A stretch of DNA of 64,000 bases. Origin: Chitinophaga caseinilytica. Its GTDB lineage: Bacteria; Bacteroidota; Bacteroidia; Chitinophagales; Chitinophagaceae. This document shows, piece after piece, positions 1 to 64,000 of the stretch. Below the pieces are notes generated by a model, which worked only from the letters and a program-made list of their open reading frames with translations, did no database searches and had not been told where the DNA came from. How positions within the stretch are numbered: position 1 is the stretch's first letter; the number at the start of each line of letters is the position of its first letter. Both the position numbers and the translations under genes were made by a program. Where the stretch lies: assembly GCF_038396765.1 (NCBI RefSeq), contig NZ_CP150096.1, positions 5,315,001-5,379,000 on the forward strand, written 5' to 3'.

Positions 1-28
1 ATAATTGGAGATTGCCGGTTAATTCTTT

Positions 29-538
29 TTACTTCCCTTTCGCCGAAATCCGCAACAGCTCGTTTCGCATCCCCGGCACGCGGTGGATCACGATCTTCAT
101 CCCTTCCCGCATATCCCCGAACCCCAAATCCGGGAATATCACCACATCCACCCCGGTATCGATCACCCCATGTTCGGTTTTCAGCGTAAACAGCACAACG
201 CCGGCCCTGAACGATCGCCGCGAAATGCTTTCCACCGTGGCTTCAACGATCTCCTTGCGCTCCGCCCCCGCATACCCGGCAAGATTCCTGTAATACGGAT
301 AAATGTACCGCGCCGCACCGAAGCAAAGCCCCGCAAACGCCAGCGGCACTGCGTAACTGAAGAAATCAGGCCGGCCGTCCACAAAACTCATAACCGCCTG
401 GTACACGATGAATCCCAAACCGCCGGCGAGCGGCAGAATGAGCAGTAGGAAAACGAGTATCCTCGCGCGGAAAACCCCGCGCATCCTGCGTTTTTCCTCG
501 CTTGTAAGTTCGGTGGTAATAATGCTGTGCGTTTTCAA
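29..538 (-). CDS. Two-helix membrane protein, unknown function
   Basis: A 169-residue protein that I do not recognise. The N-terminus is charged and cytoplasmic in character. Two hydrophobic segments follow at about residues 27-50 and 62-83, separated by a short loop. The remaining 85 residues form a soluble, beta-rich tail with an arginine/lysine-rich start and repeated Val/Ile-Gly patterns. The fold resembles small membrane proteins with a cytosolic beta domain, but no motif gives a function. It is followed on the same strand by nothing in this window and preceded by the methyltransferase gene 63 bases away, so the two may be co-transcribed. Confidence 0.75.
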   Translation of the reverse strand: MKTHSIITTELTSEEKRRMRGVFRARILVFLLLILPLAGGLGFIVYQAVMSFVDGRPDFFSYAVPLAFAGLCFGAARYIYPYYRNLAGYAGAERKEIVEATVESISRRSFRAGVVLFTLKTEHGVIDTGVDVVIFPDLGFGDMREGMKIVIHRVPGMRNELLRISAKGK

Positions 539-601
539 TGGCCGTAAAGTTGCCGATTATTTCGTTCCCGCACAATCCCTGCAATCCGGGAGTTTTGGCC
601 T

Positions 602-1240
602 TTATTTTTTCTCCGCCCAGACATATGCCCGCCGGGTAGGGTATTCCATATTTTCATTCGGTCGCCGCTCGATGGCATCGATAACGCGGAACCCCGTTTT
701 CTGGAGCAACTGAACGATATCGTCCGTTTTGAAGAAGTACAGATCGATGTCGATCTCCTTGTCGTGCGCTTTGTCGAAATGCCGGACTTCCTCCCCCACA
801 TGATAAGAAAACAAGAAATCACCACCCGCTTTCAATACCCGGTTGATTTCCCCGAAACACTGCCTCACCTCTTCGAGCGAAAAATGAACGATCGCGTAGA
901 ACGCCAGCGCACTGCCCAGGTGCCCGGGCGGGAACCCGATATGCAGCAAATCGCCGGTCTCGAAACGGATTTGCGGGGAAAGCTTACGGGCCACTTCGAC
1001 CATCGCCGGCGCCAGATCGATGCCCACAATGTTTTCCAGTCCATTGTCATGCAGGAACCGCGTGGTTTGCCCCGGCCCGCAGCCGAAATCCGCGCATAAT
1101 CCTTCTTCTTTGTTCGCCCTGGCAAATTCTTTCAGCAGCAGGCGGTCGACGTGCTTTCCCGAAAGCTCGTCCCACCGTTCCACCGCATAATCTCCGGCAA
1201 CGAGGTTATAACATTCCAGTATTTTTTCGGGTGAATTCAT
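602..1240 (-). CDS. Class I SAM-dependent methyltransferase
   Basis: A 212-residue methyltransferase of the Methyltransf_11/25 type. The SAM-binding glycine-rich motif I is DFGCGPGQ at residues 51-58. The acidic end of beta-2 follows as VGIDLAP at 72-78. The later FYAIVHF and GGDFLFSYH segments fit the usual beta-4 and post-core strands. I chose the internal ATG before NSPEKIL rather than one 16 codons upstream, because the upstream extension is not methyltransferase-like and the family begins close to the chosen Met. The substrate cannot be told from sequence. Length is normal for the family. It faces the S41 peptidase gene divergently. Confidence 0.88.
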   Translation of the reverse strand: MNSPEKILECYNLVAGDYAVERWDELSGKHVDRLLLKEFARANKEEGLCADFGCGPGQTTRFLHDNGLENIVGIDLAPAMVEVARKLSPQIRFETGDLLHIGFPPGHLGSALAFYAIVHFSLEEVRQCFGEINRVLKAGGDFLFSYHVGEEVRHFDKAHDKEIDIDLYFFKTDDIVQLLQKTGFRVIDAIERRPNENMEYPTRRAYVWAEKK

Positions 1241-1332
1241 GATCTGGTGTTTTATTTCGGTAATGAACGGAAGGGTTAACGATCGCAATACCCTGAAATT
1301 AAGCTGTATTTATGATGTTGCGGGATAAAATT

Positions 1333-1340
1333 TACCTTTG
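1333..1340 (+). promoter_or_regulatory. Bacteroidota -7 box (TACCTTTG)
   Basis: An exact TAnnTTTG match lies 63 bases before the start of the S41 peptidase gene. No good TTG is seen at the expected 19-21 base spacing upstream, so the promoter call is moderate. Confidence 0.45.
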
Positions 1341-1403
1341 CTGTTGAATGCATTATATTTACGCTAACTAAGATTTACCCTGACCCAAAAAGCTCGTCCC
1401 TGT

Positions 1404-3740
1404 ATGCTCCGCACATCGCTATTCCTTACATTATTCCTCTTTTCCTGCGTTACCGCAATGGCACAAACTGCCCGCCAGGCCATCAATCAATACACATTCG
1501 CCCGGCTGTATGGTTACGTCCGTTTCTTTCACCCGTCGGATGCCGGCGTGGTCACGGATTGGGACGCGCTGGCCATTTACGGGGCGCAGGCCGTGGATGG
1601 CGCTAAAAATGCGGCCGAACTGAAAAGTGCGCTGGAAGGCATTTTCCACCCCATCGCCCCCACGCTGCGGATATACGAGACCGGTAAGCCTGCCCTTGGC
1701 CCGCTGGAAGCGCCCCGGGACGCGGGCCGCATGAAGGTAGTGATGTGGCAGCATAGCGGGTACGGGCCTGGCGGTGGGATTTACAAATCCATCCGGACCA
1801 ACAGTTACAACTTCCTGCCCAAGGCTACAGGGCTCCAGGGCGGAGGGTTCACTAATATTACCACCCAGCTGGACGCCAAGCCCTACCGCGGCCGGAAGTT
1901 CCGTTTCACCGCGGCCTCGCTGGCCACCAACCTTCGCGATGCCTACGGGCAGTTCTGGGTGCGGGTAGACCGGGTGGGCGATGGGATCGGGTTCTTCGAT
2001 AATATGGACAACCGCCGGATCATGGGCGTTTCCCAAAAATGGCGCCGGGATACCATCGCCGGAACGGTAGATCCCGATGCGGAATCCATCAACTTCGGCG
2101 CCTTCGTCATCCGTGAGGGCGATTTCCTCATAGACGATCTCCGCCTGGAGGTAGAAATGCCCGAAGGCTGGAAAACACTCGATTTCAACGGTAATTTCGA
2201 AAACGACAAACCGGGGAAAGACCCTTCGGGATGGTCGTACGACGAAAACGACAAGTCCATCATCCTGGCCGTGGAATCCGGTTCCCCGCCGGAAGGCAAA
2301 CAGGCATTGCGGATCGGGCGCGCGGGCGAGCCGATAAAAGCCGAATACGCCAGTCAGCTCTTCCCCATCGACCTCGCCGCCGGTACCTTCCTGCACAAAG
2401 ACCTCGGCAACGGCCTGACGATCGATATGCCCATGGCGCTGTGGGGCGATGGTAAAACGACCTTCCCGGCTACGGACACCATTGCCGCCAGGGCCCTCAG
2501 CCAGCAGCGCGCCGCCGGCCTCTCCGCTCCCCTCACCGGCGAGAATCTTTATCTGCGCCTGGCCAACGTCTGCATCACCTGGAACATCTACCAGCACTTC
2601 CATCCCTATTTCAAAGAATGGACGACCAACTGGGACCAGGACCTCCAAACCGCCATCGCCGACTGCTACCGCGATAAAACCCCTGCCGGCTTCGAGCGCA
2701 CGCTCGCACGCCTCAACGCGCGCCTGCATGATGGGCACACCTACGTAGCTGGCCCACAGACGTTCGTAGACCGCCGCTTCCTCCCGCTCCAGCTGGCCTG
2801 GGCGGATAACAGCCTCGTGGTGACGGCCGTGTTTTCCCCCGACACCAAAGCCAAACGCGGCAACGTCATCACCGCTATCAACGGCATACCGACACAGGAA
2901 TACCTCAAGCAACGGTCTGCCTTCGTATCGGCCGGCAGCGCCAACGCCATGATGCGGCAGACGATCGGCTCGCTGTGCGTGTCTAAACCCGATTCCAGCC
3001 TTCAGCTTACTTTCCGATCCGGAAACGGGCAAACCTGGCGGGAAAAAGTCCCTTTCAGCATTCCTGCGAACGAATATTACGGAAAGCTGCCCAACACCCG
3101 GCCCGCGGCATTCGATTCGCTGGGCAGCGGGATCGTTTACATCGATCTTTCCCGCCTGGGCTGGAACGAAATGAAAGAGAAATTGGATGAGATCGCCGCC
3201 GCAAAAGGCGTGGTGGTCGACCTGCGGGGCTATCCCAAAGATGAGAACGGCTCACAGATCATCGGTCACCTGATCACAAAAAAAGACAAGGACAAATGGA
3301 TGCATACCCAGCGCATCACCCGGCCCGACCATGAAAATACCGGATGGGACAGCTTCGGCTGGAACCTGACCCCAAAGAAACCGCACATCGCCGGCAAAAC
3401 CGTTTTCCTGACAGACGGCAGCGCCATCAGCTACGCGGAATCCGTGATGGGATACATTAAAGACCAGCAACTGGCCACCATCATCGGCGAGCCAACGGCG
3501 GGCGCCAACGGCAACGTTACCGGCGTAAACCTTCCCGGCGGGTATACATTCCGCTATACGGGCATGAAAGTTACCCAGCACAATGGCGCGCAGCATTTCA
3601 CCAAAGGCATTGAGCCCGATATACTGGTGAAGCCCACCATCAAAGGGATCATCGACAATAAAGATGAGCTCCTGGAAAAGGCCGTGGATGTTATCAAAAA
3701 CGGACAGGCCACCGTAAAAAACGGGCGGGAAGCGAAATAA
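1404..3740 (+). CDS. Secreted S41-family (tail-specific/tricorn-like) serine peptidase
   Basis: A 778-residue exported peptidase. A signal peptide ends near VTAMAQ. The N-terminal ~380 residues are a family-specific extension. A PDZ-like segment containing VITAINGIPTQEY lies around residue 490. The S41 core follows: VVVDLRGYP near residue 601, the putative nucleophile region TDGSAISYAE near 669, and GEPTAGANGN near 694. These three blocks are the conserved S41 landmarks. Such proteins are common in Bacteroidota and are exported to the periplasm or surface; the substrate is unknown. A strong terminator follows directly. The exact catalytic Ser/Lys assignment is inferred. Confidence 0.88.
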   Translation: MLRTSLFLTLFLFSCVTAMAQTARQAINQYTFARLYGYVRFFHPSDAGVVTDWDALAIYGAQAVDGAKNAAELKSALEGIFHPIAPTLRIYETGKPALGPLEAPRDAGRMKVVMWQHSGYGPGGGIYKSIRTNSYNFLPKATGLQGGGFTNITTQLDAKPYRGRKFRFTAASLATNLRDAYGQFWVRVDRVGDGIGFFDNMDNRRIMGVSQKWRRDTIAGTVDPDAESINFGAFVIREGDFLIDDLRLEVEMPEGWKTLDFNGNFENDKPGKDPSGWSYDENDKSIILAVESGSPPEGKQALRIGRAGEPIKAEYASQLFPIDLAAGTFLHKDLGNGLTIDMPMALWGDGKTTFPATDTIAARALSQQRAAGLSAPLTGENLYLRLANVCITWNIYQHFHPYFKEWTTNWDQDLQTAIADCYRDKTPAGFERTLARLNARLHDGHTYVAGPQTFVDRRFLPLQLAWADNSLVVTAVFSPDTKAKRGNVITAINGIPTQEYLKQRSAFVSAGSANAMMRQTIGSLCVSKPDSSLQLTFRSGNGQTWREKVPFSIPANEYYGKLPNTRPAAFDSLGSGIVYIDLSRLGWNEMKEKLDEIAAAKGVVVDLRGYPKDENGSQIIGHLITKKDKDKWMHTQRITRPDHENTGWDSFGWNLTPKKPHIAGKTVFLTDGSAISYAESVMGYIKDQQLATIIGEPTAGANGNVTGVNLPGGYTFRYTGMKVTQHNGAQHFTKGIEPDILVKPTIKGIIDNKDELLEKAVDVIKNGQATVKNGREAK

Positions 3741-3756
3741 ACGGCAGATAAAAAGC

Positions 3757-3795
3757 AAAAAGCCCCGCGGAACGACATGTTTCGCGGGGCTTTTT
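3757..3795 (+). terminator. Rho-independent terminator after S41 peptidase
   Basis: A GC-rich stem (AAAAAGCCCCGCG on the left, CGCGGGGCTTTTT on the right) with one bulged G and a short loop. It is flanked by A and T runs so it can act in both directions. It sits 17 bases after the peptidase stop. Confidence 0.85.
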
Positions 3796-3822
3796 CGTTA
3801 AATTCCGGGCAAAAACAATACC

Positions 3823-4197
3823 ATGGAAGGGAAAGCCATATCTATCCGGCCGTTCATCGGCGCAACGGATTTCGAAGTATCGAGCCGTTTCTACAAAGAC
3901 CTGGGCTTCCGGGAAGTGGCGCTATCGCCCGCCATGTCGCTTTTCACGACCGGGAAACTGGGTTTCTACCTGCAACGCGCCAACGTCAAAGACTGGATCG
4001 ACAATACGATGATCTTCATGGAGGTCGACGACGTCAACGGTTTCTGGGAATACCTTACCGCGCTCGATCTGCCCGGAAAATACCCTTCCGCAAGGCTGGG
4101 CGCCATCCGGACAGCCGACTGGGGCCGCGAATGCTTCCTGCACGACCCTTCCGGCATCCTGTGGCATTTCGGGGAATTCTCCGCCAAAACGAATTAG
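3823..4197 (+). CDS. VOC (glyoxalase/bleomycin-resistance fold) family protein
   Basis: A 124-residue protein with the two beta-alpha-beta-beta-beta modules of the vicinal oxygen chelate fold. Visible landmarks are FYKDLGFRE in the first module and the closing CFLHDPSGILWHFGE, whose DPSG turn and terminal Glu are typical of the family. Members bind metals or small molecules as lyases, dioxygenases or drug-binding proteins; the specific role is unknown. The stop codon abuts the stop of the convergent lipoprotein gene, so the two messages meet tail to tail with no space between them. Confidence 0.85.
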   Translation: MEGKAISIRPFIGATDFEVSSRFYKDLGFREVALSPAMSLFTTGKLGFYLQRANVKDWIDNTMIFMEVDDVNGFWEYLTALDLPGKYPSARLGAIRTADWGRECFLHDPSGILWHFGEFSAKTN

Positions 4198-6126
4198 TTA
4201 CAAATCCACCAATGCGCTCCGTTTGTTACAACGGTTCATCACCTGCACCTGCCAGCGATAATTGGGATAATATGTTTCCAGGCTGCCGCGGGCGTCTTTC
4301 CCGGGCACGCAGTTTTTGATGGTAATCGCCACCACGCCTTCGTTTACCGTACCGGATATCAGCGCCACATCGTAGCCGTTGGCCGCAATTTCGAACCGGG
4401 GCGCGCCGGGGTTCATGAAATACAGGCGCACGGGGTAGCAGGTTTGCGTCATATCGCAGGCGCCGCTGCCGCCGTAGGGTATAATCCCCGGTCCGTCGGC
4501 CTTGAACGCGACTTTAATCCGGATGCCATTGCCTTTGGGGTCGCAATCCATCGTAACGCCAGTGATCACGGGGTCGGTTCCGCAAGGCGGGATCACGATC
4601 GCGGAAATAGTCCGGAGTTTTTGCTGCTTGTAATACACGTCGATGTTGGTGAGCTGATCGGCGGCCTCCTCGTGCGATAACGTCAAATCGAAATCCTGCG
4701 TCCCTTTCAGCATCGTGTAGGCCACTTTTGCGTTGGAGTTTTGCAGGGTTACGTCGTTGTAGTTGACGGGGATGGCCCTTCCGTCTTCATTCACCAACTT
4801 GAACGTCTTTTTCACGCCGGAGTTGAACGTTGCCTGGTAGGGAACGTCGCTTCCGTCGGCCATGACAATCTTCGGTTTGATGTATTTGAGGGTGATGTCG
4901 CGCGTGGCGCTGGGGTCCCAGTTATCCCCCGAAAAGGCGTACCGGGCGGTCAGTTTGGTATACTTTTCATATTCGGGGATCGTTTTCGGGTTGAGGCGGA
5001 AGGTGACCATACCGTTGGCGGTGGAAGTCATTTTCGTTTCCATGAACACCGCCTCGCTGGTGCCGGGGATCACAAAGGCCATGTCTACCCCTACCGGTTG
5101 TTTGGTATAAGGCAGGTTCGTTTCGTTATCGATGAGGGTGAACGTGAGCTTGATCTCATCGTCGGTCACCTCGTCGTAATCCAGCAGGGAGCCTTCTGCG
5201 AAGGGTTTGAGCGACACGTCCGGCATGAGGGCCGCTTTCAGTTCGGCGATCGTGGCGGCGAGGTTCCGCAGCAGGCCTGCCAGGATGGTTTTCTCGAATT
5301 TATACCCCGCAACTTTTCCCTGGATGCTTTTAAACAGATTGTTCAGCTCGCCGTACCGGGCCTCCAGGCTCTTCAGTTCTTCTTTTTTGTCCTGCATATT
5401 GCCGGCATTCTTCACCGATTCGATGCCCTTTACGATCGCGGCTTTGATAGCGGCCAGCGTGGGGTGCGTATCGTAAGCCAGGCCGCCGCACTGGAAATAA
5501 TCGAGGGTATTGTCGACCGATTTGCTGACATCGTCCGAAGGTTGCGGCTCGATGCAGTTGTACACGCGGTCGCCGCCTTCCCCTTCCTTCAATGTGCTGA
5601 AACCGGCGGTTTGCTTGCCGTTCTCGAAGTAGGATTTCACCAGCACCTCCCCCGTTCCCGTTCCCCAGTTGTAATTCAATATCGACATCACCGAGCGGGT
5701 ATGGGAAATATGGTTCATTTCCACCACGATGCTGCCCTTTTTACCGTTCAGCAGGGTGTACATCCGGCTTTTGGACACTTCGGGGAACATTTCGGTCACC
5801 AGCAGTTCCGTATTCCCTTTTTTGGCCAGCACGGTGGATGTGAGGTATCGCATCTTGCCGTTGGCGTCGATCTTCCCGTAACCAGCCAGCGTATCTTCGT
5901 TATATGCGATCTTGAATACGAGTTGATTGGCCGCGTTCGGCGTCAGCTTTTCTTCGATCAGCACATTGCCCACGCCGGGCGTGATGCCGTTGTTGTGCGC
6001 CGCATCGGCTTTACGTTTCTCCGCCAGCGTTACTTCCGGTGTGGAGGGCGTGCTTTTCTTGCTGCAGGAAGCCATGATGCAAATGAGCAGTACGGCGAAA
6101 GGGAATGATAAACGAGGTAGGTGCAT
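4198..6126 (-). CDS. Large secreted lipoprotein, unknown function
   Basis: A 642-residue lipoprotein with a signal peptide and lipobox IMASC (Cys21) followed by a Ser/Thr/Pro linker. A helical, charged region with coiled-coil character (around EELKSLEARYGELNN) lies near the middle. The C-terminal half is beta-rich, with immunoglobulin-like or filamin-like spacing and several Cys (PPCGTDPVITGVTMDCD, GACDMTQTCYP) that could form disulfides after export. No family is recognised. It is likely anchored in the outer membrane. The neighbouring efflux gene is on the same strand 80 bases upstream. Confidence 0.8.
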   Translation of the reverse strand: MHLPRLSFPFAVLLICIMASCSKKSTPSTPEVTLAEKRKADAAHNNGITPGVGNVLIEEKLTPNAANQLVFKIAYNEDTLAGYGKIDANGKMRYLTSTVLAKKGNTELLVTEMFPEVSKSRMYTLLNGKKGSIVVEMNHISHTRSVMSILNYNWGTGTGEVLVKSYFENGKQTAGFSTLKEGEGGDRVYNCIEPQPSDDVSKSVDNTLDYFQCGGLAYDTHPTLAAIKAAIVKGIESVKNAGNMQDKKEELKSLEARYGELNNLFKSIQGKVAGYKFEKTILAGLLRNLAATIAELKAALMPDVSLKPFAEGSLLDYDEVTDDEIKLTFTLIDNETNLPYTKQPVGVDMAFVIPGTSEAVFMETKMTSTANGMVTFRLNPKTIPEYEKYTKLTARYAFSGDNWDPSATRDITLKYIKPKIVMADGSDVPYQATFNSGVKKTFKLVNEDGRAIPVNYNDVTLQNSNAKVAYTMLKGTQDFDLTLSHEEAADQLTNIDVYYKQQKLRTISAIVIPPCGTDPVITGVTMDCDPKGNGIRIKVAFKADGPGIIPYGGSGACDMTQTCYPVRLYFMNPGAPRFEIAANGYDVALISGTVNEGVVAITIKNCVPGKDARGSLETYYPNYRWQVQVMNRCNKRSALVDL

Positions 6127-6206
6127 AAGGACAGGTATCGGTAAATAGCCGCAAATGTAGCCACAGCAATTTCTCCGTCACATACCCAGAATTAAGTATT
6201 TCCCGG

Positions 6207-7634
6207 TTATTCGAAGGAAACCACGTTCGCGCGCGCTTCCTTTCTCACACCGGCCGGCAGCGCCATGAGCATGCCCGCCACGATCGCCATGCACACGATG
6301 CCGGCCGCGAGCCCATTGTCCAATGCCAGTTTGTAACCGGCGGCGGACCCACTGCCCACGGAGTTGTAGAAGATGCCCCCGATGATGCTGATCCCCAGCG
6401 CAGAAGCGATCTGCTGAAAAGTAGAGAAGATCCCGGCCGACAGGCCCGCATGCCGCGGCGGGATGCTGTCCAGCACGATGTTCAGCAGAAAAGGCAGCAC
6501 CATGCCGTTGCCCAGGCCGTACAAACCGATGAGCGCAATGTTCAAAACGGGCATGCTGTGGGTGGAGAACATTTGCATCTGCAAAACGAAACTGGCGAAA
6601 ATGATGAACAGTCCGCCGAGCAACACTTTCTTCCCGTACGTCACGAGCCATTTCGACGCCAGCACGGAGCTTCCCATGAACAGGACCGCGTGCGGAATGA
6701 AGTAAAGCCCGCATTCCAGCGCGGTAATGCCCAGTCCGTTTTGCAGGTACACCGCCACCATGAGCAGGTAGGCCGTGTGGAACATGAAATGGAAAAGCAC
6801 GGCCAGCAATCCGATATTGAAATGCCGGTCCCGGAACAGCTGCGTATCCATGAGCGGATGGCTGCCGGCGGCGGACTTTCTTTTCTGCCGGACGAAGAAC
6901 ACCGTCATGACCGCGCTGCCGGCAACGAGCGCAACCAGGCTCCAAAGCGGCCATCCCTGCTCCCTGCCTTCGGTGATGGAATAGATGCAGCAGCCCAGGC
7001 CGCCTGTCAGCAGCAAAGCGCCCGGATAATCGAAACGGACGCCGGTTTGGCGCTCGGTTTCCGGCAGGAATTTGCGGATGGCCCAAAGCGCCAGGCAGCC
7101 TACCGGCACGTTGATGAAAAAGATGAGCCGCCAGCCTTCAATAACGGTGCGGGTTTCAGCGAGATAGCCCCCGAGGATCTGACCGATGATGGCCGCGATG
7201 CTCAGCGTGATGCCATACCAGCCGATGGCTCTGGCGCGCTCCCGCGGCTCCGGGAAAAGGTCTTGAATGAGGGCGATGGACTGCGTGACCATGAACGCCG
7301 AGCTCACGCCTTGCAGGAACCGGGCGATGTTCAGTTGCAGCATCGTTTGCACCGCTCCGCATAAACACGACGCCACCGTGAAGCAAAGCATCCCCCAGAA
7401 AAAGACTTTCTTCCGCCCCAGGTAATCGCCCGCCCTGCCGCCGATGATGAGAAAACAGGCGCTCCCCAGCAAATAGCCCGCTATTACCAGTTGTATTTCT
7501 CCCTGCGTGGCGCCGAGGCCCGATTTGATGGTGGGGATGGCGATATTGATGATGAAAATATCGATCACATACAGCAGCGGCGCCGTAAGGATCACCAGCA
7601 ATACCCACCATCTTGCATCTTTTTTGCCCGTCAT
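6207..7634 (-). CDS. DHA2-type MFS drug efflux transporter (EmrB/QacA-like)
   Basis: A 475-residue transporter with the hydrophobicity of about 14 helices. The first helix region contains the DHA2-like VIDIFIINIAIPTI. Motif A appears as GGRAGDYLGRKKVF between helices 2 and 3. A motif C-like segment is GITLSIAAIIGQILGGYLAE. Such proteins export hydrophobic compounds by proton antiport. There is no adjacent membrane-fusion or outer-membrane partner, which suggests single-component export across the inner membrane. A near-perfect promoter precedes it and diverges from the helicase gene. Confidence 0.9.
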   Translation of the reverse strand: MTGKKDARWWVLLVILTAPLLYVIDIFIINIAIPTIKSGLGATQGEIQLVIAGYLLGSACFLIIGGRAGDYLGRKKVFFWGMLCFTVASCLCGAVQTMLQLNIARFLQGVSSAFMVTQSIALIQDLFPEPRERARAIGWYGITLSIAAIIGQILGGYLAETRTVIEGWRLIFFINVPVGCLALWAIRKFLPETERQTGVRFDYPGALLLTGGLGCCIYSITEGREQGWPLWSLVALVAGSAVMTVFFVRQKRKSAAGSHPLMDTQLFRDRHFNIGLLAVLFHFMFHTAYLLMVAVYLQNGLGITALECGLYFIPHAVLFMGSSVLASKWLVTYGKKVLLGGLFIIFASFVLQMQMFSTHSMPVLNIALIGLYGLGNGMVLPFLLNIVLDSIPPRHAGLSAGIFSTFQQIASALGISIIGGIFYNSVGSGSAAGYKLALDNGLAAGIVCMAIVAGMLMALPAGVRKEARANVVSFE

Positions 7635-7658
7635 ATTGTTTCATTTTTTTTGACGAAG

Positions 7659-7689
7659 CAAAATTACCGGCACGCTTTCCCGCCGGCAA
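7659..7689 (-). promoter_or_regulatory. Promoter of MFS gene: TTG-N20-TAATTTTG
   Basis: On the minus strand a TTG (plus-strand CAA at 7687-7689) is followed after exactly 20 bases by TAATTTTG (plus-strand 7659-7666). This matches the Bacteroidota -33/-7 consensus and spacing. The -7 box lies about 25 bases before the start codon. Confidence 0.7.
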
Positions 7690-7769
7690 CCGGTAAATGG
7701 ACAAGTATTTTTTGGAAGGGGAAGCGCCCTTCCCATCCCCCTTTCCGCAATACACAACAATATTTGACG

Positions 7770-7777
7770 TACTTTTG
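7770..7777 (+). promoter_or_regulatory. -7 box TACTTTTG immediately before helicase start
   Basis: An exact TAnnTTTG match ends only four bases before the helicase ATG. If used, transcription would begin at or very near the start codon. No TTG at the expected distance is visible. Confidence 0.45.
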
Positions 7778-7781
7778 CCCG

Positions 7782-9104
7782 ATGGAGCATTCTTCTTTTT
7801 CTATCGCCGATATCCTTTCCAACTTGCAGATCGGGGCTTTGAACGACATGCAGCAGGCATCCCTGGAAACGAACAGTACCAGCGATGCGGTGGTGTTGCT
7901 GGCCGATACCGGTTCCGGTAAAACTCTCGCTTTCCTGCTGCCCCTGGTGCGATCGCTGAAAAAGAACAACAATGTAAGCCAGGCCATGATCATCGTTCCC
8001 GCCCGGGAACTGGCCCTGCAGATAGAACGGGTGTTCAAAAGCATGAAAACCGGTTTCAAGGTCACCTGCTGCTATGGCGGCCACCTGCGCGAAACGGAAG
8101 AAAACAACCTGAAAGAAGCGCCGGAGCTGATTATCGGTACGCCCGGCCGGTTGGGCGACCACATCCGCAGAGGCAATATCAACACCGCACACATCGAAAC
8201 GCTGGTGCTGGATGAATTCGATAAATCGCTGGAAGAAGGGTTCGAAAAGGAAATGGCCTTCATCATCGGCTCCCTGCCCGCTTTGAAGAAAAGAATCCTT
8301 ACCTCGGCCACCGAAGCCCTCGATATCCCCGAATTCGTAGGCCTGGAAAACCCCACGGAGATCAACTTCCTCAAAGGAGAAAAATCGCCCGCGCTGGCGG
8401 TCAAAATGGTCAACAGCGACGATCCCGATAAATCGGAAACCCTCTTCCGCCTCATCTGCGCCCTCGGCAACCGTTCCACCATCATTTTCTGCAACCAGCG
8501 GGAATTCGTGGGGGAAGTGAGCGGCATGCTGAAAGACAAAGGCATCCTGAACGTGTTTTATCACGGCGCCATGGAACAGCAGGAGCGCGACGCCGCCCTC
8601 TGCAAATTCCGGAACGGCAGCTCCAATATCCTCGTCACCACCGACCTCGCCGCCCGCGGGCTCGACATCCCCAATATCCGCTACATCATCCATTACCAGC
8701 TTCCGCACACGAAAGAAACGTTCGTGCACCGCAACGGCCGCACCGCCCGCATGGAAGCCAGCGGCACCGCCATCCTCATGCTGGCGCCCGGCGAAAGGGT
8801 CCCGGACTATATTTCCCCGGCCCCCGAAGTCATCACCCTGCCCGATACCACCGTATTGCCGCAAAAACCGGATTGGACGACCCTGTTCATCGCAGCCGGC
8901 AAAAAGGATAAAGTGAACAAAGTGGATATCGTTGGCTTCCTGTCGCACAAGGGGATGCTGAAAAAAGAAGATATCGGGATCATCGAAGTGAAGGATTTCT
9001 TTTCCTTCGTGGCCGTGCGGAAGTCCAAAGCCGGAGCCACGCTGCATTTGATCCAATCCGAGCGACTGAAGAACAAAAAAGTGAAGATCAGCGTAGCGAA
9101 ATAA
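7782..9104 (+). CDS. DbpA-like DEAD-box ATP-dependent RNA helicase
   Basis: A 440-residue RNA helicase with all core motifs: Q motif region (NDMQQASL), Walker A ADTGSGKT at 41-48, PARELALQ, TPGR at 120-123, a DEFD variant of the DEAD box at 144-147, SAT at 175-177, TTDLAARGLDIP and HRNGRTAR. The C-terminal ~70 residues (DKVNKVDIVGFL, EDIGIIEVKDFFSFVAV) match the DbpA RNA-binding domain, which in Escherichia coli DbpA targets helix 92 of 23S rRNA. A role in large-subunit assembly is therefore inferred. I chose the start that keeps the Q-motif N-terminus and drops a proline-rich, non-homologous upstream extension. Confidence 0.92.
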   Translation: MEHSSFSIADILSNLQIGALNDMQQASLETNSTSDAVVLLADTGSGKTLAFLLPLVRSLKKNNNVSQAMIIVPARELALQIERVFKSMKTGFKVTCCYGGHLRETEENNLKEAPELIIGTPGRLGDHIRRGNINTAHIETLVLDEFDKSLEEGFEKEMAFIIGSLPALKKRILTSATEALDIPEFVGLENPTEINFLKGEKSPALAVKMVNSDDPDKSETLFRLICALGNRSTIIFCNQREFVGEVSGMLKDKGILNVFYHGAMEQQERDAALCKFRNGSSNILVTTDLAARGLDIPNIRYIIHYQLPHTKETFVHRNGRTARMEASGTAILMLAPGERVPDYISPAPEVITLPDTTVLPQKPDWTTLFIAAGKKDKVNKVDIVGFLSHKGMLKKEDIGIIEVKDFFSFVAVRKSKAGATLHLIQSERLKNKKVKISVAK

Positions 9105-9108
9105 TTCC

Positions 9109-9756
9109 CTACAATTTTACCAGCCCGCTTTTTACCGCGTACATCACGAGGCCAACCCTCGTTTTCAGCCCGAGCTTCTCGAAGAGGCTGTCGCGGTAGC
9201 TTTCCACCGTACGCGGACTGCAAAACATTTTCTCCCCGATTTCCCGGTACGTAAGCTCCGTGGCGGCGAACTGCAGGAATTCGATCTCGCGATCGCTGAG
9301 CCTCGGCGTGGCGGGTGCTTCTGCCCGCTCTTCGGCCAGGGTTCGAAACACTTTACTGGTGGCCCATTCAGGGAAATACATGCCTTTATTGACGAGGGTG
9401 TACAAGGCTTTCTCCAGTTCCGTGGGATGTACGTTTTTATGGAGGTAGCCCCTTGCGCCGTGTTTGATCATGCGGATGAGGGCGTCTTCATCGTCCTGCA
9501 CGGAAAGTGCCATGACGAGCACGCCGGGATGATGTTCCTTCAGCCAGGCGGCCGTTTCGAAGCCATCCATGACCGGCATGGTAATGTCGAGCAGCACGAT
9601 GTCGGGCACATGGCGCGGTTGCTTGAAGCGTTCGGTGAGCACCTGGCCGTTTTCGGCTTCGTACAATACTTCGAAGTCCCGGAAACCCTCCACGATGGCA
9701 GCGACCGCTTTTGCGATCAGGAGGTGGTCATCTACGATAACGATGCTGTAAGTCAT
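9109..9756 (-). CDS. NarL/LuxR-type response regulator
   Basis: A 215-residue two-component regulator. The receiver domain has the acidic pair VVDD at residues 7-10 and the phosphoacceptor Asp57 in VLLDITMPVMDG. A LuxR-type helix-turn-helix follows at about 145-210 (LSDREIEFLQFAATELTYREIGEKMF, then SPRTVESYRDSLFEKLG). Its start codon overlaps the stop of the histidine kinase gene in an ATGA, so translation is coupled to the kinase, its likely phosphodonor. The targets are unknown. Its own stop lies five bases from the convergent helicase stop. Confidence 0.94.
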   Translation of the reverse strand: MTYSIVIVDDHLLIAKAVAAIVEGFRDFEVLYEAENGQVLTERFKQPRHVPDIVLLDITMPVMDGFETAAWLKEHHPGVLVMALSVQDDEDALIRMIKHGARGYLHKNVHPTELEKALYTLVNKGMYFPEWATSKVFRTLAEERAEAPATPRLSDREIEFLQFAATELTYREIGEKMFCSPRTVESYRDSLFEKLGLKTRVGLVMYAVKSGLVKL

Positions 9757-10532
9757 TTCAGGCCGGGTTCCATTTTAGTGGCGGGTAATTGCAGGGTGAG
9801 GCGCGTGCCGGCGCCCGGGCTGCTGTGCAGCTCCAGCGTGGCGCCGATTTGCAGGGCCCTGCGTTTCATATTGCCGAGGCCGATGCCGCGGGGCGGCTGG
9901 CTGGTGTCGAAACCGACGCCGTCGTCTGCCGCTTCGATGCGCAGGCCGTTTTCCTGTTGCACCTGGATGTGGAGGCGCTGGCATTGGGCATGCTTGAGGC
10001 TGTTCTGCATGAATTCCTGCACGATGCGGAAAACGATATGCTTGACCGACGCGGCCATGGGGATGGAAGGCGCGCTCACTTCCAGCGAAGCCTGGCAGAT
10101 GCCGGCGGCGTTCACCTGCCTGCATTCGTGCTGCAACAGCGCCAGGAGGTCGTTTTGCGATAGTGCCGGGTTGTTGAGCGTGCGGGAAAGCTGGCGCAGT
10201 TCTTCCAGGGATTCGTTCACGATATTGCCGATCCTTTCCACCTTTTCCTCGAGCTCCGGAAACTGGCGGCCCTGCACGAGCTGACGGGCGTACAGTACCG
10301 CGAGCGTGAGCTTCTGGCCTACGCTGTCGTGTATCTCGCTGCCGATGTGCTGCATCGTATCGTGCTGCACGGCCAGTTGCGTGTTGACCAGTTCGAGGAG
10401 GTGCCGCTCGCGGAGACCTGTTTTTTCCATCTCGTGTTTCATTCTTTTCTGCCGGAACTGGTAGATGAATACGATGGTGCCCGCCACGAAAATGAGGACC
10501 ACCAGGTTGGCGAGAATAATGAATATGGTCAT
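9753..10532 (-). CDS. NarX/DesK-class sensor histidine kinase
   Basis: A 259-residue kinase with a single N-terminal membrane helix (about residues 2-24), a coiled linker, a HisKA_3 dimerisation domain with phospho-His68 in GSEIHDSVGQKL, and a HATPase domain ending in the G box region PRGIGLGNMKRR. There is no periplasmic sensor domain, so the signal probably comes from the membrane or from the membrane protein encoded upstream. I chose the ATG that forms an ATGA overlap with the upstream gene. The same kind of overlap joins it to the response regulator, and the longer upstream frame only re-reads the neighbour's coding sequence. Confidence 0.92.
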   Translation of the reverse strand: MTIFIILANLVVLIFVAGTIVFIYQFRQKRMKHEMEKTGLRERHLLELVNTQLAVQHDTMQHIGSEIHDSVGQKLTLAVLYARQLVQGRQFPELEEKVERIGNIVNESLEELRQLSRTLNNPALSQNDLLALLQHECRQVNAAGICQASLEVSAPSIPMAASVKHIVFRIVQEFMQNSLKHAQCQRLHIQVQQENGLRIEAADDGVGFDTSQPPRGIGLGNMKRRALQIGATLELHSSPGAGTRLTLQLPATKMEPGLK

Positions 10533-11188
10533 TTCTGCCTGCTCCATATGAAACCAAGTGTGAAGGATGAGTACATCAGGGCGCTCAGCGTGATCTGAAT
10601 ATACCAATAAACCATGAAAATCGCCGGATATTTCATGCGCAGCGTGTTGTGCAGCCCGTAGAACGGCATGGTGCCGAGGTAGAACAGCAACAGGCCGAAG
10701 CAAACCCAGAACATAAGGCTGGTCTTGAATTGCAGCGCCTCTTCGTCGCGCACCAGCCGGATGAAGTAGGTGAAGATGAGTACCAGCAGCACCAGGTTGC
10801 CCACGGTATAGGAAAAAGAAAAGAACCAGAACCTGCCGGGCTGCACGAGCGCCACGTCTGCCCCGAAACTGAGGACATACACCGCCGCCGCCAGCAGTGG
10901 CAGGCCCCGCACCGGCGTTCCTTTAAAATACTGCCTGAAGAGCCAGCAGTAAAAAAGGAATTGCAACGGTATGCACACGTACCGGAAAAGGATGAAGTTC
11001 CAATCCACATGGCCCAGCACGTCGCGGAGATATTTGCCGCCCAGCTCCATGGCAAGGATGAGCGCGAGGTACACGGGAAACCATTGCCAGTAGGTACCAC
11101 GGAGTTTCCGCCAGTACACGAAACCGGTAACGCAGGCCATCAACTCGAAGGCGTTGTGCGCCCATCTGATATATACAGTATGGTCCAT
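10529..11188 (-). CDS. Seven-helix membrane protein in two-component operon
   Basis: A 219-residue integral membrane protein with about seven hydrophobic segments and short loops, and no extracellular domain. I do not recognise a named family. Its position directly before the kinase with a four-base ATGA overlap, together with the kinase having only one helix and no sensor domain, suggests it supplies or modulates the signal. That is inference from context. It lies 12 bases downstream of the secreted protein gene, so all four genes probably form one operon. Confidence 0.8.
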   Translation of the reverse strand: MDHTVYIRWAHNAFELMACVTGFVYWRKLRGTYWQWFPVYLALILAMELGGKYLRDVLGHVDWNFILFRYVCIPLQFLFYCWLFRQYFKGTPVRGLPLLAAAVYVLSFGADVALVQPGRFWFFSFSYTVGNLVLLVLIFTYFIRLVRDEEALQFKTSLMFWVCFGLLLFYLGTMPFYGLHNTLRMKYPAIFMVYWYIQITLSALMYSSFTLGFIWSRQK

Positions 11189-11200
11189 CTTGCAAGGTTG

Positions 11201-11884
11201 CTATTTACCGAAAGTTCCACCACCGGAAGGCGGGGGCGACATATCGCCATGGTTCTGCGCATCGCCGGCGCGGGTGGAAGCAGCCAGCAGAATGTAGGAA
11301 ACCGGCGCCTGGAATTTCCAGTCGGTAGCCAGCTGTTCGGTAAGGGATTTGGGAGTGCAGCTATTGCCGCTCCAATGGAATGGATCGAAATCCAGGTTCT
11401 TGCCGCCGGTGGCGTAGGTAGGCACCAGGAACACGGTATGGTGCTGTGCGTATTCGGGCCTTACATCGGTGAGGCCGCTGGTTTGCTGCATGGTGGCCAG
11501 ATCGGGATATTTGGCGTAGTAGATGCGGATACCCAGCCGCATATGGCCGGTGCAATTCTTTTTGCAGGCCGCGTTCTCGATCTGCCAGATGAACTTCTTC
11601 AATGTTTCGAGCGGGAACCAGGCGTTGCGGGCGTCTTCCACATTGGTGACGGAGCGGCCGTTGCCGATGAATTTCTTGCCGTCGTCTTTCGCGTAATTAT
11701 CGGCCAGCATCTTGGCCAGGCGGGCGTCGATGCCGCGGAAGTTGCCGTCGAGCGAGTAATCCGCGCAAATGGTGTTGCAATTGCGGACGGGGCGGGCATC
11801 CTGTGCGGCGGAGCGGTGGAAGAAGCCCAGGTACAACACGGCCGCCAGTAACACGAAATTGAGGATAATGGATGTCGTTTTCAT
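11201..11884 (-). CDS. Secreted protein, first gene of two-component operon
   Basis: A 227-residue protein with an N-terminal hydrophobic segment (residues 5-27) that ends in RSAAQDA and could be a cleaved signal peptide. The mature part has Cys residues (CNTICAD, ACKKNCTG), a region LKKFIWQIENAACKK, and a Pro/Gly-rich tail (MSPPPSGGGTFG). No family is assigned. It precedes the membrane protein, kinase and regulator genes with 12 bases between, so it may be an extracytoplasmic component of that signalling unit. Confidence 0.75.
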   Translation of the reverse strand: MKTTSIILNFVLLAAVLYLGFFHRSAAQDARPVRNCNTICADYSLDGNFRGIDARLAKMLADNYAKDDGKKFIGNGRSVTNVEDARNAWFPLETLKKFIWQIENAACKKNCTGHMRLGIRIYYAKYPDLATMQQTSGLTDVRPEYAQHHTVFLVPTYATGGKNLDFDPFHWSGNSCTPKSLTEQLATDWKFQAPVSYILLAASTRAGDAQNHGDMSPPPSGGGTFGK

Positions 11885-12003
11885 CGTTTGGGGGTTTTCG
11901 GGTGAAGAAAGAATTTCCGTAGCTGAAGTTACCGAAATTCAACGCGCAGATCACCGCGCAGGCCCGGCCCAAACAGCCAGGGATATCGCAATGGATTGAA
12001 AAT

Positions 12004-12024
12004 CCGGCGGATGCGATCCGCCGG
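12004..12024. repeat. Perfect 21-base inverted repeat (CCGGCGGAT-GCG-ATCCGCCGG)
   Basis: Nine-base arms with a three-base centre, lying in the divergent space between the two-component operon and the next lipoprotein gene. A second hairpin with related sequence (TCCGCC-TTTCG-GGCGGA) lies at 12081-12097. Neither is followed by a T run, so operator or RNA-hairpin roles are more likely than termination. Confidence 0.55.
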
Positions 12025-12117
12025 GCGGGCTAATTCCGCTAAGGGCACATCCTCTTTCCGTCTTTTAACGGTATCGCCCATCCGCCTTTCGGGCGGACAA
12101 TTCCAGTGCATCGCACA

Positions 12118-12148
12118 TTGACGGGGCTTCGCATCCCATCTAGCTTTG
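12118..12148 (+). promoter_or_regulatory. Promoter TTG-N20-TAGCTTTG
   Basis: TTG at 12118-12120, a spacer of exactly 20 bases, and TAGCTTTG at 12141-12148. This is a full Bacteroidota consensus, 17 bases before the lipoprotein start codon. Confidence 0.75.
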
Positions 12149-12164
12149 CAGAAAACACCAAACC

Positions 12165-12887
12165 ATGAAAAAGTTCGCCCCGCTCCTCTTGTTATTCCTG
12201 CTTGCGTTTACAGCCTGCCGGAAAAACGATGATGCGCCTCCGGCCGCCGAATGCCGCACCGCTACCATGATCGTCAACACCGCTGCCGCAACATCCGTTT
12301 ACAGCTTTAGTTATAACAGCGATGGAAAGATGGGCCGCGTCGTCAATGACAACAACGTGATCACGTTTGATTACGGTGCAGACGGTTATGTCGCTACCTT
12401 TTCTTCCTCCGGAAAAATGTACAAACAAACCACCGTAAAAATTGATGCGCAGCAGCGCCCCGCATCGGCCGCCGTCAAGCATTACGCGGCAGACGGCACG
12501 TTCGATCCGGAAGCGATTACATGCACGTACAATTCCAGGGGAGAACTGGTGCAGCAGGTGTCGCAGAAAAAAGGGCTGCCTGCCGAAACCACCTCAACGG
12601 TTTGGGTGAACGGCAACTGCACCGTTATCTCCAACAACGCCCAAAGCCAGACGATGGAATATTATGCAGACAAGCCCGTTCAACAGGCGGATATCTTCCG
12701 CATCAACCAGTTGCTGTTGCATGGATTTGTGAACGTATTCAATAAAAACCTGGCAAAATCGATGAAGTCCGGCGCCTCCGTCATCCAGTTCACATACGAG
12801 TTTGACGCAGCCGGACGGATTACGACCGCTACCCTCACCACCGGCGGACAATCCGAAGCCAGATCGTTCCAATACGACTGCGACTGA
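12165..12887 (+). CDS. Lipoprotein with YD-repeat-like strands
   Basis: A 240-residue lipoprotein with lipobox FTAC (Cys18). The mature part is built of short beta units that recall YD/RHS-type repeats and DUF4595-like lipoproteins of Bacteroidota: YSFSYNSDGKMGRVV, ITFDYGADGYVATF, ITCTYNSRGELVQQ and FTYEFDAAGRITTA. The pattern is an aromatic-x-aromatic strand, an Asx-x-x-Gly turn, then a second strand. Such proteins are surface or periplasmic lipoproteins of unknown role. It has its own strong promoter and is followed by an unrelated cluster on the same strand. Confidence 0.8.
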   Translation: MKKFAPLLLLFLLAFTACRKNDDAPPAAECRTATMIVNTAAATSVYSFSYNSDGKMGRVVNDNNVITFDYGADGYVATFSSSGKMYKQTTVKIDAQQRPASAAVKHYAADGTFDPEAITCTYNSRGELVQQVSQKKGLPAETTSTVWVNGNCTVISNNAQSQTMEYYADKPVQQADIFRINQLLLHGFVNVFNKNLAKSMKSGASVIQFTYEFDAAGRITTATLTTGGQSEARSFQYDCD

Positions 12888-12924
12888 GCCACCCCGATTT
12901 GTAACCCTTTAAAAAATACCGATC

Positions 12925-13548
12925 ATGAAAGATCAAACCCTGCCTGCCCGCGAGCAGGCCCTGAAGCTCGTTTCCCAGGCGCTACAGGCGGCTTTCCGGC
13001 CCAACCCCGACGATCCCGAGCCACCCATCGGCCCCTGGGCCTCCCTCATCCGCAGCGCATGGAAGCAATCCGTGTTCCATTCCGCCAACGGCGCGGTGTT
13101 GCGTGCCATTGCGCAGCGCCATCCGCAGGTCTGGGACCTTTGGGGCAACCCGCTCGGCCCCGTGGCACTGAACCCGCAGCCCCTTCCTCCCGGCGACATC
13201 GCGTTTTCTTTCGCGCTGGCGCAGGAAGTGATCGACCGGGCGCTGCTCCTCCGCGATATGGCGGGCGCCCTTCAGCCGAACGCGCCCGGGCATGCCGATG
13301 CCATCGCCGTGGGGCTGGTCAGGGATTTCACGAATGATTATTGCCCCGTTCCCACGAAAATCGTCATCCGCAGAAAACGCCCATTCCCCGTTCCGCCCGA
13401 TGTGGAAGCTGGCTGGAGCGCGCTGGAGATGCTGGCAGTGGGGATTTCCTTCACGCAGGCCGCCGAAAGCATCGCCGTACCAGCTTTACAGGAAGCCCTC
13501 CAGGCCGCGGGCAACCAGATCATGGACGCCGGCCTTTCCAGATTGTAA
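12925..13548 (+). CDS. Unknown protein with LNPQPLPPG motif
   Basis: A 207-residue protein with no signal peptide or membrane helix. It is mostly helical, with a central proline-rich motif VALNPQPLPPGD near residue 75-87. I have seen the LNPQPLPP string in uncharacterised bacterial proteins, but I know no function for it. A possible positively charged segment (IVIRRKRPFPVPPDV) follows. It lies 37 bases after the lipoprotein gene and 19 bases before the decapeptide-repeat gene, and so looks like the first gene of a three-gene cluster. Confidence 0.75.
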   Translation: MKDQTLPAREQALKLVSQALQAAFRPNPDDPEPPIGPWASLIRSAWKQSVFHSANGAVLRAIAQRHPQVWDLWGNPLGPVALNPQPLPPGDIAFSFALAQEVIDRALLLRDMAGALQPNAPGHADAIAVGLVRDFTNDYCPVPTKIVIRRKRPFPVPPDVEAGWSALEMLAVGISFTQAAESIAVPALQEALQAAGNQIMDAGLSRL

Positions 13549-13567
13549 ACCTCAAAAACATCACATC

Positions 13568-14854
13568 ATGGCAAATGTAATCGGCACCACCAACGCCCCC
13601 GATACCGCGGGCGTGCTGGGCAAAAGTGCAAAATCTGCCGGCGTCAAAGGCATCGCAGAAGCGCCCGGACAGCCGGGAACGGCCGGCGTAAACCCGGCAG
13701 GACCGGGCGTTTACGGAGAATCCGATATGGCTAACGGCGTAATGGGCAAAAGCCGGGAAGGCTGCGGCGTGTTCGCGGAATCGGTAAAATCTACCGGCGC
13801 TTACGCCCGCAGTTACGAAGGCTTCGGCCTTCACGGGGAATCCACCAAAAACTCGGGCGTGGTGGGCGTCAGCCGGGCATGGTTTGGCGTGTACGGCGAA
13901 TCGAAAGACGAAGAGCCCATCGAGTTCTGGAAACCTTTCGCCGAGCTGGACAAGGAACTTCACCGCGTCGGCCATCTGCTGGAAGACGTGGCCGCCACCG
14001 GCGCGGAAGCATTCGATCCCAACACCACTGCGGCTTACCGGCTGTTCCCCCTTCCTTCCCACCCCACACCGCAACAGGAAATGACCCTGCATCCACCCAA
14101 ACGCAAACGCGGCATCGGGATCGGCGTAGTCGGCAAAAGCGGTACCGGCCGCGGCGTGCTCGGCCAGAGCGACAGCAACACCGCCGTGGAAGGCAACAGC
14201 AAATCCGGCATCGGCGTGTACGGCAGCAGCGACAGCTTCGAAGGCATGCACGCCGTGACCAACTCCCTGAGAACGGCCGCCATCACAGCTTACAACGATA
14301 ACCCCTTCGGCACCGGCGCCGCCATCTACGCTAAAAAAGCCGGTAACATGGGCGTAGCAGGCTTCTTCGAAGGCGGCGTGTTCGTTACCGGCGATGTGCA
14401 TGTGCGCGGCAACATCACCGCCGACCGCGACATCTGCTGCATGGGCGCCGATTTCGCGGAAGACTTCAACATCGCCGACCCCGCCCAGGCAGAGCCCGGC
14501 ACCGTCATGGTCCTCGGCGAAGGCGATCACCTCGAAACCAGCCACGCTGCCTACGATACCCGCGTGGCCGGCGTGATTTCCGGCGCGGGGAATTACCGGC
14601 CCGGCATCATCCTCGACAAACAGTCTTCCGATCAATCCCGCAAACCCGTTGCGCTGGTCGGCAAAGTATACTGTAAAGCCGACGCACGTTATGGCCCCAT
14701 CACCAAAGGCGACCTGCTCACCACTTCCGACACGCCCGGCCACGCCATGAAAGCCGCAGACCCGATGCGTGCGTTCGGTGCCGTGATCGGCAAGGCGTTG
14801 CAGGGGCTGGGAAACGGCCAGGGACTGATACCGGTACTGGTGTCTTTACGCTAA
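13568..14854 (+). CDS. Decapeptide-repeat (GVxGxS) protein
   Basis: A 428-residue protein with two blocks of a ten-residue repeat of the form G-[VLA]-x-[GA]-x-S-x4. The first block starts at residue 47 (GVYGES, GVMGKS, GVFAES, GAYARS, GLHGES, GVVGVS, GVYGES), with two looser copies at 15-30. The second runs at about 186-225 (GVVGKS, GVLGQS, AVEGNS, GVYGSS). A helical, Pro-rich insert separates them. A C-terminal domain (VHVRGNITADRDI, VAGVISGAGNYRPG, ITKGDLLTTSDTPGHAM) resembles ends of beta-helical surface proteins. A beta-solenoid is likely. No export signal is visible. The start was chosen at the ATG just after the preceding gene. Confidence 0.82.
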   Translation: MANVIGTTNAPDTAGVLGKSAKSAGVKGIAEAPGQPGTAGVNPAGPGVYGESDMANGVMGKSREGCGVFAESVKSTGAYARSYEGFGLHGESTKNSGVVGVSRAWFGVYGESKDEEPIEFWKPFAELDKELHRVGHLLEDVAATGAEAFDPNTTAAYRLFPLPSHPTPQQEMTLHPPKRKRGIGIGVVGKSGTGRGVLGQSDSNTAVEGNSKSGIGVYGSSDSFEGMHAVTNSLRTAAITAYNDNPFGTGAAIYAKKAGNMGVAGFFEGGVFVTGDVHVRGNITADRDICCMGADFAEDFNIADPAQAEPGTVMVLGEGDHLETSHAAYDTRVAGVISGAGNYRPGIILDKQSSDQSRKPVALVGKVYCKADARYGPITKGDLLTTSDTPGHAMKAADPMRAFGAVIGKALQGLGNGQGLIPVLVSLR

Positions 14855-14872
14855 CCCCTAAACGCTCACATC

Positions 14873-16167
14873 ATGTTGACGGTTAAACAAGCCGTATTAA
14901 GACGGCAAAGACTCGCGGGCGACGTTATCCTCCCGCCCTTTTCCCTGCATGCGCTGAACCAGCGTTTCCAGCCGGGGAGGCATTGCCTGCACGGGTTGCT
15001 GGACACGATGTACCGCGGCGCCGGCGGCTGGGAAATGCCGGACCGGGATACGGTCAAACTGACAAAAATGATCTACTCCGCCGGCTTACATTCCTTTGGC
15101 GCCACCGTGGAAGTGTTCCTGCACCGCAGCGGCACCGTGCGGCTGAATTGCCGTACCACCAACAGCAGCTACATCACGTCGTACAACTACAACATCAAAA
15201 TGCTGATCACCACGGCTTCCGGGAAAGTGCTCTTCATGAAAAAGGCGGGGGAAATCGATACCCGCCACACCGATAATTACCATGAAGCGATGCACAGTCC
15301 CATCGTGGCGGCGTTCTTCGAAGAGTTCATCAACAGCTGGCTGGAAACCAGCACAGAATATTCTGATGCGATCACGGCAACGGTGGAAGACTGTCTTGCC
15401 TTCATCGGCAACTGGGTGATAGGGTTGGCGCTGATCCCCAGCGCCACGGTAGGGCTCGTCGTATTCCTGGGAGCGGGCGCCATTTCCCTGATCGCCACGG
15501 GCACCGTGGATGCCGGCGCGCGGCTGGTGGCCGGGGTTTTGTGGATGAAGGGGCCTTTCGGGACTTATTTCGCATTGCTCGCGATGGGCATCGCCCGCAT
15601 CGGCTCCGAGCGCCGCCGGCTGCACCAGGAGGAATACGACTGGGCCAATACCGTGGTGTTCGACGGCTCCCTTCCCCCATCGGCAACATCTGGTTGACGG
15701 ATACCGTCGGCGAAAACGGCCGCGCCTTCGTGTGGCCGGAGCCGGATGGCAGCATTACCATCAATATGGGGCCTGACGCGATGAACGATCCCCGCACGTA
15801 TAACGTCGGCAAACCGAACACCATCGGGTTGAGAAAGAAATACGGGGAAGTGTTCATCCATGAGCTGGTGCACGCCTGGCAGATACATCATTCCTCCCGC
15901 GACAGCGCCTTCGTGGCTGCCGCACTGACGGAAACCATTTGTTCCGGCGGCGGCAATGATGCCTACCGATACGAAATCCCGCCACAGAAGCCGTTTTCCG
16001 AATACGGCATCGAGCAGCAGGCGAGCATCGTGAGCGATTGGTATAGCCGGTACTTCCTGGGCAGCGCCACGAACAAGTTCCTGTTTAGTAGTCCACCGGG
16101 TAGCGCAGACCCGAAGCTCGACCCGAACTGGCGGTATATCGCATATGATATCCAACCGGCGCGGTAA
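14873..16167 (+). pseudogene. Frameshifted protein with C-terminal HExxH zincin-like domain
   Basis: Two reading frames join into one ~431-residue protein if a single base is added to the C5 run at 15674-15678. Frame one (14873-15697) encodes a soluble N-terminus and a glycine-rich hydrophobic stretch (GLALIPSATVGLVVFLGAGA) and then stops. Frame two resumes without loss (NIWLTDTVGENGRAFVWPEPDG) and ends at 16167. It contains VFIHELVHAWQIHH, an HExxH zinc-peptidase signature followed by TETIC, whose Glu could be the third ligand. The shift may be an assembly error or real decay. The gene follows the decapeptide-repeat gene by 18 bases. Metallopeptidase function is inferred. Confidence 0.7.
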
Positions 16168-16181
16168 GCGTTTTTTAAGTG

Positions 16182-16214
16182 ATACCCGGGTCTTGGATCC
16201 GGGTATTGTTTTTT
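16182..16214 (+). terminator. Terminator after the HExxH gene
   Basis: Stem ATACCCGG / CCGGGTAT with a nine-base loop followed by TGTTTTTT. Confidence 0.8.
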
Positions 16215-16329
16215 CGGGGGATGACCGATGAGGATACTCGCGTGATGTTTGGCTGCTCCTATCCTTCCGCCCCCTCCCATCTCCATAATAAAACTTTCCC
16301 CTATATTTATGTTGTTTGAGGCGCCCCGC

Positions 16330-17664
16330 ATGATAATACACCTACTTACACGCCGCACACCTGAATACCTGGCCGTCATCGCCATGGCCCTGCTTTGCTG
16401 CGCCATGAGCGCCTGCCGGCGTTCCCCCGGTCCCGCCTCCCGCAAGGTCTATATTGCGCAATCCGGCGGCCGGTACACTATTTTCAGGAACGGCCAACCT
16501 TTTACCGTAAAGGGCGCGGCCGGGACAGGGCAGCTTGCCGCGCTCCGGGGCGCGGGTGGCAACACCATCCGTACCTGGGATACCCTGCACCTCGGCGTCC
16601 TGCTCGATGAAGCCGAAGCCAACGGCATCGCCGTCATCGCCGGCCTGTCGATCCCCGTCAGCAGCACTTTTGGATTTTACCGGGATACCGCCGCCGTATC
16701 CGCTCTTTACCAGGCTTATGAACGGGTCGTGGAACGCTATAAAAACCATCCGGCCCTGCTGATGTGGTGCCTCGGCAATGAAGTCGATTTCCCCTACAGG
16801 CCCCGCTTCCGCCCGTTTTACAAAGCCTATAACCGGTTGCTCGGCATGATCCATGAGCGGGACCCCGATCACCCCGTCACCACCGCGCTCATCAATTTCG
16901 ACCGGCGCAATATTTATAACCTCCGCTGGAAAGTGCCCCAGCTCGACCTCATCTCCCTGAACATATTCGGCGAACTGCCCCAACTGCGGAACGATCTGCA
17001 GCAATTCGCCTGGTTCTGGGACGGGCCATTCCTCATCACCGAATGGGGCATCAACGGGCCCTGGGAATCCGAAACCACCGCCTGGGGCGCCCCCATCGAA
17101 AACACTTCCAACAAAAAAGCGGAACAGTATTATCAGCGGTACACCGAGCACATGCCCGTGAACGATCCCCGCTTCCTCGGCGCCTGCGTGTTCTTCTGGG
17201 GGCAGAAACAGGAAGTGACGCATACCTGGTTCAGCCTCTTCTCCCGGAACGGCGAAACTTCCGCCACCGCACAGATCATGCAATATATCTGGACGGGGCA
17301 CGAACCTCCGCACAAGGCGCCCAACCTGCGGTTTATGCTGGTAGACGATAAAGGGGCGAGAGATAATATCCTGGTGGGGCCAGGCACGGCCCATTCCGCC
17401 ACATTGACCCTGGAAAGCCCCGGCCACGATTCGCTCCGGCTAACGTGGGAAGTGCTGCCGGAAGACTGGTTCATCCGTTTCCGCGGCGACGTAAATCCCC
17501 GCAAACCGCCGTCGCTGGACAGCCTACTGATTGCCCGCGAAGGCATGAAGGCTACCTTCCGCGCACCGTTGACGGAAGGGCCATACCGTATATTCGTTAC
17601 CGTACACGACGCGTACGGCAATTGCGCATCCGCCAATACACCATTTTATGTTATAGCGCCATGA
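16330..17664 (+). CDS. GH2-like TIM-barrel glycosidase lipoprotein
   Basis: A 444-residue lipoprotein with lipobox MSAC (Cys29). The catalytic domain is a TIM barrel of the GH2/clan GH-A type: acid/base Glu151 in WCLGNEVDF and nucleophile Glu238 in LITEWGINGP, at the ends of strands 4 and 7. An Ig-like C-terminal module begins near residue 335. The substrate is not clear, but its operon partner is a polysaccharide synthase, so it may trim or release that product. The stop overlaps the next start as ATGA. A start seven codons earlier (16309) is possible; I chose the one giving a compact signal peptide. Confidence 0.82.
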   Translation: MIIHLLTRRTPEYLAVIAMALLCCAMSACRRSPGPASRKVYIAQSGGRYTIFRNGQPFTVKGAAGTGQLAALRGAGGNTIRTWDTLHLGVLLDEAEANGIAVIAGLSIPVSSTFGFYRDTAAVSALYQAYERVVERYKNHPALLMWCLGNEVDFPYRPRFRPFYKAYNRLLGMIHERDPDHPVTTALINFDRRNIYNLRWKVPQLDLISLNIFGELPQLRNDLQQFAWFWDGPFLITEWGINGPWESETTAWGAPIENTSNKKAEQYYQRYTEHMPVNDPRFLGACVFFWGQKQEVTHTWFSLFSRNGETSATAQIMQYIWTGHEPPHKAPNLRFMLVDDKGARDNILVGPGTAHSATLTLESPGHDSLRLTWEVLPEDWFIRFRGDVNPRKPPSLDSLLIAREGMKATFRAPLTEGPYRIFVTVHDAYGNCASANTPFYVIAP

Positions 17665-20600
17665 AGGGAAAACTGGAACCGGTAACCCCGCCATCGAAGC
17701 GGGAAATGTTTACGCTAAGGCTCATGTTACTGCTCGGCACCGCCAGCATTGGCGTGCTGCTGATCGTACTGTTCCGGCGTACGCAGATCGGTTATGCCCC
17801 GCTTTATTGGGTGTTGATGGCCGGTATCACTTTCAATTGCCTCGCCGTTCTCCATGAATGGTACCATTATGCCGCTATCCGCGTGCCGGCGGTCCCCGAA
17901 CCGAAACATCCCTTCACGGTAGATGTGCTCACCACCTACTTCCCCGGCGAACCGTATGAAATGATCGTGGAAACCCTCACCGCCATCAGGGCCATGACGT
18001 ACCCGCATACCGCCTGGTTGTGCGACGAAGCCAATGATCCCTATCTCCGTGAAGTCTGCGACCGCCTGGGCGTGCGGCATGTGACGCGCACCGTCCGCAA
18101 AGACGCCAAGGCCGGGAATATCAACAACGCCCTGCAATACGCCACGGGAGAGCTTTGCGTGGTGCTCGACCCCGACCATGTGCCGTCTCCCGATTTCCTG
18201 GACGCCGTGGTGCATCATTTCAACGATCCCGCGATCGGGTTCGTGCAGATCGTTCAGGCGTACAGTAACCTGGGCGATAGTATCATCGCCAAAGGCGCCG
18301 CCCAGCAAACGTTCCAGTTCTACGGCCCCATCATGTCTACCATGAACAGTTACGGCACCGTGCTGGCCATCGGCGCCAACTGCACCTTCCGCAGGGCCGC
18401 GCTGGATTCCATCGGCGGGCATGCCGCGGGGCTGGCGGAAGATATGCATACCGCCATGCACCTGCACGCCAAAGGCTGGAAATCCGTTTATGTGCCCATC
18501 GTGCTGACACGCGGGCTCGTTCCCAATACCTTGTCTGCCTACTATTCGCAACAGCTGAAGTGGGCGCGGGGCACCTTCGAACTGCTGGTCACCTCCTACC
18601 CGAAACTGTTCCGGCAGTTCACCTGGCTGCAAAGAATCCATTACGGCACCATTCCGCTGCATTACCTGGCCGGGGTCGTATTTCTCATTAATTTCCTCGT
18701 GCCGGTAATTGCGCTGGTGACGGGGCATATCCCTTTCCGGGCAGACCTGGTGGAGTTTTCGTTGTTCGCTTTCCCGGCGATCGCTTCCATCCTCCTCATC
18801 CGCCATTACGTGCAGCGATGGGTGATGGAAGAGAAGGAACGGGGATTCCATATCGTGGGCGGATTGCTCTTTATCGGCACCTGGTGGATCTATCTGCTGG
18901 GGCTCGTCTATACCATCGCGCGGAAAAAAGTGCCTTACCTTCCCACCCCGAAAGACGATTCCGGGCCAGACGACTGGCGGCTGAACATCCCCAATATCGC
19001 CATCCTCGTCATATCGCTCGCGGCCATCGTTTACGGGCTGAATTATGACTGGAACCCCTATTCCCTGTTTATGGCGGGCATTGCAGGCGTCAATTGCCTG
19101 ATCATGATATTCAACATCATCGCCAGCCTCCCCCTGCGGAAAATCCCCGCAAAGTACGGCTGGGTAAAAACGATGCTGATCGTGCCGCTGCTGCTGAAAA
19201 GGCAATTCTGGGTATTCCGGCACCTGCACCTGTATTCCGGCATCCGCAAGCTCGGGTTGCCGTTATTGCTGGCCGCGATCGGCCTGAGCTGGTATTTTAC
19301 GTCCGGATATAGGCATGCGCCGGAAGTGCGCCTCCTTCCCCGGCACGATGTTTTTTATACCGGCGTGTACAATCCAGCGGGCCAGGGCATGCCGCGCATG
19401 CAGATTACATCGCTTTACATTGCGTGGGGCAACGGGCCGGAACATCTCCTGCCCGATTCACTGGCGGCCGTTTACAATGGCGGCTCCATACCCATGATCA
19501 CCTGGGAGCCCTGGCGGTCGAAGTTCGGGTTGAGCATCGATGGCTTGAAGGACGAACAGAAAATCATGTCCCTCATCCCCACCGGTATTTTCGACAGTTA
19601 CCTGGAACGGTTCGCCGACCAGGTAAAAGCGCTGGACCGCCCGCTGTTCCTCCGGTTTGCGCATGAGCCAGACAATCCCGACTATCCATGGTCGCCCTCG
19701 GGCGGCAATACGCCGGAAGAATTCCGTACGGCATGGCGCTATGTACATACCCTGTTCCTGCGCCGCGGGGCGGTGAACGCCATTTGGGTGTGGAACCCCT
19801 GGAAAGCGGCCCATGCGGCCTCTTATTTCCCGGGAAGGGCCTATGTAGACTGGTTAGGCGTTACCGTGCTGAATTATGGGCCGGAGCATGGCGGAAAGGG
19901 ATGGAATACTTTCGAATCGTTGTACCAGCCGTTCGACAGCCTGCCGCTTTTCCGTTCCGGCCTGCCCGTGATGATCGCTGAAATGGGCTCCATACCCGAC
20001 GCCGGCAACCAGGAAGGCTGGTTCCGCGATGCGTTCCAGGCCATCAGTACGCGTTTCCCCAACATCCACGCACAGGTGTTTTTCAATACGGCCCACGACA
20101 CGAATGTGCCCCATGGCGATACGGCGAAGTTCCTGGACTGGACCATCCGCCAGCCCGGCCAGCTGATGGCGGCGCTGCATGGATCGCCCCGGCTGTCGGC
20201 GCCCCTGGCGCAGATCCCGCCGATCGTTACGCCCGCATCGGAGGCCGATCTTCCGGCACGCTACAAATTGCCGGAAGATATCCGGGGGCTTATTTACCAG
20301 AAAGGAGACAGTTGGTTCAGGAACCGGTACGCCCTCACGCGCCGCGAAGCCGCGCGGGATATGCAGCAGATGCAGCAACTGGGTGTAAATACCATCCGCC
20401 GGTACGGACCGGGCGTGTACGACAGGAATGTGCTCGCGGAAGCCGCCAGCCATGGCATCCGCATCCATTACGGGTTCTGGCTGCCCAACGTCAACGATAT
20501 GGACAAGGATAGCGCGGCGCTCGCGCGGATGAGGGAAAGCATCCTTAAAGCGATCGTCCGCCGCCGCAACGATACTGCCATCACCGCATGGCACCTGGGC

Positions 20601-21395
20601 AACAACGCCTGGCAGCGCCTGGCCACGCAGCATTACAAACCGGCATTGCTCTACCAGCAGCAACGGTACCTCCGCTGGATGGAGCAACTGGCCGCGGCCA
20701 TCAAAGCTGCCGATCCGTCGCGGCCGGTTACGACAGACGTACTTTTTAACCCGGGCACTGCGCCCGAACTGGCCTGGCTCCGGCAGCAGCTACCCGCCAT
20801 AGATGCGTTTGGCCTGGAAGCCACCGGCGACACCATGGGCCTCAGCGCCCAGTTGGCCGGAAACGTTCCCTGCTTCATCAGCAAAATCCCAGTTGCCGCC
20901 TACGCCAAGCTCCCGCCGGCACCGGCGTTCCTCACTACGCTGCAAGACCAGGAAACGCGCGACTTCGTATCTTTCGACGGCCTCACCGATCATAACGGAC
21001 GCAAAAAACCCGACTGGCACCTGGTGGCAAAGCTTTGGAAACAGGCCCCCGCTCCACCACCATTGCCGGGCGTAAAAATACTCCGGCCTTCGCGTACCGT
21101 ATTGCCCGGCACCCAGCTCACTTACAACGTGCTGTTAAGCGCCGGCGCCGGCTGGCGGCTGCCCGAACCCGGAAAAGACAAGTTGCGGTACGAGTGGTAC
21201 CTCGTGCAAACAGACCATTACGGCTATCCGTTCCAACTGCAACGCGTCGGAGAAGGCCCGTTCCTCAAGCTTACGATCCCCAGTGAGCCCATGCAGTACC
21301 GGCTTTACCTGGTAGCTACGCGGAACGGCAGTGTGACAACGGATTACAGTCCGCTGCATACCCCGCTTTTCCTGCAAAATATGCACCCGCGATAA
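17661..21395 (+). CDS. Fusion: membrane GT2 synthase + GH26-like + inactive GH2-like domains
   Basis: A 1244-residue protein. Residues 20-66 hold two membrane helices. Residues 85-310 are a processive GT2 domain of the cellulose/PNAG-synthase type: VLDPDH (170-173), LAEDMH (258-263) and QQLKWARGT (297-305), the counterpart of QxxRW. Six or seven further helices follow to about 548. Residues ~560-830 resemble GH26: acid/base Glu669 in RFAHEPD and nucleophile Glu774 in VMIAEMG. Residues ~870-1125 resemble the GH2-like barrel of the preceding gene, but its acid/base position is Asn (HLGNNAW, 979-984) and no nucleophile Glu is seen. An Ig-like end follows. Product and glycan are unknown. The start overlaps the previous stop. 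Confidence 0.85.
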   Translation: MKGKLEPVTPPSKREMFTLRLMLLLGTASIGVLLIVLFRRTQIGYAPLYWVLMAGITFNCLAVLHEWYHYAAIRVPAVPEPKHPFTVDVLTTYFPGEPYEMIVETLTAIRAMTYPHTAWLCDEANDPYLREVCDRLGVRHVTRTVRKDAKAGNINNALQYATGELCVVLDPDHVPSPDFLDAVVHHFNDPAIGFVQIVQAYSNLGDSIIAKGAAQQTFQFYGPIMSTMNSYGTVLAIGANCTFRRAALDSIGGHAAGLAEDMHTAMHLHAKGWKSVYVPIVLTRGLVPNTLSAYYSQQLKWARGTFELLVTSYPKLFRQFTWLQRIHYGTIPLHYLAGVVFLINFLVPVIALVTGHIPFRADLVEFSLFAFPAIASILLIRHYVQRWVMEEKERGFHIVGGLLFIGTWWIYLLGLVYTIARKKVPYLPTPKDDSGPDDWRLNIPNIAILVISLAAIVYGLNYDWNPYSLFMAGIAGVNCLIMIFNIIASLPLRKIPAKYGWVKTMLIVPLLLKRQFWVFRHLHLYSGIRKLGLPLLLAAIGLSWYFTSGYRHAPEVRLLPRHDVFYTGVYNPAGQGMPRMQITSLYIAWGNGPEHLLPDSLAAVYNGGSIPMITWEPWRSKFGLSIDGLKDEQKIMSLIPTGIFDSYLERFADQVKALDRPLFLRFAHEPDNPDYPWSPSGGNTPEEFRTAWRYVHTLFLRRGAVNAIWVWNPWKAAHAASYFPGRAYVDWLGVTVLNYGPEHGGKGWNTFESLYQPFDSLPLFRSGLPVMIAEMGSIPDAGNQEGWFRDAFQAISTRFPNIHAQVFFNTAHDTNVPHGDTAKFLDWTIRQPGQLMAALHGSPRLSAPLAQIPPIVTPASEADLPARYKLPEDIRGLIYQKGDSWFRNRYALTRREAARDMQQMQQLGVNTIRRYGPGVYDRNVLAEAASHGIRIHYGFWLPNVNDMDKDSAALARMRESILKAIVRRRNDTAITAWHLGNNAWQRLATQHYKPALLYQQQRYLRWMEQLAAAIKAADPSRPVTTDVLFNPGTAPELAWLRQQLPAIDAFGLEATGDTMGLSAQLAGNVPCFISKIPVAAYAKLPPAPAFLTTLQDQETRDFVSFDGLTDHNGRKKPDWHLVAKLWKQAPAPPPLPGVKILRPSRTVLPGTQLTYNVLLSAGAGWRLPEPGKDKLRYEWYLVQTDHYGYPFQLQRVGEGPFLKLTIPSEPMQYRLYLVATRNGSVTTDYSPLHTPLFLQNMHPR

Positions 21396-21711
21396 CGGGC
21401 GTTACGTGATACAGATTACTTTTTGAACTTTTCGGAAACCCGGAGGTTTTTCTACCAGTCTAAATAATTGCATGATGAAAAAGGTTATTCCAGCGCCACA
21501 ACTATTGCTGCGCCCCGCATCAGGGACCGGGCTCATTTTGCCGGTTTAGACCGGTTAGGTGTTTTAGGCGCACCGGGCAATGCGAACGTGGCATGGGGGA
21601 ATTGGGACAACTTTTCCGCTTATACCCATTCGCTGATGCCGTACGTTTCTCCAAAGGTGGCGTCCTTTTTCGGTTGAATACGCTGCCTTTCCTACATACT
21701 ACCATTACCTG
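21396..21711. other. 316-base gap without a convincing gene
   Basis: Between the synthase stop and the convergent serine hydrolase stop. A short frame from an ATG pair at 21472 gives only about 25 residues (starting MMKKVIPAPQLLL). An overlapping TTG-started frame to 21677 has no recognisable content. I see no terminator with a clear T run, no RNA gene and no mobile element. It may be a decayed fragment. Confidence 0.5.
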
Positions 21712-22767
21712 TTATTGCAGGACTTCCGCGATCTGATTCAGTAAATCATTCCTCATTTTGGAGTTCCGATAGTCGAGCAGGATAATAACTCCCCAGTTCC
21801 TGGCCCTGTTATAACAAATAATGGAAGATTGTCCCATGGAGTCACCGGATTTCATGTAAAGGGTGTTGTTATCGTCCGATACGATGTTCGTGCCTAATCC
21901 CATTTCCCTTTTTTCGTCTTTATAGAAGATTTTTTCAGTGATCAGGGCAGCTTTGCCAATGGTGCTTCCGGTGTCCAGCACCGCTTTTAAGTACTTTACG
22001 AGGTCTGCGGCGTTGGATTTCACGAGCCCTGCAGGCGCCGTAACGTTCCATTGGAAGAATTCCTGTATCACGCCGTTCGGGCCGTGGCCCGTAGTCCTGT
22101 TGGGTACGATAAACGCCTTCGTCAGCGAGGCGCTCATATGCAATGGGCGGAATATTCTTTCCCGGATAATGGCATCGTAGCTTTTACCGTAGGCTTTTTC
22201 CAAAATCTGGCCGAGCAAGGTATATCCAACGGTGGAATAGCGGTATTTGCCATAATCGGCCAATTCCGTGCAAGTATTGATCAGGCCCGTCAGGTTTTCC
22301 TGCGTGAAGTTTCTTAAAGGCTGCTGGGCGTCGGCTGCTATCAGTTTCCCAAAATCCACATCAGGCAACCCGGATTGGTGGGACGCGAGATCCGATATTT
22401 TGATCCGGTTCGCTATGTTTTTATGCAACACATATTCCCGGGGCAGGTAGGCGTCGATATAATCATCCAATTTGATCTTTTTATCCATTTCGGCCTGCGC
22501 AATCAGATTGGAAGTCAAAATCTTGGTGATGGAAGCGATTTCAAATATGGAATTGCTATCGATAAGCTGCCGGCTTTCCTGGCTGATTTTGCCGTAAGCG
22601 GTAAAATACGGTACATTATTGTAAATGAAGCCAACGCTGATCCCAATTTCAGGATTTGCAAGATGGCTCGCCTTTATGATGGAATCAATCCTTTTATGAT
22701 AGTCCTGGCCGAAAGAAAAATTAGCCGCAAGTAAGAATCCAATTACAAATTTCAAGGATGCGTTCAT
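21712..22767 (-). CDS. Secreted serine hydrolase (class C beta-lactamase/PBP4* fold)
   Basis: A 351-residue exported protein with a cleavable signal peptide ending near SFGQD. The catalytic SxxK is SITK at residues 79-82. The second motif, usually YxN, is YST (177-179) in RYSTVGYTLLG. The SHQSGLPD segment after the first motif and the LYMKSGDSMG stretch near the end are typical of the family. Members include D-Ala-D-Ala peptidases, esterases and beta-lactamases; the substrate here is unknown. The gene follows an AraC-type regulator on the same strand 138 bases away and may be its target. Confidence 0.88.
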   Translation of the reverse strand: MNASLKFVIGFLLAANFSFGQDYHKRIDSIIKASHLANPEIGISVGFIYNNVPYFTAYGKISQESRQLIDSNSIFEIASITKILTSNLIAQAEMDKKIKLDDYIDAYLPREYVLHKNIANRIKISDLASHQSGLPDVDFGKLIAADAQQPLRNFTQENLTGLINTCTELADYGKYRYSTVGYTLLGQILEKAYGKSYDAIIRERIFRPLHMSASLTKAFIVPNRTTGHGPNGVIQEFFQWNVTAPAGLVKSNAADLVKYLKAVLDTGSTIGKAALITEKIFYKDEKREMGLGTNIVSDDNNTLYMKSGDSMGQSSIICYNRARNWGVIILLDYRNSKMRNDLLNQIAEVLQ

Positions 22768-22845
22768 TGTATCGTGTTTTAGGTGTAAAAACTAATCCGA
22801 TACAAATGTGGGGAGGAAATTCCGGGCGGGCGACCGGGTAAACGA

Positions 22846-22881
22846 ACCCGTACGCATTTGTTGCCGGAAATGGGTACGGGT
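22846..22881 (-). repeat. Imperfect 36-base inverted repeat between AraC gene and serine hydrolase gene
   Basis: Arms ACCCGTAC-g-CATTT and AAATG-g-GTACGGGT with one G-G mismatch and an eight-base loop. No T run follows, so it could be a regulator site upstream of the hydrolase gene or a weak attenuator. Confidence 0.5.
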
Positions 22882-22905
22882 AATTACAACTACGCGTACG
22901 AATAA

Positions 22906-24060
22906 TTACAAATCACTATTTTTCAACCCCTTACGATACTCCGTAGGGGTAGTGCCAGTGTGTTTTCTGAAGGCGGTATTGAAGGAAGATTTTGAATTAA
23001 AGCCGACTTCATAGAGGATTTCAAGCACGGTTACTTTACTTTTTGACCCGTCTTTCAGGATTTCCATGGCATGTTCGATACGATAGGTATTGATGAAATC
23101 ATAAAAATGTTGCCCGAGTTGATGGTTGATCAGGAGCGACAAATCCCTGACAGGAATCCCCAGGTCGTCGGCAATATCCTTGATGGTCAGGGATGGATTG
23201 AGATAGGATTTCTTGTCGCTCATGTAATCTTTCAGCTTCAAATACTCCACATTGTAAGCATTTTCATTGACAGGGGCCAGTTCGCTTTTGCCCTCTTCCA
23301 AAACGATATCCTTAACAAGTTTCAGTTTCGAATCGACCGTTCTGAACAGGTTGGGGTGATTCAATGCTTTGAACAGGTACCAACTAATGACGATCAATTC
23401 AAATATGATCAATCCTGATTTCAGCCATTCCGAAATTTCCGGATACGCCGTAAACTTAAAGATGTTCTTCGCGAGCGCAATAATATAGAAGATGGACAGG
23501 GCCACGGTGAACTGGAACAACCAGTTCAGCGAAGCAATACTGGCGCCGGCGTAATTTTCGAGGTAGATGCGCCTGGATTTCCGCAATATCATAAAAGCGG
23601 CCACGATATAGCATATCACCTGAACATGCAGGAGGATGTGGTTGAACTGTATTTCGGGCCGGGAGCTGATCTTTTGGAGAAAATCCAGTTTGGCGTCGAG
23701 GTTAACCCCGTAAAAGCGGGGTATGAGGACCAGGTTGGCCAATAGAAAAGGGATCGTATGGGCCCAATGCCTGGGCTTCAGCCTAAAATCGGTAAAGCAG
23801 ACGGATAAAACGTATAAATAGAAAGTGGGGAGCTGCAGGAAAATCATAAGGTTCCTGAACATCCCGAAATTGGACGGGCCTTCGTTGAGAAAGTCGAAAA
23901 TGTTGCCGCTGGTATCAATGGCGGTTAATACTAAAAAGGACGCGAAAAGGCGATTGCTTAGTTTATGTTCCGTTTTGACCGTCAGTAAAAAGCAGGATAG
24001 GAATAACGAAAAGAACACGACTATCAGTTCGATCGCAACCAGTATATTGAGTTTATCCAT
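22906..24060 (-). CDS. AraC-family regulator with membrane N-terminus
   Basis: A 384-residue protein. The first ~235 residues hold about seven hydrophobic helices, as in the 7TM-HTH regulators of Bacteroidota. The C-terminal ~100 residues form an AraC DNA-binding domain with two helix-turn-helix units: SLTIKDIADDLGIPVRDLSLLI and KVTVLEILYEVGFNSKSSF, ending in FRKHTGTTPTEYRKG. A membrane-bound regulator that senses an envelope signal is inferred. A 19-base perfect palindrome lies 17 bases before its start codon, perhaps for autoregulation. The serine hydrolase gene follows. Confidence 0.88.
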   Translation of the reverse strand: MDKLNILVAIELIVVFFSLFLSCFLLTVKTEHKLSNRLFASFLVLTAIDTSGNIFDFLNEGPSNFGMFRNLMIFLQLPTFYLYVLSVCFTDFRLKPRHWAHTIPFLLANLVLIPRFYGVNLDAKLDFLQKISSRPEIQFNHILLHVQVICYIVAAFMILRKSRRIYLENYAGASIASLNWLFQFTVALSIFYIIALAKNIFKFTAYPEISEWLKSGLIIFELIVISWYLFKALNHPNLFRTVDSKLKLVKDIVLEEGKSELAPVNENAYNVEYLKLKDYMSDKKSYLNPSLTIKDIADDLGIPVRDLSLLINHQLGQHFYDFINTYRIEHAMEILKDGSKSKVTVLEILYEVGFNSKSSFNTAFRKHTGTTPTEYRKGLKNSDL

Positions 24061-24076
24061 TCATTTTATTTTACGT

Positions 24077-24095
24077 ATTGCATGCTACATGCAAT
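24077..24095. promoter_or_regulatory. 19-base palindrome upstream of AraC gene (ATTGCATG-CTA-CATGCAAT)
   Basis: Perfect eight-base arms around a three-base centre, 17 bases upstream of the membrane AraC-type regulator gene. A candidate operator. Confidence 0.5.
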
Positions 24096-24174
24096 CGTCA
24101 CATCAACAAAATAACCATATTTATGGCAAACATAGCGGGCTGAGGCACTGTGGTAAAAAAACAAAACTTATCTG

Positions 24175-25065
24175 TTATGCCTTTGCCTCGTTCTTCCGGT
24201 AAACCGAAGGTGAAAATCCCATTACCTTGGTGAAAACACGGGAAAAGTAGGCAGGTTCATCGAAACCAAGGCGGGTAGCGATCTCGTTCAATTTAAGATT
24301 TGTAATATCGATGTATTCACAGGCTTTCTGGACCTTCAGATTAATGAAGAAGTTTATGGGAGAAATACCCGTTTCTTTCTGGAACAGCATAGAGAAATGA
24401 GAGGGTGAGTATTTGAAGTACCGGGCCATCTGATCCAGGTCCAGCTTGCGTTCTATGTTCTCCTGCATGTAGTAAATGACCTTGGCGGAAAAAGGATATT
24501 CTTTCCGGGACTTGACCGTGAAATGCTGATAGGCGTTGAGGCAGGTTAATGATGCCAGGAATGTATACAGGCACATGGAAGCATATACCATATACTCCTT
24601 TATGTACCCCATGGAAAACCTGCTGTAAATCTCTTCAAACAAACGTATCCGGTCTTGCAGCCGCGAATGCTCATCCGGTAAAATAGTGACAGGATCGGCA
24701 TTAAGCGGTACGAAGCTTTTACTCATGTGGCCACGAAACTGTAACCAGTAAATAGTCCACGGATCATCTGCATCAGCACCGAAGGCATAATCGGTTGCTG
24801 CAGGTATAATGATAAACTGGCTGGCAGTTATCGTATACTTCTGGCCATGTATGGAATACCATCCTTTTCCTTCCGTGCAATAGATCAGCATGGCATAATC
24901 GCACTTATTGGTTTTCTGAACATAATGAAACTTTACCTTTGGGAAGTAGCCGATTTTACGAACGTACAGGTTGCTGATGAGCGGATCTTCACAATAGGTT
25001 TGTAAAAGCTCTTCAGGCAATGAAATGCTACGCTCCCCCTTAAAGCCTTCTTGCATCTTCTTCAT
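24175..25065 (-). CDS. AraC-family regulator with cupin sensor domain
   Basis: A 296-residue regulator with an N-terminal AraC-binding beta-barrel (YAMLIYCTEGKGWYSIHGQ, ITASQFIIIPAATDYAF, WTIYWLQFRGH) and a C-terminal AraC HTH (LDLDQMARYFKYSPSHFSMLF, then LNEIATRLGFDEPAYFSRVF, ending GFSPSVYRKNE). Regulators of this layout control sugar-use genes. It is divergent from the GH92 mannosidase gene with about 100 bases between, which makes that gene its likely target. Base composition is lower in GC than in flanking regions. Confidence 0.9.
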   Translation of the reverse strand: MKKMQEGFKGERSISLPEELLQTYCEDPLISNLYVRKIGYFPKVKFHYVQKTNKCDYAMLIYCTEGKGWYSIHGQKYTITASQFIIIPAATDYAFGADADDPWTIYWLQFRGHMSKSFVPLNADPVTILPDEHSRLQDRIRLFEEIYSRFSMGYIKEYMVYASMCLYTFLASLTCLNAYQHFTVKSRKEYPFSAKVIYYMQENIERKLDLDQMARYFKYSPSHFSMLFQKETGISPINFFINLKVQKACEYIDITNLKLNEIATRLGFDEPAYFSRVFTKVMGFSPSVYRKNEAKA

Positions 25066-25167
25066 TATATAAATCGTAAGATAGTATAAGTAAATAGTGA
25101 TAAATGTACTTTTATCTCCAACAGCAACAAAATACTTTTACAATCATATTCAAATAATTACACCCGT

Positions 25168-27534
25168 ATGAAGGTAAAAATCCGCATTAGTTTGGTTGTG
25201 CTATGTTCCTTCCTGTTATTTTCCTGCTCCCGTAAGATTTCAACAGGTAGACAAAAGCATCCGAATGCAAACCGGGAAATACTATCTCAGTATGTAGATC
25301 CCAGGATAGGCACCGCACATGCCCGCTGGTTTCACTTCACACCGGGAGCCATGCCTTTTGGGATGGCGAAGCCAGCCCCTTCCACCAACGGGCACCTCGG
25401 CAATAAAAGCGGATGGGAAGCTACGGGATACGATTACAGAGACAAAACAATTGAAGGCTTCCCCTGCCTGCATGAGTTCCAGATTGGGGGGATTGTCCTG
25501 ATGCCCAGCACCGGTAAACTCAAAACCATTCCCGGCCCCGTTAATGATACTACAGGCATCGGTTACCGCTCGCGGTTCGACCGTTCGGATGAAATAGCCA
25601 CAGCAGGCTATTATTCCGTACTCCTGAAAGATTACCATATAAAAGCAGAGCTCACCGCAACACCCCGTGTGGCTTTTCAGCGTTACAGCTACCCTGCTGG
25701 TGCAACAAATCACATGCTATTCGACATCGGCCATCAGCAGGGAGAAAGCGGACGTGTGAAAGACGCCTATGTAACGAAGACGAGCGATGGCCGGATAGAG
25801 GGATGGGTGATCACCGAGCCGGAATATGTAAAAAAATACCAGCCAGGCGCTACCGTTACGCTCTATTTCTCTGCCGTATCAGATCACACTCCTGCTTCAT
25901 GGGGTACCTTTACCGGTAACGATGTACATGCAGGCAAAACCGAGGTATCGGGTGTGGGGGCGGGTATGTACCTGACTTTTGCATCCAACGCCCCTGAAAC
26001 CATTACCGTTAAAGTGGGCCTCTCCTACACTTCAGTAGCCAATGCCCGCCTGAACCTGCAGGAGGAAGCAGCCAATCTTACTTTTGATCAGGCGAAAGCA
26101 AATGCCGGTAAAGTATGGGAAGATTATTTGGACAGGATTCGTGTGGAAACTTCAAATAAAGCAGATAAGATAAAATTCTATACTGGCCTATACCATGCTT
26201 TGCTGGGAAGAGGGCTCGCCAACGACATTAATGGTGCATACCCGCGCAATGATGGCACAATTGGCCAAATTCCCCTGCACAACAACAAACCCGTTCATAA
26301 CATCTACAATACGGACGCGGCATGGGGTGTTCAATGGAACCTTTCACAGCTATGGATGCTGGTGTATCCGGAATACCAATCAGACTACCTGAGCAGCCAT
26401 TTACAAACATATAAAGATGCCGGATGGCTGGCCGATGGACTTGCCAATGGCCGCTATGTTTCCGGAGTTGGCACTAACCTGCTCACCACATTATTTGCAG
26501 GCGCGTACCAATGCGGCATCCGGGATTTTGATACAAAAACGGCATATGAAGCATCCCTTAAAAATGAGCTGGATGGACAAAACCGCCCTTTAGGTGCTGG
26601 CAAAATGAATACCGCAGCCTTCACGAAATACGGATATGTTCCCGCTGACGCAGATACAGATGGCTTCTCTGCTTCGCATACGCTGGAATACTCCTATAGC
26701 GCCTGGGCAGTAGCACAATGGGCAAAGCAGCTCAACAAAACCAACGATTACAACCGGCTCATGTACCTTTCCAAAGGCTGGGAAAGGCTCTACGATTCCT
26801 CAACAAACTTTATCCGTCCGCGGAAAGTAAATGGTGAATTCATTGAAAACTTCAATCCGCTGCAGGTATGGCGCGGGTTCCAGGAAGGGAATGCCTGGCA
26901 GTATACTTTCTATGTACCGCACGATGTAAAAGGCCTGGCGGAAAAATTAAGTCCACCGGTTTTTAGCCGCCGGCTCGACAGTATCTTTGCCATAGCGCAG
27001 AAGCTGATATTCGGTGGTGGCAAACAGATAGATGCCTTTGCCGGGCTTGAAACGCTCTATAATCATGGCAACCAGCCCTGCCTGCATATTTCCTGGTTAT
27101 TTAATGAAATAGGATATGCTTCCTTAACCCAGAAATGGGTGCGCGCCATCCTCAATGATTTTTATGGTACAGAAGGCATTCATGGATATGGCTATGGGCA
27201 AGACGAAGATCAGGGTCAACTGGGCGCCTGGTATGTTATCAGCTCCATTGGCCTTTTTGATGTGAAAGGCCTGACCGATACTGCGCCTGCTTTTGGAATA
27301 GGGAGCCCGCTGTTCGACAAGGTTACCATTAAACTGAATAACCGCTACTACAAGGGCCGGGAATTTGTTATTGAAACGAAGGACAATAGCAATACAAATG
27401 CATACATACAGCAATTAAGACTGAATGGCAAGCCATTGCATGATACGCATATTCCGTTCAAGACTGTTGTGAATGGAGGCAGGCTAACGCTTGACATGGG
27501 CAGTGAGGCAAGAGACAATTATCTAAACCGGTAA
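25168..27534 (+). CDS. GH92 family alpha-mannosidase lipoprotein
   Basis: A 788-residue lipoprotein with lipobox LFSC (Cys20). It starts with the GH92 signature region YVDPRIGT, FTPGAMPFGMAKPAPST and HEFQIGG, and ends with the family blocks YGYGQDEDQGQLGAWYVISSIG split over 27186-27250 and FVIETKDNSN. GH92 enzymes are calcium-dependent exo-acting alpha-mannosidases, often alpha-1,2, that invert configuration. Surface or periplasmic trimming of N-glycan-like mannans is inferred. No SusC/D pair adjoins it, so it would act on material imported or released by other systems. Two TACTTTTA boxes at 25107 and 25133 are near-matches to a -7 element. Confidence 0.93.
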   Translation: MKVKIRISLVVLCSFLLFSCSRKISTGRQKHPNANREILSQYVDPRIGTAHARWFHFTPGAMPFGMAKPAPSTNGHLGNKSGWEATGYDYRDKTIEGFPCLHEFQIGGIVLMPSTGKLKTIPGPVNDTTGIGYRSRFDRSDEIATAGYYSVLLKDYHIKAELTATPRVAFQRYSYPAGATNHMLFDIGHQQGESGRVKDAYVTKTSDGRIEGWVITEPEYVKKYQPGATVTLYFSAVSDHTPASWGTFTGNDVHAGKTEVSGVGAGMYLTFASNAPETITVKVGLSYTSVANARLNLQEEAANLTFDQAKANAGKVWEDYLDRIRVETSNKADKIKFYTGLYHALLGRGLANDINGAYPRNDGTIGQIPLHNNKPVHNIYNTDAAWGVQWNLSQLWMLVYPEYQSDYLSSHLQTYKDAGWLADGLANGRYVSGVGTNLLTTLFAGAYQCGIRDFDTKTAYEASLKNELDGQNRPLGAGKMNTAAFTKYGYVPADADTDGFSASHTLEYSYSAWAVAQWAKQLNKTNDYNRLMYLSKGWERLYDSSTNFIRPRKVNGEFIENFNPLQVWRGFQEGNAWQYTFYVPHDVKGLAEKLSPPVFSRRLDSIFAIAQKLIFGGGKQIDAFAGLETLYNHGNQPCLHISWLFNEIGYASLTQKWVRAILNDFYGTEGIHGYGYGQDEDQGQLGAWYVISSIGLFDVKGLTDTAPAFGIGSPLFDKVTIKLNNRYYKGREFVIETKDNSNTNAYIQQLRLNGKPLHDTHIPFKTVVNGGRLTLDMGSEARDNYLNR

Positions 27535-27608
27535 TGGGGTACCCGAACGACTTGGACACTCTTCAACATTCTTGTACACGAAAGCTGTGCTGCTACACGT
27601 CCTTAAAC

Positions 27609-27634
27609 GAAAAAAGGAGCGATTGTTCGCTCCT
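27609..27634 (-). terminator. Terminator after tRNA-Lys
   Basis: On the minus strand, stem AGGAGCGA / TCGCTCCT with a four-base loop followed by TTTTTT. It lies three bases beyond the tRNA 3' end. Confidence 0.85.
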
Positions 27635-27637
27635 CTG

Positions 27638-27710
27638 TGATTCCGCTGGGACTCGAACCCAGGGCCCATACATTAAAAGTGTATTGCTCTACCAACTGAG
27701 CTACGAAATC
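27638..27710 (-). tRNA. tRNA-Lys (anticodon UUU)
   Basis: A 73-base cloverleaf. The acceptor stem GATTTCG pairs with CGGAATC with one G-T pair. The D stem is GCTC/GAGC, the anticodon arm ATACA-CTTTTAA-TGTAT gives UUU, and the T arm is CTGGG-TTCGAGT-CCCAG. The discriminator is A. CCA is not encoded. A terminator follows at once. Confidence 0.97.
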
Positions 27711-27833
27711 ATCCCTTAGATTTTCATCGTTCAGGGCGGCGAAATTACATAAATTTATTTCCCTACCAAATTTTCTTTAAAAAAATCTTGATCGCTGATC
27801 CAGTACTGCAGCGGCCCACACCCCGAAAATCCG

Positions 27834-27841
27834 TACCTTTG
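27834..27841 (+). promoter_or_regulatory. -7 box TACCTTTG
   Basis: Exact TAnnTTTG match 32 bases before the start of the RluA-like domain gene. No TTG at the expected spacing. Confidence 0.45.
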
Positions 27842-27873
27842 CGCTTTCAAAAGCCTTTACAGGACGCAGTATT

Positions 27874-28677
27874 ATGATCATCACCACTGGTGACTGCCAA
27901 CAAACCGCTCCGGCAATACACCAGCCAACAAACAGCGTATTCACCCGGTTTTCCGACCAGGATGCCGCCAACTCCCTGGCGGAAGGGCTCCGCTTCCACC
28001 CCAACGCTCCCATCCACCCGCTATGCATCGCCGCTACGGAAGGGCTTCAACGGCACCTCGCTGAACAAACTGAATGGCAACACAATTTCGGATTGGGAAA
28101 CGGAGGAAACGGCGCTGTTATCGGCAAGATGTTTGGCGTGCTGGCCGTTCGGGCGCGCGACGGCTCGCTGGGCTACCTGGCCGCGTTTTCCGGTAAACTG
28201 GCCAACGGGAACCACCACAGCGGGTTTGTGGAGCCGGTGTTCGATGCGCTCACTGCCGGCAGCTTCCTCAATACCGGCATGGCCCGCCTGTCGGAAATCA
28301 ATGCGGAAATTGCCAAGCTGGAATTGGCAGGCGATCTGGCCGCGGCCGATAAACGCAAGGAAGCCCGCAAATCCCACTCCATCGCCCTGCAACGGAAACT
28401 CCACGAGCATTACAACTTCCGCAACAAAACCGGCCGCACGCGGAACCTGATCGATATCTTCGAGGCACATGGCTACAAACAGCCGCCCGCAGGCGCCGGG
28501 GAATGCGCCGGGCCCAAACTCCTCCAATACGCCTTCCGCCACCATATGGAGCCCCTGGCCCTCGCGGAATTCTGGTGGGGCCTCTCTCCCAAGTCCGCCA
28601 CCTGGAAACATGGGGAATTCTATCCACCCTGCAAGGAAAAATGCGCCCCCATCCTGGACTTCATGTTGAGCGAATAA
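27874..28677 (+). CDS. Stand-alone N-terminal domain of an RluA-like pseudouridine synthase
   Basis: A 267-residue protein. Its sequence matches the extra N-terminal part of long RluA-family proteins: FHPNAPIHPLCIAATEGLQ, GKMFGVLAV, GYLAAFSGKL, a helical linker, PPAGAGECAGPKLLQYAF, LAEFWWGLSP and FYPPCKEKCAPILDFML. In full-length relatives a catalytic pseudouridine synthase domain with a GRLD-type Asp motif follows. Here the frame stops right after this domain and the next 87 bases lead to another gene. The protein therefore cannot modify RNA by itself by the known mechanism. Three of its Cys could bind metal. It may act on RNA or partner a separate synthase; that is inference. Confidence 0.8.
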   Translation: MIITTGDCQQTAPAIHQPTNSVFTRFSDQDAANSLAEGLRFHPNAPIHPLCIAATEGLQRHLAEQTEWQHNFGLGNGGNGAVIGKMFGVLAVRARDGSLGYLAAFSGKLANGNHHSGFVEPVFDALTAGSFLNTGMARLSEINAEIAKLELAGDLAAADKRKEARKSHSIALQRKLHEHYNFRNKTGRTRNLIDIFEAHGYKQPPAGAGECAGPKLLQYAFRHHMEPLALAEFWWGLSPKSATWKHGEFYPPCKEKCAPILDFMLSE

Positions 28678-28730
28678 TTTTTTTATACTGCTGAACACCC
28701 TACTGACATAAGGCTGTCAAAACCCGCCGT

Positions 28731-28738
28731 TACTTTTG
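28731..28738 (+). promoter_or_regulatory. -7 box TACTTTTG
   Basis: Exact TAnnTTTG match 26 bases before the VOC gene start; the upstream TTG is not clear. Confidence 0.45.
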
Positions 28739-28764
28739 TCAAACAAACAAAAAAACTATCCAAA

Positions 28765-29190
28765 ATGGCACAATCATCAGTATTCCGCGGCATGGCAACC
28801 ATCACGTTCTTCGCGGCAGATCACGCAGCAGCAAAGCAATGGTACACAGACTTCTTCGGCATAGCACCCTATTTCGATATGCCGGGCTATTTCGAGTTCC
28901 GCCTGGGCGATTACCAGCATGAATTCGGCGTCATCGACGCGCGGTACGCCCCTCCGGCCAGGTCATCCGCCACCGGCGGCGCCGTCACCTATTGGCATGT
29001 GGATGATATCAAAGCTACGTTCGACCGGCTGCTGGCAATGGGCGCCACGGAATTCGAGCCCATCACGCCCCGCGGTCAGGAAGGCAGCGGCTTCTTCACC
29101 GCCTCCGTCACAGACCCCTTCGGCAATATCATCGGCATCATGTCTAACCCCCACTACCTCGAAATCCTCCAGCAAAAAGCAGCCGTATAA
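28765..29190 (+). CDS. VOC family protein
   Basis: A 141-residue vicinal oxygen chelate protein. Landmarks are ATITFFAADHAAAKQWYTDFFG in two parts at the N-terminus, a linker around YWHVDDIKATFDRLLAMGA that begins the second module, and VTDPFGNIIGIMSNPHY at the end. The layout is that of glyoxalase-like and bleomycin-resistance-like proteins. Enzymatic activity is not predictable. It is monocistronic, with a -7 box before it and a bidirectional terminator after it. Confidence 0.87.
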   Translation: MAQSSVFRGMATITFFAADHAAAKQWYTDFFGIAPYFDMPGYFEFRLGDYQHEFGVIDARYAPPARSSATGGAVTYWHVDDIKATFDRLLAMGATEFEPITPRGQEGSGFFTASVTDPFGNIIGIMSNPHYLEILQQKAAV

Positions 29191-29197
29191 AAACAGT

Positions 29198-29231
29198 AAA
29201 GCCGCGCCAATCGTACGATCCGCGCGGCTTT
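29198..29231. terminator. Bidirectional terminator
   Basis: Perfect ten-base stem AAAGCCGCGC / GCGCGGCTTT between the convergent VOC and DUF3667 genes. Confidence 0.8.
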
Positions 29232-29247
29232 CGTTTCAAATCCGGCT

Positions 29248-30006
29248 TTACCAGGGCCGCATGGTGCCCGTCAGCTGGAACCCGGAAAAGTACAGAAAAA
29301 AGAGAAAACAGTTCATCAGCGTCAAACGCAATACCAGCCAACCTTTCCTGTAATCATCCTTCATCAGGAACCCGAAAACCGACCCGTACATAAACAGGAA
29401 AGCCGTCATGAAAAACGGGATGTACAGCCCGATATCTATCTTGCCAAACTGGTGCGTCACCAGCATCATCACCCAACCCACGAGGTACACCAGCACCTGC
29501 ATGATGTTCAGTTGCGCGGCGATGTAGGTATTGATGAGAAAATGCTCCCAGAAATTGTACTTCCCGCGGCGCATGAACAAAAACGTGATCACGCTCGCGA
29601 TAGGGATCATGAGGAAAATGAACACGCTGAAATAATGATTGAAAAATCCACCTTTATCCTCCGCCACATAACCGGGATGATATTTTGCGTACGTGCCTGC
29701 AATGCCCGCCGAAATGAGCTTCACGAGCAAGGTGCAGATGGTGGACATGATGATCACATACGCAAACGGCCGGAAATATTTCACCCGCTTCCCTTCCAGG
29801 TAATCCCTGATCATCCCGCCCGGCCGGGTGAACAGCGATAGTAAGGTGTAGAAAAATCCCTTGTCGACATGAAACACCGAATGCGGAATATCGTGCAGGA
29901 AATAATGCGCGTCTATCTTGCCTTCATGGTACGACTGCCCGCAATTCGGGCAAAAATTACCGGCCGCGGCCTTTCCGCAATTTTTACATACGTGGGTTTT
30001 GTGCAT
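29248..30006 (-). CDS. DUF3667 membrane protein with zinc ribbon
   Basis: A 252-residue protein. It begins with a zinc ribbon (CKNC at 7-10 and CPNC at 19-22) and the DUF3667 signature HEGKIDAHYFLHD, then GFFYTLLSLFTRPGGMIRDYL and GKRVKYFRPFAYVII. About five membrane helices follow. The family is widespread in Bacteroidota with no known function. It is flanked by a terminator shared with the convergent VOC gene and transcribed away from the PadR gene. Confidence 0.9.
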   Translation of the reverse strand: MHKTHVCKNCGKAAAGNFCPNCGQSYHEGKIDAHYFLHDIPHSVFHVDKGFFYTLLSLFTRPGGMIRDYLEGKRVKYFRPFAYVIIMSTICTLLVKLISAGIAGTYAKYHPGYVAEDKGGFFNHYFSVFIFLMIPIASVITFLFMRRGKYNFWEHFLINTYIAAQLNIMQVLVYLVGWVMMLVTHQFGKIDIGLYIPFFMTAFLFMYGSVFGFLMKDDYRKGWLVLRLTLMNCFLFFLYFSGFQLTGTMRPW

Positions 30007-30122
30007 AGTCTGCCGAAGATAATTAAATCCGACTGATTACAACTCTTCACAATATGAAAGATCGCTCCCCATCCAGCCATCGCAGGCGATCTGGATGCGT
30101 TGGGGCGTAATAATTCAGTATT

Positions 30123-30161
30123 TGTATGTATTATAAGATGTAATTACATACATTTACGTAA
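30123..30161 (+). promoter_or_regulatory. Candidate PadR operator
   Basis: A 12-base perfect palindrome ATGTAATTACAT at 30138-30149 sits inside wider arms TGTATGTA (30123-30130) and TACATACA (30145-30152). TTACGTAA follows at 30154-30161. PadR proteins classically bind ATGT-N8-ACAT-like sites, and the PadR gene starts 12 bases later, so autoregulation is likely. Confidence 0.6.
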
Positions 30162-30173
30162 TTAATATCGGAT

Positions 30174-30506
30174 ATGAAAGGCACAAACCTCGGAGAATTC
30201 GAAGAACTGGTGCTCCTCACTGTTGCCGCGCTACTCAAGGAAGCGTACAGCGTAGCGATTTGCGACGAGCTGGCCAGCCACACCGGCCGCTCGGTAAAAC
30301 TGGGCGTGGTACACGCGGTACTGAACCGGCTCGAAGAAAAAGGACTGGTCACCAGCGAACTGGGCGAAGCCACGAAGGCCCGCGGCGGAAAGCGCAAACG
30401 GTATTACGAGCTCACCATGCCCGGAAAAGCGGCGCTCATCAACGCCAGGGCAATGCGCGATCAGCTATGGGCAAAGATTCCGTCACTCGCATGGAAAAAC
30501 GGCTGA
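30174..30506 (+). CDS. PadR-family transcriptional regulator
   Basis: A 110-residue winged-helix regulator: EFEELVLLTVAALLKEAYSV, a recognition helix around VKLGVVHAVLNRLEEKGLV, and the wing KARGGKRKRYYELTMPGK. The short C-terminal helix is that of the PadR-s1 group. It is one base upstream of the permease gene and so is co-translated with it. In Bacteroidota and Acidobacteria this pair (PadR then FtsX-like permease with a prefix domain) is common. It probably represses the pair by binding the palindromic region in front of it. Confidence 0.93.
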   Translation: MKGTNLGEFEELVLLTVAALLKEAYSVAICDELASHTGRSVKLGVVHAVLNRLEEKGLVTSELGEATKARGGKRKRYYELTMPGKAALINARAMRDQLWAKIPSLAWKNG

Positions 30507-30507
30507 C

Positions 30508-33147
30508 ATGAAACAACACCAACCGCCCGCCTGGGCGCAACGATTCGTGGAGTGGTATTGCAAACCGGGGCTCGTGGAAGACCTGACGGGCGACCTCCAC
30601 GAATGTTTCGAACGGAATGTGGCCACCATCGGGCCGCGCCGGGCAAAACTTGTCTACATTATCGATGCGTTCAAGTTCTTCAGAAGTTATACCGTAAGGA
30701 AATCCTTATTCGCTCACCTTTTTATGAACAGGACCATGATCGGCAGTTACGTTAAAACTTCGGGGCGCAACATCCTGCGCAATAAACTATTTTCATTCAT
30801 CAATATTCTCGGACTGGCCATCAGTATGTCTGTCGGGCTGCTGCTGATCGCTTTCCTCCTCGATCTGCGCACCTACGACCGGTTCCATGAAAATGGCGGC
30901 CGCATCCAACGGGTCACGAGCATTTTTTCCTCCAACAACGAGCAGGGCGGAAAATTCGCCACCGCATCCATCAAAACCGCCCGGCTCATCCGTGAAAAAG
31001 TGGCCGGTATCGAGGCAGTGACCACGATAAAAAACGACTTTTCCGGCGACGCGAAAGTCGGCGGCAACGAGCTTCCCATCAAAGGATACTGGGCGGAACC
31101 TTCGCTGTTCCGGGTTTTCACCTTTCCCATGCTGCAGGGCGATCCTGCAACGGCACTAAAAGCCCCCTACTCCATCGTGCTCACGGAATCCGCCGCCACC
31201 AAGCTTTTCGGCGACCAGACCGCCCTCGGCAAAGCGATCGAGGTAGATTCGATGGTCTACCAGGTAACGGGGGTCATGAAAGACGTTCCCTTTTTCTCGC
31301 ACCTCCGGTTCGAAGCACTGGTGTCCCTATCCACCGCCGAACAAATGCAAAACAGCGATCCCGGCTTCGGCGCATGGACGAACATCTGGCCGTATTCCGT
31401 TTACCTCCTCCCTTCGAAAAACGCGGACATGGCCGCCATCCGCACGCAGCTCGATGCGCTGGCGAAGGAAGAAAACCTCGCCGACAAAAACACCCGCATC
31501 CAGCTGGAACTGCTTCCCTTGTTCGATATCGTGGTCGGCGAAAGCCTCCGCCAATCCGAAGGCGGACCAGGCTTTACGGGGCCGCACCTTTCCCCCACGG
31601 TGCTGTGGATACTCGGCGCATTGGCGCTGATCGTGATCCTGTCGGCCTGCTTCAACTACACCAATCTTTCCATCGCTCGGGCCATGCGCCGGGTGAAAGA
31701 GATCGGGCTGCGCAAGGCCATCGGCGCGGGGAAGAACGAGGTGCGGCTACAGTTCCTCGCGGAAGCGGTCATGATCTCCATGGCGGCCCTTCTCCTATCC
31801 TTCCTCCTGTTCCTGGCGTTAAGACCGTTGCTGATCAACATGGCACCGGAGATGCAGCGCATGGTCAAACTAGACCTTTCACCGGCCATGGTATTGGCTT
31901 TCATCGTGTTTTCCGTGATCGTTGGCGTTGTTGCGGGCTTCCTTCCCGCCGTATTCTTCTCGAAAGTGAGCGCCATCAACGCATTCGGCAATGTTTCCCC
32001 CGTAAAAACCTTCCGCCACCTCACGCTCCGGCGCGCATTGGTGGTGATCCAATACACGGTAACGCTGATTTTCATTACCACAACCGCCATCGGTTACGTG
32101 CAGTATAAAAACATCCTGGCGTTCGATCTGGGGTTCAATACGACGAACATCCTCAACATCAATATGCTGGACAACAAGCCAGATGCCATGCTACAGGCGC
32201 TCGGCGAGATGCCTGAAGTGACGGGCGTGTCGCGCTCGCTGATCACCACCGGCGTGGGCAACGCCTGGGGCGGCAATATGAAATACAGGGATTCGCGGGA
32301 TTCGCAGCTGGTGCTGACCAACCACGTCGACGAAAATTATCTGCCGCTCCACGACTACAAACTCGTAGCCGGCGGCAATTTCGTGGCCCGGCCCGCCAGC
32401 GCCGAAGCGGTGAGCGAAGTGATCGTGAACCAGCAAGTCGTGAAGCGGTTCCACATCGCCGGCAACGATCCGCAAAAGGCCATCGGCGAACAGATCACCC
32501 TGAACGGCCGGAAAATGACGATCGTAGGCGTGATGCAGGATTTCCACTACGGAAAGGTCGACAACCTCATCGGCCCCGTGGCATTCACACCCTGGACGCC
32601 GGAAGACAGGACCATCCTCAGCGCCAAAATCCATGGCGCCGATATGCCGGCCGCGGTCGCCAAAATAGAGGCAGCCTGGCGGCAGACCGACCGCATCCAC
32701 CCCTTTACCGCCGAATTCTACGACGAAGAGATCGAGCAGGCGTACAGCGAGTTTTCGACCATGATCAAGATCATCGGTTTCCTGTCGTTCCTGGCGATTT
32801 CCATCGCATCGATGGGCCTTTTCGGCATGGTGGTGTTTACCACGGAAACGCGGCTCCGGGAGATCGGCATCCGGAAAGTGATGGGCGCCGGCGCGGGGAA
32901 CCTTATTTTCCTGCTGAGCCGCGGGTTCCTGTCGCTATTGTCTATCTCTGCGTTCATCGCCCTGCCGGCCACGTACCTCTTCTTTAATTTGTTCGTGCTG
33001 CCCAATTTCCCCTATCATACGCCCGTGCAGTTCACGGAATTGTTTTCCGGTTTGCTGGTGGTACTGTTTATCGCTTTCGTGATGATCGGATCGCAGACGC
33101 TGAAGGCTGCGAGAAGCAACCCGGTAGCGGTTTTGAAGCGTGAATGA
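30508..33147 (+). CDS. FtsX/MacB-type ABC permease with N-terminal prefix domain
   Basis: An 879-residue permease. Residues ~1-75 are the permease prefix domain (AQRFVEWYCKPGLVEDLTGDL). The FtsX permease follows: the first helix at about 90-110 (LFSFINILGLAISMSVGLLLI), a MacB-type periplasmic domain, a first FtsX core around 370-500 (FNYTNLSIARAMRRVKEIGLRKAIGAG in part), a second periplasmic domain and a second core near the C-terminus (RLREIGIRKVMGAGAGNL). No ATPase gene adjoins, so it must use one from elsewhere. Function is probably in export or lipoprotein/peptide handling, not known. Confidence 0.92.
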   Translation: MKQHQPPAWAQRFVEWYCKPGLVEDLTGDLHECFERNVATIGPRRAKLVYIIDAFKFFRSYTVRKSLFAHLFMNRTMIGSYVKTSGRNILRNKLFSFINILGLAISMSVGLLLIAFLLDLRTYDRFHENGGRIQRVTSIFSSNNEQGGKFATASIKTARLIREKVAGIEAVTTIKNDFSGDAKVGGNELPIKGYWAEPSLFRVFTFPMLQGDPATALKAPYSIVLTESAATKLFGDQTALGKAIEVDSMVYQVTGVMKDVPFFSHLRFEALVSLSTAEQMQNSDPGFGAWTNIWPYSVYLLPSKNADMAAIRTQLDALAKEENLADKNTRIQLELLPLFDIVVGESLRQSEGGPGFTGPHLSPTVLWILGALALIVILSACFNYTNLSIARAMRRVKEIGLRKAIGAGKNEVRLQFLAEAVMISMAALLLSFLLFLALRPLLINMAPEMQRMVKLDLSPAMVLAFIVFSVIVGVVAGFLPAVFFSKVSAINAFGNVSPVKTFRHLTLRRALVVIQYTVTLIFITTTAIGYVQYKNILAFDLGFNTTNILNINMLDNKPDAMLQALGEMPEVTGVSRSLITTGVGNAWGGNMKYRDSRDSQLVLTNHVDENYLPLHDYKLVAGGNFVARPASAEAVSEVIVNQQVVKRFHIAGNDPQKAIGEQITLNGRKMTIVGVMQDFHYGKVDNLIGPVAFTPWTPEDRTILSAKIHGADMPAAVAKIEAAWRQTDRIHPFTAEFYDEEIEQAYSEFSTMIKIIGFLSFLAISIASMGLFGMVVFTTETRLREIGIRKVMGAGAGNLIFLLSRGFLSLLSISAFIALPATYLFFNLFVLPNFPYHTPVQFTELFSGLLVVLFIAFVMIGSQTLKAARSNPVAVLKRE

Positions 33148-33172
33148 CACATATCGGTATCAAATAAAAATC

Positions 33173-33194
33173 CCGTACGGTGTGCGGTTTTTTT
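33173..33194 (+). terminator. Terminator after ABC permease
   Basis: Stem CCGTAC / GTGCGG with a three-base loop and seven T residues, 26 bases after the permease stop. Confidence 0.7.
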
Positions 33195-33268
33195 GGGCTT
33201 ATTGAATGACGAGTTTCTGGTGGGTTAATCGGGTTTCCTCTTTTTACCCGGCTACGGGTTTTCACAAT

Positions 33269-33305
33269 AAAAGCCGCCTGGCCCCTTCGGCCCCGGCGGC
33301 TTTTT
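33269..33305. terminator. Second, GC-rich bidirectional terminator
   Basis: Arms AAGCCGCC / GGCGGCTT with extra inner pairing, A run before and T run after. It serves the permease read-through and the convergent HAD gene. Confidence 0.75.
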
Positions 33306-33343
33306 CATATTCGTGTGTTATTTATGTGCCTGTAGGGATGGTG

Positions 33344-34162
33344 CTACACGATTTCCTCCAGTTTCTTTTTACTACCCAGCACCTGTTCGAACAGTTCGCT
33401 GTCCAGCAAATCCTTGATGGATGAAATAACAAAATCCGGCCGGTAGCTGAACTGGCTGATGTCTTCCGCTTTCGTTACCCCTGTGAGGGTAAGCACGGTG
33501 GTGAAGCCCATGGTACCTGCGCCGAGGATGTCTGTCCCCATCGTATCGCCGATCATCACGGTCTGGTCGGTGGAAAGGCCCAGTTTCTTGCGGGCCATGC
33601 GCATCATGACCGGACTGGGCTTCCCTACGCTGAAAGCCTGTTTTCCGGTGGCAAACTCTACCATCGCCACGAAAGCGCCGCAGCCTGCGCGGTACTTCCC
33701 GTTACCGATCGGACAATTGGGATCGAGGTTGGTGGCAATGAGCTTGGCGCCGTTCATGATCATGTTGATCGCTTTGTCGACCGATTCGAGCATGATCGTC
33801 CGGCCTTCGCCGATGATGACGTAATCGGGATGATCGTCTACGATCGAAAACCCGGCGGCATGCAGTTCGGCCAGCAATCCGCCTTCGCCGATCACATACG
33901 CCGTAGCCTCCGGCGTGCGCGACGCCAGGTAGCGCGCGGTGGCCATACCACAGGTGAATACATCATCGTCTTCCACGTTAAAACCCAGTTTCCGCAGCTT
34001 GTAGGATACGTCGCGGTTGGTGCGCTGGCTGTTGTTGGTGAGGAAAAGGAAGGGGAACCCCTGTTCCCTTAATTGGTTGATAAACTCTACTGCACCGGGA
34101 ATAGGTTCCGAGCCCCGGTAAATGACGCCGTCCATGTCGATTAGAAATCCTTTCTGATCCAT
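33344..34162 (-). CDS. HAD-IIA family (NagD-like) phosphatase
   Basis: A 272-residue HAD phosphatase. Motif I is LIDMDGVIYRG with nucleophile Asp9 and Asp11. Motif II is FLTNNS. The C2 cap contains DYVIIGEG and LIATNLDPNCPI. Motif III Lys is in SVGKPSP and motif IV is VMIGDTMGTDI. NagD/AraL-type enzymes hydrolyse small sugar phosphates and pyridoxal phosphate; the in vivo substrate is unknown. I chose the ATG three codons before the start of motif I's strand, since the upstream 27 codons are not conserved-looking. Confidence 0.92.
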   Translation of the reverse strand: MDQKGFLIDMDGVIYRGSEPIPGAVEFINQLREQGFPFLFLTNNSQRTNRDVSYKLRKLGFNVEDDDVFTCGMATARYLASRTPEATAYVIGEGGLLAELHAAGFSIVDDHPDYVIIGEGRTIMLESVDKAINMIMNGAKLIATNLDPNCPIGNGKYRAGCGAFVAMVEFATGKQAFSVGKPSPVMMRMARKKLGLSTDQTVMIGDTMGTDILGAGTMGFTTVLTLTGVTKAEDISQFSYRPDFVISSIKDLLDSELFEQVLGSKKKLEEIV

Positions 34163-34732
34163 AATTTTGGTTTTATGAAAGCAGACGTACCACTTGGCTT
34201 GCAGGCATGAAATCATCCCCCGCCGAAGCGTACCGTCCAGCAAAATGAAATGCGAAATCAGAATTGGTCCGTGGAGATTAAAAAGGCGAGCATGGCCCTG
34301 TAATTGGCTCCTGGATGGAGATCGGGCCTGATGATCTCAAATATACAACAATAGTTGAAACGTAATAATTAAATTTTTTATCAGCTAAAATGATTTGCCT
34401 GCATTAGCAATCGCGACGAATGCATAACTTCGTATATCCGTTACATATAGTATCATCTATTTACATGACGGTTACCCACCGTTCCCCCATCCTTTTCCGG
34501 CATTACAATATTGCAACCGATTGTGATCGCCAATCCGCCAGACAAAGCCCCCTGGGTTCGGTAATACAATGTTAATGCAGGCCATTCCGGCGCGGCCTGT
34601 CAGGAAATATCCTGAAATTTGTATTCGTCATACCCCTCCGCCCTCCCGGCAGGCGCAGCCGTTTTCCGACCTATCCAAAGCGCCGAATGAAAAACCCGGA
34701 CATGATCATCGTTCACGTAAAACTGGTATCAT
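34163..34732. other. 570-base gap without a gene
   Basis: AT-rich in its middle (about 34340-34460) and GC-richer toward the downstream gene. I see near-matches to a -7 element (TAACTTCG at 34425) but none with correct spacing, no RNA fold that I recognise, and no convincing reading frame. It separates two divergent genes and so should hold both promoters. Confidence 0.5.
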
Positions 34733-35428
34733 ATGTCTAGGTCACTATCAAACACCTCTCCTTCCCGCCGCGATTTTCTCGGACAGGCTGCCATAGGTGC
34801 AGCCGCATTGGGCCTTGGCTGGCTCGCATCCCCCCTGCCCGCGGTTGCCGCAGAAACCGCCATGCTGGCCGATGCGGCCGACGATTGGTTCAAAAAGATC
34901 AACGGCAAGCACCGCCTGCTGATCGATTCCCCGCGGCCGCACAGTATTTTCCCGTTCGCCTGGCCGAAGGTTTTCCTCATCACCAATTCCATGACCGGCA
35001 CGCCGGAAAAAGAATGTTCGGTAGTGGTGGTGTTGCGGCATGATGCGATCCCTTACGCCATGAAGACCGATTTATGGAGCAAGTACAAGTTCGGGGAAAT
35101 GTTCAAGGCCGACGATCCCGCCACACAAGCCCCCTCTCTCCGCAATCCCTTCTGGCAGCCGGGCCCCAATGATTTCAGCGTGCCGGGCGTAGGCCCCGTG
35201 GAAATCGGCATCGATCAGCTCCAGAAAAGCGGCGTCATGTTCTGCGTCTGCAACATGGCCATCACGGTGTATAGCGCCGTAGCGGCCACGTCTATGGGCA
35301 TGGACGCCGAACAGGTACGCTCCGAATGGCTGGCGGGCGTGCTCCCGGGCATCCAGGTGGTGCCCTCGGGCGTATGGGCCATCGGGCGCGCGCAGGAAAA
35401 AGGCTGCGCCTACTGCTTCGCAGGCTGA
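34733..35428 (+). CDS. Tat-exported DsrE-like protein, sulfur operon
   Basis: A 231-residue protein with a twin-arginine signal: SRRDFLG at 11-17, then a hydrophobic stretch ending in AVAAET. The mature part has the alternating alpha-beta pattern of DsrE-like proteins: VVVVLRHDAIPYAM, then GVMFCVCNMAITVYS and GVWAIGRAQEKGCAYCFAG. Cys residues at FCVC and GCAYC could carry sulfur or bind metal. Tat export implies folding in the cytoplasm, perhaps with a cofactor. It is three bases upstream of a dihaem cytochrome gene, which suggests a periplasmic sulfur redox role. The fold call is tentative. Confidence 0.75.
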   Translation: MSRSLSNTSPSRRDFLGQAAIGAAALGLGWLASPLPAVAAETAMLADAADDWFKKINGKHRLLIDSPRPHSIFPFAWPKVFLITNSMTGTPEKECSVVVVLRHDAIPYAMKTDLWSKYKFGEMFKADDPATQAPSLRNPFWQPGPNDFSVPGVGPVEIGIDQLQKSGVMFCVCNMAITVYSAVAATSMGMDAEQVRSEWLAGVLPGIQVVPSGVWAIGRAQEKGCAYCFAG

Positions 35429-35431
35429 GCC

Positions 35432-36355
35432 ATGCATCGCAGTTGGATCGTTTCGGCGCTGATGTTGGCGCTCATGGCCTGCCGCCGGCAACACCACGGC
35501 CCGCCGGCAGTCTGGTTACCGCCCGATACCGCCACCATCGCCCGATCGCCCGAGGGCGATGAAATCCGCTATGGCCGGGCGCTCGTCATGCATACGGCAA
35601 AGTTCTTCGGGCCGGAGGGCTCCCTGACGACATCCGCCAACGGCATGAACTGCCAGAATTGCCACCTCGCGGCCGGCACCGCGCCCTGGGGCAACAATTT
35701 CTCGGCGGCATGGGCCACCTATCCCAAATACCGCGACCGCAGCGGCAGCGTGGAATCTTTGGAGAAGAAGATCAACGACTGCTTCGAAAGGAGCCTCAAC
35801 GGCCGGCCCATCGACAGCACCGGCCCCGAAATGAAGGCCATGGTGGCTTATATGCGATGGCTGGCGGGCAAAGTACCGCGCGGTGAGCGCCCCGCAGGCA
35901 GCGGCATCACGCAACTGCCCTGGCAACCGCAGGCCGCCGATCCCGCACGCGGAAAACTCGTCTACATCCGCCTTTGCAGCACCTGCCACGGGGCAGACGG
36001 CCAGGGCAAAAAGGCCGGCGCGGAATTCCTATACCCACCGCTGTGGGGCCAGCAAAGCTTCAATACCGGCGCAGGCATTTTCCGCATCAGCAAAATGGCC
36101 GGGTACATTTATAACAACATGCCGCAGGGCACCACCTGGCAAGCGCCGGTACTCACCATCAACGAAGCGTGGGACGTAGCCGCATGGATCGTTTCACAGC
36201 CGCGGCCCTACAAAGCCTACCCGGCCGATTGGCCCAACATCGCCACCAAACCGCCCGATCACCCGTTCGGCCCCTACGCAGATTCTTTTTCCGAAACCCG
36301 GCACAAGTATGGCCCGTTCGGGTCCATGCTGCCGGCATCATCCGTCAAACCATAA
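35432..36355 (+). CDS. Dihaem cytochrome c lipoprotein, TsdA-like (thiosulfate dehydrogenase family)
   Basis: A 307-residue lipoprotein with lipobox LMAC (Cys17). Two haem c motifs are present: CQNCH at 74-78 and CSTCH at 182-186. Between them lies KKINDCFERSLNG with Cys117, which corresponds in position to the Cys haem ligand of TsdA proteins, followed by EMKAMVAYMRWLAG. The end shows PPLWGQQSFNTGAGIFR and NEAWDVAAWIVSQ, typical of TsdA. TsdA enzymes convert thiosulfate to tetrathionate or the reverse. Activity here is inferred from family. The gene is sandwiched between two DsrE-like genes. Confidence 0.82.
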   Translation: MHRSWIVSALMLALMACRRQHHGPPAVWLPPDTATIARSPEGDEIRYGRALVMHTAKFFGPEGSLTTSANGMNCQNCHLAAGTAPWGNNFSAAWATYPKYRDRSGSVESLEKKINDCFERSLNGRPIDSTGPEMKAMVAYMRWLAGKVPRGERPAGSGITQLPWQPQAADPARGKLVYIRLCSTCHGADGQGKKAGAEFLYPPLWGQQSFNTGAGIFRISKMAGYIYNNMPQGTTWQAPVLTINEAWDVAAWIVSQPRPYKAYPADWPNIATKPPDHPFGPYADSFSETRHKYGPFGSMLPASSVKP

Positions 36356-36366
36356 ACGCAAACATC

Positions 36367-36777
36367 ATGAAAACGCTGCTTTCCATACTCCTGCTGCTTT
36401 CCGGCACCTGTGCCATCGCGCAGGACGCACCGTACAAAGTAGTTTTCGATCTCACCAGTAAAGACCCCGCCACCCACCAGGCCGTGGTAAGGCAGGCCAA
36501 AAGCATCCTCGACATGCGGCCCGACGCGCAACTGGAAGTGGCCATCTACAGCGAGGCCATCCCCTTCGTCTGCAAAGAAAAATCGACCCTCAAACCCGAG
36601 CTGGAAGCCCTCCTGAAAACCGGCCGGATCTCCTTCAAAGTCTGTGGCGAAACCATGAAACGCAAACAGGTAAAGCCTTCCGACCTCATCGATGGCGTGA
36701 GCGTTGTGCCGGATGCTATCTACGAGATCATTTCCCGGCAGAAGGAAGGCTGGGGATACATCAAAGTAGCGCAATAA
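36367..36777 (+). CDS. Secreted DsrE/DsrF-like protein
   Basis: A 136-residue protein with a signal peptide ending at AIAQDA. The mature part matches the DsrE-like fold: YKVVFDLTSKDPATHQAVVRQAKSIL in parts, AQLEVAIYSEAIPFVCKE and ISFKVCGETMKRKQV, the latter holding the conserved Cys of the family. DsrE-like proteins carry sulfur as persulfides. It follows the cytochrome gene by 11 bases, so the three genes form an operon for periplasmic sulfur chemistry. The start is the ATG that gives a proper signal peptide. Confidence 0.85.
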   Translation: MKTLLSILLLLSGTCAIAQDAPYKVVFDLTSKDPATHQAVVRQAKSILDMRPDAQLEVAIYSEAIPFVCKEKSTLKPELEALLKTGRISFKVCGETMKRKQVKPSDLIDGVSVVPDAIYEIISRQKEGWGYIKVAQ

Positions 36778-36783
36778 AGCCAT

Positions 36784-36814
36784 AAAAAAAGGCTGACCGA
36801 AAATGCGGCCAGCC
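36784..36814 (-). terminator. Terminator of the Sus operon (minus strand)
   Basis: On the minus strand GGCTGGCCG / CGGTCAGCC (one mismatch) is followed by TTTTTTT. It lies 28 bases past the phosphoesterase stop. Confidence 0.75.
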
Positions 36815-36842
36815 GATTACATCGTTATACTAGTTTATCAAT

Positions 36843-37733
36843 CTACTTGTTGAACTCGATCGTCCGCGACGTCATCCGGCCGGAGCCGGTGAGCACGAGC
36901 TTGTCGGGATGCAGCTCCACCACGCCATACGCATTCTCACTGTTCGTTTCCACCATTCCTTCCGCGATGATGCAGGGCAATGTTCCCAGCATGCAGAAAC
37001 CACCTTTATGATGATGGCCCGCCAGCAACGCTTTTACGCAGCTGTACCGGGCCAGCAGGGCCACGATTTCGCTGTCGTTGAGCGCGGTCAGGCCTTCGGC
37101 GTAGCCCAGCGGGTGGTGCGACAAAATCAGCACGTTCTCCCCTTTCCGTTGCGCCTCATCGAGCAAAGCCTTCAACCATTCCATCTGCCGGCTGCTGATG
37201 CCGCCGTTGTACTCTTCGCCATTGCGGCCGTTCGTGGCTTTGATCCTGTCCATCATCCCCTCCAGTTCCTTTTCCCGGAAAGTGCCTTCCACATTGGAAT
37301 ACGCCGCCACTTCATTGGTGTTCAGCATCACGAAGCGCCAGTTCCCTTTTTTGAAGGAATAATATTCGGCGGGCATGCCGAGCACCTTGTACAGGGAATC
37401 GTTTTTCCGGATGCCTTTGTAATCGTGGTTGCCCGTGGTATTGTAGACGTGTTTGCGGAATTTGCGCAGCTCCTTCAAAACGGGTGACAGGTCTGCCGCG
37501 TTCCGGTCGGTTATATCTCCCAGGTTGACGAGGAAGGGCATTTGCTGCCGGTTCAGGTCGGCAACGGCATTTTCGAGTTTCTGGAGGGAATTGCGGTACG
37601 CCCTCGTGCCGCGGGTTTCCACATCGGCATACTGGATATCGGCGATCAGCCCGAACTTTATCACCTGCCCCCGGCTTTGCCAGGAGGTCAGCAGCAACAC
37701 CATGATCGCGAAATATTTCAACATTGGTTTCAT
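36843..37733 (-). CDS. Secreted metallophosphoesterase, ADPRM-like
   Basis: A 296-residue calcineurin-like phosphoesterase with an N-terminal signal (ends near RGQV). Metal-binding motifs are visible: LIADIQYADVE (D-x-Q variant of DxH), NLGDITDRN (GDxxDR), TTGNHDY (GNHD), ILSHHPLGYAE and LLAGHHHKGG. The Q in the first motif, with YRNSLQKLENAV after it, is the pattern of manganese-dependent ADP-ribose/CDP-alcohol diphosphatases. Export and its place at the end of a SusCD operon suggest release of phosphate or nucleosides from imported material. That role is inference. Confidence 0.88.
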   Translation of the reverse strand: MKPMLKYFAIMVLLLTSWQSRGQVIKFGLIADIQYADVETRGTRAYRNSLQKLENAVADLNRQQMPFLVNLGDITDRNAADLSPVLKELRKFRKHVYNTTGNHDYKGIRKNDSLYKVLGMPAEYYSFKKGNWRFVMLNTNEVAAYSNVEGTFREKELEGMMDRIKATNGRNGEEYNGGISSRQMEWLKALLDEAQRKGENVLILSHHPLGYAEGLTALNDSEIVALLARYSCVKALLAGHHHKGGFCMLGTLPCIIAEGMVETNSENAYGVVELHPDKLVLTGSGRMTSRTIEFNK

Positions 37734-37752
37734 ATACAGTTTGATTTAGCGT

Positions 37753-39513
37753 TTACCAGCCTGGATTGGGCGTCAGTTTCGGGTTGAGGGTGATTTCGTT
37801 GAGGGGGATGCACTCCAGGTAATCCCGGTTTTCCTTGAAGCCGTAGCCGTTGGGAATGGCGGTGGCGTAGGGATCGAGGAAGCCGTCGGCGTCCGTTTTA
37901 TAGTTGATCGTTCTGCCCGTCCATTCGTTTTTGTCGAACGGATACCCCTGCGGCCGTTTCCCTTTCAGCAGCTTATGCGCCGCCCAGCGGCGGATATCGT
38001 CGTACCGGAAGCCCTCGGCCCCCAGCTCCACCGTGCGCTCGCGGCGGATCTCATGCAGCTCGTCAGACAGTGCGTACCCGTAATCCGCGTACCTGGCGCG
38101 GTTGGCATCGCCCTGCACCTTGAACGCCGGCATTCCCGCCCTTGCCCGCAACAAATTAATGGATTTATCGTAGTCTACGGACTCGTTCAGTTCCGCCTTC
38201 GCTTCCGCATAGTTCAGCAAAGCTTCCGCATACCGGAACACGATGGCGCCGGTTTCGCAGCTGGTATTCCAGGAAACGCCGCTGCCGGCCTGCGGATCTT
38301 TCGGATCGTTCCCTTTCCTGATCTGGAAACCGGTGTTGTTCAGCGTTTCGCCGGATTTATCGAGGAAGGGCGCGGTGAATACACCTTTGCCGAACCCGTT
38401 GTCCCACATCACGCCGCCAGGCACCCACACTGTTTGCGACAGGCGCGGATCGCACTCCTGCCCTATTTTCGTGAGGAAAGCATTCCCTTTCACCGTTTTG
38501 CCGGTATTGAAATAATCATACGCGTTGCCGCTCCGGTCGAGGTAATTGTACACCTGCTGCATCGTCATGGAAATGCCTGCCGTCCGGTCGGAGACGTAAA
38601 TCTGGAACGAATGTGAAAGTTGCAGGTTGACGGAATACGCCTTCCAGAGGATCACTTCCCGGCTGGCCGCCTGGTTCACGAGCGAAAACAGCATGCGGTA
38701 GTCGTTATCTGTATCGCCGGTGGAATACAGCGCGCGGTTGTAAACGGGTTTCATCAGTTCTTCCGCGGCGGCCACGGCTGCGCGGAGGTATTTGTCCGGA
38801 TCCGCGCCGGCGGTACCAAACGGCGTGCCTTTATGGTATTTCTGCCAGGTACCCTCGTACAAGGCCACCCTGGATTTGAACAGGAGCGCCGCTTCCTTGG
38901 ACAGCCGGTTGTTGCCGCCATCCACTTCCTTGAGCGGTTTGAGGAATTCCGCGGCTTTGTCCAGGTGCCACAAAATGGAATCCACCACCTGGGTCCGCGG
39001 ATCGCGGGGCTTGAAGAGGCCGGGGTCGTCCATTTCCAGCGGACCGGTATACCAGGGTACGTCCCCATAGGCTTTCACCTTATCGAAATACAACCAGGCT
39101 TTGAAGAAATGCGCTTCGCCGACGAACTGCTGGTATTTCGGGAAAGGGTCTTTGCATTTGCCGTAATTCTTGAAGAAAACGTTCACGCTCCTGATTTTGG
39201 CCCAGCTCCAGTTGCCGGTGGCGGTTACGGGTTGATTGGTGCCATTCCACAACGTGGAGGGCGATGCAGCGATCTGCACGTCGGAACCGCGGGTGCCGTC
39301 CCAGCCGATGAGCCCGAGGTAACTGCCAACGGTGCCGAAGGATGGGAATTCCGGGTAAAACTGGAGGGTATATTTTTCCAGGTCGCTCGCCGTCTGCCAA
39401 TATGCTTCGTTATCGATCTGGGTGAGCGGCGGCCTGTCCAGGAAGTTTTTATTGCAGGAAAATGCGGTGAGCAGGATGCTGAAAGCGGTTATATGGATCA
39501 GGTATTTTTTCAT
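37753..39513 (-). CDS. SusD/RagB-type outer-membrane lipoprotein
   Basis: A 586-residue SusD-like protein with lipobox TAFSC (Cys20) followed by the family start NKNFLDRPPLTQIDNEAYW. It contains the TPR-like body (QFVGEAHFFKAWLYFDKVKAYGDVPWY in parts) and the C-terminal SusD region (RYAEALLNYAEAKAEL, LHEIRRERTVELGAEGFRYDDIRRW in parts). SusD proteins form the lid over the SusC channel and bind the ligand. It lies 42 bases after the SusC gene. The ligand is unknown; no glycosidase is in the operon, so the cargo may not be a polysaccharide. Confidence 0.95.
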   Translation of the reverse strand: MKKYLIHITAFSILLTAFSCNKNFLDRPPLTQIDNEAYWQTASDLEKYTLQFYPEFPSFGTVGSYLGLIGWDGTRGSDVQIAASPSTLWNGTNQPVTATGNWSWAKIRSVNVFFKNYGKCKDPFPKYQQFVGEAHFFKAWLYFDKVKAYGDVPWYTGPLEMDDPGLFKPRDPRTQVVDSILWHLDKAAEFLKPLKEVDGGNNRLSKEAALLFKSRVALYEGTWQKYHKGTPFGTAGADPDKYLRAAVAAAEELMKPVYNRALYSTGDTDNDYRMLFSLVNQAASREVILWKAYSVNLQLSHSFQIYVSDRTAGISMTMQQVYNYLDRSGNAYDYFNTGKTVKGNAFLTKIGQECDPRLSQTVWVPGGVMWDNGFGKGVFTAPFLDKSGETLNNTGFQIRKGNDPKDPQAGSGVSWNTSCETGAIVFRYAEALLNYAEAKAELNESVDYDKSINLLRARAGMPAFKVQGDANRARYADYGYALSDELHEIRRERTVELGAEGFRYDDIRRWAAHKLLKGKRPQGYPFDKNEWTGRTINYKTDADGFLDPYATAIPNGYGFKENRDYLECIPLNEITLNPKLTPNPGW

Positions 39514-39555
39514 TGTCGATGTTTGAATGGTCTGTAATTGCTTTCGGTGTACCGG

Positions 39556-42500
39556 TTAAAACGAAACGTTCAGCCCGAACGCCCATATCGCCTGCGTGAA
39601 CATGCTTTTACCCGCGCCGAACTCGCCGAGCGAAGCGGTTTCGGGATCAAACCCTACCGGCAGGCCGGTGATCGTCCAGATATTTTCGCCGGAGAAAAAC
39701 GCCCTTACCCTTTTCAGGTGGAGGGTTTTGAGCACCGATGCCGGCAGCGTATATCCCAGCTGGGCGTTTTTCAGCCTGGCATAGGCGCCGTTCTGGAGGT
39801 AACGCGTTTGCACCTGCTGGTTCTTCGCGTATTGGGTGGCATTGCTGTACGGCCGCGGGAACCAGGATTCCGTGTTCACGCCCAGGCCGGAATAGGCGGA
39901 GGCTTCAGCGTCACGGTAGTAATCCATGTGATGGGGGAACAGGCTCGATTGGTTCCATTGGTTGAAGCCCCAGAAAATATTCCCGCTCAGCCAAAGGTCG
40001 CGCTTACCGGTACCCTGGAAAAACACCCCCACATCGAAGTTCCTGTAGTTCGCCGTCAGGTTCAGGCCAAACTGGTACCTGCTGGTGGTATTGCCGATCA
40101 CGCGGAGATCGCCATGGTCGTTCACGGTGTTTTTCCCGTTGTTGATGACATGGTCGCCGTTCAGGTCGCGGTACTCCACATCGCCCGTGCGCCAAACCTG
40201 CCCGTTGATGAAAGCCTGCGATTTGGCGGTGTTGATGGCATCTGCCCGCTCCTGCGTCTGGATGAGCCCCATCGTTTCATATCCCCAGATCTCCCCTACC
40301 CGCTTGCCGGGGTAATCGGTCGTGAGAATGCCCGTGGGATTGGGATATTGGGTCACCACGTTGAAATAGTCGAACACGTTCGCCGATACGGAGAAATTGA
40401 AATCCGACCCTATTGTCCCTTTGTAAGTGATGGCCGCGTCCCAACCCTGCGTTTTCAATTCGGAATTGTTTTCCTGCGGAACGGCGGCCCCCAGCACCAG
40501 GGGCAATGCTTTCGAAGGCCCGAGGCGGTCGAAGGTCAGGCGTTGATAATATTCGAATTCGATTTGCAGCTTATTGTCCAGCAGTCCGAATTCCATGCCC
40601 AGGTTGGTGGTGCGCGACGATTCCCAGGTCAGGTACTGGTTCACGAGGTTCGGCGATCCTGTGTAAGCGGGCCGCTTGCCGTTGAGGATCCATCCCAGGT
40701 TGGTGTTCACGCCGATGAGGGCAAGGTCCTGATAGGCGGAAACGCCCTGGTTCCCCAGCATCCCCCACGAAGCTTTCAGCTTCAGGTAAGGGACGTAATC
40801 GGCCACCGGCTCCCAGAATTTTTCGCGGGACACGTTCCAGCCCGCGGAAAGGGACGGGAAGAACCCCCATCGCTTGCCCTCCGCGAATTTCGAAGTGCCG
40901 TCGTACCTAACATTCGACTCCAGCAGGTAACGGTCTTTGTAATTATAGTTGAACCGCGCGAAATACCCTTTGGTAGCCCAGTGCGACAAATCATCCGCCG
41001 CCTGCATATCCCCCGTTGCCGTGGTGATGGAAGGCACTTCCGACGTAATGAGCTCGCGCTTGAGGCCGCTGAGGAAATCGTAGTTATTGGATTCCTGCTG
41101 GTATCCCAGCATCACTTCGATATGATGATGCAGGCCGATGGTTGGCTTGTAGGACGAAAACAGGTTCAGCGCCTTATATGTCTTGTTGGCTTTGTTTTTC
41201 GAGATGGACGACGGTACCGTCAGCGAAATGGGCACCAGCGTTCCGTCTACCTGGTCTTCGTACGCCACGAGGTTCAGTCCATCGTAGTTGTTCACCGTAT
41301 AATCGATGGAATAATCCGCATTGATGCTCCAGTTTTTCAGCGGCCTGATCTCGGTGGCGATGCGCTGCAGCAGGTTGTTGTCCGTGAATTTCTCGTACCC
41401 GGCGCGCATTTGCGGCACCCGTGACAGTTGGGAATAATACCCGTTGGGGGATTTCAGGAACACTTCGGGATGCGTCCTGAATATCTGGTGGATGATCATG
41501 CCATATCCACCTTCACCGTTGTAAATGGGCCGGTCGCGCACTTCGTTGGTGATGCGGGTGTTGGAACTGATTTTCCACCAGTTGTTGATATTGGCGTCCA
41601 GTTTGGCGTTCAGGTTATAGCGATGGTATTTGTCGTCCACCATTTGCAACGGCCCCTTTTCCGACGCATGGCCGGCGGAAAGGAAGTAGGCGATCTCTTT
41701 GGAGCCGCCGCGCAGGGAAAGGTTTTCCTGCGTGCGGTTGCCGGAGCCGTAATGGATATCGATCCAGTCGTTGTTGCCGTTGGATAGCTGGTAGGCCGAC
41801 CATTTCGAAGGATTCGTGGCGTCGGGTACCGTTTCGGGCAGACTGGGGTCTTTGATCCGGGCGATGATGCGATCGATGGTGGATTCGGCGAAAAGGCGCG
41901 CCACGCCCTGGTTGTCGTGCATTTCGTTGATGGCGCGTACGAACGTGTACGAATCCACCATTTTCGGTTTCCGGATGATGGACGTGGGGCCGCCGTTCAC
42001 GGAGAAATCCACCTGGGGCTTCTGGTTCATTTTACCGGATTTGGTAGTGATGAGCAGCACGCCGTAAGGTGCGCGGGCACCGTAGATCGCGGCCGCAGCC
42101 GCATCCTTGAGTACCGAGATATTTTCGATGGTATTGGGATCGAGGGTGTTGATATCGCCTGCGGTACCGTCGATCAGCACATAAGGCGCGCCCTGGCCGC
42201 GGATCTGCACGGAAGGGGCCGCGCCCGGCTCGGCACCGCGGTTGCCGTAGGCGATGGTTACGCCCGGAACGGTGCCGTACAATGCCTGCGATACGTTGCT
42301 GACCGGGCGGTTCTGCAGCTTCGCGCCGTCTACCACCACTACCGAACCGGTGAGGTTTACTTTTTTCTGAGTGCCATATCCCACTACCACCACTTCACTC
42401 AAACTGGAATTTTTCGAATCCGACAATTTGACCATGATGGAGTTATTGTCGGCTTCCTTTACCAGCTGGTTTTTCAGGGTTTGCGGCTCAAAACCGATAT

Positions 42501-42765
42501 GGGTAAAGGTGAAGGAGTAGCGGCTGTTGGCATTGAGCCGGGTGAAAACGAAAATACCGTTCTCGTCCGTTACCGTGATGAATTGTTGCGTGGTATCCTG
42601 ATCGTTGCGGACCCTGACGTTCACACCGGGAATGGGGCTGGATTGTTCGTCGAGCACAGCCCCGGTAACTTTCGGTTGCTGCTGTGCCTGCACAAGCAGC
42701 GGGATAAAGAGTAGCAATAGCATCCCCGCTCCGCAAAAGCGGTGAATCTTTTTAATGATTTTCAT
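39556..42765 (-). CDS. SusC/RagA-type TonB-dependent transporter
   Basis: A 1069-residue outer-membrane transporter. A signal peptide ends near VQAQQQ. A carboxypeptidase-D regulatory-like domain follows (VTGAVLDEQSSPIPGVNV, to ~residue 110). Then come the TonB-box-like VVVGYGTQKK, the plug with NRPVSNVSQALYGTVPGV and VQIRGQGAPYVLIDGTAGD, and a long beta-barrel ending in an aromatic residue (FGLNVSF). There is no STN domain between the signal peptide and the regulatory domain, which is unusual for a transporter paired with a FecR/sigma unit. The cargo is unknown. Confidence 0.95.
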   Translation of the reverse strand: MKIIKKIHRFCGAGMLLLLFIPLLVQAQQQPKVTGAVLDEQSSPIPGVNVRVRNDQDTTQQFITVTDENGIFVFTRLNANSRYSFTFTHIGFEPQTLKNQLVKEADNNSIMVKLSDSKNSSLSEVVVVGYGTQKKVNLTGSVVVVDGAKLQNRPVSNVSQALYGTVPGVTIAYGNRGAEPGAAPSVQIRGQGAPYVLIDGTAGDINTLDPNTIENISVLKDAAAAAIYGARAPYGVLLITTKSGKMNQKPQVDFSVNGGPTSIIRKPKMVDSYTFVRAINEMHDNQGVARLFAESTIDRIIARIKDPSLPETVPDATNPSKWSAYQLSNGNNDWIDIHYGSGNRTQENLSLRGGSKEIAYFLSAGHASEKGPLQMVDDKYHRYNLNAKLDANINNWWKISSNTRITNEVRDRPIYNGEGGYGMIIHQIFRTHPEVFLKSPNGYYSQLSRVPQMRAGYEKFTDNNLLQRIATEIRPLKNWSINADYSIDYTVNNYDGLNLVAYEDQVDGTLVPISLTVPSSISKNKANKTYKALNLFSSYKPTIGLHHHIEVMLGYQQESNNYDFLSGLKRELITSEVPSITTATGDMQAADDLSHWATKGYFARFNYNYKDRYLLESNVRYDGTSKFAEGKRWGFFPSLSAGWNVSREKFWEPVADYVPYLKLKASWGMLGNQGVSAYQDLALIGVNTNLGWILNGKRPAYTGSPNLVNQYLTWESSRTTNLGMEFGLLDNKLQIEFEYYQRLTFDRLGPSKALPLVLGAAVPQENNSELKTQGWDAAITYKGTIGSDFNFSVSANVFDYFNVVTQYPNPTGILTTDYPGKRVGEIWGYETMGLIQTQERADAINTAKSQAFINGQVWRTGDVEYRDLNGDHVINNGKNTVNDHGDLRVIGNTTSRYQFGLNLTANYRNFDVGVFFQGTGKRDLWLSGNIFWGFNQWNQSSLFPHHMDYYRDAEASAYSGLGVNTESWFPRPYSNATQYAKNQQVQTRYLQNGAYARLKNAQLGYTLPASVLKTLHLKRVRAFFSGENIWTITGLPVGFDPETASLGEFGAGKSMFTQAIWAFGLNVSF

Positions 42766-42821
42766 GTAGCGTGATTTTAAAAAATTATTCTTTGAACTGC
42801 TGGTTGATATGTAATGGTGTT

Positions 42822-44105
42822 CTACTTTATGCTCATGATCCTGAATCCTGTGCTGTCTTTGATCACCTGCAACTGGTTCATCCTGCAGATAACGGCCAGC
42901 ATTTTGGCGGCATCGTCTTCCGGTGAAATAGTGCCCGTGAAATATTTATGCGCAATGTCTTCCCTGTTGTACCGGATCTTCACATGGAACATCATTTCCA
43001 TTTCGCTGAAAAGTGCTTCCAGCGAGGTGCCGGAGTATTGTATCTCCCCGGGCCCGGCCGCAGGCTTGCCTCCGGCAGTCTGTGCCGCTTTCACGATACG
43101 GATGCCGCCATTCGCATTTTCCACCGCCAAACCGTTGACGGCCGTAAAGATGTGCAGGATGGCAGACAGGGAATCGCTGACGCTGAACCGGCCGGTGAAA
43201 TACATGCGCTCCATCTCGCTGGTGTTGTAGATAATGCGCTGGTGGAAGAGGCCGCCGAGGATGTCGAACGCATCGTTGAGCGGCACGTTGTCGAACGTCA
43301 GCATGCTCGCTTTGCCCGCGGCCATGGCGCCCTGTGCCACTGCTTTGCCGGTATTGTCCGTTCTCACGGGCGCGATGGCGATGCCGTCGATCTGAAGGTT
43401 GACGAAGCACTGCTCGCCCGGTAAAAGGACAGCTGGTAAAACCTGGGCGTTCTTGCTGAGGTATTTGACCATCACCTTGCCTTCGTACAGCTGCACGTTG
43501 ACGTTTTTCTGGGAATGGTCTACCAGGAACCGCGTTCCCAGCGCCGTGGTGGCGATGTTCCCCGAATACACGGTAAACGGGTGCCCGGGATCGGTGGCCA
43601 CGTCGAAAATGGCTTTGCCGGACAGCAGGTGCACCGTCCTGTTCTGCGTAAAGTCTGCGCTGTATCGCAGGGTGGTGTTCGGGTACAGGGTCACGGAGGA
43701 GCCATCGGGCAACCGGAACGTGCTGGCGGTTCCTGAATGGTTCTGCGCTACCAGCGAAGCGGCGTTTGCCGGAACGTGGGCGGTATAGGGGGCCGACGGG
43801 AAGTAGTTCCCGAAATATGCGCCCGCCGTAACCAGCAGCAAAATGCTGGCGGCGATGGCGACCGCCGTGTACAGCTTCCGGTAGACCGTCCGCTTCCGCG
43901 TAGCGGCTTCCACAGGCTGCCAGATCTCCTGTTTCAGGGCCATATCGCCGGCCGAAGCAGCGGCGCCAGGCTGCTCCCACTCCTCCTGCGGCAGGAACGT
44001 GTGCAGCAGATCGGGGTCAGACGCGAGGTATTCCTCCACGATGGCGGCTTCTTCCCGATTGCATTCATTATTGAGAAATTTCCTGATCAGTTCCTGTTTG
44101 TCCAT
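42822..44105 (-). CDS. FecR-family anti-sigma factor with tandem DUF4974-like domains
   Basis: A 427-residue protein. Residues 1-50 form the cytoplasmic anti-sigma segment, 78-98 a single membrane helix, and about 120-215 the FecR domain (STFRLPDGSSVTLYPNT, TTALGTRFLVD). Two copies of a 70-residue DUF4974/STN-like domain follow, at 269-338 and 355-424. They align without gaps and share Y-N, YFTG and G-x-R-I. Most relatives have one copy. The N-terminus should bind the ECF sigma factor, and the periplasmic end should contact the TonB-dependent transporter. It lies between the sigma and SusC genes. Confidence 0.92.
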   Translation of the reverse strand: MDKQELIRKFLNNECNREEAAIVEEYLASDPDLLHTFLPQEEWEQPGAAASAGDMALKQEIWQPVEAATRKRTVYRKLYTAVAIAASILLLVTAGAYFGNYFPSAPYTAHVPANAASLVAQNHSGTASTFRLPDGSSVTLYPNTTLRYSADFTQNRTVHLLSGKAIFDVATDPGHPFTVYSGNIATTALGTRFLVDHSQKNVNVQLYEGKVMVKYLSKNAQVLPAVLLPGEQCFVNLQIDGIAIAPVRTDNTGKAVAQGAMAAGKASMLTFDNVPLNDAFDILGGLFHQRIIYNTSEMERMYFTGRFSVSDSLSAILHIFTAVNGLAVENANGGIRIVKAAQTAGGKPAAGPGEIQYSGTSLEALFSEMEMMFHVKIRYNREDIAHKYFTGTISPEDDAAKMLAVICRMNQLQVIKDSTGFRIMSIK

Positions 44106-44173
44106 ATTTCTTAGCAGCGATACTATACATAAGTACGCTGAATAATCAAGAGTTCCCTATCCGGTTAAAAAAA

Positions 44174-44740
44174 TTAATTCATTTCCTGGACGATGTGTGA
44201 AATGACGGCGAGGTAAATGGAGGTCTGGAGGATTTTGCGCAGCTGGATATTGGCTTTCACGAGCTGGCTGTCGACCGTTTTGGTGGAGATGCCCAGCAGT
44301 TCGGAGATTTCCTTGTAGGAGTATCCATAAATGTGGCGAAGCTCGAATATTTCTTTCCGTTTGGGCGGAAGGGTTTTCAGGGCGGATTGCACGTCTGTCC
44401 GCATTTCGAAGGCGGTGTCTGCCGACCCGGGCATGGCGATATCGGGGAGTTCGGCAAAATCCGGGAAGTGCTGGCGTTTGCGGGCTTCCTGGCGGAGCCA
44501 GTCGATGAAAACCTGTTTCGTTTTCCGGAAGATCTGTTCGTTGAGGGGCACGTCTGTGGCCAATGTGGCGCGGTATTTCCATACCTTGATAAAAACCAGC
44601 TGGGTCAGGTCTTTGGCAGCTTCGGGACTATGGGTTTTCCTCACCAGGTAATCGTACACTTTCTCCCAGAACATCCCGAAAACGTCCGTGAAGGCCGAGT
44701 AATCCCCTGATTGTAAAGCCACTACTCTGTGCGCGTCCAT
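44174..44740 (-). CDS. ECF RNA polymerase sigma factor (Bacteroidota type)
   Basis: A 188-residue ECF sigma factor. Region 2 contains FTDVFGMFWEKVYDYLVRKTH and AAKDLTQLVFIKVW. Region 4 is LPPKRKEIFELRHIYGYSYKEISELLGISTKTVDS in parts, with the recognition helix at about 140-160. It is the first gene of the minus-strand unit with FecR, SusC, SusD and phosphoesterase, which it probably controls. FecR should hold it inactive until the transporter is occupied. The gap to FecR is 68 bases. Confidence 0.94.
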   Translation of the reverse strand: MDAHRVVALQSGDYSAFTDVFGMFWEKVYDYLVRKTHSPEAAKDLTQLVFIKVWKYRATLATDVPLNEQIFRKTKQVFIDWLRQEARKRQHFPDFAELPDIAMPGSADTAFEMRTDVQSALKTLPPKRKEIFELRHIYGYSYKEISELLGISTKTVDSQLVKANIQLRKILQTSIYLAVISHIVQEMN

Positions 44741-45105
44741 AGTTTATTGCTTGTGTGCGGATTTCGAAGAAAAGTGATCGGTAACGTGCGATATAGAACT
44801 GCCGGGGCAAGTTAGTATTTATAAAATGCTTATCTAATTTCCGGGCGGTTTATTAATATTAACTTAACAGGCTTACAGGCATTTAAAACAAATACGAATC
44901 AAAAAACACTAGTTGCAAATTCTGGTTGTGCTGATGTACGAACGAATGTAGAAAAAATTATTTATTCCTGCAGAAGAGGCGCCATAAAGTTTCCGGAAAA
45001 CGCCTTTCAAACCATGGATAACCCGTTCATTTTTATTATCTTGTGAAGATTTACAGGAAACCGTTCCTGCTATTCATTTTCCCCAATTTCGGGGGTATCG
45101 GAAGT
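44741..45105. other. 365-base divergent gap
   Basis: AT-rich space between the sigma factor gene and the TauE/SafE gene. It must hold both promoters; I find no exact TAnnTTTG match with correct spacing. No RNA gene or repeat is apparent. A GTG at 45043 is in frame with the downstream gene but I prefer the ATG at 45106. Confidence 0.45.
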
Positions 45106-45861
45106 ATGCTTTTGACCATTATATATTTAGTATTGATCAGCTTTCTCGCCACGCTGGTCCGTTCTACTTTCGGGTTCGGCGAATCGCTGATCGCCGTTCC
45201 GCTTTTCGTGCTTTTCATTCCCCTTTCCGTGGCCGTTCCCTTATCCGTGCTGATGTCGATTTTCGTGGCGGCGGTGGTGGTGGTGCAAGACCATAGGGCC
45301 GTTCATTTCAACAGTGCCAAATGGCTTATCCTGTACGCCTTGCTGGGTATTCCCTTCGGGCTGCTCATTATTTCGTACGGGAATGAATATTGGGTGAAGA
45401 TCGGGCTGGGCGCGCTCATCATCGGGTACAGCATTTTCGCATTGCAGGCGAAGCAGACCGCAAAGCTGGAGCACGACAGTCCGTTCTGGCTGTTCATATG
45501 CGGGTTTCTATCCGGCGTTTTGGGCGGTGCTTACGGGATCAACGGGCCGCCGCTGGTGGTTTACGGCAACAAAAGGGGCTGGAGCGCGCAGCATTTCAGG
45601 GCTACGCTGCAAGCTTACTTTCTGCCGGCGAGCCTCATTGGTGTGGTGGGATATGCGGTGCAGGGGATGTTGGGGTGGACGGTTTTGCGATACTTCCTCA
45701 TCTGTCTGCCGGCCATGCTCCCGGCGATTTTCCTGGGCAAATACCTCAACCGGAAATTACAGGGCAACGCCTTCTACAAGTATGTGTATGGTGGATTGAT
45801 CGCCATCGGAGCCTTGCTGATATTTTTCACGATGACCGGGTTGGCGAAGGAACTCCATTAA
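45106..45861 (+). CDS. TauE/SafE family membrane transporter
   Basis: A 251-residue protein with about eight membrane helices in two repeats. Family marks are STFGFGESLIAVPLF in the first helix pair and FICGFLSGVLGGAYGINGPPLVVYG in the second. TauE/SafE proteins move sulfite, sulfoacetate, taurine-derived or other organic anions. The Pro-rich second motif is well kept. The start at ATG 45106 gives a helix at the very N-terminus. Neighbours do not suggest a substrate, although a sulfur operon lies about 9 kb away. Confidence 0.9.
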   Translation: MLLTIIYLVLISFLATLVRSTFGFGESLIAVPLFVLFIPLSVAVPLSVLMSIFVAAVVVVQDHRAVHFNSAKWLILYALLGIPFGLLIISYGNEYWVKIGLGALIIGYSIFALQAKQTAKLEHDSPFWLFICGFLSGVLGGAYGINGPPLVVYGNKRGWSAQHFRATLQAYFLPASLIGVVGYAVQGMLGWTVLRYFLICLPAMLPAIFLGKYLNRKLQGNAFYKYVYGGLIAIGALLIFFTMTGLAKELH

Positions 45862-45916
45862 CGGAAAGGCATATCGTTCCGGATGTGCCTTTTTTATTTC
45901 AGAAAAACCCAATGTA

Positions 45917-46294
45917 TTACGGCATGGCCTGTTTCCGCCCCATCGCGATGAAAGCGATGGCGAAAAAGGAATGGATCACCACGAAAACATAAGTTGCGGG
46001 CCGCGCATGATGAAAAAGCCCCCAGATATCCAGCAGGGCGATCGTCGAAAAGCCAACGATGTTGCCCATCACGATCGCGCTCCGCGCCCGGGATGGTGGT
46101 TCGTTCCGCGCTATCCAGTCCAGCACGGCGATGCCCAGCAACGGGCTCCCGAACACCCGCAAATAAGCGATCAGCGCAGGTGAAGGATCGGCGGGTACCG
46201 CCCCCACCCCGAAAACCTCCGGTACCAGGATGAAGCCCAGGCCCGCGATCACCAGGTAAACCGAGGCCATGATCAACAGTGCTTTCAGTTTCAT
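45917..46294 (-). CDS. Small four-helix membrane protein
   Basis: A 125-residue protein with four hydrophobic segments (about 3-22, 42-60, 72-90, 98-116) and short loops. The C-terminus is basic (GRKQAMP). I do not recognise a named family, though the size and layout resemble DUF4345-like proteins. The start is the ATG that begins the first helix; an earlier one adds only a polar leader. It converges on the TauE/SafE gene. Confidence 0.75.
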   Translation of the reverse strand: MKLKALLIMASVYLVIAGLGFILVPEVFGVGAVPADPSPALIAYLRVFGSPLLGIAVLDWIARNEPPSRARSAIVMGNIVGFSTIALLDIWGLFHHARPATYVFVVIHSFFAIAFIAMGRKQAMP

Positions 46295-46438
46295 ATGCGG
46301 TGTATTCCGGCGGGGAACGCATGTCATCGATCAAAACGTTCGCAGTAACATGCGTCGTTACCGGTAAAAATGGAGAATGGTAAAAATGACGAAGTCATCC
46401 TACTTAAAATTATCGAATTAAATCGACAAAATATCGCC

Positions 46439-47413
46439 TCAGGTAACAGCAATAACGATCTTTCCCTTCACTTTCCCCGTACCGAAATACCGGAACGCAT
46501 CCGCCGTTTCCGCCAACGGATATTCCCGGTCTATGACCGCCTGCAGCTGCCCCGTTTCGAACAGGTGCGATAACAGGTCGAGATCTTCCCGGTTGGGACG
46601 GTAGCCCATGATCCCCAGCTTCCGGCCGGAGCCTGCGGAAATCAATTTAGACAGCACCATCATCTGGAACAGCAGCCAGCCCATGGACCCGCCGATCATG
46701 GAGAAAGTGCCCCCGGGCCGGAGCGCCCTTTTATAATCGGCGACCGACCGGTGCGCGATCACGTCGAGCACTTTATCGTATTGCTGGCCGGTACGCGTAT
46801 AGTCTGCCACCGTATAGTCGATGCAATGATCGGCCCCCAGTCCGCGCAGCATGTCGAATTTGGAAGCCAGGTCTACGCAGGTCACCTCCGCACCGATGGA
46901 TTTGGCGTATTGCAGCGCCAGCGTGCCTACGCCGCCGCCGGCACCGTTGAGCAGGATGCGCTGACCAGGTTGTACGGGCCCGAAGTGCCGCAACCCCTGC
47001 AAAGCCAGCAAACCGGCCTGGGGCAAGGCTGCGGCCTGCGTGAAAGACATGGCGGGCGATTTCCTTGCCAGCAGTTTTCCCTTCGCGACAACATATTCCG
47101 CAAACCCGCCGAACCCGCTCTCCGCGATATCGCCGAACACTTCATCGCCCGGCCGGAAATCGCGGACGTTTTTCCCTACCACCTCCACCGTTCCGGCTAC
47201 GTCTGCACCCAACACCGGGCACCGGGGCTTGCGCAAACCGCCGATCAGCCGCACCAGGAACGGCTTTCCCAGCAACAGGTCCCAGTCCCACGAATTGATA
47301 GACGCGGCGTGGACTTTCACCAGCACTTCATCATCTTTGGGAACGGGAATGGGAATTTCCTGCATCTGCAACTGGTCTGGGGAGCCATATCGATGGTAGC
47401 GGATCGCTTTCAT
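46439..47413 (-). CDS. Zinc-independent MDR alcohol dehydrogenase / quinone oxidoreductase
   Basis: A 324-residue medium-chain oxidoreductase. The GroES-like N-terminus runs MKAIRYHRYGSPDQLQMQEI with VHAASINSWDWDLL, and lacks the catalytic zinc Cys/His set. The cofactor domain has ILLNGAGGGVGTLALQYAKSIGA, the NADP(H)-type AxGxVG-like motif. Members reduce quinones or enals. It is divergent from the HxlR regulator gene with a 32-bp palindrome between them, so it is likely part of that regulator's target set. The chosen start drops 12 codons that lie before the conserved MKAIRY. Confidence 0.9.
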   Translation of the reverse strand: MKAIRYHRYGSPDQLQMQEIPIPVPKDDEVLVKVHAASINSWDWDLLLGKPFLVRLIGGLRKPRCPVLGADVAGTVEVVGKNVRDFRPGDEVFGDIAESGFGGFAEYVVAKGKLLARKSPAMSFTQAAALPQAGLLALQGLRHFGPVQPGQRILLNGAGGGVGTLALQYAKSIGAEVTCVDLASKFDMLRGLGADHCIDYTVADYTRTGQQYDKVLDVIAHRSVADYKRALRPGGTFSMIGGSMGWLLFQMMVLSKLISAGSGRKLGIMGYRPNREDLDLLSHLFETGQLQAVIDREYPLAETADAFRYFGTGKVKGKIVIAVT

Positions 47414-47535
47414 GGGAAGTATAGGTTGCTGCGTTAAGTTTATTGCCATAAATATAACGGAATGCGTTGAATCGCGGTATGCGGAAATTTTCTTTCACCG
47501 GGCAGCCTGCATTTTAATCAACGGCAAAAACAGCG

Positions 47536-47567
47536 GCAGGATAGGGATAAATTTATCCCTATCCTGC
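47536..47567. promoter_or_regulatory. 32-bp perfect palindrome, candidate HxlR operator
   Basis: Left arm GCAGGATAGGGATAAA, right arm its exact complement, no spacer. It lies between the divergent oxidoreductase and HxlR genes, with its right end 17 bases before the HxlR -7 box, where the -33 element should be. A related site is at 48936-48965. Confidence 0.75.
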
Positions 47568-47584
47568 ATGTCCCGCAGGGGTGG

Positions 47585-47592
47585 TATCTTTG
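47585..47592 (+). promoter_or_regulatory. -7 box TATCTTTG of HxlR gene
   Basis: Exact TAnnTTTG match 18 bases before the chosen ATG. The -33 region overlaps the palindrome, fitting autorepression. Confidence 0.6.
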
Positions 47593-47610
47593 ATTAAAAT
47601 CAATTGCGAG

Positions 47611-47997
47611 ATGTATCAGAAAAAAATACCCGAGTTGCTGGATTGCGGATTGTCGGTAGCGATCAAAGTGGTGGGCGGAAAATGGAAGGCCTGGGTCATC
47701 GACTGCATCCGGCGCGGCATCCGGCGCCCCAGCGCCATTCATCGGGAGATGCAGGCCGTGAACCCGCGGATCGTTAATCTCCACCTGAAGGAGCTGGAAG
47801 AGCTCGGCATCATTTACAAGGAGATCTTCGCGGAAGTGCCTGCCCGTGTGGAGTACCGGCTCACGCCCGTAGGAATGAGCATCCTGCCCGTCATGGAGGC
47901 GCTGGAGCAATGGGGCAATGAGAACAAGGAGTACGTTAATCGCCACCAGGCCGGCTATGCGCCCGGCAACTGTGCCCTGCTCCAGGAAACTAACTGA
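47611..47997 (+). CDS. HxlR-family transcriptional regulator
   Basis: A 128-residue winged-helix regulator with the HxlR marks KVVGGKWKAWVIDCI, a recognition helix in PRIVNLHLKELEELGII, and a wing with VEYRLTPVGMSILPV. A Cys (LLDCGLSVAI) lies near residue 12, where redox or aldehyde-sensing members have their sensor Cys. Both neighbours are oxidoreductases, and operator-like palindromes lie before this gene and the imine-reductase-like gene. A role in electrophile or aldehyde response is therefore inferred. Its stop overlaps the convergent gene's stop region by eight bases. The start is the ATG downstream of the -7 box. Confidence 0.92.
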   Translation: MYQKKIPELLDCGLSVAIKVVGGKWKAWVIDCIRRGIRRPSAIHREMQAVNPRIVNLHLKELEELGIIYKEIFAEVPARVEYRLTPVGMSILPVMEALEQWGNENKEYVNRHQAGYAPGNCALLQETN

Positions 47998-48862
47998 CCT
48001 TTCTCAGCACTTTTATGATAGCGGCGTGCTCTTCCTTGCCATAACCCGCGTCTATCGCCCGTTGGAAGAGATCGGCGGCGAACAGCGGCAGCTCCTTGCT
48101 GATGCCCGCTTCTTCGGAATGCTGCACCAGCAGGTGGAGATCGTGGCCCGTGGTGTCTACGGTGCTTTCGGGATTACTGAAGCTGTTCTTTTCGATCACG
48201 CGGCCCATATGCTTCGATTCTACGGCCAGCATGGGCGATATATCGTGGATCAGTTCCCCGAACTTTTCCGCGCTGAAGCCTTCGTTTTCCGCGATCAGCG
48301 CCCCATGCACGAACCCGATCCAGCTGCCGGCCAGGTATGACAGCGCCGCCGCGAAGAGCACGGCGGAAAGTCCGGGCTCGGCGCCGAGGTAACTGAGGTT
48401 GCCCAACGCACGCAGCGCATTTTCCTGCGCTGTAAAGCCGGCTTCGTTCCCGCTGATGGTAAGCGTGGCTTCATCTGTACCGATCTGCCGCGGCCAGGCG
48501 AGGATGTCGCCGTTCAGGAGCGTGGCACCGTGCCGGCCGGCCCAGGCTTCCAGCTCACGGGCCTCTTTGGGGGTGCCGGTACTTAACTGCACGAGGGTTC
48601 GGCCTTTCAGCACACTTTCTACTTCAGGTGTTTTGATGATCTTATCGGCCGTTTGATAATCCGATACACAGATCACCGTCAGCTCATTGGCGGCAATGGC
48701 GGCAGCCGCGCTGGCAGCTGCGATCGCTCCTTTTTCGACGAATGCGTTCACCTTATCCCTGTTCCGGTTCCAGACGGTCACCTGCCATCCTTTGGCGATG
48801 AAAGCCTGCGCGAGCGCCGAACCCATGGAGCCCAATCCTATCACTGTTACTGTACCTTTCAT
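47990..48862 (-). CDS. NAD(P)-dependent reductase, imine reductase / beta-hydroxyacid dehydrogenase family
   Basis: A 290-residue protein. The Rossmann motif is VTVIGLGSMGSALAQAF with VTVWNRNRDKV at the end of beta-2, where the Arg residues favour NADP(H). A strand LVQLSTGTPKEA follows, then an all-helical C-terminal dimer domain. The Lys of beta-hydroxyacid dehydrogenases is not evident; the pattern is closer to imine reductases. It converges on the HxlR gene and has a consensus promoter with an HxlR-type site just upstream. The start is the ATG beginning the Rossmann strand. Confidence 0.88.
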   Translation of the reverse strand: MKGTVTVIGLGSMGSALAQAFIAKGWQVTVWNRNRDKVNAFVEKGAIAAASAAAAIAANELTVICVSDYQTADKIIKTPEVESVLKGRTLVQLSTGTPKEARELEAWAGRHGATLLNGDILAWPRQIGTDEATLTISGNEAGFTAQENALRALGNLSYLGAEPGLSAVLFAAALSYLAGSWIGFVHGALIAENEGFSAEKFGELIHDISPMLAVESKHMGRVIEKNSFSNPESTVDTTGHDLHLLVQHSEEAGISKELPLFAADLFQRAIDAGYGKEEHAAIIKVLRKVS

Positions 48863-48888
48863 TTGATTTATTTTTTTGTTTACAGGAG

Positions 48889-48919
48889 CAAAACTAGGAC
48901 AGGCCGCAGGTTCCATCAA
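48889..48919 (-). promoter_or_regulatory. Promoter TTG-N20-TAGTTTTG
   Basis: On the minus strand TTG (plus-strand 48917-48919) is followed after exactly 20 bases by TAGTTTTG (48889-48896). Full Bacteroidota consensus, 26 bases before the reductase start. Confidence 0.75.
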
Positions 48920-48935
48920 TACGGGATAAAAGATT

Positions 48936-48965
48936 CAGCTGGGGGAAAAATTTGTCCCTGTGCTG
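48936..48965. promoter_or_regulatory. Second HxlR-type site, 30 bp
   Basis: Left half CAGCTGGGGGAAAAA, right half TTTGTCCCTGTGCTG. It matches the palindrome at 47537-47566 in 22 of 30 positions by direct comparison, including the core AAATTT and both CAG/CTG ends. It lies 16 bases upstream of the reductase -33 element. Confidence 0.6.
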
Positions 48966-49075
48966 CATCGGTCCGGGACTTGAAAACCGGTAGGCGCGGT
49001 TGTTAACCCGAAATTCCCTATTTTCGTTTTCCCTGATAATACTAATCTCACCTCGCCCTCTTAATTACACGCATC

Positions 49076-49747
49076 ATGACCACCAAACAAAAACTGCGCG
49101 AGGCAGAACACATCGCCGAACAACTATTTGCCGCCGCCGAAAGCCGCGGGCTCATCGTTGCCGGCAAAACGGAAAACCAGCTCAACACGGAGATCTTCCA
49201 GTTGGCCGACGAGCTGTTCGGCATCAAGAAGTACTGGCATAAGCGCATCATCCGCAGCGGGCCCAACACCCTGCATCCTTACAAGGAAAATCCGCCCGAC
49301 CTTCTCCTGCAAAACGACGACATCCTCTTTTTCGACTTCGGGCCCATTGTGGAAGACTGGGAGGCCGACCTGGGCCGTACCTACGTCATCGGTAACGATC
49401 CCCACAAGCTCCGCCTCAAACGGGATATCGAAAATGCCTGGCAAACGGCCAAAACCTGGTTCCACCAGCACAGCACGCTGAGCGGCGCGGATTATTTTCA
49501 CTATGTGGCTTCGCTGGCGGAACAAAAAGGATGGACTTTCGGCGGTGAAATAGCCGGCCACCTCATCGGCGAGTTCCCCCACGAGCGGCTGGAGCCCGGG
49601 AACTACGGGCTGTACGTGCACCCGTCCAACCACAACGACATGTTCGCCCCGGATGCCAACGGCCAGCCCCGCGAGTGGATACTGGAGGTCCATTTCGTGG
49701 ACCGCGACCGGCAGATCGGCGGGTTCCACGAACAATTGCTCACCTGA
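49076..49747 (+). CDS. M24-family metallopeptidase-like protein
   Basis: A 223-residue protein with the pita-bread fold of methionine aminopeptidase and proline peptidase. Metal ligands can be followed: Asp in ILFFDFGPIVEDWEADLGRTY (two Asp eleven residues apart), His in GGEIAGHLIGEFPHE, and Glu in ILEVHFVDRDRQIGGFHEQ. It lacks the N-terminal creatinase domain, so it is the single-domain form. Whether it cleaves peptides is not certain, because several M24 relatives are not proteases. It starts a small run of genes with the four-helix protein and the acetyltransferase. Confidence 0.87.
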   Translation: MTTKQKLREAEHIAEQLFAAAESRGLIVAGKTENQLNTEIFQLADELFGIKKYWHKRIIRSGPNTLHPYKENPPDLLLQNDDILFFDFGPIVEDWEADLGRTYVIGNDPHKLRLKRDIENAWQTAKTWFHQHSTLSGADYFHYVASLAEQKGWTFGGEIAGHLIGEFPHERLEPGNYGLYVHPSNHNDMFAPDANGQPREWILEVHFVDRDRQIGGFHEQLLT

Positions 49748-49761
49748 TCCAAATCGTGCCC

Positions 49762-50133
49762 ATGCAAACCCTGGTGATCATTTGCGGCGTTTACAGCCTC
49801 GGCTTCGCCGGCTTCCACATTGCCTTCTGGAAACTGTTCGGCTGGAAGAAAGACCTCGGCAACCTGCGCTTTTACAACAAAGCCATCATGCAGATCCTGA
49901 ACCTCCGCCTGATCTACGTTTTCGCGTTCACGGCGGCCGTGTGCTTTATTTTCCCCCGCGAACTGGCCACCACGGCGCTGGGCAAAACATTCCTCGCCGG
50001 AAACGCCCTCTTCTGGCTGGGCCGCACCATCGAGCAGTTCATTTTCCTGCAGCACAACAGCCGGATGGTCCGGATACTGACGGGTATCTTCATCCTGGGG
50101 TTCATCCTGTTTCTCCTTCCTGTTATCTTTTAA
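49762..50133 (+). CDS. Small four-helix membrane protein
   Basis: A 123-residue protein with four hydrophobic segments (about 2-20, 42-62, 70-88, 102-122) and conserved-looking FWKLFGWKKDL between helices 1 and 2, and GRTIEQFIFLQH between 3 and 4. I do not recognise the family by name. It lies 14 bases after the M24 gene and 12 bases before the acetyltransferase gene, so it is probably co-transcribed with both. Confidence 0.78.
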   Translation: MQTLVIICGVYSLGFAGFHIAFWKLFGWKKDLGNLRFYNKAIMQILNLRLIYVFAFTAAVCFIFPRELATTALGKTFLAGNALFWLGRTIEQFIFLQHNSRMVRILTGIFILGFILFLLPVIF

Positions 50134-50145
50134 AAACCTGATTAT

Positions 50146-50607
50146 ATGTCTGATTATATCATAAGGCCCGCCACCAAAGCCGATCTCCCGGCGCTCCTCG
50201 CGGCAGAGCAGGCCATCATCGCCTGGGAGCGCCCGTTCGATCCCGGCCTCGCCAAAGACCCTATTTCCTATTACGACCTGGGCGCTATGATCGGCCGGGA
50301 AGATGTGCTGCTCATCATGGCGGAAATCGACGGTCAGTTGGCAGGCACCGGCTACATCCTGCGCCGGGCCAACAAACCTTATGAAACCAATAGCCATCAT
50401 GGTTATATCGGTTTCATGTACACGGCGCCGGAACATCGCGGCAAAGGAATCGCCACTGCCATTATTGCGCGGTTGCGCGGGTGGGCGGTGGAGAAAGGAT
50501 TGAAGGAAATCCGGCTGGACGTGTACGACGAAAACGCCAGCGCCGTGCGCGCCTACGAGAAAGCGGGGCTTAAAAAGGTGTTGGTGGAGATGCGGATGGA
50601 TTGCTGA
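50146..50607 (+). CDS. GNAT family N-acetyltransferase
   Basis: A 153-residue acetyltransferase. The acetyl-CoA pyrophosphate-binding motif A is visible as HRGKGIATAIIARL (Q/RxxGxG/A form), followed by motif B in EIRLDVYDENASAVRAYEKAGLKK in parts. The N-terminal IRPATKADLPALLAAEQA is typical of GNAT proteins. The acceptor substrate is not known. It is the last gene of the run that starts with the M24 gene. Confidence 0.92.
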   Translation: MSDYIIRPATKADLPALLAAEQAIIAWERPFDPGLAKDPISYYDLGAMIGREDVLLIMAEIDGQLAGTGYILRRANKPYETNSHHGYIGFMYTAPEHRGKGIATAIIARLRGWAVEKGLKEIRLDVYDENASAVRAYEKAGLKKVLVEMRMDC

Positions 50608-50673
50608 AACACGGCTGCAATGGATTTGTAAAAGTTCCGCCGAAATGCTAGTTTAACAGCCGAAACAAGCCAA

Positions 50674-50925
50674 ATGACAGAAAAAAAACTACACGATTTA
50701 ACCGATGCCGAACTTTTACAGGTTGCCCGGAAACTGAAAGCAACCGCCATCATGAATGCAGTACTGATAGGTTTTGTAGTGGGCGTCCTGGTCTACAGCC
50801 TCATGAGAAACAAATTCGGGTTCCTGACGCTGATACTTTTCTTCCTGGCGTATAAATTGATCAACAATTCGAAATATAATCGTAAAGAGGTGGAGGAATT
50901 GTTGAAAGAGCGGAATTTGAAATAA
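50674..50925 (+). CDS. Small two-helix membrane protein
   Basis: An 83-residue protein with a charged amphipathic N-terminus (TDAELLQVARKLKATA), two membrane segments (about 27-45 and 50-64), and a basic-acidic C-terminal helix (YNRKEVEELLKERNLK). No family assigned. It is followed by a perfect terminator and has its own upstream space, so it is probably monocistronic. Confidence 0.75.
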   Translation: MTEKKLHDLTDAELLQVARKLKATAIMNAVLIGFVVGVLVYSLMRNKFGFLTLILFFLAYKLINNSKYNRKEVEELLKERNLK

Positions 50926-50944
50926 CTTCGTAATCAACTCAATA

Positions 50945-50980
50945 CAAAAGCCGCGCAGATCCCAAATTTCGCGGCTTTTG
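50945..50980. terminator. Terminator with perfect 11-base stem
   Basis: CAAAAGCCGCG pairs with CGCGGCTTTTG around a 14-base loop; works on both strands. Confidence 0.85.
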
Positions 50981-51025
50981 TATCTTCATCGTTCAAAGGA
51001 AATCCGGCATCAAAAAATTTTCCCC

Positions 51026-51457
51026 ATGAACATCGAGGAACAAATCGAAAACTATATCGCCAGCCAACCCGAACCCAAGCGCAGCGACATGCAAGCTTTG
51101 CACACGTACATACTGCAACTGTTGCCGGGTTGCAGATTGTGGTTCCTCGATGGCAAGAACAGCGAAAACAAAACTGTGTCCAACCCCAATATCGGATACG
51201 GTATGTACACCATCAAATATGCAGATGGCAAAACCCGGGAGTTTTATCAAATCGGCCTCAGCGCCAACACAACCGGCATCTCTATCTACATCCTCGGTAT
51301 GGAGGATAAGTTGTACCTGGCCCGAACGTACGGAAAAACACTGGGCAAGGCGAGCGTGAGTGGGTATTGCATCAAATTCAAAACCCTCAAAGATATCCAT
51401 ATCGATATACTCGCAGCAGCGATACAAGATGGTGTTAACTTCACAAATGCGCGTTAG
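51026..51457 (+). CDS. DUF1801 domain protein
   Basis: A 143-residue protein of the YdhG-like/DUF1801 fold: IENYIASQPEPKRSDMQALHTYI at the N-terminus, then YGMYTIKYADGKTREFYQIGLS in parts and GKASVSGYCIKFKTLKDIHIDIL. The family has no firmly known function; some act in iron or stress handling. The chosen ATG gives the usual N-terminus. Its 3' end overlaps the convergent CHAD gene by 17 bases. Confidence 0.82.
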   Translation: MNIEEQIENYIASQPEPKRSDMQALHTYILQLLPGCRLWFLDGKNSENKTVSNPNIGYGMYTIKYADGKTREFYQIGLSANTTGISIYILGMEDKLYLARTYGKTLGKASVSGYCIKFKTLKDIHIDILAAAIQDGVNFTNAR

Positions 51458-52220
51458 CAAAAACGCGCTTTTCAAACCCGGCGCTCATGGCGTAAACGGC
51501 CGCTCCTGCCCTGTCCCGCGCTTTTTCCAGCTTGCTGATGATCTTACTGCCTCCGGGGTTCCGGGAAGCTACCAGGGAAACGGTAATATCCAGATCATGC
51601 CATTTGCCGATAGCTTCCTGCAATTGATCGAGGTAGGAGACGTTTATCTTTGACCGGCGTGATAACCGCCCCGGAAGCATCCCGAGAAAATAAATGAGGG
51701 ATTTTACTTCCTTTCGGGCGGGGTGCAACTGGTCTGTGCCCGGCGATGCCACCATTCCAGCAATGGCGCCCACTTTGCGGGACAGCCAACGCCTGACATC
51801 CCGCTTCCTGACAGGGCGCAATGCACCGAGGAGCTTCCTGAAAGTTTGCCTGAGCCTTTTATCGAAATGCGCGACATCCTCCCGGAACGCGGCCGACAAC
51901 TGTTCGATCGCCTGTGTTTCCCCGGCGCTGAATGCAGCATCGGTAATGTGGTACTGTTGCATCAGTTGGAGATGGATGCCGGCGTCCCGGATCTTTCCGG
52001 CGCGGCGGAACATTTTCCTCAAAGCCCGGGGTTGGGCCGGCGCGATCTTCCTGCCGCCAGTCGAACCGGAAAATTGCAGCAGCGCCTTTATCTTTTTGAT
52101 TTCCACCCGCACCCTGTGCAGCGATTCCTGGTTCCCGGACGCCGAATAAGCCATCAGGTGGCGCCGGATGAGGAGCCATCTTTTGATGAGGTAGTTGTAT
52201 TGCTTTTCCCGTGTAAGCAT
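51441..52220 (-). CDS. CHAD domain protein
   Basis: A 259-residue all-helical protein with the CHAD pattern: LHRVRVEIKKIKALLQF in the first half and LHPARKEVKSLIYFLGML in the second, each with the conserved His and basic residues, and LGKWHDLD-like LQEAIGKWHDLDITV. CHAD domains bind polyphosphate and associate with polyphosphate granules. No CYTH/triphosphate tunnel partner adjoins it here, so this is the stand-alone form. The 3' end overlaps the DUF1801 gene. Confidence 0.88.
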   Translation of the reverse strand: MLTREKQYNYLIKRWLLIRRHLMAYSASGNQESLHRVRVEIKKIKALLQFSGSTGGRKIAPAQPRALRKMFRRAGKIRDAGIHLQLMQQYHITDAAFSAGETQAIEQLSAAFREDVAHFDKRLRQTFRKLLGALRPVRKRDVRRWLSRKVGAIAGMVASPGTDQLHPARKEVKSLIYFLGMLPGRLSRRSKINVSYLDQLQEAIGKWHDLDITVSLVASRNPGGSKIISKLEKARDRAGAAVYAMSAGFEKRVFANAHL

Positions 52221-52303
52221 GCGCCACGTTGTACAACAAAGTTAACGTGTTGCGCTGATACCGCGGGGTATGTATCTGCTTCGATCGAAATGCCGCGCGC
52301 CGG

Positions 52304-52723
52304 TCAGGCGGCTTCATCCTGCAGGCGGACCATGCAATGCACGTCTTTCCCGGTAATGTACCACTCCACGCAGTAGCCTTTCGGATCGATGTCCGGATGC
52401 GCCAGCATCGCGTCGAACGCTTTGCCGATGGAAGGCAGGTCGTGGATGTAATTTTCGATGATGATGCGGCGGTACCTGCCCTTTTTCAGAACGATAGTGG
52501 GCAGATTGAACTGTTCGGGCTCGTTCGGGGAAAGGATTTCCGCGGCTGAACGGTAAACGATGTCCCCTCCTTTTTCGGGCCGCGAAATACCGTAGTAGCG
52601 GCGTTCCGTAGAAAACGGGACGATCCTGTGCAGGCGCTGGTGGGCATCCAGGATGCCGTCGGGGAAAGAAGCGGCAGTCATATATACGGCAACAACGTCC
52701 CTTTCCATGGTGATAATGTCCAT
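52304..52723 (-). CDS. Conserved-looking protein of unknown function
   Basis: A 139-residue soluble protein with an alpha-beta pattern: DVVAVYMTAASFPDGILDAHQRL, RYYGISRPEKGGDIVY, RIIIENYIHDLPSIG and EWYITGKDVHCMVRL. The ligand-binding SOUL/GyrI-like fold is possible from the strand and helix spacing, but I cannot identify a motif. The start could also be at the Met five codons later. It is alone on its strand between two unrelated genes. Confidence 0.72.
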   Translation of the reverse strand: MDIITMERDVVAVYMTAASFPDGILDAHQRLHRIVPFSTERRYYGISRPEKGGDIVYRSAAEILSPNEPEQFNLPTIVLKKGRYRRIIIENYIHDLPSIGKAFDAMLAHPDIDPKGYCVEWYITGKDVHCMVRLQDEAA

Positions 52724-52840
52724 TGCAAACTGTTTCCACTAAGTTACCTGCCGCAAACGAGACCAAAGGGTGGCGAATACGTCATTCATTCGGGGGAAAT
52801 GCGTCAAATGTCCATCCGGGTATCCAGGTATAGGCGGTAG

Positions 52841-52859
52841 TACCCATTTTTCATGGGTA
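52841..52859. repeat. Inverted repeat TACCCAT-TTTTC-ATGGGTA
   Basis: Seven-base perfect arms, 71 bases before the RidA-like gene. Could be an operator or a leader hairpin. Confidence 0.4.
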
Positions 52860-52930
52860 TTGCTGGGACCGGATTATTAATGTCAATCCACTATATTTAA
52901 TTGTACAAAAACTACTTCAACCGGTCGCCC

Positions 52931-53425
52931 ATGACTACATCCACAATACTCCGCTGCTTCGTGGTTTCGGCATTCGCCGCCACGGGTTGTTTCAACGGCA
53001 AAATGGCCAGCAAACAACCGGCGTCGTCCGAATTAACATCCAATACCCTCGAAAAGAAGAAATGGCACTGGAATAATCCGCAAAAGCAGAACGACAGTGC
53101 GGGATATGCGCAGGTGGTGAAGGCGGGTAATATGATTTATGTTTCCGGCGTTGCGACGGATGATGTGAGCCCCAAAGGTATCGCCAATGTCTACAAAGCC
53201 CTTGGGCAATGCTTGAAAACCTTTGGCGCAACCCCTCAAAATATCGTGAAAGAAACGCTGTATACTACGGACATAGAAACGATGAAAAAGCACAACGACG
53301 CCAGGAAATCCTTCTACAAGGGCGACTTCCCTGCTGCCACCTGGGTGCAGATCAGCAGGCTCTATGAACCCGGCGCCTGGCTGGAAGTGGATATCATCGC
53401 GCAGCTCCCGGAAAGCGGTAAATAA
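52931..53425 (+). CDS. RidA/YjgF-like protein with lipoprotein signal
   Basis: A 164-residue protein with an N-terminal export signal ending in AATGC (Cys20), then a Ser/Thr linker and a Rid domain: YAQVVKAGNMIYVSGVATDD, IVKETLYTTDIETM and PAATWVQISRLYEPGAWLEVDIIAQ in parts. In E. coli RidA the enamine-deaminating Arg is in PARSCVEVARL; here the aligned stretch is PAATWVQISRL, so that Arg is Ala. Enamine deaminase activity is therefore unlikely. An extracytoplasmic Rid protein is uncommon. The lipobox is not perfect, so a cleaved signal peptide is also possible. Confidence 0.82.
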   Translation: MTTSTILRCFVVSAFAATGCFNGKMASKQPASSELTSNTLEKKKWHWNNPQKQNDSAGYAQVVKAGNMIYVSGVATDDVSPKGIANVYKALGQCLKTFGATPQNIVKETLYTTDIETMKKHNDARKSFYKGDFPAATWVQISRLYEPGAWLEVDIIAQLPESGK

Positions 53426-53431
53426 GGATAC

Positions 53432-54319
53432 TCAGGCGCTGACTTCCAGCTTATAACCTTTACTGCGGACCACTACAATGTTGACATCCGGTTCGTGCTC
53501 CAGTTTTTTCCGCAGTTTTGAGATGAACATGTCGAGGCTGCGCCCTACGATCACGCCTTCATCTTCCCATATTTCCTTTTGCAACCGGCTTCGCGCGATG
53601 GTTTCGTTGGGGGCCTGGGCGAAGATCCCCATGATGCGCGTTTCGGTGGCGGTGAGGTCGATGGTAATTCCCTGTACCGTCAATTGCCGGTTTTCTGCAT
53701 CGAACCATACCGGGCCCAAGGCTACCATACCGGTTTCCTGCTGGCGGGGGGCTTCCTTTCGCGCGGAATACGACCTGAAAAACACAAAACCGGCAAATGC
53801 CAGCAATGGCAGGCTCCCCAAAAGGTACCCGTGCTTCGCCACGTTCATTCCTGCCGGTTTGAATTTTACATTGATGACATACGGGGCTTTCGGCTGCACT
53901 CTTCCGATACAGGCGATGATATCATCCTTTTTATCCGCGGAAACGGCGAAGCCGTAGGCTACACTGGCGTTGGGGTTCAGGACGTTCACCACATAGTCTG
54001 TTGCCTGGGGGTCTTTGGCCAGCAACCGCCGGGTGGTATTCACCAGGGAATCCGGCCGGAAAGCAAGCCCCTTTTCAAAACTTATCTTGTATTCATCCGC
54101 TGCGACCTTTGTAACCGGGAGTACCCTGGAGGTGCGGTCGCCCGACTGTGTAAGTATTTCATCCCCGATCCTGCGCAGCAGCACTTCCCTCCTGGCGATC
54201 TCAAGGCTGTCCTGGCCCGTCAAACTGAAGGCAATGCCGATGATGGCGATGATCGGGAGGGTTATCCAGCCAAGCAGGTACCTGGGCTTCCGGGAGCCGG
54301 GATTTGGGCGATCAGACAT
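53432..54319 (-). CDS. Membrane-anchored OmpR-type winged-helix regulator
   Basis: A 295-residue protein with two membrane helices (about 14-34 and 162-182) that bracket a periplasmic domain of ~125 residues (DEYKISFEKGLAFRPDSLVN in parts). The cytoplasmic C-terminus is an OmpR/PhoB-type winged helix: LTATETRIMGIFAQAPNETIARSRLQKEIW in parts and GRSLDMFISKLRKKL, ending VRSKGYKLEV. It has no receiver domain, so it is a one-component transmembrane regulator like ToxR or CadC in layout, though with the DNA-binding domain at the C-terminus. The signal is unknown. It converges on the Rid-like gene. Confidence 0.85.
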   Translation of the reverse strand: MSDRPNPGSRKPRYLLGWITLPIIAIIGIAFSLTGQDSLEIARREVLLRRIGDEILTQSGDRTSRVLPVTKVAADEYKISFEKGLAFRPDSLVNTTRRLLAKDPQATDYVVNVLNPNASVAYGFAVSADKKDDIIACIGRVQPKAPYVINVKFKPAGMNVAKHGYLLGSLPLLAFAGFVFFRSYSARKEAPRQQETGMVALGPVWFDAENRQLTVQGITIDLTATETRIMGIFAQAPNETIARSRLQKEIWEDEGVIVGRSLDMFISKLRKKLEHEPDVNIVVVRSKGYKLEVSA

Positions 54320-54517
54320 ACGATTTCCGGTTTTAAAGGGAACTGGATGATTCACCATCCGGATTCCCGTGCAGAAAGGTAACAAAGTACTTTTGCTGTA
54401 TCAAATTTTATCTGCGCCTGTCCAGACCGGAGCGGCAAATTCATCACCTGGAAAAATATTTTAAGGGTGACGGGAGTACCCCTATCTTCGCGGTCATCAA
54501 ATCCGTTTCCGATAATT

Positions 54518-55219
54518 ATGGCCAGCAAAAATACTTCCCCGGCGCAGATCCGACCCTCGAGCCTCGAATTCCTGGGCAACCTCGCCGCCAACAACGACCG
54601 CAACTGGTTCAACGCCCACAAACCGGTGTACCAGGAAGAATTGCAGCATATCGAAGCGTTCGCGGACGTGCTGCTGGAACAATTATCGCGTCACGACCTC
54701 ATCGAAACGCCTTCGGGGAAGAAAAGCCTCCACCGCATTTACCGCGACGTCCGGTTTTCGGGCGATAAGCGGCCGTACAAAAGCAATTGGAGCGGCGGCT
54801 TCAAACGGGCGACGAAGTTCCGCCGCGGCGGGTATTACTTTCACATCGAGCCCGGCAACAGTATGATCGCCGGCGGGTTCTGGGGGCCGGTGCCCGAAGA
54901 TCTGAAAAGGGTGCGGGAAGATATCGCCTTCGACCCCGCGCCGTTACGGAAGATCCTCCAGGCCGGCACGTTCATTTCCACTTTCGGGAAGCTGGAGGGC
55001 GAACAGCTGAAAACCGCGCCCAAGGGGTTCGATACGGCCCATGAAGCGGTAGACCTGCTGCGGTACAAACAGTTCCTGCTCATCCGGCGGTTTACGGACG
55101 CGGAAGTGCTGGCGCCTGATTTCGCAGCCGTAGCCGACCAGACCTTCCAGGCCATGCGCCCGTTTTTCGATTACATGAGCGAAGTGCTGACGAGCGATCC
55201 GAACGGGCAGGCCGGGTAG
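54518..55219 (+). CDS. DUF2461 domain protein
   Basis: A 233-residue protein with the DUF2461 pattern: SLEFLGNLAANNDRNWFNAHK at the N-terminus, RIYRDVRFSGDKRPYKSNWSGGF and GYYFHIEPGNSMIAGGFWGP in parts. The family is widespread in Bacteroidota and its function is unknown. The ATG chosen starts just before the conserved region; a TATCTTCG near-match to a -7 box lies 28 bases upstream. Length is usual for the family. Confidence 0.88.
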   Translation: MASKNTSPAQIRPSSLEFLGNLAANNDRNWFNAHKPVYQEELQHIEAFADVLLEQLSRHDLIETPSGKKSLHRIYRDVRFSGDKRPYKSNWSGGFKRATKFRRGGYYFHIEPGNSMIAGGFWGPVPEDLKRVREDIAFDPAPLRKILQAGTFISTFGKLEGEQLKTAPKGFDTAHEAVDLLRYKQFLLIRRFTDAEVLAPDFAAVADQTFQAMRPFFDYMSEVLTSDPNGQAG

Positions 55220-55365
55220 GCGCTATAGGGAACTCGCCCCAACGAAAGCCCCTGTCTTCGTACCATTCCCCGCTTTCGTTAATCCAATGCCCGCATTCAT
55301 TAAGACAGCTCCCTCCTTCTTTCCCACCCACCGCATCTTTGCCGCAAGAACCTCAAACCACACAA

Positions 55366-56562
55366 ATGAAAACTTTACTGCAAAGATCCGCCGGGATGCT
55401 ACTATTCGCCGGCGCCCTGCTGGCTGGTTGCGAAAAGCCGGAGGAAATCATCCCCAAAGAAAAACCGGAAGGTGCGCTTGCCCAGGCACCAGGCACTTCC
55501 CTCAAATTCAACCGATCGCTTTTCACACAGGCCCTGATGAAAAGTTTCACGGGCAAAACAATTGGTTATGGCTTCGCGGTCGCGCAAAACGGAGAAGTGG
55601 TAACAACCATTACCGGGGGCGATTCCCGTCGGCTGATGGACGGGCAACATCCCTATTTGCCTACTACGCGCCAGGGAACGGCGGAAGCCACGCAAACGAT
55701 CACCGCGCTCGCCATCCTGAAAGCGCTGGAAGCCAAAGGCATGGACGAAAACGCCTTTATATGGCAGCTGCTGCCGCTCAACTGGAACATTCCGGCATCA
55801 AACAGGAAAATCACCGTCGCGCACCTGCTGACCCACACATCCGGACTGAAGTACATCGGTTACGACTATACTTCGCTGCGCACCACCATGCAAACACCCA
55901 CCACGGGCTACGGCGACGCTTACTATAAAAACACCGCGGTAAACTACCATCTCTGCCGGGTATTGCTTGCCTGCATCGTCAACGGCGCGGGCTGGTATGC
56001 GCCCATGTCCGACAACAATGCGGATGAAGCGGTATCGCAATTCTACCGGAACTACGTGCGCCAGGTCATTCTCGGTCCTGCAGGCATCCCCAACCACTAC
56101 CTGGCAGATCTCGGCCCCTGGAACAACCTGGGCCCGGTCTGGAACCCCAATTCTCCCGGGAGCACCCAAACACTGTACTACAATTATTCGGAACCTGTTT
56201 ACCACGGCATTTCGATTTATACGAACTATAAATCGGGTGGCGCGGGCAACTGGTACCTGAGCGCAAAGGAACTGGCGCTTGTCCACACAGCGGCGGAAGC
56301 GAGGAAATTCGTGTCAGACGCGATGTTCCAGCGCATGAAAAACAAGCTCATGGGCTTCGATAGCAAATACCGCGGGCGGCATGGCACCTACTACTTTAAA
56401 GCCGGCATGGCCTACGACAGTAAATTCCGCGGCGTCAACACGATGATCGCGCATTTCCCCAACAATGTGCAGCTGGCGTGGAACACGAACTCCATCTCGA
56501 ACGATATTGGTGTGGTGAAGGATGTGATCATTGCGGCCTATGAAAATGCGTGGACGTACTAA
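55366..56562 (+). CDS. Serine-hydrolase-fold lipoprotein lacking the catalytic Ser and Lys
   Basis: A 398-residue lipoprotein with lipobox LLAGC (Cys22). The fold is that of class C beta-lactamase-like hydrolases: the region after the first motif reads TITALAILKALEAKG, followed by ITVAHLLTHTSGLKYIGYDY. Where active members have SxxK, this protein has E-A-T-Q (Glu107, Gln110), with the flanking residues conserved. The distance to the HTSGL block matches the intact paralogue at 21712-22767 to within one residue. It is therefore probably a non-catalytic binding protein. A near-consensus -7 box CATCTTTG lies 25 bases upstream. Confidence 0.8.
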   Translation: MKTLLQRSAGMLLFAGALLAGCEKPEEIIPKEKPEGALAQAPGTSLKFNRSLFTQALMKSFTGKTIGYGFAVAQNGEVVTTITGGDSRRLMDGQHPYLPTTRQGTAEATQTITALAILKALEAKGMDENAFIWQLLPLNWNIPASNRKITVAHLLTHTSGLKYIGYDYTSLRTTMQTPTTGYGDAYYKNTAVNYHLCRVLLACIVNGAGWYAPMSDNNADEAVSQFYRNYVRQVILGPAGIPNHYLADLGPWNNLGPVWNPNSPGSTQTLYYNYSEPVYHGISIYTNYKSGGAGNWYLSAKELALVHTAAEARKFVSDAMFQRMKNKLMGFDSKYRGRHGTYYFKAGMAYDSKFRGVNTMIAHFPNNVQLAWNTNSISNDIGVVKDVIIAAYENAWTY

Positions 56563-56653
56563 CCGGAAGGCTGCTTTAAAATAAAACTGAAGATGCACGC
56601 CTGCCGCAGCGGAGGACAGCCGAAATGGCCAGCGAAGCGGATGGGTGCTCAGG

Positions 56654-56686
56654 AAGAGGATGATTTTTCAGTCATCCTCTTTTTTC
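56654..56686 (+). terminator. Terminator before AraC gene
   Basis: Ten-base stem AAGAGGATGA / TCATCCTCTT with an eight-base loop and a T run, about 90 bases after the lipoprotein stop. Confidence 0.8.
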
Positions 56687-56808
56687 TGCAAACCCTGGCA
56701 TCAACCCCAAGCCCGGCCATGGCTTTTGAGGAATAAGTCCCGAGCCTGTTTTTTAGTAGATTTACAATTGCTGGACATCTTCTGACAGCATCATTATTTT
56801 TGATATAT

Positions 56809-57672
56809 ATGCAGGGCCAAGGGAAACATAAAGACCTACCGAACGATGAGCTGGGTGTAAAGATCCGCTCAAACGACAATCCCTATGTTTCGCCAGACAT
56901 GCAAAGCAAGCTCCTGCAGCCCCGCAAGTTAATTTCATACTTTATCGTATTCATTGAAAGCGGCTCCATTACTTACAACATAGATGCGCAGGACTTTCCC
57001 CTTACCGCCGGCCAGTTGCTTTTTGCCATGCCCAATCAAACGCTGGTGCCGCCGGCTAAAACCGCCGATCTCAAATACTTCAAGCTGCTGTTCGATGAAA
57101 ATACCCTGGCGTTGTTGCCGCAGCAATTCCCCTTTTTAGTCAACCCTTCCAATACGCAAACCATCGCTTTGGAAAGCCCTGCGAAAGAAAGGGCCACCCT
57201 GGTTTTCGGGATTTTAGACCAGTTGCTCCTTACTGCGAACCACGACACTGAAATTATCCTGGCCTATCTGAATACCCTGTTGTCTGAATTCAACAGCGCC
57301 TATTTCAAAAGCAACGGGCCCGTCAATATCGTGAACGCGAACCTTTCCAAGTTCGTGGAGTTCAAGCTGGTGGTGGAATCGTCGCTCACGGAGCAGCCTT
57401 CCATCCATGAAATCGCGGAAAAACTGGCCTTGTCCACGAACAGCTTATACCGGATCGTGAAAGAATACGCCGGCACCTCGCCCAAAGATTACTTCATCAA
57501 CCGCCTGATAACCGAAGCCCAGCGCAGGTTGCGCTATTCCAATACTTCCGTCAAAGAGCTGGCGTATGAATTGGGATTTAACGACCCGGATTATTTCTCC
57601 AGGCTCTTCAAGAAAAGTACCGGGAAGAGCATCACTGAATTTTTGCCCCGGCAAGATTTGTCGGGGAAATAG
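56809..57672 (+). CDS. AraC-family transcriptional regulator
   Basis: A 287-residue regulator with an N-terminal cupin-like sensor (ISYFIVFIESGSITYNIDAQ, LTAGQLLFAMPNQTLVPP) and a C-terminal AraC HTH: PSIHEIAEKLALSTNSLYRIVKE and SVKELAYELGFNDPDYFSRLF, ending KSTGKSITEF. It is 62 bases upstream of an SDR gene on the same strand, which it may control. The ATG chosen avoids a TTG three codons earlier. Confidence 0.93.
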   Translation: MQGQGKHKDLPNDELGVKIRSNDNPYVSPDMQSKLLQPRKLISYFIVFIESGSITYNIDAQDFPLTAGQLLFAMPNQTLVPPAKTADLKYFKLLFDENTLALLPQQFPFLVNPSNTQTIALESPAKERATLVFGILDQLLLTANHDTEIILAYLNTLLSEFNSAYFKSNGPVNIVNANLSKFVEFKLVVESSLTEQPSIHEIAEKLALSTNSLYRIVKEYAGTSPKDYFINRLITEAQRRLRYSNTSVKELAYELGFNDPDYFSRLFKKSTGKSITEFLPRQDLSGK

Positions 57673-57707
57673 GCGGATTTGTCCATTTCCGCCATTGTAC
57701 AGCCCGC

Positions 57708-57715
57708 TACTTTTG
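57708..57715 (+). promoter_or_regulatory. -7 box TACTTTTG of SDR gene
   Basis: Exact TAnnTTTG match 19 bases before the SDR start codon. A TTTG at 57678 is upstream but with a long (26-base) spacer. Confidence 0.5.
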
Positions 57716-57734
57716 CCGTATAAAATTCACCTTC

Positions 57735-58472
57735 ATGAAATTTGCATTAGTAACAGGGGCCAACAAAAGCATTGGCTTCGAAGTGGCATGCCAGCTCGCC
57801 CGGGAAGGGGTTCACGTGTTCCTCGGTAGCCGCAATAAAGAAAACGGCGCTGCGGCCGTTGATAAATTAAAAGCGATGGGATTCGAACATGCAGAAGCCA
57901 TTGCGCTCGATATCACCAGCGATGCATCCGTCAGGAAAGCCCGTACAGCAATCGGCAAAAAAACAAAGGTGCTGGACATCCTCGTCAACAATGCGGGTAT
58001 GTTCGGCGGTCATCCACAAACTGCGCTCAACGCTACGATCGACCAATTCAAGGCCACCTACGACGCCAATGTGTATGGCGCCGTTCGCGTTACGCAGGCG
58101 TTTATCGATCTATTGCAACAATCGCCGGCGCCGCGCATCGTCAACGTCAGCTCGAGCCAGGGCTCCATTACCCTCCACAGCGATCCCGCTTATAAATACT
58201 ATGACTACAAGGCCGCAGTGTACCTTTCCTCCAAATCCGCCTTGAATATGTATACCGTTGTGCTGGCTTACGAATTTAAGGATACCAAATTCAAAATAAA
58301 CGCCGTTTGCCCCGGATATACGAAAACGGATTTCAACGGGCACCGCGGGCCGGGGTCTGTGGAAGATGCCGGGAAACGGGTGGTGAAATATGCGCTGATC
58401 GGCGACGATGGCCCTACCGGGAAGTTCTTCAGCGAGGAGAATAACCCGGTAACGGGGGAAATTCCGTGGTAG
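57735..58472 (+). CDS. SDR family NAD(P)-dependent oxidoreductase
   Basis: A 245-residue classical short-chain dehydrogenase. The cofactor motif is VTGANKSIGFEVA (TGxxxGxG with Ser at the fifth position), followed by FLGSRNKENG with an Arg suited to NADP(H). NNAGM, the active-site Ser in VNVSSSQG and the Y-x-x-x-K pair are present, the last as YLSSKSALNM. It resembles the carbonyl reductase/menthol reductase-like group. Substrate unknown. It follows the AraC regulator gene, which may respond to the same compound. Confidence 0.92.
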   Translation: MKFALVTGANKSIGFEVACQLAREGVHVFLGSRNKENGAAAVDKLKAMGFEHAEAIALDITSDASVRKARTAIGKKTKVLDILVNNAGMFGGHPQTALNATIDQFKATYDANVYGAVRVTQAFIDLLQQSPAPRIVNVSSSQGSITLHSDPAYKYYDYKAAVYLSSKSALNMYTVVLAYEFKDTKFKINAVCPGYTKTDFNGHRGPGSVEDAGKRVVKYALIGDDGPTGKFFSEENNPVTGEIPW

Positions 58473-58696
58473 CGGAGAAGAAAATAAATAATCGGCTTAT
58501 TGTCTTACTACATGTTGTACCTGAATATGCAACACATAAATTTTTTACATAACTTAAATCAATTTTTAGAATTTTAATTCACATCTGTGTGATTTAATAT
58601 TTAATTTCTACCTTCGCATACAGAAGAGGGCGATGCAACACCATCGGCTGCCACTTGAAAGATTTTGTTTGTCAATCATCTCTTAAAAAACAAAAC

Positions 58697-59041
58697 ATGA
58701 AACATCTACTTGGTGTATTAATTTGCACAACCATCTGGCTCAGCGGTTCAGCCAACCATGCAACTCCCAAATCAACGGCCCCTGTTGTAACGAAGAAGGA
58801 AGCATTAAAAACAAATTCGAAAGAAAACAAAAACGAATTCACCGTTTCAACCACCAAAAGTGAAATGAAGGAAGGGAATTTCCGTATCCAGAGAAGATTC
58901 CTTTTTGAAGACGCGTGCGGTAATATGTGGATTATTTACGTTTCGGGCCCCAGCACTGCAACATATTCCCAAATGTATGGCGTAGCCCAGCATGACTTTG
59001 TAGCCGGTGCAGACAGCAACGGGTGCTTTCATGGCCTGTAA
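58697..59041 (+). CDS. Small secreted protein, unknown function
   Basis: A 114-residue protein with a signal peptide (KHLLGVLICTTIWLSGSANH) and a low-complexity Lys/Thr/Asn-rich stretch (KKEALKTNSKENKNEF). The C-terminal part has an aromatic-rich beta pattern (FRIQRRFLFEDACGNMWIIY) and two Cys that may pair. No family known. The preceding 224 bases are AT-rich with no gene. A bidirectional terminator follows. Base composition is lower in GC than the window average, and it begins an accessory stretch. Confidence 0.7.
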   Translation: MKHLLGVLICTTIWLSGSANHATPKSTAPVVTKKEALKTNSKENKNEFTVSTTKSEMKEGNFRIQRRFLFEDACGNMWIIYVSGPSTATYSQMYGVAQHDFVAGADSNGCFHGL

Positions 59042-59113
59042 TCTTTTACATATCCAGAACAAAGTTTAAAAATCAGTCTTGAAAGCGTGCAGAAGATGGG
59101 GCTCCCCTCTTTA

Positions 59114-59143
59114 AAAATACCCCAAGCGGGCCTGGGGTATTTT
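59114..59143. terminator. Bidirectional terminator
   Basis: Perfect 11-base stem AAAATACCCCA / TGGGGTATTTT with an eight-base loop, between the secreted protein gene and the convergent TetR gene. Confidence 0.85.
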
Positions 59144-59181
59144 ACAATTTGCCGTATCGGCAGTATGCTTAATTGGGGCTT

Positions 59182-59814
59182 CTAAGAAAAAGCCCATTCA
59201 ATAATCTGCTTCAGGGTTTTCTTAATTTTTTCCCGTCCTTCTTCTGTATTGATGTCTATCCCGCACATGGTCTGGCCGCTCATCTTGGCCTGCAGCGTTA
59301 AATAGTAAACGCCACCGATCAGCAGGCCTTGTACGGCCCTGATATCAACTTCCTTATCCTTGAAAAAATTATCGCTGATACTGCTGAAAAGCGCTTCGCC
59401 CAGGCGTTCGCGCTCCTTGTTCAGGTCGGTAAGGGGTTTGAAATTCTCACACAGGCTCCAGGTAATTATTTTGCGCATTTCCTTGTCGGCCATCAAAGCA
59501 TCAAACTGCCCCTCCAGCGCGGAATAGGCGATCTGCTTGCCGAAATCCACCTTGCTCCCTTCTATAATTTCATCGATGTTCACCAGGTTCACTTTCCAGT
59601 AATCCTTACCATTCAAATACGCCTGTACCAGGTTTTCCAAACTTCCATAGTACTCGTAGATCAGTTTTCTGTCCACATCTGCCTTAGAAGCCACCCGGCT
59701 GATATTCAATCCAGGGAAACCTTCTTTTTTCAAAATAGCACCGACCGCCTTTAACAGTTTGTTCTTCGTTCTTTCTTTATCTCTGATAGGGCCGCTGGTA
59801 ATTTTTCTTGCCAT
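59182..59814 (-). CDS. TetR/AcrR-family transcriptional regulator
   Basis: A 210-residue regulator. The N-terminal HTH is RTKNKLLKAVGAILKKEGFPGLNISRVASKADVDRKLIYEYYG in parts, with the typical RKLIYEYYGS recognition helix. The rest is a helical ligand-binding domain without assigned ligand. I chose the ATG before ARKITSGPIRD rather than one 17 codons upstream. The target is not clear; the gene is divergent from the DUF1266 gene with about 324 bases between. Confidence 0.9.
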   Translation of the reverse strand: MARKITSGPIRDKERTKNKLLKAVGAILKKEGFPGLNISRVASKADVDRKLIYEYYGSLENLVQAYLNGKDYWKVNLVNIDEIIEGSKVDFGKQIAYSALEGQFDALMADKEMRKIITWSLCENFKPLTDLNKERERLGEALFSSISDNFFKDKEVDIRAVQGLLIGGVYYLTLQAKMSGQTMCGIDINTEEGREKIKKTLKQIIEWAFS

Positions 59815-60138
59815 TTTTTGCCATGTTGGTAACTGGCAATTTCCGACTTTCCCATCGATTTTCAAGGGATATTTGGGATTTCCCCAATTCGTGCCGGCAA
59901 TAGCCGGCGTGCCCTACGCAAACAGTATCCCGCTATGCGAATAATAAACGCCGGCTCCCACCCTGTTTCTCCGGACGGAATTCAACTTCAGTAAATAAAT
60001 ATTTTACACATTATATATTTAAAATATACTCAAACCAGCCTAACGCTTTTAAATTATACCACTAAGCGCCGCTTGTAAAACCCGACCTTAGAATTCCATT
60101 CATAAAAAGATAAACAAACCATCAGCATTACATCCTTT
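59815..60138. other. 324-base divergent gap, AT-rich
   Basis: Lies between the TetR gene and the frameshifted DUF1266 gene. It should hold both promoters. I find no exact TAnnTTTG match with good spacing and no long palindrome; a GCCGGC pair six bases apart occurs near 59894. No gene is seen. Confidence 0.45.
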
Positions 60139-60872
60139 ATGACAACGAACACCTACTTAATTATTGGCGGAATTGCGCTGGTATTTATTGCTTACCTGGT
60201 TTTCCTGAAAACCATAATGAAAAAAGAAATGACAAGCAATTAGCAGCATTTAACGCCAACCATTCCGGCCAACCATTAACAGAAGCACAAAAAAGGCTCC
60301 TCGCATTTGGAGGGATTTTGTTTTACTACAGAGGAGAAAAAATACTTGGCATTACCCCCGAAAGCAACTTACATGAATATATCGGTGGTTTAGCGCAGCA
60401 ATGGGAAATTACAAACAGCGATGAGGCCAAAAACACTTTGAATGATTTGCTTTCACTCCAGCGGAGTACTGAATTTGAGCCCTTTTTCCATCAGCCATCA
60501 AAAGAACTCAGCAAAATTCAGAAAGATATTTCAAAAGGCCTGGGTATCGACGTAAACAGCGTAGCGCTGGTAAAATCAGCCTATGCCTGGGATATCTGCA
60601 GAGCAGTATCATTGGCAAAATGGTGCTACTGGGCAGGCTATTTGACCGAAAAGGAAACCTGGGAAGTCATGAAAGCAGCATCCGAAGTAGCGGCCGCCAA
60701 GGGTAAAAACTGGTCGGATTACACCATTTCGTTCTTGCTGGGCAGAACCATCCAGGGATTTGATCTGGATGAAATGATCGTTGAAAGCAAACAAATATTT
60801 ACGGGAAAGGGGCCCGCATTGCGGAAAATTGAAGATGTGGATATTTATGCCAGGTACGCCTTCCTAAACTAG
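60139..60872 (+). pseudogene. Frameshifted DUF1266 domain protein with N-terminal membrane helix
   Basis: Two frames join into one ~244-residue protein if one A is added to the A6 run at 60220-60225. The first frame (from ATG 60139) encodes a single membrane helix (TYLIIGGIALVFIAYLVFL) and stops at 60243. The second continues NDKQLAAFNANHSGQPLTEA, RLLAFGGILFYYRGEKILG and then the DUF1266 domain (AYAWDICRAVSLAKWCYWAGY, LTEKETWEVM, WSDYTISFLLGRTIQG). The upstream part of frame two has no start codon, which argues for one original gene. Assembly error or real mutation cannot be told apart here. Confidence 0.75.
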
Positions 60873-60902
60873 CGATGCTGCTGTAGCCGCAATCAGAAAA
60901 TG

Positions 60903-60939
60903 ACCGCCCTCCCGGAAGCTTCGGGGCAGGGCGGTTTTT
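60903..60939 (+). terminator. Terminator after DUF1266 gene
   Basis: Stem ACCGCCCT / AGGGCGGT with inner pairing and a T run, 31 bases after the stop. Confidence 0.8.
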
Positions 60940-60959
60940 CAATTCAAAAGCGCCAGAAA

Positions 60960-61244
60960 TTACATGCAATCTGGCCAGGAAGACGAAAATGCCGGCCAGT
61001 CGCACACTTCATCGTAGATATCGAAGTGCAGGCCGGTTGGGCACCACTGCAAAACAGGCTGGTACCAGTCGTCGCAGATATAGAAGGCGGCGCAATACTC
61101 GGAATCAGGCAGGAAATTGCGTTTTTCGCCATTGTGGCCGTGACAGCTACCGATCGGATAGGCTTCGCTGCGCATAACAAATCCGGAAATCAGTGCTACG
61201 CACAGCACGAGCGCCATGCTCCATTTGAAAACATTCTTTTTCAT
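60960..61244 (-). CDS. Secreted peritrophin-A / CBM14 chitin-binding miniprotein
   Basis: A 94-residue protein: a signal peptide (about 1-28) followed by one complete six-cysteine domain. Cys positions are 34, 51, 57, 68, 81 and 93, giving spacings of 16, 5, 10, 12 and 11, all within the published peritrophin-A consensus. Aromatic residues fit too: FYIC, and GLHFDIYDEVCDWP, the usual fl-F-D-x-x-C-D-x-P block. CBM14 domains bind chitin and are common in arthropods and fungi but rare in bacteria. There is no enzyme domain. It may bind chitin for attachment or delivery. The gene is monocistronic between two terminated genes. Confidence 0.88.
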   Translation of the reverse strand: MKKNVFKWSMALVLCVALISGFVMRSEAYPIGSCHGHNGEKRNFLPDSEYCAAFYICDDWYQPVLQWCPTGLHFDIYDEVCDWPAFSSSWPDCM

Positions 61245-61388
61245 GTTTGTTGGTTTTATTGTGAATAAAAGAAATGAATGACGAGGATGGATTGACTAAT
61301 GGCATGAGGGTTGACGCAGGCGCGCAGGGGCCCTACGCGTCTTAGTGGTCATTTTTAATGGTTGAATAAAATGAATTGGCAGGAAATG

Positions 61389-62465
61389 CTACATCACAAA
61401 ACCGCTGATAGTGATGTGGACGGAGCTGTTGAACGCATTGGTCAGCAGGTAGGCCGATTGCGTGAAGGTCCCTTCTTTCGCCGCTTTGTAAGTCAGGCTG
61501 ACCACGGTTTCCTCGCCTGGCAGGATGGGCTTTTTGGGCCAATCTGCCGAAGTGCAGGTGCATCCCACACGCAAATCACGGATCAGGAGGGGCTTACTGC
61601 CGATGTTCCTTATTTTGAAAGTGGCTTTGGGGCTTTTGTTACGGCCTACTTCGCCGATATCGATTTTTGTTTCGTTGATGGCTACGTAGGGATCGTCGTA
61701 TTGATCATAGCTGGAATCGAGCTGGAATTTGAGCTCGGCGCGCAGCGGAGCGTAGAGCATGGCTTCCATCGGGCCTTTCCGGGAAAGGGCGCTGTCGGCG
61801 AACCGGCGGGCCTGGGAGCTGTCGCCCAGTTTATCATGGAGCCTCGACAGCAGGTAGTAATTAAAGAAATAAGCCTGATCGGGAATGGATTGCCCGATGC
61901 CGGACAGCGCCCTGCGCATGCGGGCGGAATCGGGTTGGTTATGCAGGGCCATGTATCCGTCGAATCCTGCGGCGAGCGTGCGCACGAGGGTGTCGTGCCC
62001 GAAGGGGAGCTTGGTGCGGCTGTGGCGGAAAAGGGCGGTATCGTTAGGGTTGATGAGGGCCCTGGCGGCGAGGTCCTTTATTTTCCCTGCATTGCCGTTT
62101 CTGATGATGGTCAGGAGCTTGCCATCGGGTGTGAAGAGCAGCGTGATGGGATAGGCTTTTTCGTAGAGCCATTGGTCCAGCCATTGATTTTGGGGCTCCA
62201 TGGCATTGAAGCGGAAGACGGTGTACTGGCCGAATACCTCGCGGAAATCATCTTCACGATTGGCGGCCTGCATCAATTTATCGCAGGAAGGGCAATTATC
62301 ATAGGTTACGATCGCCATCAGGTGTTTCTTTTCCGCTGCGGCGGCATGAAGGGCTTCGCTCATGGAGCCAGACCTGATAGACATTTCACGGGGAGTACGG
62401 GAACAGGAAAGCTGGGTCAGACATAGCGCCACGGCCAGTCCTTGACATAGGGACAACATTCTCAT
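61389..62465 (-). CDS. Thioredoxin-like + DUF1573 lipoprotein
   Basis: A 358-residue lipoprotein with lipobox QLSC (Cys21). The N-terminal half is thioredoxin-like with a CPSC redox pair in VTYDNCPSCDKLMQ and a cis-Pro-like AYPITLLFTPDG. A helical middle follows. The C-terminal ~105 residues are a DUF1573 domain (ATFKIRNIGSKPLLIRDLRVGCTCTS, PILPGEETVVSL in parts). The fused layout suggests an extracytoplasmic thiol protein; targets are not known. It is the only gene on its strand before the FBPase. Confidence 0.87.
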   Translation of the reverse strand: MRMLSLCQGLAVALCLTQLSCSRTPREMSIRSGSMSEALHAAAAEKKHLMAIVTYDNCPSCDKLMQAANREDDFREVFGQYTVFRFNAMEPQNQWLDQWLYEKAYPITLLFTPDGKLLTIIRNGNAGKIKDLAARALINPNDTALFRHSRTKLPFGHDTLVRTLAAGFDGYMALHNQPDSARMRRALSGIGQSIPDQAYFFNYYLLSRLHDKLGDSSQARRFADSALSRKGPMEAMLYAPLRAELKFQLDSSYDQYDDPYVAINETKIDIGEVGRNKSPKATFKIRNIGSKPLLIRDLRVGCTCTSADWPKKPILPGEETVVSLTYKAAKEGTFTQSAYLLTNAFNSSVHITISGFVM

Positions 62466-62630
62466 TTTACGTAATGGTTGGTTAGGGTAATCGAATTGCG
62501 TATCGTATATGACTCTAAACTATAATATATGACTGCGACAATTTTGCAGTGGGATTTTTTGTGGAAAGATGAAGGGAAAGGTTATTTGAGTGGTTTACGT
62601 AAGATTATTGCGTGATACTTTAACGGAAAC

Positions 62631-62852
62631 AGGGAGGCTCGATTTACGTTGGATGCCTTGCTCGCCGGCGTCGGGCTCACCATGTCTTTGTTCATTACCG
62701 GCCTCGTCTTCAACGATCCGGAAATGTTCGACCAGTCGACATACCGCATCCTGCCGGCTTCGGTAATTTCGGGCGTAGCCGGGATCGTTTGGCTGCGGGA
62801 ACCGCGAAAGCATTCGAAACATTGGTATTGCATCATAGCCCGGGACAGGTGA
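62631..62852 (+). pseudogene. C-terminal remnant of NhaA Na+/H+ antiporter
   Basis: A frame open from 62616, just after a stop, encodes LDALLAGVGLTMSLFITGLVF and then SVISGVAGIVWLRE. This matches the last two helices of NhaA, where the GxGFTMSLFI pattern is diagnostic. Nothing of the preceding ten helices is present, and the upstream bases carry an in-frame stop at 62613. No start codon gives a plausible protein. It is a decayed or truncated copy, and nothing indicates expression. Confidence 0.62.
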
Positions 62853-62869
62853 TGAATGCCGGGGAACAT

Positions 62870-63889
62870 TCAATTATCCTCCGGGGCACAAAGCATACAA
62901 TCACCTAACGCATCCATCATTTCCCGGCTCCCCGCGAAGAAAGGGGTCCGTTGGTGCAGCGTGGTGGGCTGGATATCGAGAATGGATTGTTTTCCGTCGG
63001 TAGCCGCACCTCCTGCTATTTCGAGGATAAAGGCGAAGGGGTTGCATTCATACAGCAACCGTAATTTCCCGCCGGGTTTGCCGGCAGTGCCGGGGTACAT
63101 GAAAATGCCACCTTTGAGCAGATTGCGGTGCATGTCGGCCACCATGCTCCCGCTGTAGCGCTGGGAGTAGGGGCCACCCTCCTGCTGATCCTTTTGCTGG
63201 CATTGGTCGATATACTTCCGCACGCCTGTTTCAAACTCGAAGAAATTGCCGTGGTTAACGGAATAGATCGTTCCCTGCGCGGGGCATTTGATATCGGGAT
63301 GGCTCAGGCAGAATTCACCGATAGATGGGTCCAGCGTAAAGCCGTTCACGCCGCGGCGCGTGGCGTACACCAGCATGGTGGAGGAGCCGTAAATAATGTA
63401 TCCCGCGGCGATCTGGCTCCTGCCCTGCTGCAGGAAATCTGCCTGGGTGGCCGCCGTGCCCCTTTCGGAAACACGGCGGTACACGCCGAAAATCGTACCG
63501 ATCGAAATATTTACATCGATGTTGCTGCTGCCGTCCAGCGGATCGATGAGGCACACGTATTTGGATTGCCGGCTGATTTCATCGTCAAAAGCGATAAAAT
63601 CGTCCATCTCCTCACTTCCTACACCTGCGCAGCTAATCCCCCGCTGCAACACATCCGTGAAATGCCCGTTGGCATACACATCCAGTTTCTTCACTTCTTC
63701 GCCCTGGACGTTCATCCTGCCCGTATCTCCTAAAATATCGACCAGCCCTGCCTTATTCACTTCCACATTCACCCGCTTGGCGGCCAGGCCGATATCGCGC
63801 AGCAATCCGCTCAATTCGCCCGTGGCGCTCGGGAATCGCTTCAATTGCTGGATGGTAAACTCGTCCAGCGTCAGTATACTTCGGTTCAT
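62870..63889 (-). CDS. fbp: Class 1 fructose-1,6-bisphosphatase
   Basis: A 339-residue FBPase. Metal and substrate motifs are clear: SEEMDDFI (metal-binding Glu), [21 protein letters not shown] in parts, [40 protein letters not shown] in parts and [14 protein letters not shown]. It hydrolyses fructose-1,6-bisphosphate to fructose-6-phosphate in gluconeogenesis in the cytoplasm. Length is normal. The stop lies 17 bases past the end of the nhaA remnant, on the other strand. Confidence 0.96.
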
Positions 63890-63923
63890 TACGTTCCTTC
63901 AAATATTAATATGCAATCTTTCG

Positions 63924-64000
63924 TTACTTGATGGCCAGCAGCCGCGCCTTCACCCGGTCCAAAAATCCGCGCGGAGCAAACGGAAGCGGGAAAGCCGGCT
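63924..64000 (-). CDS. C-terminal end of a gene cut by the window edge
   Basis: Reading from the window edge on the minus strand gives about 24 residues ending GFLDRVKARLLAIK and a TAA stop at 63924-63926. It is in the same direction as the FBPase gene, 34 bases upstream of its start, and may be in the same operon. Too short to identify. Confidence 0.5.
   Translation of the reverse strand, partial: PAFPLPFAPRGFLDRVKARLLAIK

Follow-up and report, generated by a model that had tools for sequence, protein, structure and literature searches.

The closest described counterparts of the locus analysed here are the pseudomonad BcsA-like 'Orphan'/NdvB GH17-GT2 proteins, in which, according to the accessible text of PMC10237404, one membrane chain joins a BcsA-like GT2 synthase to a periplasmic TIM-barrel glycosidase, with a beta-glucan as the proposed product. 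A protein of Chitinophaga caseinilytica shares this plan; however, where the glycosidase of Orphan/NdvB is given there as GH17, the Chitinophaga chain carries a GH26 domain and a probably inactive GH158 module, both after the GT2 part, and is accompanied by a free GH158 gene. BgsA, RiGT2 and CslF6 are likewise GT2 beta-glucan synthases and possibly make the same product. By description they stand apart: RiGT2 has a PilZ domain and BgsA a c-di-GMP-binding C-terminus, and the accessible text of PMC10374906 mentions no glycosidase domain. BcsA itself shares with the Chitinophaga protein the GT2 and channel fold, the D,D,D residues and a gating-loop-like YLPTPK. Unlike BcsA, the latter has no PilZ domain, reads QQLKW rather than QxxRW, and adds a further final membrane helix together with two glycosidase modules.

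Counterparts of the individual modules are also known. CtLic26A (Endoglucanase H) is a cellulosomal GH26 lichenase that shares MITWEPW, HE and YPW with the GH26 domain studied here and is its nearest relative by sequence and fold; CtLic26A stands free of any synthase, whereas the Chitinophaga domain is tethered to one. BuGH158 and GH158(Pro) show the same combination of barrel and Ig domain, and their catalytic N, E, E are kept in the free partner. BuGH158 belongs to a glucan-utilisation locus; in Chitinophaga, by contrast, one GH158 adjoins the synthase gene and another is fused to the synthase and apparently inactive. A further parallel is found on pSymB of S. meliloti (L179), where two epimerase genes are followed by a GT2 gene, with a GH26 gene two genes on. 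On partial gene order, this locus resembles the APS operon, whose polysaccharide contains arabinose, a likeness that falls short of proof. There, GT2 and GH26 are separate genes and the polymer would contain arabinose, whereas in Chitinophaga the two are fused; the ApsS-type synthase of S. meliloti reads QEFQW in place of QQLKW, and the Chitinophaga GT2 is only 23% identical to it, against 50% for that of another sampled genome (G036).

The window is the whole stretch of DNA that was analysed, 64,000 nucleotides of the C. caseinilytica genome (6.5 Mb, single contig; positions 5,315,001 to 5,379,000 of NZ_CP150096.1). It contains a two-gene cassette (Table 1) that is present twice in this genome. 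The open reading frame and a Pfam scan of the whole chain, in which GT2 families score best at 1e-23, agree with the initial annotation that one frame of 1244 residues carries the modules in the order synthase, GH26-like domain, second glycosidase-like barrel. The frame called mechanically begins at GTG 17445; ATG 17661 is preferred as the start of the fusion because it overlaps the upstream gene's stop by four bases (ATGA, 17661-17664) and because the closest homologues, among the best 120 of 1641 matches, are 1235-1247 residues long.

Table 1. Features of the cassette, with positions given in the window and residues in the fusion or partner protein
Feature	Position	Strand	Basis or detail
Partner gene, intact GH158-like, lipoprotein-type start	16330..17664	+	ATG 16330; alternative start TTG 16249
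Partner acid/base Glu151 (LGNE)	16780..16782	+	E in 77/78 rows, other row cut before it
Partner nucleophile Glu238 (ITEWG)	17041..17043	+	E in 78/78 rows
Fusion gene: GT2 synthase, GH26, inactive GH158 barrel (probable), Ig-like domain	17661..21395	+	1244 aa
Two membrane helices before GT domain, residues 13-37, 46-70			Model
GT2 catalytic domain, about residues 80-320	17898..18620	+	D122, DPD 170-172, ED 260-261, QQLKW 297-301
Membrane helices after GT domain, residues 322-354, 363-387, 439-462, 466-489, last 500-550	18624..19310	+	Model, hydropathy and charge
GH26 domain, lichenase-like, about residues 565-830	19353..20150	+	Pfam, sequence, fold
GH26 acid/base Glu669 (AHE)	19665..19667	+	121/121 rows, 81/81 rows
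GH26 nucleophile Glu774 (IAEMGS)	19980..19982	+	121/121 rows, 81/81 rows
GH158-like TIM barrel, catalytic residues lost, about residues 866-1130	20256..21050	+	Sequence, fold
Asn982 at position of free GH158 acid/base Glu	20604..20606	+
Lys1075 at position of free GH158 nucleophile Glu	20883..20885	+
C-terminal Ig-like domain of GH158 module	21051..21380	+	Strands at model residues 583-676 = 1138-1231

The fusion is real and conserved. An assembly error joining two genes, a possibility raised in the initial annotation, is ruled out by the second copy elsewhere in the genome (52% identity, no stops), by near-full-length matches in 15 of 35 same-genus genomes, and by 79 fusion loci retrieved from named records (from the 80 best of 177 relatives, not all from different genomes). 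Seven of the 15 same-genus match rows have one stop codon inside the match, alongside open frames of at least 1254 aa. The top-matching named protein, from Chitinophaga sp., is 95% identical among the best 120 of 1641 matches, which together with the window form the 121-row set used here; among the best 80 of 177 relatives, the fusion of Chitinophaga rhizosphaerae (L095) is 94% identical. The architecture, which the annotation had proposed to seek in other Bacteroidota, occurs there and also in Balneolota.

The suggestion of a processive membrane GT2 synthase is supported in so far as the first part of the chain is BcsA-like. BcsA is its nearest relative (181 bits, versus 40 bits for CslF6), and a fold test returned a BcsA-type fold with a membrane channel. 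The D,D,D residues are conserved in all 81 rows or, where one row is cut, in 80. The acceptor motif of GT2 synthases is given as QxxRW in the accessible literature; here Lys takes the place of its Arg in 81/81 and 121/121 rows. A separate comparison of GT2 motifs took in a few reference synthases, with no identified BgsA or curdlan synthase among them, and gave no reading of the product linkage. A Pfam scan of the whole chain returned neither a PilZ nor a GH17 domain. The protein is not a PNAG synthase (NCBIfam PgaC_IcaA 68.9 bits, cut-off 422.3), nor is it BcsA proper, scoring 174.4 bits against a curated NCBIfam CelA cut-off of 699.1. A cellulose-like beta-1,4-glucan, with the GH26 domain replacing the BcsZ cellulase, would suit a GT2 part nearest to BcsA; the CelA score and the lack of PilZ speak against it, however, and a GH158 partner would make little sense with cellulose, so that we consider this product very improbable.

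Seven membrane helices are predicted, and the charge pattern fits a cytoplasmic N-terminus. The structure model (mb2a16fe14ab4, pLDDT 90.8) also contains an interface helix at residues 398-419 and the long helix 500-550. The share of Lys plus Arg is 22.6% in the N-terminus, 15-18% in the predicted inner loops (385-398, 422-445, 490-528) and 4-7% in the short predicted outer loops; residues 549-580, with which the predicted outside part begins, contain 10%. Because of the helix model and this Lys/Arg distribution, the GH26 and GH158 modules are predicted to lie in the periplasm, at the exit side of the membrane, in agreement with the placement first suggested.

The GH26-like domain with candidate catalytic residues at Glu669 and Glu774 is upheld by Pfam (Glyco_hydro_26, 7e-8, 32.6 bits, cut-off 20.2), and both Glu are identical throughout the 121 rows. 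The His preceding the acid/base Glu is kept in 119/121 and 78/81 rows. A further GH26 row set (n=143) counts the window twice and comprises copies of at least 60 bits, the altered ones of G129 being among those left out. By sequence and fold, the domain is closest to the mixed-linkage lichenase rather than to mannanases: the lichenase scores 154 bits, chains named mannanase about 30 or less, xylanases 32-42, and two chains named only GH26 44 and 43. A mannanase by kinship was therefore rejected. The GH26 family also includes beta-1,3-xylanases.

These scores bear on the possibility of a mannan or pentose-containing polymer, with the GH26 domain as its matching hydrolase. The characterised mannanases are found in the two large branches of the GH26 tree, according to the accessible text of PMC6556568, and the S. 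meliloti locus with its downstream GH26 gene resembles an operon for an arabinose-containing polysaccharide. The distance of the mannanases from the window domain, the low identity to the S. meliloti synthase and the GH158 nature of the partner nevertheless make this reading improbable. The pairing of GH26 with GT2 does not in itself name a polymer, since the S. meliloti locus combines GH26 with an unrelated GT2. Of the substrates initially suggested, mannan and PNAG are less likely than a beta-1,3-containing glucan, given the lichenase-like GH26, the GH158 partner and a PgaC_IcaA score under cut-off.

The third module had been read as a GH2-like barrel, and Pfam does place Glyco_hydro_2_C there (4.6e-5, 23.1 bits, cut-off 21). 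GH2 enzymes, however, rank behind GH158, a family of endo-beta-1,3-glucanases, by both sequence and fold, and GH158 structures align across both the barrel and the Ig part; the module is thus assigned to GH158. The accompanying implication that all modules act does not hold for this one, which is probably dead because its catalytic positions are occupied by Asn982 and Lys1075. Of a first set of 136 fused domains, none has Glu as the acid/base and 16 have it as the nucleophile. The second set comprises 81 rows including the window: 7 have the acid/base Glu, with gaps in 6 further rows, and 19 have the nucleophile Glu, with gaps in 4, the residue alignment at 982 and 1075 being unsure in flavobacterial rows with gaps. 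Both Glu are kept in six fused modules, from Pontibacter (L144), Rhodocytophaga (L157), a Cytophagales MAG (L158), Catalimonadaceae (L161), Pararhodonellum (L163; GH158 by sequence at 3.9e-22) and Cesiribacter (L171); a seventh sequence (L162) keeps the acid/base Glu and ends before the nucleophile.

Of the 81 rows, 67 below 85% identity, one of them the window, entered fold alignment A1, and seven loci that were partial, broken or variant were set aside; A2 used 58 of these 67. A tree was built from 50 partners and 53 fused modules, the latter chosen below 70% identity with those retaining the acid/base Glu forced in, and L120, L128, L145, L150, L167, L170 and L172 left out. All partners fall on one side of a branch with SH-aLRT 100. 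The 46 modules lacking the acid/base Glu (42 called dead, four with Asp and the nucleophile Glu) also split off with SH-aLRT 100; the seven modules with the acid/base Glu lie outside these 46 and are unsupported as a group (49). The simplest reading of this quick tree, whose root was not inferred, would be a single origin of the fused copy followed by a single loss of the acid/base residue.

The initial annotation set the separate hydrolase partner usual for such synthases beside synthesis and cleavage in one chain. A hydrolase is indeed fused, but an intact and conserved GH158 gene, overlooked in the annotation, lies next door, so the system has a free as well as a fused hydrolase. The partner matches GH158 over nearly its full length (PDB 9oro, 8.2e-70; 6pal, BuGH158, 4.4e-58), and the catalytic N, E, E, taken from the accessible text of PMC7157763 for BuGH158, are present in 31/31 partner rows of the first set, in which one gene is counted twice (L061 and L090). 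In the second set, N is found in 77/78 rows, the remaining row being cut there. A crude lipobox pattern occurs in 38/77 partners. Searched at E<=0.001, the C. caseinilytica genome has GH26 matches only within the fusion cassettes and free GH158-like genes only in cassettes, which points to a role in synthesis and not in feeding. Distances among partners and among fused modules correlate (r 0.86, 50 pairs, 0/2000 permutations as high), as expected from common descent alone and hence not evidence of interaction.

A GH158 partner is adjacent in 76/79 named-record loci: upstream on the same strand in 70, on the opposite strand in five and downstream in one. Two of the three partnerless loci (L162 and L172) end at a contig edge; the third, L158, has full flanks, with no GH158 partner in the stretch fetched. 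In all 16 loci comprising the genome's own second copy and those of the same genus (L002-L017), the partner stands beside a complete fusion, and a second GH26 gene lies nearby in 11/79 loci. When genes were compared by similarity, without annotation, across the window and 20 larger loci (four with split or shortened forms), only the cassette recurred throughout, the next most common gene cluster appearing in 6/21 loci, short frames aside. The recurring short frames are taken to be antisense frames of the cassette.

This neighbourhood bears on whether the product might consist purely of beta-1,3-glucan, as linear chains or as rings closed in the periplasm, with the GH26 and GH158 enzymes as transglycosylases. 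The partner family is beta-1,3-specific, and the accessible text of PMC7157763 states that BuGH158 and BfGH158 act poorly on mixed-linkage glucan; for the partner, plain beta-1,3-glucan is accordingly favoured, and the finding counts against the mixed-linkage product that we prefer. A GT2-GH fusion with such a proposed mechanism is known in the pseudomonad GH17-GT2 (PMC10237404, accessible text). It would also fit that the surroundings of the cassette show no further recurring gene, for example one for an exporter. On the other side, the GH26 domain is closest to an enzyme acting on mixed-linkage glucan, and we know of no GH26 acting on pure beta-1,3-glucan. We therefore regard this product as somewhat unlikely.

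Among 295 other sampled genomes of the phylum, six carry all modules in a single frame. Variants of the cassette were also seen. Two genomes (G271 and G318) encode a GH158, a GT2-GH158 and a separate downstream GH26-like gene, which is weak and has no Pfam match; G048 combines GT2 with Ig alone and retains the partner; in G036, G037 and G251, a GT2 gene adjoins a GH26 gene, with no GH158 match in the stretch examined; and G035 has two broken copies. In G306, the GH26 part exceeds the Pfam cut-off and yet has PE in place of HE and an Arg where the nucleophile should be, whereas the two GT2 chains of G129 carry a GH26-like part with neither Pfam match nor motifs. Cutting at the exit is thus not universal, the catalytic motifs being altered in these two genomes, both of which keep the free GH158. 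Such cases would suit a system in which the fused GH26 and GH158 chiefly hold or guide the chain as it exits while the free partner cleaves, as would the fused GH158 acid/base, which is not Glu in any of the 136 domains or in 74 of the 81 rows (6 of these 74 being gaps). Retention of Glu669 and Glu774 in every row of both alignments is, however, unexpected for a mere binding module, and we think this division of labour unlikely.

The resemblance of the synthase to BcsA and of the GH26 domain to a lichenase, together with a partner from a beta-1,3-glucanase family, favours a glucan. We give about even chances to a cassette that makes and trims a glucan with beta-1,3 linkages, for which a mixed-linkage beta-1,3/1,4-glucan is the likeliest candidate. 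The GT2 part would polymerise UDP-glucose, the presumed donor, in the cytoplasm and thread the chain through its own membrane channel in a BcsA-like manner, and the extra last membrane helix would set the GH26 domain on the periplasmic face, where it may cut, release or re-join the emerging chain. The fused GH158 barrel and Ig domain, having lost catalysis, would probably bind or steer the chain, and the free intact partner may carry out beta-1,3-specific trimming or transfer. We infer the donor, the product linkage, the bond cut by GH26, the coupling and the destination of the product. Against this preferred reading stand the poor action of BuGH158 and BfGH158 on mixed-linkage glucan, the S. 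meliloti pairing of GH26 with an unrelated GT2, the altered GH26-like parts of G306 and G129, QQLKW rather than QxxRW in the window, and the partnerless L158.

Fused synthase-glycosidase proteins as a kind are already known from the pseudomonad GH17-GT2 (PMC10237404, accessible text). In the literature searched, which excluded most subscription papers and so does not prove absence, no title or abstract describes a GT2-GH26-GH158 protein, and the pairing of a dead with a live GH158 alongside a GT2-GH26 domain set was not found either. By sequence, the cassette is larger than first described, comprising a GH158 that has decayed and another that appears to be live. Bacterial mixed-linkage glucan has been reported from few organisms (PMC10374906, accessible text). 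It is possible, although at somewhat less than even chances, that Bacteroidota and Balneolota contain an undescribed mixed-linkage beta-glucan system, in which a built-in lichenase-type GH26 would set chain length at the exit, a decayed fused GH158 would guide the chain and a free active GH158 would finish it; the intact fused copies (Pontibacter, Rhodocytophaga, Cesiribacter and others) would then document the stage that preceded decay.

Within the genus Chitinophaga the cassette is frequent (15/35 genomes), and in the phylum it is scattered (6/295 sampled). Among the best 120 of 1641 matches, homologues bear general names or names citing cellulose, poly-GlcNAc or mannan; cassette producers are thus probably misannotated. 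The series of fused GH158 modules, from intact through partly changed to lost, beside a conserved free copy, provides a clean case of an enzyme becoming a likely binding module. A synthase and an intact hydrolase in one chain would allow the ways in which synthases set chain length and release their product to be tested by point mutation.

The fused GH26-like part of certain GT2 chains (L089, L090 and L091), each adjoined by a free GH158, has lost its catalytic motifs; these chains represent decay of the other fused module, GH26. Elsewhere, Chitinophaga japonensis carries a tandem pair of cassettes in the order partner-fusion-partner-fusion, the first partner being cut by the locus end. Both copies in genome G035 are broken, each at a different place, through either sequencing error or decay.

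Features discussed in the text, by locus
Feature	Locus	Coordinates
GT2 chain, altered fused GH26-like part	L089	5349-7985
GT2 chain, altered fused GH26-like part	L090	6173-8725
GT2 chain, altered fused GH26-like part	L091	5066-7567
Tandem cassettes, C. japonensis	L106	1-10029
Broken copies	G035 C1	3962582-3966339 and 5937808-5941517
GT2+GH26 pair, S. meliloti pSymB	L179	172-5659
GT2+GH26 pair, Bacteroidota (G036)	L050	7104-9789
GVxGxS-repeat protein	window	13292-14854
GH92-type gene	window	25168-27534
Gene similar to the GH92-type one, near the second cassette	L032	3253-5397
SusD-like, TonB-dependent receptor and FecR genes	window	37753-44105

GT2 and GH26 are also paired in a second way, unrelated to the cassette, at L050 in Bacteroidota genome G036 and in S. 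meliloti, where the locus resembles the APS operon, which serves an arabinose-containing polysaccharide. The GT2 of the G036 pair is 50% identical to that of S. meliloti, and both carry QEFQW in place of QxxRW.

Within the window, a protein upstream of the cassette is rich in GVxGxS-type repeats and had no Pfam match; its mechanical start, which overlaps the frame before it, probably lies too far upstream. A GH92-type gene lies 3' of the cassette, and gene-similarity comparison of loci placed a similar one, in a shared cluster, near the second cassette, located elsewhere in the genome. Farther downstream, consecutive SusD-like, TonB-dependent receptor and FecR genes form the same kind of row as in glycan-uptake loci.
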